A stretch of DNA of 41,431 bases from Aphanocapsa feldmannii 277cV (GTDB taxonomy: Bacteria > Cyanobacteriota > Cyanobacteriia > PCC-6307 > Cyanobiaceae): NCBI GenBank assembly GCA_004768415.1, contig SRMO01000050.1, positions 121,284 through 162,714 of the forward strand. The letters run 5' to 3'. Positions within the stretch are counted from its first letter, which is position 1. Every line of letters begins with the position of its first letter. This document shows, piece by piece, positions 1 to 41,431 of this stretch. The notes below the pieces were generated by a model. It had not been told where the DNA came from. It saw only the letters and a program-made list of their open reading frames with translations, and did not search any database. A program made the position numbers and the translations under genes.

Positions 1-652
1 TCACCCCTGAGCACAGGTGTGCTTCCTCAGCCATGCCTGCTTCCGGTGCCCCCTCTGGGCCAAGGGCTACATGACCGGCGATGCGAAGCTGCTGTGGTCG
101 AAGCTGAAGTGCGGCGATTCTCGCCTCGCCCCAGCCATCTGCGCCGGCATGGGCAAAGCCCCGCAGGCGTCCCCACACCAGGATGTCGCCGCCCGCCCTG
201 GCATGGGCACCGGGATTCACGTCGCCGAGGACCAGCAGGCTGCCGCCATGGCTGATGTGATCACCGGAGCGCAGGGTGCCGCGATGGACCAGCAGACGCT
301 GACGAGATACCACGGGGTTAGGTCTGTCAACGGTTTCGTGGCGGCCCTCGGCGTTGACGAGGCAGAGGGCCGTGCTGATGCCCAGGGCCGCAGCAGAGAC
401 AAGGGTTTCCGGTCTGCTGGAGCGAGCCCGTTCCAGCTGCAGTCCACGCTGGTTCAGCAGGTTGCGCAGACCTTCCCAGTCCGTCAGGGTCAACGACCAC
501 TCACCGGCATCCAGCTCGACTGGACCAACCGGGACGTCTTCCGGTAACCCTTCCAGCAGCTCGTGGGGGAATGTTCCAGGCTCCAGAGGATGGCCCAGCC
601 GGATGCGATGGGGCCAGGCTGGCCCAGGTGCCTGATGGAGCTGCAGGTCCAT
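1..652 (-). CDS. minC: Septum site-determining protein MinC (C-terminal end truncated by window edge)
   Basis: Absent from the ORF track because it has no stop inside the window. Manual minus-strand translation gives ...RGTLRSGDHISHGGSLLVLGDVNPGAHARAGGDILVWGRLRGFAHAGADGWGEARIAALQLRPQQLRIAG..., the MinC C-terminal beta-solenoid pattern. The first in-frame ATG is at 652; the upstream in-frame stop is at 770-772. Confidence 0.87.
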   Translation of the reverse strand, partial: MDLQLHQAPGPAWPHRIRLGHPLEPGTFPHELLEGLPEDVPVGPVELDAGEWSLTLTDWEGLRNLLNQRGLQLERARSSRPETLVSAAALGISTALCLVNAEGRHETVDRPNPVVSRQRLLVHRGTLRSGDHISHGGSLLVLGDVNPGAHARAGGDILVWGRLRGFAHAGADGWGEARIAALQLRPQQLRIAGHVALGPEGAPEAGMAEEAHLCSGV

Positions 653-986
653 GGCATGAAGTGTGCCGCATGGCGCCAGATTACGGATCCTGACTGTGGC
701 CTTAGGTGCTTGTACCGCGGCATTTGCGGCAGGACCATGGCAGAACGGAGTCAGCCTGCTGCGCTCCCATCATGGTTCGCCCTGCTACGTCTCTGCAGAC
801 CACAGTCGCCCTGCAGCCCCACTGCCCCATTGACCCCGGTGTTCGGCAGTGGTGGAACTGGTGCTGTGGCTTTGAGCTGGTCCCAGATGCTGATGCCGCA
901 GCGGCTGCGATTTCGAACCTGCAGCAGCCGACGCTGGATTGCCTGGGCCGTCAGACCTTCGAAAGTCATTTCTGAAAGGCGCGGTT

Positions 987-2258
987 CTATGGCGCGGGGA
1001 TCTGTGCTGAGAGCCTGTCCTGTTTCAGATCCTTGCGTAATGCGCCAGTGATCTCGCGGGGATGGATCACCCAGGCCATCTGCTGAGGCTCGCTGAGGGT
1101 GGCTACCAGGTCGGAGTGGTGTTCGAGAGCTGCCAGCCGCTGGCCATCCCAGAGCCTCAGACCGCCGGCGTAGGGGTGATATCCCCTGATGCGACGCTGG
1201 CGCAGTCCGCAGCTGAGCTCCGGGTCCAGCCCTGCCGTGGCCGCCAGCTGCCGGGCCCTGGCCAGGACCGCCAGCTGGTCGGTGTTGCTCAGCTGGCTCA
1301 CGTCGGTGGCTTTGAGCAGCCGCCGCTCCAGAAAGCGGCCGCAGAGCTCCGCCAGCCCGCCGCCGGCTTCCTGATGCCAGCGCTGCAGGTGATAGCCCGT
1401 ACGCAGGTCGTCGTTGGCGAGGAAATCACTGATCCCGAGCTGCTCGGGTGCCCAGAGCCAGTGAGCCATCACCGTGTCGGCCCAGAGTTGCCCGGACTGC
1501 CGTTGCCGAGCCAGCGCGATGATCCGTTCCAGCAACCAGTTACCCACCACATTGAGGCGGTGGTTGTACACGGTGCGGTACATCAGCCGCCGCACCACCA
1601 GATAGTGCTCGACCGCCGAAAGGCCCTTGGGGTGGATTGCAAGGCTGCCGTCCGGGGCAACGATGAAGGCCGCGAGGATGCGTTCCAGGTCAAGCCGACC
1701 GTAGCTCGTTCCGGTGGTATAGCTGTCCCGCAGGAGATAGTCGAGCCGGTCGCAGTCCAGCTGACTGCTCACCAGCGCCTTGATGCTCCGATTGGAATAC
1801 TGCCCCCGCATCACCAGATTCGCCACCGCCTGGGCGGTGCCCGGAGCGTAGGCCTCGAGCAGGTCCCGGAGGGGGGGATGCTCCTGGATGAGACGACCTG
1901 ACCAGTCCTCATGGCGCAGGCCATACATTTCTTCTCCCGAGTGGCTGAGTGGGCCATGGCCGATGTCATGGAGCAGGGCCGCCGCGAACAGCACGCCTCG
2001 ATGGCTCTCCAGCCCGGGATGGTCCCGCCTCAATTGGTCCAGGGCCTGGCGGGCCAGATACAGCACGCCGATGGAGTGGGTGAAGCGGCTGCCTTCGGCG
2101 CCATGAAAGGTCAGAAATGCAGTCCCCAGCTGGCGGATGCGGCGCAAGCGCTGGAAGGCAGCGGTTTCGATCAGATCGATGGCCAGGGCCTCTGCTGGAT
2201 CCTGACGATCCAGCACAATCGCCCCATGCAGCGGATCGTGGTACGCCCTTCTACTCAT
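987..2258 (-). CDS. HD-domain phosphohydrolase (dGTPase/YpgQ-like HD superfamily)
   Basis: MSRRAYHDPLHGAIVLD...FQRLRRIRQLGTAFLTFHGAEGSRFTHSIGV...AALLHDIGHGPLSHSGE; HD motif (LLHDIGHGPLSH). Internal ATG at 2258 is a more likely start than 2396. Confidence 0.9.
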   Translation of the reverse strand: MSRRAYHDPLHGAIVLDRQDPAEALAIDLIETAAFQRLRRIRQLGTAFLTFHGAEGSRFTHSIGVLYLARQALDQLRRDHPGLESHRGVLFAAALLHDIGHGPLSHSGEEMYGLRHEDWSGRLIQEHPPLRDLLEAYAPGTAQAVANLVMRGQYSNRSIKALVSSQLDCDRLDYLLRDSYTTGTSYGRLDLERILAAFIVAPDGSLAIHPKGLSAVEHYLVVRRLMYRTVYNHRLNVVGNWLLERIIALARQRQSGQLWADTVMAHWLWAPEQLGISDFLANDDLRTGYHLQRWHQEAGGGLAELCGRFLERRLLKATDVSQLSNTDQLAVLARARQLAATAGLDPELSCGLRQRRIRGYHPYAGGLRLWDGQRLAALEHHSDLVATLSEPQQMAWVIHPREITGALRKDLKQDRLSAQIPAP

Positions 2259-2415
2259 CGTCTGCTGAACCCCGGTGTGCTGCCGTCGGACCTCAAGCCT
2301 GGCGACGCTCCGGACCTGTGCAAGCGCCTTTCCAGAGACCGTCCCACTGTGCTGAGCAGGCTGCGCCTGGCTGGACAGACAGCCACTGCTGGCCACCTGC
2401 CGTTGGCCCGCCGCT

Positions 2416-3693
2416 TCAGCCGACGGTGCTCATGGCGAAGCCGATGGCCACGGTTTTCCGCTTCGCTCGCTCCTGCCGCTGCTGCAGGGATGCCAGATGA
2501 TTGGCTGCTGCGCTCAGCCAGGGATCGTCGTCCTGGCCCACGTCCAGCAGGCCTGGGCCAGCAGTGAGCTTCTGGTCAGGGGCAATGCCGCTGTTCTGGA
2601 TGTCCCGTCCCGAGGGGGTCACATAGCGGGCCACGGTCACGGCCAGGCCACTGCCATCGCCCAGGGGAATCAGGGTCTGAATCAGGCCCTTTCCGAAGGT
2701 CTGCTGCCCGAGCAGCGGAGCCCTGCCGTCATCCTGGAGCGCCCCGGCCAGGATCTCGCTGGCACTGGCGGTGCCGCCATTGACCAGCACCACCATGGAG
2801 CCTTCGTAGAGCACTCCAGCAAGGGACTGCTGCTTGTCCACAATGCCGTTGCGGTCATGGATCTCGACAATGGTCTGGTCGTCGAGAAAGGCATTGGCCA
2901 CCTCCAGCCCAGCCTGCACCAGCCCACCGGAGTTGTTGCGCAGGTCCAGTACCAGCGCTTCGATGCCCTTGTCCTGCAGTTCAGTGAGTGCCTCGGCCAG
3001 AAGAGCAGGCACCTGCTCGCTGAACTGGGTGAGGTGAAGGTAGCCGTAGGTGTGGCCGTCATGGCGCAGGCGGCGACTGCGCACGGGCCTCAGATCAATG
3101 TCCCGCCGTTCCAGATGCAACGCTTGGAGGGTGCCATCCGGGGCCTGGAGATCCACCAGCACATCACTCCCCACTGATCCTCGCAGCCGGGCCGCCACCC
3201 CCTCCAGACCCAGCTCGTCAGCGCGTTCCCCCTCCACCGCCAGCACTTCGGTACCGCTTTCAATCCCCGCTTCCGCAGCTGGACTGCCCTCCAGCGGGGC
3301 GATCACCAGGACGCGCTTGTCGCCCTGGGGCATCCCCAGCTGCAGACCCACGCCGGTGACCGACCCCCTGGTACTGGATTGCAGTGTTCTGAACTGATCT
3401 GGCCTCAGCAGCCGGGTGAAAGGGTCGCCCAGGGGCCTGAGCATGGTGTCGATGGCGTCATAGGCATCCTCCCGATCGCTGATCGGTTTCTCCAGGGCCT
3501 TCTGACGCAGTCGCTTCCAGCGAACCCCGGCGAAGCTTTCGTCCACATAGCTCTGGTTGACCAGGCGCCAGGCATCCACCACCAGGGTCTGCTCATCGGT
3601 CAGCGCCGGCAGGTCACGTGGCAGCAGCAGCGAAATGCAGAGAAGAGTTGCGAGGCACCAGGCCGAACAGCTTTGGCGGAGCCTCTGCATCAC
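2416..3693 (-). CDS. ctpA: Carboxyl-terminal processing protease (S41, PDZ), exported
   Basis: Signal-like N-terminus, PDZ segment (VTGVGLQLG...VLVIAPLEGSPAAEAGIESGTEVLAVEG) and S41 catalytic region (LDLRNNSGGLVQAGLEVANAFLD...LVNGGTASASEILAGALQD...TFGKGLIQT). Divergent from petB. Confidence 0.92.
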   Translation of the reverse strand: MMQRLRQSCSAWCLATLLCISLLLPRDLPALTDEQTLVVDAWRLVNQSYVDESFAGVRWKRLRQKALEKPISDREDAYDAIDTMLRPLGDPFTRLLRPDQFRTLQSSTRGSVTGVGLQLGMPQGDKRVLVIAPLEGSPAAEAGIESGTEVLAVEGERADELGLEGVAARLRGSVGSDVLVDLQAPDGTLQALHLERRDIDLRPVRSRRLRHDGHTYGYLHLTQFSEQVPALLAEALTELQDKGIEALVLDLRNNSGGLVQAGLEVANAFLDDQTIVEIHDRNGIVDKQQSLAGVLYEGSMVVLVNGGTASASEILAGALQDDGRAPLLGQQTFGKGLIQTLIPLGDGSGLAVTVARYVTPSGRDIQNSGIAPDQKLTAGPGLLDVGQDDDPWLSAAANHLASLQQRQERAKRKTVAIGFAMSTVG

Positions 3694-3823
3694 CCTTGGT
3701 CAGGTTTAACGGATGCGCCCAGTCTTGCGGGTTCCCGGCCCACTGGTCCACAAGGTCACAGGGCCATCGTTAGACTCATTGCCACTCCCGCTCGCCGGGC
3801 CCATTGCCGTTTCGCCTCAATCC

Positions 3824-4471
3824 ATGTCGAAGGTTTACGACTGGTTTCAGGAGCGCCTGGAGATCCAAGAGATCGCCGACGACTTCTCCTCCAAATACGT
3901 CCCCCCCCACGTCAACATCTTCTACTGCCTGGGCGGGATCACCTTGGTGTGCTTCCTGATCCAGTTCGCGACCGGCTTCGCGATGACCTTCTATTACAAG
4001 CCGACGGTTGCCGAAGCCTACAGCTCGGTCGACTTCCTCATGCGCAACGTCAGCTTTGGCTGGCTGATCCGCTCTGTGCACCGCTGGAGCGCCAGCATGA
4101 TGGTGCTGATGATGATCCTGCACGTATTCCGTGTGTACCTCACCGGTGGCTTCAAGCGCCCCCGTGAGCTCACCTGGGTGGTGGGTGTGACCATGGCCGT
4201 GATCACGGTCAGCTTCGGGGTGACCGGCTACTCCCTTCCCTGGGACCAGGTGGGTTACTGGGCCGTCAAGATCGTCTCGGGTGTTCCTGCCGCCATCCCC
4301 GTGGTTGGCGACTTCATGGTCGAGTTGCTTCGCGGTGGCGAGAGCGTCGGCCAGGCCACCCTGACACGTTTTTACAGCCTCCACACCTTCGTGCTCCCCT
4401 GGCTGCTGGCCGTCTTCATGCTCATGCACTTCCTGATGATCCGGAAGCAGGGCATCTCCGGTCCGCTCTGA
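3824..4471 (+). CDS. petB: Cytochrome b6
   Basis: [41 protein letters not shown]...[33 protein letters not shown]; 215 aa; start at ATG 3824. Confidence 0.98.
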
Positions 4472-4529
4472 TCGCCCGCCCGCGACGGCCAGCCCCGCCA
4501 ACAGGGACCCCACCACCAACCTTCAAGTC

Positions 4530-5012
4530 ATGTCCATCCTCAAGCAGCCCGACCTGAGCGATCCAGCCCTGCGCGCCAAGCTGGCCAGGGGCATGGGGCA
4601 CAACTACTACGGCGAACCTGCCTGGCCCAACGACCTGCTCTACATCTTCCCGGTGGTGATCCTGGGCACCATCGCCTGCGTGGTGGGTCTTGCGGTGCTC
4701 GACCCCGCCCTTGTCGGTGACCCCGCGGACCCCTTCGCGACACCCCTGGAAATCCTGCCCGAGTGGTACCTCTATCCCGTCTTCCAGATCCTCCGGGTGG
4801 TGCCCAACAAGCTGCTGGGGATTGCCCTCCAGACCATGGTCCCCCTTGGTCTGATGCTGGTGCCCTTCATCGAGAACTTCAACAAGTTCCAGAACCCCTT
4901 CCGTCGCCCTGTCGCCATGGCTGTGTTTCTCTTCGGCACTGTCATGGCGATCTACCTGGGCATCGGTGCCACCCTGCCCATTGACAAGTCCCTCAGCCTG
5001 GGCCTGTTCTGA
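4530..5012 (+). CDS. petD: Cytochrome b6-f complex subunit IV
   Basis: [47 protein letters not shown]...[22 protein letters not shown]; 160 aa, directly after petB. Confidence 0.98.
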
Positions 5013-5028
5013 TCATGCCGTGAGAATG

Positions 5029-5068
5029 CCCACCAGACTGCTGGTTGGCCATTCATTCAGTTGGTGGG
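5029..5068. terminator. Candidate bidirectional terminator between convergent petD and GH100 genes
   Basis: CCCACCA (5029-5035) / TGGTGGG (5062-5068); nested alternative ACCAG-ACTG-CTGGT hairpin at 5032-5045. No clear T-tract. Confidence 0.35.
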
Positions 5069-5105
5069 AGCTCGATGCTGGCGCAGTGAAAGTCCGATCC
5101 GGCCC

Positions 5106-6659
5106 TCAGAGCACGGAGAAGATGCCCCCATCTCCCTTCCCCTGTGGCTCTGGTCGACCTGCCGACCCGTTGTTGCTGCCCGGCTGACCATTGTTGGAGC
5201 CCTTGCCCCGACCCGCCAGATCCATGTCGAGGGCTTCGAATCCCTTGCCCCGCAGCGTGCGATGCAACAGGAGGAAGCCGACGATTGTCCAGGTCTGGTA
5301 GGTGCGTGATTGCTGGCCCACCCAGGTACCGGTGGGACCGTCGAAATATTCTGCCCACTGCTGCTTTGGCAGCTGATTGAGCTGAGACCAGTAGGACTCC
5401 AGCATCAATGCCTTCATTTCTCCCATCAGCAGCACATCAGCGCTGGGATGAAGGGATTCATGAATTGTCACCGCAGCTGCCAGGTACCAGAGCAAGCTGG
5501 GCCAGTGTCCCCCGTTGTGATAGCTCCAGGGCCAGTTTTTTGGATCGGAGCCGGTTTTCATGGACCACTCCTGACCCTCCATCGGCGGGTGGCAGATCCG
5601 CATGGGCATCTGGGCCATCAGGTGCTGCCGGTTGTGCAGAATCAGACGGAAGAGGGCCCGCTGCTGCGGTGCCGTGAGCAACCCGAACAGACATGCCAGG
5701 GTGTTGCCGAGGCTGAAGAAGCGAAAGTCCGGCCGCCCGGTGCGCACGTTGCCGATCAGGTAGCCACCATGGTTTTCCAGCCAGTCCTGCAGCCAGTCGG
5801 GGATGACATAGGGCTGGACATTGAATTCATTGTGATGCTGCTGTTCTCCGTACTGCTCCGTCGGCCTGCGGCGCAGCACCTGGATTGTCTTGCTGGTGAC
5901 CCAGTAGTGCTTCAGAAGAAACGAGCGCAGGTCGTGTATCCATTGCCGCGTGGTTGCGAGCCGTTGTTCCAGCAGCCGACTGCCCAAATGCCGCTTCCGG
6001 GCCAGCTCCATCAGCAGTGCGCAGCTCTTCAGGCTGCCGTAGAGCAGCACCTCCACTTCCAGCGGAGCACCCCAGACATCCATGGGGCGATCAACCATGA
6101 AGCCACAATCCGGCACGAACAGCACCGGGGTGCCCTCGAAGGAGGGTTGCATCACCAGATCCAGCAGCAGCTGGATGCCCCGCTGGACCTGCTGGCTGCA
6201 GCCGAATTCCCAGTCCTGGCTCCGATGCACATAGGACCAGCAGAGGATCGGCCACCAGAGGCTGGCATCCACGGATGTGATCCGTCCGATGGAACGCTGG
6301 CCGTAGTCCGCCAGCAGCTTGCCGCCTTCTTCCACGAAGCTGGTGGGGAAGACACCGCGGGTCTGTGGGCTTGTGCTCTGCAGATCCAGGGATGTCCGGA
6401 GGAAGTGGCGCACGATCGTGTTGCGCCCCGTCTCCAGCAGGTAGATCATCACGGGCACGTTGTCCCGCAGGAAGATCTCCCCGTAGTTCAGGGCATCTCC
6501 CTTGCTGGGATGTTTCAGTGCCGCCACTGACCCCACCTGATGCCCACCCATCGAGACCAGGGTGCGCTCGAAGTGCATCTCCGCAGCTTCAACGATCTTG
6601 TCCTCCTTCGAGTTCGGGCGCAGACGTCCCAGCCTGGTTGAGGAGAGATGTTGGGCCAT
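5106..6659 (-). CDS. Alkaline/neutral invertase (glycoside hydrolase family 100)
   Basis: KIVEAAEMHFERTLVSMGGHQVGSVAALKHPSKGDALNYGEIFLRDNVPVMIYLLETGR...WYLAAAVTIHESLHPSADVLL; GH100-type core. Start at ATG 6659 with a GGGAAGG Shine-Dalgarno-like stretch. Confidence 0.88.
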   Translation of the reverse strand: MAQHLSSTRLGRLRPNSKEDKIVEAAEMHFERTLVSMGGHQVGSVAALKHPSKGDALNYGEIFLRDNVPVMIYLLETGRNTIVRHFLRTSLDLQSTSPQTRGVFPTSFVEEGGKLLADYGQRSIGRITSVDASLWWPILCWSYVHRSQDWEFGCSQQVQRGIQLLLDLVMQPSFEGTPVLFVPDCGFMVDRPMDVWGAPLEVEVLLYGSLKSCALLMELARKRHLGSRLLEQRLATTRQWIHDLRSFLLKHYWVTSKTIQVLRRRPTEQYGEQQHHNEFNVQPYVIPDWLQDWLENHGGYLIGNVRTGRPDFRFFSLGNTLACLFGLLTAPQQRALFRLILHNRQHLMAQMPMRICHPPMEGQEWSMKTGSDPKNWPWSYHNGGHWPSLLWYLAAAVTIHESLHPSADVLLMGEMKALMLESYWSQLNQLPKQQWAEYFDGPTGTWVGQQSRTYQTWTIVGFLLLHRTLRGKGFEALDMDLAGRGKGSNNGQPGSNNGSAGRPEPQGKGDGGIFSVL

Positions 6660-6689
6660 GATCGGCCTTCCCGGGTTGAATGCTCCCCC

Positions 6690-7433
6690 TTGACGGACCT
6701 GCTGCTGGTCACAGATCTGGATCACACCCTTGTCGGTGATCCCCTCGCCCTGGGGGAGCTGAACGTCAAATTAAAGGCTCTGAGGCATCGAGTCAGCCTC
6801 TGCTACTGCACCGGCCGCAGTCTCGGCTCTGCCCGCGAGCTGCAGCGGGAGCAGGGGTTGCTGGATCCTGACGCCTGGGCCACCGGGGTGGGATCTTCCC
6901 TGCTCTGGCGGGGGGAAGCCATCCCCGCCTGGGATCGCGCCCTGCGGCAGGGTTGGGAACGGCAACGTCTGCAGCGGCTGCTCAGCGGGATGAACGGCCT
7001 GCGACTGCAGGATGCTGCCGAACAGAGTCCCTACAAGCTCAGCTACGAACTGGGGGAGATGCTGCCGCCGGAGGCCTGCGCTCCCTTCGTAGAGGATGTA
7101 AGGCGTCGCCTGAACGAAGCTGGGCTGACCGCCCGGGTGGTGTTCAGCAGTGCTGTTCAGCTCGACCTTCTTCCCCCCAGCGCGGGCAAGGGGGCCGTCG
7201 CCGGCTTCCTGCAGACGATGCTGGGACTGCGCCCCGACCAGGTGCTCTGCTGTGGCGACTCCGGCAACGACAGCTCGATGCTGGGTGGCCCCTGGTGGGG
7301 GGTGATGGTGGCAAATGCCAGGCCGGAACTGATCAGCTGGTGGGAGCAGCACCGCCCCAACACGCTGTTGCGTGCCACCCGCAGCTATGCCGGGGCCATC
7401 TCGGAGGCCCTGGAAACACTTCCCCTGCTCTGA
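6690..7433 (+). CDS. Sucrose-phosphate phosphatase-like HAD hydrolase
   Basis: LTDLLLVTDLDHTLVGDPLALGEL...CYCTGRSLGSARELQREQGLLDPDAWATGVGSSL...VLCCGDSGNDSSMLGGPWWGVMVANARPEL; HAD-IIB/SPP motifs. Start probably TTG 6690; the ORF track start (6648) would overlap the divergent invertase start. Confidence 0.85.
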   Translation: MTDLLLVTDLDHTLVGDPLALGELNVKLKALRHRVSLCYCTGRSLGSARELQREQGLLDPDAWATGVGSSLLWRGEAIPAWDRALRQGWERQRLQRLLSGMNGLRLQDAAEQSPYKLSYELGEMLPPEACAPFVEDVRRRLNEAGLTARVVFSSAVQLDLLPPSAGKGAVAGFLQTMLGLRPDQVLCCGDSGNDSSMLGGPWWGVMVANARPELISWWEQHRPNTLLRATRSYAGAISEALETLPLL

Positions 7434-7880
7434 GGGGTTGCCGAGCCAGCTGCAGCCTGCTCTGCGCTGCAGGACGACAACTTGCTCGTGCCAGGACTTG
7501 ATGGGTCCTGCTGGCCGCTGCCATCAGGTCTGCCACGGGCGAACACTGCTGACCCCGGTCGCCTCCTGGCCTGGGCAGCTTTGCTGGCGTTGACGACTGA
7601 TGCCACCCGAATCCCAGACCTGCTGGTGTTGTGACAGTGCGGGAAGAGTCCTATGGGTTCACCGTGAGTCCGGAAGTTGGAGTGTTAGGTTATTGGGGTG
7701 TGGTTGAGAAGAGCCAAACGGCTCGATCAACTGCCGAACCTGGACAACTCAAAAGATTAGGAACCAACGCCAACGCTGCGTTGACCAGATTCTTTCATAA
7801 GAAAGCAATCAAGTCAACAGTACAAGCAGTTTTGGTGTGAGGTCCCGTCAAACAATTTTCGAATCATTCACAGTAGCTTG

Positions 7881-7913
7881 ATTACTTTAACAAAGCTAAT
7901 TTGTTAAAGTAAT
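7881..7913 (+). promoter_or_regulatory. Strong AT-rich hairpin in the rrn upstream/leader region
   Basis: ATTACTTTAACAAA-GCTAA-TTTGTTAAAGTAAT: perfect 14-bp inverted repeat with 5-nt loop, about 190 nt upstream of 16S. Confidence 0.6.
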
Positions 7914-8103
7914 TCTAAAGCCCGTACTGTATGAATTGATTCAAGCCGGATCTGAGACATCCCGGACGAGTTGGTAGAGCATATTTTGCTTTACAAGCTC
8001 AACTCTTGAAGCTCTAGAAATAGAGTTCTCCTTGAGTACAACTTCAATGATTGTGTTCAAGGTAAACTGTTCTGAGGCATAAAGCCAACAGGGAGCAGTC
8101 TAA

Positions 8104-9587
<1,484 letters not shown>

Positions 9588-9758
9588 CAGGGAGACAATA
9601 ACTGATTTCGATGTTTGGTAACAACTACTAAACCGAAGTCCTGTCATCTCTATGGTCGATCGGTACCTCGTCAAAGTTAATTTACTTTGATTGGTTTCTA
9701 ATCTTTGTCTAGGTCACACCCCAACTGTTGATGGACGTAAGAATCTGAAAGGATTCTC

Positions 9759-9832
<74 letters not shown>

Positions 9833-9841
9833 TCAGGATTT

Positions 9842-9914
9842 GGGGGTTTAGCTCAGTTGGTAGAGCACCTGCTTTGCAAGCAGGATGTCAGCGGTTCAAG
9901 TCCGCTAACCTCCA
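9842..9914 (+). tRNA. tRNA-Ala (TGC)
   Basis: GGGGGTTTAGCTCAGTTGGTAGAGCACCTGCTTTGCAAGCAGGATGTCAGCGGTTCAAGTCCGCTAACCTCCA; anticodon TGC. Confidence 0.98.
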
Positions 9915-9987
9915 CTGATTCTTTTTACTGTAAAGCAAAGAGTCAACCATCTTGATAATTTCGTGGCCTCGACAGCTGATCTAAGAA

Positions 9988-10053
9988 TTCAGCCTTTTTT
10001 CTTCTCTTATCTTAACAAGAAGATGAAAAAATGCTGAACTTTAAAAAGTTCAG
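9988..10053 (+). promoter_or_regulatory. Overlapping, mutually exclusive ITS hairpins upstream of boxA
   Basis: TTCAGC (9988-9993)/GCTGAA (10033-10038) with inner TTTTTT/AAAAAA pairing; alternative CTGAACTTT (10034-10042)/AAAGTTCAG (10045-10053). Confidence 0.55.
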
Positions 10054-10056
10054 TTT

Positions 10057-10075
10057 GAACCTTGAAAACTGCATA
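10057..10075 (+). promoter_or_regulatory. boxA antitermination element of the 16S-23S spacer
   Basis: GAACCTTGAAAACTGCATA, matching the conserved cyanobacterial ITS boxA. Confidence 0.8.
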
Positions 10076-10260
10076 GGTGAGTCTGGAAAAGCATCTCATG
10101 GACTCTTTCTCGATTTTAAGTCTGCTTAAATAGCATACTATATCTGAGAAAGAAGTTCTGTTTTGAGAGCCAAGACACCAATTGTTAATTTCCTTTTTAG
10201 GAATTTTCTTGGATGATCTGTCATTGGCAGAGCATACAATGAAAATCAGTTGGTGTTGAA

Positions 10261-13132
<2,872 letters not shown>

Positions 13133-13197
13133 ACAAATAGCTTTTCCAGACTACGACCCTATGCAGTTCTCAGGGTTCAATTGCTGATCGATTTCTT

Positions 13198-13315
13198 ACT
13201 TGGTATCCATAGCGCAGTAGAACCACTCCGATCCATCCCGAACTCGGCTGTGAAATGCTGCTACGGCGACGATAGTTAGGGGGTTGCCCCTTGTGAAAAT
13301 AGCTCGATGCCAAGT
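13198..13315 (+). rRNA. rrf: 5S ribosomal RNA
   Basis: ACTTGGTATCCATAGCGCAGTAGAACCACTCCGATCCATCCCGAACTCGGCTGTGAAA...GATGCCAAGT; terminal stem ACTTGGTATC/GATGCCAAGT. Confidence 0.95.
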
Positions 13316-13344
13316 TAAGCTTTTTGTTAATTTATTTTAACAGT

Positions 13345-13378
13345 AAGAAAGAGTCTCTTTAATTAGGGACTCTTTCTT
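13345..13378 (+). terminator. Putative rrn operon terminator
   Basis: AAGAAAGAGTC (13345-13355) / GACTCTTTCTT (13368-13378): perfect 11-bp stem, 12-nt loop, 30 nt after 5S; moderately T-rich downstream. Confidence 0.65.
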
Positions 13379-13901
13379 GCTGTTTCTTTCTAAGCTTTGG
13401 AAAATCTGGATGTAAGCCACAAGTTGACCCTTGCAACATCGCCTCAGCCAGGAAGAGCGCCAGCGGATGCGCGGATGCAGAGTTTGCGGCACTGCTACCC
13501 AGGCAGATCCTGCCAACCTTCGTCGATCAGGGCATTGACATCGGGATTCTGAGGGAGAAGATGGATGAATCGCCGCCACAGTGGTGCGGCGAGCCTGGCT
13601 GCGTGAGCGGCATCGGCAAGCACGGAATGACCACCAGACAGGTCTTCCCATGACCAATTCAGCCTGATTCAAGGGTAGACTGCAGCTTTTAACTTGACAG
13701 CTCACGGCAAGATTTGCGATCAGATGCTGAGTTTACTATAATTGCCCTAAGTTTAGATAAATCGACATGGACAATCCAAGTCAATGCCTTCTCGAATCGA
13801 ATCGCTGTGAAGAATCACAACGAGACAAAATTTGCAAGTTAAAATATGTCAAGTTTTCAATACTTAAGTCTGCATGGGAATCTGTCAGGCAATTGGCAGA
13901 T

Positions 13902-14486
13902 ATGTCAATGAAATGGCATAGTCCATTTCATCCAGTTTCCGCTGTGGCCATGGTTATACTCGTGACAGTTTTTGTTGGGGATGCCCATGCTGCTTGCGAT
14001 AAAGACGCTAGAAAGCAGCACTACCGCTCCGAATGTCTGGAAGTTGAATATAAAAATTATGACAATATATGGAAAAAGAATAAAGTCACAGGACGTAATA
14101 TATGCTGGGAATATGGCAAGGTCGTTGCAAAAATCGATCTAATGAGTTGGAAGGACCGCACATGGCATTTGGAAACTTACAAACAAAGAGAATGGAATGG
14201 TGATGCAAATATTCGAGGTGTCTACTGCTGTGAGGATTTGAGCGATCTTTGCAATATTTCGGATATAGTGGATGCCGATTCGTGCCTTGAGCGATTTGCT
14301 CAAAGCCCCGCTGCCAATAAGTGTGATCCGCCGAAGGTAACTGTTTTTGGCGGTGATCAGTGCAAGTTTACAACATCGTGCGATACTCACATTTTTAGGA
14401 CGAGTTTGATCGTGAAGTGGATCGACGTTCCTGATAATCTCTACAGTTGCTACCCTGGATTGCTTCAACTCGGCCCTTGCCTCTAA
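13902..14486 (+). CDS. Orphan secreted cysteine-rich protein (unknown function)
   Basis: Start at ATG 13902 or 13908 gives an N-terminal signal peptide (MSMKWHSPFHPVSAVAMVILVTVFVGDAHA|ACDKD) and a mature ~165-aa protein with 12 Cys (ECLEVEYKNYDNIWKKNKVTGRNICWEYGKVV...GVYCCEDLSDLCN...). Track ORF starts upstream at 13767. Confidence 0.65.
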   Translation: MSMKWHSPFHPVSAVAMVILVTVFVGDAHAACDKDARKQHYRSECLEVEYKNYDNIWKKNKVTGRNICWEYGKVVAKIDLMSWKDRTWHLETYKQREWNGDANIRGVYCCEDLSDLCNISDIVDADSCLERFAQSPAANKCDPPKVTVFGGDQCKFTTSCDTHIFRTSLIVKWIDVPDNLYSCYPGLLQLGPCL

Positions 14487-14504
14487 GAGTTTGCTGAAAA
14501 ACTC
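14487..14504 (+). terminator. Hairpin immediately after the Cys-rich ORF stop codon
   Basis: GAGTTT (14487-14492)/AAACTC (14499-14504), 6-nt loop; no T-tract, so terminator role uncertain. Confidence 0.3.
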
Positions 14505-15040
14505 AGATCCCTTCTGGCACAATGGGGTCTTGCTTTTCTCAAGATGTCTTGCACTAGGGGGGAGCGACGCTTTGGACTAGGGCTGAGTACTGATGCTTCC
14601 AGCCATGTCTGTTATCACTCATGGCTGATTTACTTTTGGGCACCCCGAAAAATTGCCGCTTCCTCATTGACAAGTCCTGGTGACCGACGCAATCCCTTGT
14701 CACTATTGATGTCTTCATGGCAACGGGCCACCCACAGGGGAAGGTTGATTGATTTTTCGAGGTGCCTTTTTTCAGGATGCCCTACTTGCCAACGGCCGGA
14801 ACGCATCAGCAGCTGGGGGCACTGCAAACAAGCTGCTGCAGAGAAAGGATTGGAACCACTATGCCGCCTTGCCCCAGGTTTCGACCTGGCGGAAACCAGG
14901 ATGGGAGGCAACAGCGGGGCGCCGTTTCCGGCTCGGAGACCGGTCTACTTTGCCTTCGCGACATGCCTCCCGGATCGAAAGGGAGTCAGATCGGAAAACT
15001 GTGTAGGGCAAAAGGCCAACACAGCAGCTCCTGGGGCATC

Positions 15041-16264
15041 TTAGGGGCCTCCACCCGGACGGGGCCAGATCTGTTCCAGCGCTGCGAGTCGCTGCCGGAG
15101 TTCCCGCTGTCGACTCTCCGTGCTGGCCCCGCTGAACAGGAAGGTCACATGGCCCATCTTGCGACCAGGTCTGGCCTCGGCCTTGCCGTACCAATGGAGA
15201 TGGGCCCCCGGCAGGTCAGCGATGGCCTCTCGCAGGGGGCGGTAATCACCGCAGTGGGATTCGAAGCCCAGCAGGTTCACCATCAGGGCACCTGGGGCCG
15301 TCAACTGGACGGGGCCCAGGGGCAGCCCGGAGACGGCGCGCAGGTGCTGTGCGAATTGACTGGTGCCGGCAGCCTCGATGGTGAGATGGCCGGAGTTGTG
15401 GGTGCGGGGCGCCATCTCGTTGACGAGCAGTCCCTGGGGGGCAAGGAACAGCTCCATGGCCAGCACACCGACGTAGTCGAGGCTCTCCAGCAGAGAGGCA
15501 ATGATGGTGCGAGCACGGGCCTCCACCGGGTGGGGGACCGGCGCCGGACACTGCACCCAGTGACAGACCCGCTGGTGCTGATGGGTCTCCATGAGCGGAT
15601 AGCAACGCACTTCGCCACGGCTGGAGCGGGCGGCAACGACGGCAAGTTCCCGCTCGAAAGGAACAAGGGCCTCCAGGTACCACTCGCCGGGATCCACGCC
15701 CATGGCCAGGGCCTCCAGGGCAACCCGGTTCGGGATGTACTCCGTGCCGCGGCCGTCATAGCCACCCCGGCACCGCTTCGCCATCAGGGGAAAGCCGAGG
15801 GCCGCCAGCCTGGCAGGTTTGCGCAACGCCTCCTTCAGGCCGATCCAGGCGGGCGACGCGACATCGAGGCTGTCCAGCAGTTCCCGCTGCCGTCGCTTGT
15901 CCACCAGCGCCTTAAGAGCCGCCAGGCCAGGCCGGAACAGCACTCCCTCATCGGCCAGCTCGGCCATGGTCTGCAGATCGACCAGTTCGTTCTCACAGGT
16001 GATCACCTCGCACTGGCGAGCCAGTTCACGCACGCTGTCCGGGGCAGCCAGCGGCCCCAGTACCAGGCCGTGGGCATGGCTGGCGGCGGGATCCTCAGCT
16101 GAAGGGGTCTGGGCCATCAGCGTCAGACCCAGACCTGGCGCCGCAGCCGCCATCATCTGGGCCAGCTGCCCGCCACCGATCACGCCCACCTGTCGGGCAG
16201 TGGTGGCCACCGTGTCGGCCCGGGATGTCCGGGCGGTGGTCTCGGGATTCAGTGACAGGCTCAT
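15041..16264 (-). CDS. purK: 5-(carboxyamino)imidazole ribonucleotide synthase (ATP-grasp)
   Basis: VGVIGGGQLAQMMAAAAPGLGLTLMAQTPSAEDPAASHAH...KRCRGGYDGRGTEYI...LAMELFLAPQGLLVNEMAPRTHNSGHLTIEAAGTSQFAQHLRAVSGLPLG. Start ATG 16264; the longer track ORF only extends into antisense of aroB. Confidence 0.95.
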   Translation of the reverse strand: MSLSLNPETTARTSRADTVATTARQVGVIGGGQLAQMMAAAAPGLGLTLMAQTPSAEDPAASHAHGLVLGPLAAPDSVRELARQCEVITCENELVDLQTMAELADEGVLFRPGLAALKALVDKRRQRELLDSLDVASPAWIGLKEALRKPARLAALGFPLMAKRCRGGYDGRGTEYIPNRVALEALAMGVDPGEWYLEALVPFERELAVVAARSSRGEVRCYPLMETHQHQRVCHWVQCPAPVPHPVEARARTIIASLLESLDYVGVLAMELFLAPQGLLVNEMAPRTHNSGHLTIEAAGTSQFAQHLRAVSGLPLGPVQLTAPGALMVNLLGFESHCGDYRPLREAIADLPGAHLHWYGKAEARPGRKMGHVTFLFSGASTESRQRELRQRLAALEQIWPRPGGGP

Positions 16265-16274
16265 GGGACGGCCC

Positions 16275-16405
16275 TGGCCGCTGCATGGCGACAGTCTGAA
16301 CAGTGACGCTGTCGCACCCGGGCCGGAGCGGCCGCCTGCCCCACCCCCCTGGCAGGGGCCGCCTGGATGGACCCGTCCCTGCAGGATCGGCCTGGGCTGC
16401 GGCCA
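16275..16405 (-). ncRNA. Candidate structured RNA in the aroB-purK spacer (6Sa RNA possible but unproven)
   Basis: Nested inverted repeats: TGGCCGC (16275-16281)/GCGGCCA (16399-16405); GCGACAG (16288-16294)/CTGTCGC (16309-16315); GCGGCC(G)CCTGCC (16328-16340)/GGCAGGGGCCGC (16351-16362). The spacer upstream of purK is where I recall the 6Sa RNA gene (ssaA) in Synechococcus PCC 6301; no sequence-level match was verified. Confidence 0.35.
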
Positions 16406-16444
16406 CAATGCCTGGTGGACGTTTCGCCCCGGCAGAGCAACCCG

Positions 16445-17569
16445 ATGAGGCTCACCAGCGCAGGCCGCCAGGCCCGGACGATATCCGTGGCCCTGCGGGA
16501 CAGGCCCTATGAAATCCACATCGCTGCAGGACTGCGCCATCAACTGGGAGATGCCCTTGCGGCCTGTGGGATCAGCAGCGGCACCAAGGTGCTTGTGGTC
16601 ACCAATCCCGCCGTGGACGGTCCCTATGGAGCAGCGGTGAGCGCCAGCCTGAAGACGGCCGGGTTCCATGCCGAGTGTCTGGTCATTGCTGCAGGGGAGG
16701 AGCAGAAGACAATGGCCGGCCTGGCGACCATCCACGCCGCCTGCTTCCGGCAGCGGCTCGAGCGGGGGTCTCTGATCGTGGCTCTGGGCGGCGGTGTGGT
16801 GGGGGATATGGCAGGTTTTGCCGCTGCCACCTGGCTGCGCGGGATTGCTGTCGTGCAGGTACCAACCACCCTGCTGGCCATGGTGGATGCCTCCATCGGC
16901 GGCAAGACCGGGGTCAACCATCCCGGTGGCAAGAACCTGATCGGCGCCTTTCATCAGCCCCGCCTGGTGCTGATCGATCCCGAAACCCTTGAAACGCTGC
17001 CGCAGCGGGAATTCCGTGCCGGCATGGCCGAAGTGATCAAATACGGTGTGATCAGTGACGTGGCCCTGTTCGAGCGGCTGGAGCGACACGGCCCGTTGAA
17101 CAGCGTCAGTGCCGTGGGCGCGGAGTTGCTCCAGGCGCTGCTGGAGGCCTCCACTGCCGCAAAAGCACGGGTGGTGGCCGCGGATGAGCTGGAGGGGGGC
17201 CTGCGGGCCATCCTCAACTACGGCCACAGCCTCGGCCACGCCTTGGAAAGCCTGAGCGGCTACGGCACCTATCTTCATGGCGAAGCGGTGGCCCTGGGGA
17301 TGCATGCCATCGGCCTGATCGCCCAGCGCATGGGGGCCTGGACCGCCGCCGAGCAACAGCGGCAGGCACGGTTGATCGAGGCCTGCGGGCTGCCCCTTGT
17401 CTGGCCATCCCTCGATGTCGACGCAGTGCTCGATTGTCTTCAGAGGGATAAGAAAGTGCGTGGCGGCAAGGTCCGCTTCGTGCTGCCCAGGGCCATTGGT
17501 CGGGTGGAGATCACCGCCGCGGTGGAAACGGCACTGGTAGGCGAGGTGGTCAGTGAACTGATGGCCTGA
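16445..17569 (+). CDS. aroB: 3-dehydroquinate synthase
   Basis: [17 protein letters not shown]...[120 protein letters not shown]. Confidence 0.97.
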
Positions 17570-17591
17570 AGGTTGGCCGGCAAGGCTCCAT

Positions 17592-18761
17592 TCAGGGCTG
17601 TGGGGCGGCGAACATGGCCGGCTCCATGGCGGGGGCCCGTAGTCCCAGCAGGATCCAGCGGAAATCACCCAATCCAGCTGGATCCACCAGGCGCAGCATG
17701 GCCTCGCGGCGCCGCAGCCGCTCGGCCAGGTCAGGGCCGTCAGGGGCGGAGAGGGCTGCAAGACGGCCCGCCAGCCCCAGAGCCAGCAGGCCCTCCCCCT
17801 GGCGGACCTGCCCCAGTGGCTCGTAGCCGGCAGCCCTGGCCTGGCGGATGATCAGTTCCAGGCAGAGGTGGGCGGTGAGATCGCTTTGCCCGGGCCGTGC
17901 GAAGGGGTCGCTGCCCGCCTGCTGCCGGTAGTAGGTCATCAGCGTGCCGCTGGCCCGCCGGGGAGAGAAATACCGGCGTGCCTCCAGGGCGTAGTCGATC
18001 AGCCAGAGCCAGCCGCTGACGAGGCAGCCGGCCGCGTTGGTCAGCCAGTCGCCGGCCGCGGCGTTCCACTCCGTTGTCCAGCCCTCCCCGTAGGCGGGGC
18101 TCAGGGGGTCGGAGCCAAGGCTCCGCAACGCGTCCAGTTCGGCTGTTGTCAGGGGCTTCCCCTCGGCCCATGCCAGGGAAAGGTCGTTGCCGCAGCCGCA
18201 GAGCGCCACGTCCAGCCAGCGCAGCACTGCGTCGCGGCGACAGAGACGGCGCACGGGCAGGGCGTCGAGGACTTCGTTGGCCAGGTGAAGGCCCACCACG
18301 GGTGCGCGCTGCAATGTTTCGGTCGAGGCATGACGCCAGGGGAGCCGAGCCGCGGCCAGGCGCTCCGCCTGACGCCGGGCCAGTCCGGGGTTCGGTTCCA
18401 CCAGCACCAACTCCAGCCGCTCCCGCAAGGATGGCCTCGCTTCCAGCAGGGCAGCGGCCAGCTGAGCAGCTCCGTGGCCTTCGCCAGGACCCCACTCCAC
18501 CACACTCAGCGGGCCTGAATGCGCAACAGCCAGACAATCCAGCGCCTGCAGGATCTGGGGCAGCAGCCCGTCGATGAAACAGGGGCCGAGGCTGGTGCTG
18601 GTGGTGAAGTCCCCGGCCGGTCCGATCTGCAGGTGACCACTGCCATAGGCCCCATGGTCTGCATCATGGAGCACCCAGGCCATGTAGGTGGCGAAGTCGA
18701 CGCGGCCGCCATGCTCCCGCAGACGTTGCACAAGCCAGGGGGGCAGTGCCGGGCTGCTCAC
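17592..18761 (-). CDS. SAM-dependent methyltransferase, MidA/NDUFAF7-like family
   Basis: VSSPALPPWLVQRLREHGGRVDFATYMAWVLHDADHGAYGSG...GPAGDFTTSTSLGPCFIDGLLPQ...VVEWGPGEGHGAAQLAAALLE...LANEVLDALPVRR; GTG start at 18761. Confidence 0.85.
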   Translation of the reverse strand: MSSPALPPWLVQRLREHGGRVDFATYMAWVLHDADHGAYGSGHLQIGPAGDFTTSTSLGPCFIDGLLPQILQALDCLAVAHSGPLSVVEWGPGEGHGAAQLAAALLEARPSLRERLELVLVEPNPGLARRQAERLAAARLPWRHASTETLQRAPVVGLHLANEVLDALPVRRLCRRDAVLRWLDVALCGCGNDLSLAWAEGKPLTTAELDALRSLGSDPLSPAYGEGWTTEWNAAAGDWLTNAAGCLVSGWLWLIDYALEARRYFSPRRASGTLMTYYRQQAGSDPFARPGQSDLTAHLCLELIIRQARAAGYEPLGQVRQGEGLLALGLAGRLAALSAPDGPDLAERLRRREAMLRLVDPAGLGDFRWILLGLRAPAMEPAMFAAPQP

Positions 18762-18785
18762 GGTGAGGAAGGCTCCTGCACAACA

Positions 18786-19601
18786 ATGGGTCGGTCTCGA
18801 AACCCTGCCATGGCCTGGCTCGTTGGTGTGCTGCTCAGCCTCGCCCTGACCCTTGCCGGGCCCGTCCCGATGGCGGTTCAGGCCTACGACAACCCGGAGC
18901 TGTTGCCTGGCAGGCAGGCAGCGGTCATTGACCTGGCCAGGGTCTTCACCGAACCCCAGCGGCAGAGCCTCAACACCGAGTTGGAGCGATTCGAGGCCGA
19001 GCAGGGCTGGAAGATCCGGGTGCTGACCCAGTACGACCGGACCCCCGGCCTGGCTGTGAAGGAGTACTGGGATCTCGATGAAACCAGCCTGCTGGTGGTG
19101 GCGGATCCCCGCGGCGGCAACCTGCTCAACTTCAATGTGGGCGAGGCCCTGTTCGCCCTGATGCCGCGCACCTACTGGGTGGAGCTGCAGACCCGCTTCG
19201 GGAATCAGTTCTTCGTGCGTGACAACGGTGAAGACGCCGCCGTACTCACTGCCGTTCACAGCGTGGAGGGCTGCCTTGAACAGGGTGGCTGCCAGGTGGT
19301 GCCCGGACTGCCACGGGAGCAGTGGCTGCTGACCCTCGCCATCTCTCTGCTGGGTGGCCTGGTGGTGGGTTTCGCCGCTCATCCGCGCAGGCGGGGGGAC
19401 ACCATCGCCTGGACCTGGGTGCTGCTGCTCTCGCCCCTTTGGGTGATGCTGTTCGGGGTGCTGGGCCTGGGGCCGATCCTCACCCGCACCCACGATGCAC
19501 TGCCGATCCTGTGCAACAGCATCGGCTTCCTGGCCACTGCCACCGCCGCCTACCTGACCCACCAGCTCTGGGAAGGGCGGAGCGAAGCCTCAGGCGGCTG
19601 A
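18786..19601 (+). CDS. TPM-domain membrane protein (Psb32-like)
   Basis: N-terminal signal, YDNPELLPGRQAAVIDLARVFTEPQRQSLNTELERFEAEQGWKIRVLTQYDRTPGLAVKEYWDLDETSLLVVADPRGGNLLNFNVG (TPM domain) followed by two hydrophobic helices. Confidence 0.75.
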   Translation: MGRSRNPAMAWLVGVLLSLALTLAGPVPMAVQAYDNPELLPGRQAAVIDLARVFTEPQRQSLNTELERFEAEQGWKIRVLTQYDRTPGLAVKEYWDLDETSLLVVADPRGGNLLNFNVGEALFALMPRTYWVELQTRFGNQFFVRDNGEDAAVLTAVHSVEGCLEQGGCQVVPGLPREQWLLTLAISLLGGLVVGFAAHPRRRGDTIAWTWVLLLSPLWVMLFGVLGLGPILTRTHDALPILCNSIGFLATATAAYLTHQLWEGRSEASGG

Positions 19602-19624
19602 GCGGCATCAGGTTCGTCGCGTCC

Positions 19625-21085
19625 TCAGGCCGATGGGAGCGTTTCACCCCGCAGGCTCCAGTCGAGCAGCTGGAGGGGGTGGTAGACCGGCAGGGGCTGG
19701 GGCTGGTCGCCCATGTGGCGACGGATCTGCAGACTGCAGCCGATGTTGGCCGAGACGGCGATATCGGCACCGCTGCTGGCAAGATCAGCGGCCTTCATGG
19801 CGCCCAGTTCGGCGGCCTCGCGGGGTTGCACCACGTTGTAGATACCGGCACTGCCGCAACAGAGACCGGCATCGGTGGCTTCCACCAGGCTGAGTCCAGG
19901 AATCTCCTGCAACAGCTCCCGTGGCTGGGCGGCGATGCCCTGGCCGTGAAGCATGTGACAGGCGTCATGGAACACAGCCCGCAGTGGCGCCTGACGCAGC
20001 GGCCGCAGAGGGGCTGCCAGACCCACCCGGTGGAGGAATTCCTGCACATCCAGGACCTGGCTGGCGAAACCCGTGGCCCGCTCTGCCCAGACCGGATCTC
20101 TCGCCAGGATCCGGTCATACAGCTTGAGGGTGTGGCCGCAACCCGAGGCCGCCACCAGCACCGCATCCAGGGGGTCCGGACCGCCGGGAGCAGCTGGCCC
20201 GATCGCCGCCGCGAAGCAGTCGATCAGGGCCCTGGCGAGGGCCTCGGTGTGGGCATCCTCTCCCTGGTGGGCGGTCATGGCGCCGCAGCAGGTCTGACCG
20301 GGGGGAACCACCACCTCGATGCCATTGGCGGCCAGCACCCTGGCGGCCGCATGGTTGACCGTCGGATCGAAGACCCGTTGCACACAACCGAGCACCAGCC
20401 CGACCCTGTAGCGGCGTTGCCCCTGGGCTGGCACCAGCGGCGGCAGGCCATCACGGAAGGCCTCGATGGCCAGCGGCGGAAGCAGGCGTTCCATCGCCTC
20501 GATCTCGGGGCCGAACAGCGCCGTGAGGCCCGTGCGCCGGGCCAGCCGCTGCAGAGGGCCGCCGGCATAGGCCTGCAGGGGACGCAGCAGGGGACGCAGG
20601 CGATCCGGATAGGGCAGGAGGCTGAACAGGGCCTGGCGGAAAGCCTGCTGCCAGGGAGAGCGATGACCCGTCTGCCGCAGAGCCGGGCGAACCGCGCTGA
20701 TCACCTGGTCGTAGCGCACGCCGGCAGGACATGCGGTCACACAGGCGAAGCAACCGAGACAGCTTTCGAAATGTTCAGCCACATCGGCCAGCTCGAGGCT
20801 GGCTGCCTCCACGCCGCGCAGCAAGTGGAGACGGCCGCGGGGGGAATCCATCTCGCTGCCCGTGACCCGGTAGCTCGCACAGGAGGTGAGGCAGAAGCCG
20901 CAGTGCACACAGGGGTCGATGGCGCTGTCCGGGATCGCGGCGAGGAAGCGACGGGCCAGCGCCTCTTTCGTCTCCGCTGTGGATGACAGCCCCATTGCTG
21001 CTGCGGAAGCGGTGGACTCGACGGCCGGGGGTGCGGCACCGGCAGGGGTCAGCGGGTCGGTGGGGGAGGCGAGAGGAACAGCCAC
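19625..21085 (-). CDS. glcF: Glycolate dehydrogenase, iron-sulfur subunit
   Basis: Two 4Fe-4S motifs (CVHCGFCLTSCASYR; CLGCFACVTACPAGVRY) and CCG-type motifs (GQTCCGAMTAHQGE; AGLCCGSAGIYNVVQP). GTG at 21085 lies just after the glcD stop; ATG 20995 is the alternative. Confidence 0.9.
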   Translation of the reverse strand: MAVPLASPTDPLTPAGAAPPAVESTASAAAMGLSSTAETKEALARRFLAAIPDSAIDPCVHCGFCLTSCASYRVTGSEMDSPRGRLHLLRGVEAASLELADVAEHFESCLGCFACVTACPAGVRYDQVISAVRPALRQTGHRSPWQQAFRQALFSLLPYPDRLRPLLRPLQAYAGGPLQRLARRTGLTALFGPEIEAMERLLPPLAIEAFRDGLPPLVPAQGQRRYRVGLVLGCVQRVFDPTVNHAAARVLAANGIEVVVPPGQTCCGAMTAHQGEDAHTEALARALIDCFAAAIGPAAPGGPDPLDAVLVAASGCGHTLKLYDRILARDPVWAERATGFASQVLDVQEFLHRVGLAAPLRPLRQAPLRAVFHDACHMLHGQGIAAQPRELLQEIPGLSLVEATDAGLCCGSAGIYNVVQPREAAELGAMKAADLASSGADIAVSANIGCSLQIRRHMGDQPQPLPVYHPLQLLDWSLRGETLPSA

Positions 21086-21087
21086 GC

Positions 21088-22554
21088 TCAGAACACGGGG
21101 AGATCGGCAAGGGAGACGGCCCTGGCCCCAAGCCGCGAGGACTCCGCACAACTGCTGGGGGTGGGAAAGATCTTGGTGGGGTTGGCCTGCCGCCGGGGGT
21201 CGATGGCCCTGCGCACCAGCTGCATGGTGTCCAGATCCTCCGGCTTGAACATCAACCCCATATAGTCCCGCTTGTCGGAGCCCACACCGTGCTCTCCGGT
21301 GATGCTGCCACCAACCGACAGACAAAGCCGCAGGATGTCTGCGCCGAGGGCCTCCACCCGCTCGACGATGCCGGGCTCGCGGCGGTCGTAGAGCAGCAGG
21401 GGATGAAGGTTGCCATCCCCTGCATGAAACACGTTGGCGATGGGAATCCCGGAGCGGTCACTGAGCGCCTCGATGGCTGCCAGCACCCTGGGCAAGGTGC
21501 TGCGCGGCACCACGCCATCCTGAACGTAGTAGTCGGGCGTGACACGGCCCATGGCGGCAAAGGCCGACTTGCGGCCTTTCCAGAGACGCTCTCGCTCGGC
21601 CCGGGTCTCGGCGAGCTGCAGCCGCACCGCACCACAGCCGCGGCAGAGGTCGGCAGCACGGCGGCTGGCCAGAGCCACCTCGGCGTTCTGACCATCCAGT
21701 TCGACCAGCAGCGCGGCGGCGGAATCACGGTCGTAGCAGCCGGTACGCAGCAGATCCTCCGCCGCATTGATGCTGAGGCGATCCATGATCTCCATGCCGG
21801 CGGGAAGGATGCCGGCGGCGGTGATGGCGCTGACAGCTTCACCGGCTGCCTCCATGGCGCTGAATTCAGCCAGCAGCACCCGCACCGCCTCGGGTGCCCG
21901 CAGCAACCGCAGGGTGATGGCCGTGGCGATGCCCAGGGTGCCCTCGCTGCCGATGAACAACCCGCGCAGGTCGAGACCGGGCATCTCCGCCAGGGCGCCG
22001 CCGAAGCGGCTGGTGGTGCCGTCCGGCAGCACAACGTCGAGTCCGAGCACGTGGCTGCTGGTGACGCCGTACTTGAGACAATGCACGCCGCTGGAATTTT
22101 CCGCCACATTGCCGCCGACGCTGCAGACCACCTGGGAGGAGGGGTCGGGGGCGAAGTAGAAGCCATCGCCCTGCACGGCCCGGGTCACCCAGCTGTTGAC
22201 CACACCGGGTTCAACCGTGATGGTCTGGTTGTCCAGATCCACCGCAAGAATGCGCCTCATCCGGGATGTGGCGATCACCACGGCATTCTCCGGCGGCACG
22301 GCCCCACCGGAGAGGCCGGTGCCGCTGCCCCGGGCGACGAAGGGCACACCGAGCCGATGGCAGAGGGCCACCGCCTGCCGCACCTCCTCGGCAGTGGTGG
22401 GAAGCACCACCAGTTCAGGGGCCTGGCGGTGCAGGGTCAGTCCGTCGGCGTCGTAGGCCAGCAGCTGCTCCCGGCGCTGCACCAACCGCTCCTTGCCGAG
22501 CGCACGCTCGAAACGGCGGCGGATGTCAGGCCAGTCGGGAGCCACCAGGGTCAT
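21088..22554 (-). CDS. glcD: Glycolate dehydrogenase, FAD-linked subunit
   Basis: LVVLPTTAEEVRQAVALCHRLGVPFVARGSGTGLSGGAVP...VEPGVVNSWVTRAVQGDGFYFAPDPSSQVVCSVGGNVAENSSGVHCLKYGVT...FHAGDGNLHPLLLYD...GEHGVGSDKRDYM. Confidence 0.93.
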   Translation of the reverse strand: MTLVAPDWPDIRRRFERALGKERLVQRREQLLAYDADGLTLHRQAPELVVLPTTAEEVRQAVALCHRLGVPFVARGSGTGLSGGAVPPENAVVIATSRMRRILAVDLDNQTITVEPGVVNSWVTRAVQGDGFYFAPDPSSQVVCSVGGNVAENSSGVHCLKYGVTSSHVLGLDVVLPDGTTSRFGGALAEMPGLDLRGLFIGSEGTLGIATAITLRLLRAPEAVRVLLAEFSAMEAAGEAVSAITAAGILPAGMEIMDRLSINAAEDLLRTGCYDRDSAAALLVELDGQNAEVALASRRAADLCRGCGAVRLQLAETRAERERLWKGRKSAFAAMGRVTPDYYVQDGVVPRSTLPRVLAAIEALSDRSGIPIANVFHAGDGNLHPLLLYDRREPGIVERVEALGADILRLCLSVGGSITGEHGVGSDKRDYMGLMFKPEDLDTMQLVRRAIDPRRQANPTKIFPTPSSCAESSRLGARAVSLADLPVF

Positions 22555-22913
22555 GGCTTGACCGGCGGCATCTCCCCAGCGTCAGCGGCCCCCTGGCTTA
22601 CGGCATCGTCTGCATCGTTGGCAAACTCGAAGTCGGCCAGGGCCTCATCCACTGCCGAGCCGGGGGACGTGCGGTCCCGAAGGTTCGAGAACTTGCGCAG
22701 CGCATTCATCAGGCTGAAGGGGTCCAGGCCTTCCAGCAGGAGGGGGTTGGAGCCTCCCGCTTCACCCATCGCTGAGCTGGTGGTGGGATCGAGCTTGCCT
22801 GGCTGCTGCCAGATGGCCTCACCTGTCTGAGCCACTGCAGGCAGCACAAGGCTCAGACAGGCCAACAGCAGGAGAGCGCCCCGCAGCGGGGGGCCGGTCA
22901 TGGTGTGGGGCAT
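22551..22913 (-). CDS. Small exported hypothetical protein, translationally coupled to glcD
   Basis: 120 aa with N-terminal signal (GALLLLACLSLVLPAVAQ); stop overlaps the glcD start as ATGA (22551-22554). Confidence 0.65.
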   Translation of the reverse strand: MPHTMTGPPLRGALLLLACLSLVLPAVAQTGEAIWQQPGKLDPTTSSAMGEAGGSNPLLLEGLDPFSLMNALRKFSNLRDRTSPGSAVDEALADFEFANDADDAVSQGAADAGEMPPVKP

Positions 22914-23029
22914 GGCTCTGGGAGCTCAGCGGAGCGATGGCTGCTCGGCAAGGCAGCTGCTTCAAGCTTAGGATCAGCGGAGTGTGACCCAGCCGGATCC
23001 CTGGCGTTGCTGCCCGCGTCACTGCCACC

Positions 23030-23845
23030 ATGCGGATTGCCAGCTGGAACGTCAACTCCCTGCGCAGTCGCCTGGCGCAGGTGCTGGCCTGGCTGGAGCG
23101 GGAACGGGTGGAGGTGCTCTGCCTGCAGGAAACGAAGGTGGACGACCCTCTGTTTCCCCATGCCCCCTTCGCAGCCATGAACTATGGGGCGGTGATCTCG
23201 GGCCAGAAGGCTTACAACGGCGTGGCGATCCTGAGCACACTTCCCCTGGAGGACGTGGACATCGGCTTTGATGCTCTGCTGGAAGACGAGGAAGCCGAGC
23301 GCCTCAGTGTGCAGAAGCGGCTGATCAGCGCCAGGGTCGGCGGCATCAGAGTGCTGAATCTCTACGTTCCCAACGGCGCGGAGCTGGGGTCCCCGAAATA
23401 TGCCTACAAGCTGGGCTGGCTGCACTGCCTGGCGCGCTATCTGGCCGCACGGCCCATGGATGACGGTCCCCTGTGCATGGTGGGGGATTTCAACATCGCG
23501 CCGGAGGACCGGGACCTGCATGCACCCGAGCGGCTGCGCGGCAGGATCATGGCCAGTGCAGCGGAGCGGGATGCCCTCGGAGCCGTGCTGGCTGACGGGC
23601 TGAAGGATGTGTTCCGCCGTTTCGAGCAGGATTCGGGCCACTGGAGCTGGTGGGACTACCGCAGCCGCGCCTGGGAGCGGGACAGGGGCTGGCGGATCGA
23701 TCACATCTATCTGGACGAGCCCCTGTACGCTGCTGCCGAGACCTGCGTGATGCACCGGTCTGCGCGGGGCGAGGACAAGCCCAGCGACCATGTTCCGGTG
23801 GTGGTCACATTGTCGCCCAACGCCGCGGCTGCGTCAGGATGGTGA
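23030..23845 (+). CDS. xth: Exodeoxyribonuclease III
   Basis: MRIASWNVNSLRSRLAQVLAWLERERVEVLCLQETKVDD...NLYVPNG...MVGDFNIAPEDRDL...RGWRIDHIYL...SDHVPVVVTL. Confidence 0.96.
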   Translation: MRIASWNVNSLRSRLAQVLAWLERERVEVLCLQETKVDDPLFPHAPFAAMNYGAVISGQKAYNGVAILSTLPLEDVDIGFDALLEDEEAERLSVQKRLISARVGGIRVLNLYVPNGAELGSPKYAYKLGWLHCLARYLAARPMDDGPLCMVGDFNIAPEDRDLHAPERLRGRIMASAAERDALGAVLADGLKDVFRRFEQDSGHWSWWDYRSRAWERDRGWRIDHIYLDEPLYAAAETCVMHRSARGEDKPSDHVPVVVTLSPNAAAASGW

Positions 23846-23916
23846 ACTGTGACCCGGTACGACAGTCCCAGGTGCGTACCCTCAACTGCCGCTGAACCGA
23901 CGTTCCGGACACTCCC

Positions 23917-25209
23917 TTGGTGCTCAACACGACCCACTCCCAAGACGTCTTCGCCGCCGCCCAGGCCCTCATGCCCGGTGGCGTGAGCTCTCCGGTGCGT
24001 GCCTTCCGGTCCGTCGGCGGCCAGCCGATCGTGTTCGACCGGGTGAAGGGCGCCTACGCCTGGGACATCGATGGCAATCGCTACATCGATTACGTCGGCA
24101 GCTGGGGTCCGGCCATCTGTGGCCATGCCCATCCCGAGGTGATCGGAGCGCTGCAGGCGGCGCTGGAAAAGGGCACGAGCTTCGGTGCCCCCTGTGAACT
24201 GGAGAACACACTGGCCGGGTTGGTGATCGAAGCAGTGCCCTCCGTGGAGATGGTGCGTTTCGTGAACTCGGGTACCGAGGCCTGCATGTCGGTGCTGCGC
24301 CTGGTCCGGGCCTTCACCCGTCGCGACAAGCTGATCAAGTTCGAAGGCTGCTACCACGGCCATGCAGACATGTTCCTGGTCCAGGCCGGTTCCGGTGTGG
24401 CCACCCTCGGTCTGCCCGATTCTCCAGGCGTGCCCCGTTCCACGACGGCCAACACCCTCACCGCCCCCTACAACGACCTCGAGGCCGTCAAGGTCCTGTT
24501 TGCCGACAACAAGGGGGAGATTGCCGGCGTGATCCTGGAGCCGGTGGTGGGCAACTCCGGTTTCATTCCCCCCGATCCCGGATTCCTCGAAGGCCTGCGG
24601 GAACTGACCAAGGAAAACGGTGCTCTGCTGGTCTTCGACGAGGTGATGACGGGGTTCCGCATCGCCTACGGCGGTGCCCAGCAGAAATTCGGCGTCACGC
24701 CGGACGTCACGACCATGGGCAAGGTGATCGGTGGCGGTCTGCCGGTGGGTGCCTACGGTGGCCGGGCAGACATCATGGCGATGGTGGCCCCGGCCGGTCC
24801 GATGTATCAGGCGGGCACCCTCAGTGGCAATCCCCTTGCCATGACCGCCGGCATCAGGACCCTTGAACTGCTCAGGCAACCCGGCACCTACGAGCAGCTG
24901 GAGAGCAAGACAAGCCGCCTCATCGCCGGCATCCTCGAGGCCGGCAGGGCCGAGGGCCTGGCCATCTGCGGCGGCAGCATCAGTGCCATGTTCGGCTTCT
25001 TCCTCTGCGACGGGCCTGTGCGCAACTACGCAGAGGCGAAGAAGGGCAATGCCGAGCTGTTCGCCAGGCTCCATCGCGCCATGCTGGAGCGTGGTGTCTA
25101 TCTGGCACCCAGCTCCTTTGAAGCCGGCTTCATGTCCCTCGCCCACGATGACGAAGATATCGACACCACCCTGGAGGCCTTCCGCTCCAGCTTCGCCGAG
25201 ATTGCCTGA
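23917..25209 (+). CDS. hemL: Glutamate-1-semialdehyde 2,1-aminomutase
   Basis: [61 protein letters not shown]...[30 protein letters not shown]...[16 protein letters not shown]...[21 protein letters not shown] start at 23917. Confidence 0.97.
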
Positions 25210-25222
25210 CGAGATTGCCTGA
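25197..25222 (+). repeat. 13-bp perfect tandem duplication across the hemL stop codon
   Basis: CGAGATTGCCTGA (25197-25209) immediately followed by CGAGATTGCCTGA (25210-25222). Confidence 0.95.
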
Positions 25223-25310
25223 ACCGGGCAGTGCAGCCGTATCTCTTCCCCTGGGCCCTGTGCCCCGGACTTGTTCTGGTCCCGGCCATCTGCTGCGTTG
25301 ATGGGCAGTC

Positions 25311-25418
25311 CTAGTCGGAATCGGAGGAACGGTTGCGGCTGATGATCACGGCCGCCGCCAGCAGGGCCAGCAGAATGGCCCCCAGGTCGATCAGTCCCCA
25401 GGACGACAACCAGATCAC
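25311..25418 (-). CDS. Putative 35-aa single-pass membrane microprotein
   Basis: Manual translation from GTG 25418: (M)IWLSSWGLIDLGAILLALLAAAVIISRNRSSDSD stop; hydrophobic helix plus basic/acidic tail. Below the ORF-track length cutoff. Confidence 0.5.
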   Translation of the reverse strand: MIWLSSWGLIDLGAILLALLAAAVIISRNRSSDSD

Positions 25419-25427
25419 GGCACTGCA

Positions 25428-26771
25428 ATGACTGTCGCCAAGCAATCAGATCGCCGTGGCGCTGGGGCGGGACGTCGGCAGGCTCGGCAACTGGTTGCAG
25501 GGGCTGGCGGATCGGCAGAGGCAGGCCAGGGCGTGCCCTGCAAGCTGGCGCTGGCGACTCGCTGGGGCCTCGCTGCTGCGCTGCTGGCGAGGTTGCTGCT
25601 GTTGGCCCCCTTCGGTACGGCTTCGGCTCAACCCGCCGGCAAACCCTTGCTGCCACCGGATCCTGGCCTGGCCCGCGCCCTGGACGCCACGCGCCTGGAA
25701 TCACAGCGGCCCGGTCTGCGGCGCCGCTACCTGCTCGAGGCCCATGACCTGCTCAATCATTACTGGCAGCGCCAGGCGGCACTGCAGGGCAGGTGGTTGA
25801 CACAGCCCAGACTGCTGTTCGCGGGAGACCGGGCAAATGGCTGCAGGGTGCAGCAGGTGCAACACCCCATGGCCTTCTACTGCCCCGAGAGTGCCGAGAT
25901 CGCCATGGCGCTCGATCTCCGACGCTACTCCCGCCTGGCCAGGGGCAAGGCCCCGGCCGAGTTGCTGCAGCTGGACCTGGCGGTGCTGGCCCACGAATGG
26001 GGGCACCATGTCAACAGAAGCCTGGGTGGCGGACCCTTCCGCACCAGGTCGGGGCTGACGGTGAAGCAGGAGGAGCAGGCGGCCGACTGGCGCACCGGAA
26101 TCTTCTTCGGTTGGCTGCTCAACAGCGGCGGGCTGCGCCTGGATGACTACACGGAAACCGCCAATCTGCTGTTCGAAATCGGCGACTACGAGCACACCTC
26201 CCGCCAGCACCACGGCTATCCCAAGGATCGCTTCGGAGCCCTCACCCGGGGACTCGCCACCCAGATCCGGCCGGGGCAGACCCTGGGCAGCTGGCATGTG
26301 GACACCGTGGAAACCTTCAGTCGGCCTGTTCAGATTGGGCCCGACTGGACTGATCGCATCTATGAGGTGCTCCGCTTCGAGATCGACAGAAGCGGTCAGA
26401 TTGCCGAGAACGTTCTCAGCGGCCTGTTCGGTGCGATCAGCTGCATCTGGGGTTCCGGCGAGGACTGTGTCAATGCGGCCCTGCTGCAGGGGAAAGGCAG
26501 GGCCCATGGGCGTTACACCCGGCGGCACCTGCGTCTGCGCTGCAGTGATCGGAGCTTTGATGTGAGCGACGACAACTTCGAGCGCCAGCCCATCCGGCTG
26601 GATGGCAAGGGCCAGGCCCGTGTGCTGGCGCAACGGGACTGCGGCCGTGTCTCACCTGGCCCGCCACAGCCCGGCAGAATCCCTGGGCAACCCGGCAACC
26701 TTCCGGGGGTGCGCATTATTCCGGCGCGGCCAGCCGATGCAGATGAAGGCAACAGGGCCGAGCCTTCCTGA
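25428..26771 (+). CDS. Exported zinc metallopeptidase, YpfJ-like (predicted neutral zinc metallopeptidase)
   Basis: Zinc-binding motif LAVLAHEWGHHVNRSL with downstream QEEQAADWRTGIFFGW; hydrophobic export segment LLARLLLLAPFGTASA. Precise start uncertain. Confidence 0.75.
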   Translation: MTVAKQSDRRGAGAGRRQARQLVAGAGGSAEAGQGVPCKLALATRWGLAAALLARLLLLAPFGTASAQPAGKPLLPPDPGLARALDATRLESQRPGLRRRYLLEAHDLLNHYWQRQAALQGRWLTQPRLLFAGDRANGCRVQQVQHPMAFYCPESAEIAMALDLRRYSRLARGKAPAELLQLDLAVLAHEWGHHVNRSLGGGPFRTRSGLTVKQEEQAADWRTGIFFGWLLNSGGLRLDDYTETANLLFEIGDYEHTSRQHHGYPKDRFGALTRGLATQIRPGQTLGSWHVDTVETFSRPVQIGPDWTDRIYEVLRFEIDRSGQIAENVLSGLFGAISCIWGSGEDCVNAALLQGKGRAHGRYTRRHLRLRCSDRSFDVSDDNFERQPIRLDGKGQARVLAQRDCGRVSPGPPQPGRIPGQPGNLPGVRIIPARPADADEGNRAEPS

Positions 26772-26941
26772 TCTCGGTCAGGCTGCCATCCACGCCCGCA
26801 CCAGTGGGGTTGATCCCCCCGCGCCCTGCGCCTGTTGATGAGTGCTGGCGTCAGCCCTGTCGCAATGCCGCACGCTCGGAACCAGTTCATTGCCACTGGC
26901 GATTCTGCGCCTGCCGGACGTCGGGCGCGACACGCCATGGC

Positions 26942-27433
26942 TCAGCGGTAGTTCCTGAATTGCAGGGGATAATCGATCTCCAGTCCTTCGAGCAGGCGCT
27001 TCACGGACTGAAGGTCGTCCTTGCTTCTGCTGCTGACCCGCAGCACCTCGGCCTGGATCTGCACCTGAACCTTGAGACCGCTGTTGCGCACACGCTTGCT
27101 GAGCATTTTCGCCTGCTCCTGGCTCATTCCCCGACGCAGCTTCACCTGCTGGCGCACACGCTGGCCGGCGGCGGTCTCCGCGGTCTGCACGTCGAACACC
27201 TTGGCGGACAGATTCCGCTTGATGGCCTTCTGATTGAGGATGTCATTCACCGCCCGCAGGGTCATGTCGCTGGCGGTGCTGATGGTCAGCGCGGTGTCCT
27301 CCAGCATGATCTCCGTGCCGCTGGTCTTGAGGTCGTAGCGGGTGGCCACCTCACGTCTGGTCTGGTCAACGGCATTGAGCAGCTCCTGACGGTCGAAATC
27401 CGAAACCACATCGAAGCTGAAGGTGGTCGCCAT
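26942..27433 (-). CDS. YajQ family nucleotide-binding protein
   Basis: MATTFSFDVVSDFDRQELLNAVDQTRREVATRYDLKTSGTEI...AIKRNLSAKVFDVQTAETAAGQRVRQQVKLRRGMSQEQAKMLSKRVRNSGLKVQVQIQAEVLRVSSRSKDDLQSV. Confidence 0.93.
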   Translation of the reverse strand: MATTFSFDVVSDFDRQELLNAVDQTRREVATRYDLKTSGTEIMLEDTALTISTASDMTLRAVNDILNQKAIKRNLSAKVFDVQTAETAAGQRVRQQVKLRRGMSQEQAKMLSKRVRNSGLKVQVQIQAEVLRVSSRSKDDLQSVKRLLEGLEIDYPLQFRNYR

Positions 27434-27529
27434 GGTGCGGGGCAGGAATGGCAGCAGCATAAAAAGCGCTGCTGTGATGCCGATCAGGTGTGCCCCATGA
27501 TCGGGGCAGGTCGAGGCAGAACCGCGAAC

Positions 27530-28042
27530 TCAGTCGAAATACAGCAGGGTGACCAGCTTGCGCCGGGCCTCGGCCAGCTCGACGGTTCTGACCAGCGTGC
27601 CGCTGTTGTGGAAGGCAAAGCAGAGCAGCTGGTCGCAGCGGCTGATCAGCTCCTCGTTGCAGAGGGAGCTGGCCTCGGTCAGTGAGAGGGAGTCGTGCTC
27701 GGGCTTTTCGATCAGGTGCAGGACCTGATCCAGCTGCTTGCGCGACTCCCGTGGCTGACGCTCGAGGCTCTGGGGGAGCACCACCGTCAGGCAGGACGGG
27801 TTGACGCTGAGCACACCCCGAATCACGGCGGCATTGGTACCGAGGGCGCCGGAGGTGAGCAGGTTGTGGCCTTCCTGGGCCAGGGAGCTGGCCAGCAGTT
27901 CGATCAGGTGGACTGTGGTGACAGGCACATGACGGGAGCCGAGGATGGCGATGCAGCGCTTGGCTGTGCTGTTGAGCAGCGCCAGTTCATGGGCGAGGGT
28001 GTCGACCTGGTCAGGGGTGGGGAGATCCAGTGATCGCGTCAC
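27530..28042 (-). CDS. DprA/LOG-like Rossmann-fold protein
   Basis: RCIAILGSRHVPVTTVHLIELLASSLAQEGHNLLTSGALGTNAAVIRGVLSVNPSCLTVVLPQSLERQ; GSR and SGA..T motifs resemble the DprA Rossmann core. GTG start 28042. Confidence 0.65.
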   Translation of the reverse strand: MTRSLDLPTPDQVDTLAHELALLNSTAKRCIAILGSRHVPVTTVHLIELLASSLAQEGHNLLTSGALGTNAAVIRGVLSVNPSCLTVVLPQSLERQPRESRKQLDQVLHLIEKPEHDSLSLTEASSLCNEELISRCDQLLCFAFHNSGTLVRTVELAEARRKLVTLLYFD

Positions 28043-28076
28043 CGCATGGCCTGTGCTGCAGGGAAGGTAGCAGCGT

Positions 28077-29159
28077 TCAGGCGGGCGTCTGCTGCAATCG
28101 TTGCAGCAGCGGCGAGAAGTCGCAGTTCTGCTCCACCAGCCTGAGCGCAAAGGTGGCCTTCACCCCCTCATGAATCCGCACGTTGCCGATGGCCTGCTCG
28201 ATCACTTTCACGGTGGTGAGCGTATCGCTGCCGACCTTGAGCAAGGGCACCTCGAGCTCTTCGGCGCGGCTGACCAGCTCGGGCAGCGGCCGGCCGGCAC
28301 CGGTGAGGATCAGGCACTGGGTGGAGGCCTCGAGCGCCGCAAGCTGGATGTCCGTGCGGTCCGCTCCGGTGACCACGGCCATGTTGCGTCGCTGGCGGAA
28401 GAACTCCATGGCGGAGTTCACGTTCATGGCACCAATGGAGAGGGTCTCCACCAGCAGATCCAGGCGGTCATGGCAGCAGAGCACTTCGGCCTCGAGACGA
28501 TGGGCCAGCTCCGCCACGGTGACGCTGCGCAGCAGGGGGCTGCGCGGCAGAATCCCGAGGATGGGCAGGGCCAGGGCCTCCAGGGAGGGCAGTTCCTTCG
28601 CCTCGAGGCCGGGAATCAGGGTCGGGTCCACGGCATTGAGCACGATGCCGGCCAGCCGACCATCGAGGCGATCCTGGGCATCGAGCAGCGCATCCACGCT
28701 GCGTGGTCCCTCCCAGGGATGGGCCAGCAGCACTGAAGCGTCAAGGCGCTCGGCCAGGCGGGGCAGGTGGAGCCCGAACAGGCGACCCTCACTCATGGAG
28801 CCCGCACCCTCCAGCACGGTGACGCCGTCGTAGCCATCGTCGAGACGTCCCGCCAACTCCTCGAGCAGCCAGGTGGGCCGGGGATCGCGGTGGGCCAGCT
28901 GCTCTGCGGCCAGAGGGGCGGCCAGGGATGCCAGGGAGGGGAGCAGTGCCGCTGCGGGCAGGCCGATGATCCCGCCCACGAAGCGAACGTCGTCGTCGAG
29001 GCAGGGGAGGGCGGCGTCGGGGCCCTCGAGGCTGGTTGCGAGGGGCTTGCCCAGGCGGACGGATCGACCGGACTCCCTGAGCAGGCGACAGAGCCCGAGG
29101 GCCAGGGCTGATTTACCGCTGTAGGGCTCCGCCGAACCGACGAGGACAGTCAGACCCAT
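28077..29159 (-). CDS. BioD-like P-loop plus DRTGG-domain protein (COG0857-type)
   Basis: MGLTVLVGSAEPYSGKSALALGLCRLL (P-loop), VLEGAGSMSEGRLFGL, C-terminal NMAVVTGADRTDIQLAALEASTQCLILTG (DRTGG-like). Start ATG 29159. Confidence 0.75.
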   Translation of the reverse strand: MGLTVLVGSAEPYSGKSALALGLCRLLRESGRSVRLGKPLATSLEGPDAALPCLDDDVRFVGGIIGLPAAALLPSLASLAAPLAAEQLAHRDPRPTWLLEELAGRLDDGYDGVTVLEGAGSMSEGRLFGLHLPRLAERLDASVLLAHPWEGPRSVDALLDAQDRLDGRLAGIVLNAVDPTLIPGLEAKELPSLEALALPILGILPRSPLLRSVTVAELAHRLEAEVLCCHDRLDLLVETLSIGAMNVNSAMEFFRQRRNMAVVTGADRTDIQLAALEASTQCLILTGAGRPLPELVSRAEELEVPLLKVGSDTLTTVKVIEQAIGNVRIHEGVKATFALRLVEQNCDFSPLLQRLQQTPA

Positions 29160-29279
29160 GCTGCCACTGCCGGTGGAGACCGCTTGAAGTTTACGATCAA
29201 CGCCCGCCAGCACCTGCTGCGCCTGGTGCCAAAGGACAACGCCGCATCCCTAGGCTCGAGGGGTGAGCCACAGGCCGGC

Positions 29280-30002
29280 ATGCAGGTCGAAGGTCGCCGC
29301 ATCGCCGTCACCGGGGCTTCCGGCAGCCTGGGGCGGGCCCTGTTGCTGGCCCTGCACAGGAGAGGCGCACGACCCATGGCCATCAGCCGCCGGCAGCAGC
29401 CCCTGCGGCTCGCTGGCGCTGACCATGATCAGGCTGTCGAGATCCCCACGCTGACCTGGTCAGGCCGGCTCACACCTGCCCTTGAAGCGGCCCTGGCGGA
29501 TGTGGATGTGCTGGTGATCAACCATGGCGTCAACCTGCACAGCGCCAGCGACGGGGAGGCGCTGCGCCGCACCCTGGAGGTGAATCTGCTCTCCGCCCTG
29601 GAACTCACCGATCTGTTTCTGCGCCAGAGCGCGGCACTGCCCCCCGGGCGGCAGGCACAGCGTGAACTCTGGGTGAACACCTCGGAAGCGGAGGTGAACC
29701 CCACCTTCTGCCCCTATTACGAGATCTCCAAACGCTCCCTGGGGGCCCTGCTGGATGTACGTGCCATCGCCAGCCCCTGCCCCGTGCGTCGTCTGGTGCT
29801 AGGCCCCTTCCGCAGTGCCCTCAATCCCATCGGCGTGATGGATCCGGACTGGGTGGCCGAGAGCATCCTGCGCCTGATCCGCTGGAATCTGCCGCTGGTG
29901 ATCGTCAGCATCAATCCGCTCACCTATGTGCTGATGCCGCTGCGCTGGATCCTGGCCAGGGCCTATCTGTGGCTCTGCGGCGTCAGGCGCAGCCGGACCT
30001 GA
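29280..30002 (+). CDS. Short-chain dehydrogenase/reductase with C-terminal hydrophobic segment
   Basis: RRIAVTGASGSLGRALLLALHRRGARPMAISRR...DVLVINHGVN...NTSEAEVNPTFCPYYEISKRSLGAL (Y..SK). Confidence 0.8.
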   Translation: MQVEGRRIAVTGASGSLGRALLLALHRRGARPMAISRRQQPLRLAGADHDQAVEIPTLTWSGRLTPALEAALADVDVLVINHGVNLHSASDGEALRRTLEVNLLSALELTDLFLRQSAALPPGRQAQRELWVNTSEAEVNPTFCPYYEISKRSLGALLDVRAIASPCPVRRLVLGPFRSALNPIGVMDPDWVAESILRLIRWNLPLVIVSINPLTYVLMPLRWILARAYLWLCGVRRSRT

Positions 30003-30052
30003 CCCCGGCGCTGGCCAGGTGCGGCGTCAGATGGTGGCGCTGAACGGACGGG

Positions 30053-30886
30053 TCAGAAGTCGCGGTCCGTGAGGATCTCGCAGCCGTCCCGGGTCACCAG
30101 AACGGTGTGCTCCCACTGGGCGGAGAGGGAACGATCGTCGCTCACCACGGTCCACTGGTCCCGCAGGGTATGGCAGTTCTTACGGCCGGCATTGAGGATC
30201 GGCTCGATCGCCAGGGTCATCCCGGCCTGCAGCCTGACGTTGGGAAAGTCCCTGGTGCGGTAGTTGAACACGGAAGGTTCTTCGTGCAGGTTGCGCCCCA
30301 CGCCGTGGCCTGTGTACTGCTCCACCACCGCATAGCCATGGCTCTCCACGTGGTCCTGCACAGCTGCGGCGATGTCCATCAGGCTGTTGCCGGCTTTCAC
30401 CCGGGCCAGACCCTTCATCAGGGAGTCCTGGGCAACGCGGCTGAGGCGGCGGGCCTCGGCGGAGGCATTGCCGACACAGATCGTGACGCAGCTGTCGCCG
30501 TGATAACCGTCGAAACAGGCCCCGGTGTCCACCTTCAGCAGGTCTCCATCGCGGATCACACGCTTTCTGGACGGAATACCATGCACCATCTCATGGTTGA
30601 GGCTGGCGCAGATGGAGGCGGGGAACCCTTGGTACCCCTTGAAGCTGGGCACTGCACCCATGCCACGGATGCGCTTTTCCGCATGGCCATCGAGGTCTGC
30701 AGTCGTCATGCCTGGCCGCACCAGCTCGGTGATCTCCCGCAAGACGGTGGCCACGATGCGACTGGCCTTGCGCATGGTCTCGATCTCCCGGGCCGACTTG
30801 ATTTCGATGCCGTGGGGGCTCTTCTGGATTCTGGGCCCGGTCTGCGCCAGTTGCGTGCTGGTGAGCAGATCGGCGAACAGGTTCAC
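30053..30886 (-). CDS. map: Methionine aminopeptidase type I
   Basis: [24 protein letters not shown]...[56 protein letters not shown]...[23 protein letters not shown]; likely GTG start 30886. Confidence 0.95.
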
Positions 30887-31049
30887 GGTGGCAACCCGAT
30901 GACGTTCCAGGCTAACAAGTCCGTTCGGCAAGACCGGAACCCTCCCGACAGGGACCAGAGGCATCCATGACTGCTGCCACCAGCCTCGACCGGTCGCAAC
31001 GGCGCCAGCCATCGCTGGCATCGCGGCCCGCCAACCCTGCCGTCAAGCC

Positions 31050-31355
31050 ATGAACAGGGTTGCCTGGCTGCGGCGCTGGCATGGCCGCATCGGTCCGCTG
31101 CTGGTGCTGCCCCTGCTCAACAGCGCCGTCACGGGAGTGAGCTACCGGATCGCCAAGGACTGGTTCGGTCTGGAGCGGGACCGGGTCCACTGGCTGATGG
31201 CCCTGCATGAAGGGGAATGGCTGGGTCAGCGGGGAGAAACCCTCGTGGTGCTGCTCAATGGTCTGGGACTGGTCTGGATGCTGGCAACGGGCAGCTCCCT
31301 GGCCTGGCAGAGCCTGCGGCGGGGCTGGCAGAAGAACCGGGAGAGCCTCAGGTAA
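31050..31355 (+). CDS. Small PepSY-TM-like membrane protein (paralog A)
   Basis: [86 protein letters not shown]; two TM helices, similar to the ORF at 40981-41289. Confidence 0.65.
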
Positions 31356-31387
31356 GCTGGAAGTCTGTGATCCGATCGGCCGCTGCG

Positions 31388-31750
31388 ATGGGCGCCAATG
31401 CACTGATTGAAGCCCTTGAGCGGGAACAGCTCAAGACGGATCTTCCCGATCTCTACGTGGGAGATACTGTCAAGGTGGGTGTCCGCATCAAGGAAGGCGG
31501 CAAGGAGCGCGTCCAGCCCTACGAGGGCGTGGTGATCGCCAAGCGCCACGGTGGGATCAACCAGACCATCACCGTCCGGCGCATCTTCCAGGGTGTTGGC
31601 GTGGAGCGCATCTTCATGCTCCACTCGCCCCAGGTGGCCTCCATCAAGGTGGAACGCCGCGGCAAGGTGCGCCGTGCGAAGCTTTTCTACCTGCGTGACC
31701 GGGTTGGCAAGGCCACCCGCGTCAAGCAGCGCTTCGATCGCCAGCTCTGA
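31388..31750 (+). CDS. rplS: 50S ribosomal protein L19
   Basis: [94 protein letters not shown]. Confidence 0.98.
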
Positions 31751-31814
31751 GGATCTCGCACCTGCTCCGGCGGGCGCTTAAAGTCCTCTCCGGCAGGGGA
31801 GAGCATCGGCTCCT

Positions 31815-31887
31815 GCGCCGTTAGTTCAGTTGGTAGAACGTCGGTCTCCAAAACCGGATGTCGGGGGTTCAAGTCCTCCACGGCGCG
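31815..31887 (+). tRNA. tRNA-Trp (CCA)
   Basis: GCGCCGTTAGTTCAGTTGGTAGAACGTCGGTCTCCAAAACCGGATGTCGGGGGTTCAAGTCCTCCACGGCGCG; acceptor GCGCCGT/ACGGCGC; anticodon CCA. Confidence 0.97.
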
Positions 31888-31929
31888 TTCGATGCTTCCC
31901 CCTGTTCCTCTGTTCCGAGGTTCCACAGA

Positions 31930-32112
31930 ATGGATCTTCAGCCCGGTGATGTGGTCAAAGTCCTCGAGTCCGCAGCGCTCGGTTGGGTTCGTGCCCGCGT
32001 GATCCGTGTCAAGTCTGGTGGGCGCGTGGTTGTGCAGAGTGATCAGGGGCGTGAATTCACCGCCCGGGGCAACCAGGTTCGTCTGATCGAACCCGCCGGC
32101 TTCCGCCCCTGA
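31930..32112 (+). CDS. 60-aa conserved-looking small protein (SH3-like/beta-rich hypothetical)
   Basis: MDLQPGDVVKVLESAALGWVRARVIRVKSGGRVVVQSDQGREFTARGNQVRLIEPAGFRP; compact, charged, short alternating hydrophobic strands. Confidence 0.65.
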   Translation: MDLQPGDVVKVLESAALGWVRARVIRVKSGGRVVVQSDQGREFTARGNQVRLIEPAGFRP

Positions 32113-32253
32113 TCGCATCCCCCGCCTGCTCTTGCCGGGCGCCACATGGGCGCTCCCTGACAAAGACCTGGCGACCACGCCATGGTGCCCCAGCGGCGCT
32201 GCGGATAGCTCGCCAGGATGGGGACCTGCCGATGACAATGCCGGGAGCTCTCG

Positions 32254-32772
32254 ATGCTGCTGATTCTGACGGCAAGCCACCAGCGGAATCTGGCTCTGGC
32301 CGAGGCGGTGCATGGGGAAGCGCGACGGCAGGTGATCCCGGCCACACTGGTGGATCTCACCACCCTTGCCCTGCCCCTCTACTCCTCGCGGCGGGATGAT
32401 GAGGATCCCGGTGACGACCTGCGCAGCCTGGAAGAACGGATGGCAGGGGCCAGGGGTCTGTGGATCTGTGTGCCGGAGTACAACGGCGGTGTTCCCCCGA
32501 CCCTGACCAACGCCATTGCCTGGCTGTCACGCCGGAGCACTGATTTCCGTGCCCTGTTCAACGGCAAGCCGGTGGTTCTCTCCACGCACTCCGGCGGCAG
32601 CGGTCAGAAGGTGCTTTCTGCCCTGCGGGTGCAACTGGCCCATCTCGGCTGTCTGGTGCTGGGGCGGGAACTGCTCACCAACCCCCAGCGACCACTGAAT
32701 CCCGCAAGTCTCAAGGCACTGATGGCACAGCTGGGAGCCTTGCTCGGCAGCGCTGTGGCACCGCCCCGCTGA
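32254..32772 (+). CDS. NADPH-dependent FMN reductase family flavoprotein
   Basis: LLILTASHQRNLALAEAV...GARGLWICVPEYNGGVPPTLTNAIAWLSR...GKPVVLSTHSGGSGQKVLSALR; flavodoxin-like PEYNGG motif. Confidence 0.85.
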   Translation: MLLILTASHQRNLALAEAVHGEARRQVIPATLVDLTTLALPLYSSRRDDEDPGDDLRSLEERMAGARGLWICVPEYNGGVPPTLTNAIAWLSRRSTDFRALFNGKPVVLSTHSGGSGQKVLSALRVQLAHLGCLVLGRELLTNPQRPLNPASLKALMAQLGALLGSAVAPPR

Positions 32773-32809
32773 CCCTGAAGCCCTCGCGCAGGCCAACCGG
32801 CCAACCAGA

Positions 32810-33355
32810 TCAGCGGCCGGGGCTGCTGCCATCACAGTCGCCTTGATCCTCCAGCGGAGAGGACGACAGGTCGCCAGCGTCACCGCTGGGCAGGGGCCAG
32901 GCGGAAATGCGTGTCAGCGTCATCAGGGCGGACTCCGCCAGAGCACCTTCGCGGCTGCAGAAATTGGCGTAGTCGCTCTGACCGCAGCGGGCCGCCTCGG
33001 CCGCTGTCGAGGAACAAAGCTCCATCAGCATCTGGGCGTCGGCGATCGAGGCCGCCAGCACCTGATTCGGTGTCTGGCGCCCCTCCGCCAGGGCCAGCTT
33101 GCGCTCCGACAGGTGACGTCTCACCTCCAACGCCAGGGCAAGGGTGGGGGCATTCAACTCTTCATGGAGAGCGGGGGCCGAGAGCAGTGCGTCATCGTCC
33201 TCCGGGATCTGGGAGAGCCGGCAGAGCCCGAAGCGCTGCAGCAGGCCATCCAGACCTGCCACACACCAACCACCGAGACGGCGCCACAGCCGACGGCGTC
33301 GACCGTGGGAACGGTGTGGGCGATCCTGCAGGGACGCGCGGGTCTCCATGGCCAT
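32810..33355 (-). CDS. Hypothetical protein (181 aa, basic N-terminus)
   Basis: Continuous ORF in a gap otherwise without a gene: METRASLQDRPHRSHGRRRRLWRRLGGWCVAGLDGLLQRFG...; no family recognised. Confidence 0.5.
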   Translation of the reverse strand: MAMETRASLQDRPHRSHGRRRRLWRRLGGWCVAGLDGLLQRFGLCRLSQIPEDDDALLSAPALHEELNAPTLALALEVRRHLSERKLALAEGRQTPNQVLAASIADAQMLMELCSSTAAEAARCGQSDYANFCSREGALAESALMTLTRISAWPLPSGDAGDLSSSPLEDQGDCDGSSPGR

Positions 33356-33546
33356 GGGACGGCTGCCCCATCTCTAGGTGATTCCGGTCCAGGTCGCCTG
33401 CGGGCTGAGCCAGCACGACGGCAGGGCTTCCCATTGCAGGGTTTCGCATTGACGAAGGCTGCCGCGGAACCGCATACTGACTGTCGCCCCGTGCGGGGGC
33501 ACCACGGCCGGGATCACTGCCCCGCAGTGTCCACCTCGACCAGTGG

Positions 33547-33620
33547 GGGACTGTAGTTCAACCGGTTAGAGCACCGCCCTGTCACGGCGGAAGTTGCGGG
33601 TTCGAATCCCGTCAGTCCCG
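33547..33620 (+). tRNA. tRNA-Asp (GTC)
   Basis: GGGACTGTAGTTCAACCGGTTAGAGCACCGCCCTGTCACGGCGGAAGTTGCGGGTTCGAATCCCGTCAGTCCCG; anticodon GTC. Confidence 0.98.
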
Positions 33621-33800
33621 TTCAGCCACTGCCGGCCGCCCTGCCGCACCCCCGTCAGGGCGGCGGCTCCTGCACCGTGCCGCCATCGCCACCGCAACAG
33701 GCCCACAGAACAGGCCAGCGCTGATCTGCTGCCTGCCTGGTCGGCCGGGGACCGGGCTGTGGGCAGCGGCTACATTTCTCTTCTCAACGTCGAGCCTCCC

Positions 33801-35225
33801 TTGACCGTCCGGGTTCGCCTTGCACCCAGTCCAACGGGGCCGCTGCACATCGGCACGGCCCGCACGGCCGTGTTCAACTGGCTCTATGCACGGCGCAACA
33901 AGGGCAGGTTTCTGCTGCGCATCGAGGACACCGACAAAGAACGCTCGAAGCCGGAATTCACGCGAAACATCCTGGAGGGCCTGCGCTGGCTGGGGATCGA
34001 CTGGGATGAGGAGCCCGTCGTCCAGAGCGCCAGGGGGGCACTGCACCGGCAAGCCATCGCTGATCTGCTGGCCAGCGGCAAGGCCTACCGCTGCTACTGC
34101 AGCGAGGCTGAGCTGGAGGCGATGCGGAACGCCCGGAAGGCCGCCGGGCAGCCACCCCGCTATGACAACCGGCATCGCCATCTGACAGCGGATCAGGAGG
34201 CGGCCTTCCAGAGGGAGGGTCGGGAGGCTGTGGTGCGCTTCGCCATCGACGACAGTGAAGAGATCCACTGGCATGACCTGGTGCGCGGCCCCATGGCCTG
34301 GTCAGGCCGTGATCTCGGTGGCGACATGGTGATCGCCAGACGCTGCCCGGCGGACTCCATCGGTGATCCCCTCTACAACCTGGTGGTGGTGCTGGATGAC
34401 GCCTTCATGGACATCAGTCACGTGATCCGCGGCGAGGACCACATCGCCAACACCGCCAAACAGCTGCTGCTCTATCGGGCCCTGGGGCTGAAGGCGCCCA
34501 GCTTCGCCCATACGCCGCTGATCCTCAACCGGGACGGCCGCAAGCTTTCGAAGCGCGATGGCGTGACCTCCATCTCCGATTTCCAGGCCATGGGCTACAC
34601 GGCCGAGGCGATCGGCAACTACATGGGTCTGCTGGGTTGGTCGCCACCACAGGGCATGGGGGAGCGTTTCACACTGGTCGAGGCCTCCAGGCACTTCGAT
34701 TTCGACCGGGTGAACAGGGCCGGCGCCAGGTTCGACTGGGACAAGCTGAACTGGATCAACGGCCAGGTGCTCCATGGCCAGTCCAGCACCGCCCTGCGGG
34801 CCCAGCTGGAACCGCTGTGGCGACAGGCGGGTTTCACGCTTGCTGCGGATCCTGCCTGGCTCGACCGCTTGACCGGCCTGATCAGCCCCTCCCTGACGCT
34901 GTTGAAGGACGGCGTGGACCAGGCGCGGCCCTTCCTCACCACCCCGGAGCCGGATCAGGCCGCCCGGGATCACCTGGCAAGCGAAGGCTGCCGAGCTGCC
35001 CTGCGGCTGCTGCTGGAGGGGTTGCCCGACCGGTTCGACGACGCGGCCGTCAGGGCCCTGCTGGGGCAGGTGGCGAAAGCGGCCGGTGTCAGCAGGGGCG
35101 TGCTGATGAAGGGTGTCCGGGCAGCCCTGCTGGGCAGCCTGCAGGGGCCCGACCTGATGGCATCCTGGGCACTGCTGAGCCAGAGGGGGGAGGACCGCGG
35201 CCGTCTGCTCGGCGCCATTGACTGA
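33801..35225 (+). CDS. gltX: Glutamyl-tRNA synthetase
   Basis: [68 protein letters not shown]...[19 protein letters not shown] (HIGH and KLSKR motifs). Likely TTG start 33801. Confidence 0.96.
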
Positions 35226-35252
35226 AGAGCGGCGTTGGTGGCCAGCACAGCG

Positions 35253-36674
35253 CTAGTGGCTGGACCGGATCTCGGCCTGCTCGACGGCAAGCAGGTCAGC
35301 GCTGGCCCCTGCAGGGGTGGTGGAGGTGCCTGACGAGGCCGGCGCGCCATCCCCGACCAACGTTCCGGCCTGGGGCGAGGCAGCTGCGGAAGCGTCGGCC
35401 ACTGCTGGAGAAGGGTCTGCAGACTCCGCTTCCACCAGGCCGAGCCTGCGGGCCAGCGGACCAGCCGAAAGCCCCTGCAGGCTCACTGTCATCAGGATTG
35501 TCAGAAACACCAGACCCTGGAGGCGGCCGGCGCCCAGCACCCCCTCCTGCTCCAGACGAATGGCGAACAGTGACGCTGCCGAGGCACTGACGATTCCGCG
35601 TGGGGCGAGCCAGGCGACGAAAGCCCTCTGGCGCAGATTCAGGTCACTGCCGAGGGTACCCAGGGCCACCACCAGGGGCCTCACCAACAGCATCAGCGAC
35701 AGCACGCAGGTCACCCCCCCCACACCCAACGGGCTCAGCTCCGAGAGGGTGACGTCCGCGGCCAGCAGTGGAAACAGCAGGGTGACGGCCAGGGCCGCCA
35801 TCTGCCTCAGGGCCAGTTCCAGATCCTGGGGGGCAGCCGCGGGACGGCTCCCTACCACCAGTCCTGCCACCACAGCGGCTGGCAGACCCACAGCCGTGCC
35901 CACGAACAACTCGCAGAGGACCTCCACCAGCAGCAACATGCCCAGGGTCAGCTGCAGGCGCAGGTTGGCCCCCTGCTCCTGGGGCAGGCGACGCAGCAGT
36001 TCCGCCAGCAGCCAGCCACAGGCGGCACCCACCAGGGAGCCGAGCAGGATCCGCTGCAGCAGGCTCACCAGCAGGGCCCAGCCCGTGCCATAGGGCTCCA
36101 GCACGAACTGCAGCAGCAGCACCGCGGCAACTGCCGCAATGGGCTCCCGCAGCAGCCCCTCCCCCTCCAGCAGCCGTCCGAGGGCGGGCTGCAGCCGGAT
36201 GTGCCGCACCAGCGGCGTGACCACGGTGGGACCGGTGGGTGCCACGATCGCCGCATACAGGCCCGACATCCTCCAGTCGAGACCTGCAAAGCTGTGGGCT
36301 GCAAGGGTCCCGAGCAGCCAGGTGAGGGGCAGGCCCACGCCCACCAGTTGCTGCAGAGAGGAGCGCCCCCAGCCATGGGGAAAGCGGAGGGTCATGCCGC
36401 CTTCGAAGAGCACGACCGCCACCAGCAGGCTCACGGCTGTCTCCAGACCGGCCCCGAGATCCAGGGGCTCGATCAGGCCGAAGCCCTGGCGACCCATCAC
36501 CATGCCCGCCAGCAGCAACACCACCACGCCCGGAAGGCTGGTGAGACGCGCCAGCAGCTGGGCAAAAGCTCCGGTGGACACCGCCAGTGCCCATGTCAGT
36601 GCCAGCCGCTCTGAGGGGGTCAAACGGTGTTGCCTGACACCAGTTGAAACTATCAAGGCCGCTGCCGACGCCAT
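35253..36674 (-). CDS. Cation/proton antiporter (CPA1, NhaP-like)
   Basis: Multi-TM: LTSLPGVVVLLLAGMVMGRQGFGLI...LLVAVVLFEGGMTLRF...YAAIVAPTGPTVVTPLVRHIRL...WLAPRGIVSASAASLFAIRLEQEG. Confidence 0.9.
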   Translation of the reverse strand: MASAAALIVSTGVRQHRLTPSERLALTWALAVSTGAFAQLLARLTSLPGVVVLLLAGMVMGRQGFGLIEPLDLGAGLETAVSLLVAVVLFEGGMTLRFPHGWGRSSLQQLVGVGLPLTWLLGTLAAHSFAGLDWRMSGLYAAIVAPTGPTVVTPLVRHIRLQPALGRLLEGEGLLREPIAAVAAVLLLQFVLEPYGTGWALLVSLLQRILLGSLVGAACGWLLAELLRRLPQEQGANLRLQLTLGMLLLVEVLCELFVGTAVGLPAAVVAGLVVGSRPAAAPQDLELALRQMAALAVTLLFPLLAADVTLSELSPLGVGGVTCVLSLMLLVRPLVVALGTLGSDLNLRQRAFVAWLAPRGIVSASAASLFAIRLEQEGVLGAGRLQGLVFLTILMTVSLQGLSAGPLARRLGLVEAESADPSPAVADASAAASPQAGTLVGDGAPASSGTSTTPAGASADLLAVEQAEIRSSH

Positions 36675-36758
36675 GGCAAGTGGCTGGCATCCACAGCAGC
36701 AACTGCGTCATGGCTGCTGCCGACCGGGGCCAAGGGGCCTCCCCGGCGAGGCCCCCGT

Positions 36759-37001
36759 TCAATCCGTCAGGCCCCCATCCTCCGACTCCACCCGTACTGC
36801 CACAACGGCATCCGGTCGCACCACCAGGAATTCATCGGGGAACTCCAGCAGTGGGACCTCCACCAGCTGGCCGCCTGGCGAGCGGCTGAAGGGACCGCCA
36901 TACCAGGCCTGGAAACGCTCCAGATCGGCAAAGCGCACCACCTGGGTGTGGCCCCCCCGGAGCTGCAGATGCACGCGATAGGCAACAGGACGATGGGCCA
37001 C
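36759..37001 (-). CDS. Conserved-looking hypothetical protein, 80 aa
   Basis: MAHRPVAYRVHLQLRGGHTQVVRFADLERFQAWYGGPFSRSPGGQLVEVPLLEFPDEFLVVRPDAVVAVRVESEDGGLTD; compact beta-strand pattern with no overlapping gene. Confidence 0.6.
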   Translation of the reverse strand: MAHRPVAYRVHLQLRGGHTQVVRFADLERFQAWYGGPFSRSPGGQLVEVPLLEFPDEFLVVRPDAVVAVRVESEDGGLTD

Positions 37002-37166
37002 GGCTGGAACGGTCTCGGAGGGGAATCCCGGTGGAGTGGTGCTGTCGGGTGGGCACGGGCGGGCAGAGGATCCGCATCATTCCAGGTTTCCCACCGCAGC
37101 ACCGCAGCGCCCCATCACTGCCGTGATCCAGTGCGGTGCAGGGACGCCGTTGCGGGCCGGACAGAG

Positions 37167-37877
37167 TCAGTGCTGCAGCAATCCCAGGCCGTGGTTGGCA
37201 GCCTCCCGCACCTGGAGGTGGTCGTCCTCCGCCAGGCTCAGCAGACACTGGTACGCCTGCTGGCGCAGGGCGTCTGCTTCTGCCGGCGCCATCCCCTGCG
37301 GATCCGGGGCACTGCCGAGACTCGCCAGGGCGTGGGCCAGGCGCTGGCGCAGCAGCCAGTCGTCACTGTCACAGAAACGTCGCAGCCGGGGCAGTGCCGC
37401 CATGGCACCGATCTCCCCGAGGGCGGAGATGGCGGCCTGATGCATCAGGGCATCGTCGTCCTCCAGCCCCTGGAGCAACAGCGCCTGAGCGCGGGGATCA
37501 GCGATGTTGCCCAGGGACACGATCGCCGAGTAGCGCACGATCCACTCGGTTTCCTCGAGAAACAGCCGCTGCAGGACACCGAGGGCGCCAGGATCTCCCA
37601 GCTGGCCGAGGGCGCCTGCGGCCATGGCACGAAGATTGGTATCCTGTTCCCGATCGAGCACATCGAGCAGATCCCTGAGGGCGCTGGGCCCGGGCTTCAG
37701 GCCGATGCCCCAGATGGCCATCGAACGCACCTGGGGGTGGGGATCGCCAAGCAGGGGGCGGATCAGGGGAAAGGCCTGCTCCGCGGGCAGCTTGCGCAGC
37801 CGGGCAAGGGCCACCATGCGCTTGGTGGGGGCGTCGTCGTCGAGATCACGGCGCAAGACCTCCAGAGGCTCGGACAT
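37167..37877 (-). CDS. HEAT-repeat protein (PBS lyase/NblB-like)
   Basis: Repeated HEAT units: PLLGDPHPQVRSMAIWGIGL / REQDTNLRAMAAGALGQLGDPGAL / EETEWIVRYSAIVSLGNIADPRA / EDDDALMHQAAISALGEIGAMAAL. Confidence 0.85.
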   Translation of the reverse strand: MSEPLEVLRRDLDDDAPTKRMVALARLRKLPAEQAFPLIRPLLGDPHPQVRSMAIWGIGLKPGPSALRDLLDVLDREQDTNLRAMAAGALGQLGDPGALGVLQRLFLEETEWIVRYSAIVSLGNIADPRAQALLLQGLEDDDALMHQAAISALGEIGAMAALPRLRRFCDSDDWLLRQRLAHALASLGSAPDPQGMAPAEADALRQQAYQCLLSLAEDDHLQVREAANHGLGLLQH

Positions 37878-38053
37878 GGGCTGACAGGGGGGCAGGGCCA
37901 CTGACACCCTCGCGCAGTGCCAGCCGAGCCGTGAACCGGGGGCCGCCGGGGCCAGGCACAGCCATCGCCAGGAGGCAACGGCGCCATGCCGTCAATCTGC
38001 CGCCATCGATCTGGCTGAGGTGCCAGCCTGGATCGCGACTCCTCCGACATGCC

Positions 38054-40936
38054 ATGGCTGCCGCCCCACTGCTGTTGCTGGTGGACGGCCATTCCCTGGC
38101 ATTCCGCAGCTACTACGCCTTCAACAAGAACGGCACAGGTCTGGCCACCCGTGGCGGCATCCCCACCAGCGTCACCTATGGCTTCCTCAAGGCCTTGCTG
38201 GAGACCACCAGCAGCCTCGGCCCCCAGGGGGTGGTGATCACCTTCGACACGGCGGACCCCACCTTCCGTCATGAGGCCGATCCGGCCTACAAGGCCAACC
38301 GCGAGGAAGCGCCGGAGGCGTTCCACACCGACGTGGAGAACCTGCAGCTGGTGCTGCGGGAGGCCCTCAACCTGCCGGTCTGCACGGCGCCGGGCTTCGA
38401 GGCCGATGATCTGCTGGGCACCGTGGCCAACCGCGCCGCCGCCACGGGCTGGCGGGTGCGCATTCTCTCCGGTGACCGCGACCTGTTCCAGCTGGTGGAC
38501 GACGCCCGGGATATTGCCTGCCTCTATATGGGTGGCGGTCCCTTTGCACGTCAGCAGAACGGGCCGACCCTGATGGATCGCTGCAACGTGATCGACAAGC
38601 TCGGCGTGGCTCCCGAGACCGTGGTGGACCTGAAGGCTCTCACCGGTGACAGCAGCGACAACATCCCCGGCGTGAAGGGGGTGGGGGCCAAGACCGCCAT
38701 CAGGTTGCTGAATGCCCACGGGACCCTGGACGGAATCTACGCTGCCCTGCCCGGGATCAGGGGAGCGCTGCACAGGAAGCTGGACGCCGATCGCGACAGT
38801 GCCTACCGCTCCCGGATGCTGGCGACGATCAGGCTGGACGTCCCCCTGTCCCAGGAGCCTCGCCTGGCGCTGGACCGGGTGGATGCCGCAGCACTGGCGG
38901 GTCACCTGGAGCAGCTGGAGCTGCGCAGCCTGCGGCGGCAACTGGATGACTTCGCCAGCGCCTTCTCGGCCGGGCCTGCCCCAGGGGCGGCTGACGGGGT
39001 CGCCGCAGCGGATTCCGCTGACGCTCCTGACAGGACAGCTGGAGAAGCCGCCGGCGGCGCGGCGCTGGAGGACGGCAGGCCGCTGCTGCGGCCCCGGGTG
39101 ATCCGCACGGAGCAGGAGCTGGTGGCGCTGGTGGAACAGCTGGAGGGGCTGCGGAATCCCGCCTGTCCCGTGGCCCTGGACACGGAAACCACCGCGCTCA
39201 ATCCCTTCAGGGCCGCATTGGTGGGTATCGGTGTGTGCTGGGGTGAGGCCCTCGATGCCCTGGCCTACATCCCGATCGGCCATGACAGCGGCAGTCAGCT
39301 GCCCCTGGAGACGGTGCTCGGCCGCCTGGCCGCCTGGCTGGCCAGCGCGGAGCACCCCAAGTGCCTGCAGAACGCCAAGTACGACCGGCTGATCCTGCTG
39401 CGCCATGGCCTGTCCCTCGGCGGCGTGGTGATCGACACGTTGCTGGCCGACTACCTGCTGGATCCCGGCGGCAGGCACAGCCTCGATGAAATCGCCCAGC
39501 GGCGCTTCGGGTTCAGGCCCACCAGCTACAGCGAACTGGTGGCCAGGAACCAGACCATCGCTGCCCTGGACGTGGCGACGGCCGCCGCCTACTGCGCCAT
39601 GGACGTGCACCTCACCCACCGTCTGGCACCGCTGCTGCGGGCGGATCTGGAGGCTGCCGGCGGGGGTCTCGGCAGGGTGCTCACCGCCATCGAACAGCCG
39701 CTCGAGCCGGTGCTGGCGGAGATGGAGGCCACCGGCATCCGCATCGATGTCAACTACCTGGCAGCGCTGTCGGAGCAGCTCGGTGGGCAGCTGGAGCGCC
39801 TGGTGGAGCAGGCCTGGGAGGCGGCCGGCTGCCGCTTCAACCTGGCTTCCCCCAAGCAGCTCGGCCAGCTGCTGTTCGGTGACCTCGGCCTCGATCGCAG
39901 CAAATCGCGGCGCACCAAGACCGGGTACAGCACCGATGCCACGGTGCTGGAGAAGCTGAGCGGCGATCACCCGGTGGTGCCACCGATCCTCGAGCACCGC
40001 ACCCTCAGCAAGCTCAAGAGCACCTATGTGGATGCCCTGCCCGCCCTGGTGGAAGCGGAAACGGGCCGGGTGCACACCGATTTCAACCAGGCGGTCACGG
40101 CCACCGGTCGGCTGTCCAGCTCCCACCCCAACCTTCAGAACATCCCGATCCGCACCGAGTTCAGTCGCCAGATCCGCAAGGCCTTCCTGCCCCGGCAGGG
40201 CTGGGAGCTGATCTCGGCCGATTACTCCCAGATCGAGCTGCGCATCCTCACCCACCTCAGTGGCGAGCCGGTGCTGGTGGAGGCCTACCGGCGGGGGGAC
40301 GATGTCCATGCCCTGACGGCCCGGCTGCTGCTGGAGAAGGAGGAGATCACTGGGGCGGAGCGTCGCCTCGGCAAGACCATCAACTTCGGGGTGATCTACG
40401 GCATGGGCGCCCAACGCTTCGCCCGGTCGACAGGCGTATCGACCAAGGAGGCGCAGGGTTTTCTGACCCGTTACCGGGAGCGCTACCCGCGGGTGTTCGG
40501 CTTCCTGGAACTGCAGGAACGCCTGGCCCTCAGCCGGGGGTACGTGGAAACCGTGCTGGGGCGTCGTCGCCTGTTCCGCTTCGAGCCCCAGGGTCTGGGC
40601 CGGTACCTCGGCCACGATCCCCTCGGCATCGATCTGGGGAAGGCCCGTCGACAGGGCATGGAAGCACAGCAGCTGCGGGCTGCGGCCAACGCGCCGATCC
40701 AGGGCTCCAGCGCCGACATCATCAAGCTGGCCATGGTTCGGTTGCACCGCAGGCTGGAGGGCCTGCCGGCCCGGTTGCTGCTGCAGGTGCACGACGAACT
40801 GGTGCTGGAGGTGGATCCGGCGGCACGCCGGGAGGTGCAGCAGCTTGTGGTGGAGACGATGCAGGACGCCGTGCAGTTGAAGGTGCCCCTGCAGGTGGAG
40901 GCCAGCCACGGGCCGAACTGGATGGAGGCGAAATAG
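38054..40936 (+). CDS. polA: DNA polymerase I (5'-3' exo, 3'-5' exo, polymerase)
   Basis: LLLLVDGHSLAFRSYYAF...GDSSDNIPGVKGVGAKTAIRLL...VALDTETTALNPF...GRLSSSHPNLQNIPIRTEFSRQIRKAF...ADYSQIELRILTHLSGE...GKTINFGVIYGMGAQRFA...QVHDELVLEV. Confidence 0.98.
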   Translation: MAAAPLLLLVDGHSLAFRSYYAFNKNGTGLATRGGIPTSVTYGFLKALLETTSSLGPQGVVITFDTADPTFRHEADPAYKANREEAPEAFHTDVENLQLVLREALNLPVCTAPGFEADDLLGTVANRAAATGWRVRILSGDRDLFQLVDDARDIACLYMGGGPFARQQNGPTLMDRCNVIDKLGVAPETVVDLKALTGDSSDNIPGVKGVGAKTAIRLLNAHGTLDGIYAALPGIRGALHRKLDADRDSAYRSRMLATIRLDVPLSQEPRLALDRVDAAALAGHLEQLELRSLRRQLDDFASAFSAGPAPGAADGVAAADSADAPDRTAGEAAGGAALEDGRPLLRPRVIRTEQELVALVEQLEGLRNPACPVALDTETTALNPFRAALVGIGVCWGEALDALAYIPIGHDSGSQLPLETVLGRLAAWLASAEHPKCLQNAKYDRLILLRHGLSLGGVVIDTLLADYLLDPGGRHSLDEIAQRRFGFRPTSYSELVARNQTIAALDVATAAAYCAMDVHLTHRLAPLLRADLEAAGGGLGRVLTAIEQPLEPVLAEMEATGIRIDVNYLAALSEQLGGQLERLVEQAWEAAGCRFNLASPKQLGQLLFGDLGLDRSKSRRTKTGYSTDATVLEKLSGDHPVVPPILEHRTLSKLKSTYVDALPALVEAETGRVHTDFNQAVTATGRLSSSHPNLQNIPIRTEFSRQIRKAFLPRQGWELISADYSQIELRILTHLSGEPVLVEAYRRGDDVHALTARLLLEKEEITGAERRLGKTINFGVIYGMGAQRFARSTGVSTKEAQGFLTRYRERYPRVFGFLELQERLALSRGYVETVLGRRRLFRFEPQGLGRYLGHDPLGIDLGKARRQGMEAQQLRAAANAPIQGSSADIIKLAMVRLHRRLEGLPARLLLQVHDELVLEVDPAARREVQQLVVETMQDAVQLKVPLQVEASHGPNWMEAK

Positions 40937-40980
40937 CTGCCGCCGCCGCCGTCACAGGGCGGCCGGTCGACCGGGTGGCA

Positions 40981-41289
40981 TCAGCTCTGCCGGCGGCGAC
41001 CGGGCCACCACCAGAGCAGCAGGCCGCTGGCAAGGCTGGTGAGGGTGCAGAGGCCCAGCAGCAGGGAATACCAGGGGCTCAGATCCACGGACCCGAAGCG
41101 ACCGGTGTGCCAGTCCAGCAGCCACGGCGGCACCTCCAGGCCGAACCCCTGGAGCGTGCCGTAGAGGGATCCGCTGAGCAGGGTCACCAGCAGGGGCAGG
41201 GCGAGCAGGGGCGCCATGCGCCGGTGCAGCTGGCGGGGGTGGACACTGCGGCTGCGCAGCCGCTGGCGCCGATCGTGGGCCATGGACAT
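40981..41289 (-). CDS. Small PepSY-TM-like membrane protein (paralog B)
   Basis: VHPRQLHRRMAPLLALPLLVTLLSGSLYGTLQGFGLEVPPWLLDWHTGRFGSVDLSPWYSLLLGLCTLTSLASGLLLWWWPGRR; same layout as 31050-31355. Confidence 0.7.
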   Translation of the reverse strand: MSMAHDRRQRLRSRSVHPRQLHRRMAPLLALPLLVTLLSGSLYGTLQGFGLEVPPWLLDWHTGRFGSVDLSPWYSLLLGLCTLTSLASGLLLWWWPGRRRQS

Positions 41290-41431
41290 GCCTTACCGAG
41301 CCTTGCTGAAGGCCAGTCTGCTAAGTCGTTGCGGTCCCTTGCTACTCTCCCCGACCGTTGCCGCAGGGATCACAGCTGTGGATGCAGCTGCCGTGTCGAG
41401 TCCGGCGGCTGCCGCGGCAGGCGTCGGCAGC

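Follow-up and report, generated by a model that had tools for sequence, protein, structure and literature searches.

An expanded family of exported, cysteine-rich proteins in a single genome, with a putative cyanovirin-like domain in some members

The gene P0001 encodes one of about 40 paralogous proteins that are private to one genome among the collections searched. That the family is exported, rich in disulfides and under selection is well supported. All members share a previously undescribed N-terminal beta domain, and a C-terminal domain present in nine paralogs is probably related to the repeat of the cyanovirin family (CVNH). We give about even odds (roughly 0.5) to the reading that these are disulfide-stapled extracellular proteins that bind glycans or cell surfaces, some of them through the CVNH-like C domain.

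Results

P0001 lies in a window (the whole stretch of DNA analysed, 41,431 nucleotides) that has the following relevant features.

13199..13315, + strand: 5S rRNA, closing the rRNA operon, neighbour of P0001 on the left
13902..14486, + strand: coding sequence of P0001, 194 codons (194 aa) plus stop; ATG at 13902, TAA ending at 14486
13902..13991, + strand: Sec-type signal peptide with a signal peptidase I-like site, AHA/AC; residues 1-29 modelled with low confidence
13992..14264, + strand: N-terminal domain, residues 31-121, seven-stranded beta, 6 Cys, common to the whole family (family profile, alignment, models); no known family or fold
14265..14483, + strand: C-terminal domain, residues 122-194, 6 invariant Cys, CVNH half-repeat-like, in nine paralogs (alignment, model, HMM/hhalign)
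14487..14511, + strand: 25-bp repeat GAGTTTGCTGAAAAACTCAGATCCC, directly after the stop of P0001; three other paralogs have inexact copies next to them
14632..14772, no strand assigned: MITE-like palindromic repeat of about 140 bp, just downstream of P0001; occurs at least 40 times genome-wide, clustered near family genes
14849..15033, - strand: 6S RNA, right neighbour of P0001

Since the paralogs open with MKW or MTW ('MKWN...'), translation of P0001 probably starts from the second ATG (13908). After AHA, the mature protein holds 12 Cys in 164 residues (7.3%), an adjacent CC included, which bears out the Cys count and the CC of a sequence-only reading of this DNA; the share of Cys in the 15 other genes of the window is 1.15% (binomial P = 5e-7). 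The unusual local composition remarked on in that reading was also evident, the coding sequence having a GC content of 0.44 and a GC3 of 0.43 against a mean GC3 of 0.81 across the same 15 genes. Indeed, the family genes were AT-rich relative to the genome in 30 of 30 cases measured (GC 0.38-0.60). Horizontal acquisition, which had been read from this composition, is nevertheless unproven, because neither a donor nor an outside homologue was found. The AT-richness could equally stem from a late arrival with later expansion or from a composition that has relaxed in intergenic regions rich in repeats.

A search with the P0001 protein alone returned 33 matching places in its own genome and none in 98 relatives, and a profile built from 30 members returned 44 places in the own genome (a 2.55 Mb draft in 100 contigs, with all counts made through searches and fetched regions). 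The profile matched none of 399 further genomes from the same taxonomic family and none of 338 others sampled across the phylum, a sample that overlaps with the former set. Peptide-pattern scans of named prokaryote contigs and searches of viral contigs, plasmids and phages, all of which depend on close similarity and may overlook remote relatives, likewise gave no relatives. The description of the protein as an orphan thus stands outside its genome, in these collections, but fails within it: following up homologue distribution, as had been proposed, placed all of the approximately 40 paralogs in the own genome. The genome has no congener in the search set, and its best 16S identity is 97%. The family genes are mostly scattered rather than gathered in one operon, and broken or truncated copies are present; the family most likely evolves by birth-and-death in repeat-rich intergenic regions.

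In all 33 intact paralogs examined, a hydrophobic stretch was followed by an AxA-type cleavage site. The mature Cys count was even in each of them (4, 6, 8 or 12, with no odd count), although the 33 share ancestry and so are not 33 independent events. All 12 Cys were invariant in an alignment of the nine two-domain members. Members with a 'YYC' motif form a single clade (support 97/93) and have neither the leading Cys of the CC nor the one in 'DLC'; since C109 and C117 are missing together, we predict that they form a disulfide pair. Additionally, the paralogs L021, L056 and L011 have two extra Cys apiece. Cysteines in this family are therefore gained and lost in pairs. Among the 25 closest paralog pairs, dN/dS was 0.11-0.76 wherever dS could be estimated and in no case exceeded 1, which indicates that the proteins are under selection. 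These results agree with the export and disulfide stabilisation proposed from the sequence, and with the Cys conservation that was to be checked. A lipoprotein reading was considered for the short forms with 'VLA(S/A)C' and may hold for these, but across the family it is disfavoured by the even Cys counts and by the residues that L034 has inserted ahead of C1.

Two architectures occur, the N domain (about 95 residues) alone or followed by the C domain (about 70 residues). Four short members nest inside the long-form clade of the tree, and the C-domain HMM found no remnant near them; in these four the C domain has therefore apparently been lost. AlphaFold2, run with nine sequences, gave a confident beta-rich model, most of mature P0001 having a pLDDT above 90. 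A model of the N domain from 30 sequences was similar to the N domain of the P0001 model. The modelled order is seven strands in the N domain, and a helix, three strands, a helix and a hairpin in the C domain. Foldseek comparison of both models with the PDB and viral models returned nothing at E <= 0.001; the weak listings for the N domain included Ena1C, FnIII-type sandwiches and SIX8. Consistent with the remark that no standard domain was recognisable, searches of Pfam, NCBIfam, PHROGs, PADLOC and PDB sequences assigned no family to the P0001 protein, and no match passed a curated cut-off in the family libraries. For toxin, defence and phage families, Pfam, NCBIfam, PHROGs and PADLOC gave only scattered matches of single members (E 0.004-0.26). 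The N domain is thus a previously undescribed beta domain, without match to a known family or fold in these searches.

The strand order of the C domain and its motif C..N.....A.C....SI.......N..G.L resembled a cyanovirin half-repeat, and we therefore compared the two. CVNH loci were gathered with PF08881, their half-repeats were cut out by HMM, and these were aligned to the C-domain alignment with hhalign. The profiles matched over 47 columns at 26% identity with a score of 23.3 (single-pair E 2e-4), compared with a mean of 8.8 (sd 1.9, maximum 16.6) for 200 column shuffles and a score of 10.2 for the N domain as a control. With a smaller CVNH set the score was 21.2, and the shuffles reached at most 15.3. 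Under a stricter null in which the Cys columns were fixed, one of 200 shuffles lay above the observed score, with an aberrant value of 137.7, and the rest fell below it. A CVNH repeat consists of three strands, a helix and a hairpin, an order that the P0001 model fits, and the likeness spans the whole half-repeat (C..N.....L.A.C....tSI.......N..G.L). When the C-domain HMM was run on the open reading frames of the fetched loci, both genuine CVNH proteins of this genome (see below) were among the weak matches from outside the family.

There are also differences from CVNH. None of 30 family members matched PF08881 even at E <= 1, let alone at its gathering score. CVNH domains normally comprise two intertwined repeats, whereas P0001 has a single repeat-like stretch (residues ~135-191) in place of two tandem repeats of about 50 residues. 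Most of the aligned CVNH half-repeats have a single Cys pair, compared with six Cys in the P0001 C domain, which is also fused to an unrelated N domain. Although the modelled strand order fits, the 50 best PDB matches of the full model in Foldseek included no cyanovirin. Taken together, profile and motif give moderate support to the view that the C domain is probably kin to CVNH, not a standard member. Of the earlier guess at a toxin-, lectin- or inhibitor-like domain, the lectin-like part thereby gains specific support, for the C domain.

The same genome contains two genuine CVNH genes in tandem, both with hydrophobic N-terminal segments (L032, 2347-2862 and 3410-3928, on C29 of the own genome) and both scoring 42-43 bits against a Pfam cut-off of 24.5. 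They lie directly upstream of a short family paralog. CVNH was found in none of 299 other genomes of the same taxonomic family and in 14 of 390 genomes of the class, so that CVNH and the new family occur together in the sole same-family genome having either, a single case.

In three relatives (16S about 97% identical), the gene that precedes the rRNA operon is conserved, but the 6S/purK side does not adjoin the operon. P0001 therefore sits at a synteny break (window 13316-14848). Three kinds of repeat accompany the family. The 25-bp repeat GAGTTTGCTGAAAAACTCAGATCCC, perhaps an insertion-sequence end, has copies at window 14487-14511, L016 4985, L026 5830 and L032 3943. The MITE-like repeat has the ends GGGCACC..CGAAAAA / TTTTTCGAGGTGCC, and 12 of its 40 scored copies are no more than 500 bp away from a family gene against 0.8 expected, an approximately 15-fold enrichment that is inflated in part because repeats and family genes both sit in intergenic regions between conserved genes. 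Another interspersed repeat, of about 115 bp, lies close to many paralogs (e.g. L018 5041-5162).

Discussion

The results suggest a model whereby P0001, once exported through Sec, would be a two-domain protein that joins the N beta domain of the new family to a single-repeat cyanovirin-like domain. In the oxidising compartment reached after export, family members would fold with 2, 3, 4 or 6 disulfides and would act outside the cytoplasm as binding proteins. Their likely targets would be glycans or other surface structures of other cells, be it a eukaryotic host, grazers, neighbours or phages, and diversification of the paralogs could supply a repertoire of specificities. Binding to glycans or cell surfaces is probable chiefly for the two-domain members. 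We infer a lectin function, and a role in recognition between cells or of a host, from these likenesses; since the C domain is missing from most paralogs, lectin activity would not account for the family in its entirety. Tentatively, and at somewhat less than even odds, the approximately 40 secreted, disulfide-stapled binders, some with a single-repeat cyanovirin-like module, may constitute a new extracellular recognition repertoire directed at host, predator or phage surfaces.

Several other explanations have to be weighed against extracellular binding. A spurious open reading frame with chance cysteines might fit the empty family-library searches, but is refuted by some 40 conserved paralogs with invariant Cys and a dN/dS below 1; the sequence-only reading had itself allowed for an open reading frame without Cys-conserving homologues, and this is not what was found. 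It is also unlikely, though less decidedly so, that these are secreted antagonistic proteins, similar to bacteriocins or effectors and diversified in an arms race, with the N domain as the active part. Many divergent, secreted, Cys-rich paralogs with truncated or pseudogenised copies are typical of arms-race families, and the N domain has a weak fold likeness to the fungal effector SIX8 (prob 0.38, E 0.68). However, toxin and defence families were not matched in the four libraries, the neighbours of P0001 are 5S rRNA and 6S RNA with no immunity gene identified beside it, and none of the closest pairs has a dN/dS above 1.

Self-assembly into a matrix, sheath or fibre, with subunits cross-linked by disulfides in the manner of Ena, appears quite unlikely. 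Ena subunits are small beta domains in which Cys matter, and cross-linked assemblies would suit Cys-rich secreted beta domains. Moreover, the Bacillus Ena1C ring (PDB 9t3p) was the best PDB match of the N-domain model (prob 0.60) and was listed for the full model (prob 0.75). These matches are non-significant, with E values of 0.17-0.29 and TM-scores below 0.4, and no sequence relation between Ena1C and the family was found; in addition, an even number of Cys per chain points to intramolecular pairing, and the genes do not form one operon. A selfish or neutral expansion, in which gene-bearing, MITE-associated repeats spread through intergenic regions with little function for the cell, is very unlikely. 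The concentration of the MITE-like repeat around family genes, the recurrence there of the ~115 bp and 25-bp repeats and the several broken copies would all be in keeping with it. Against this, the coding sequences are under purifying selection, Cys parity holds in 33 of 33 paralogs, and the shared intergenic setting exaggerates the MITE enrichment.

Should the preferred reading of extracellular binding proteins be correct, the family may help the cell to stick to or recognise other cells. Picocyanobacterial genomes are compact, and to devote some 40 genes within 2.5 Mb to a single private exported family is therefore a striking investment. It suggests that this lineage has an extracellular life so far unrecognised, such as host association, grazer defence or phage avoidance. 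The C domain would add a candidate single-repeat member to the relatives of cyanovirin, whose antiviral lectins are of practical interest. The undescribed disulfide-rich beta domain, in its versions with 4, 6 and 8 Cys, provides a natural series for the pairwise gain and loss of disulfides.

Other expanded families offer partial parallels. Prochlorosins are exported paralogous peptides, dozens of which can occur in one picocyanobacterial genome; they are short lanthipeptide precursors with conserved leaders, whereas the P0001 family consists of folded proteins exported by Sec. The Hcp proteins of Helicobacter pylori are made of helical Sel1 repeats, in contrast to the predicted beta-rich structure of the P0001 family. 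The Hcp and P0001 families are both lineage-specific, multi-copy families of Cys-rich paralogs, Hcp being an example of an expanded secreted family of this type (PMC3608669). The partial text of papers on 'Ca. Synechococcus spongiarum' (PMC5408123, PMC5331489, PMC12997750) does not mention a family such as that of P0001, and a paper on dinoflagellate cyanobionts (PMC11150560) contained no matching terms.

Finally, from its rRNA, neighbours and kinship, the organism looks like a marine-type picocyanobacterium, and an association with a host is possible. Because its genome has a few ankyrin matches, we considered whether it is the sponge symbiont 'Ca. Synechococcus spongiarum'; the rfbB that it also contains was no help in telling the two apart. 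The sponge-symbiont group is more likely to be represented by another genus in the search set, g9, whose best full-length 16S match is 94% identical to that of the own genome. The three genomes of g9 (G008, G100 and G128) have 10-32 ankyrin-repeat matches each, far above the other members of the same taxonomic family.
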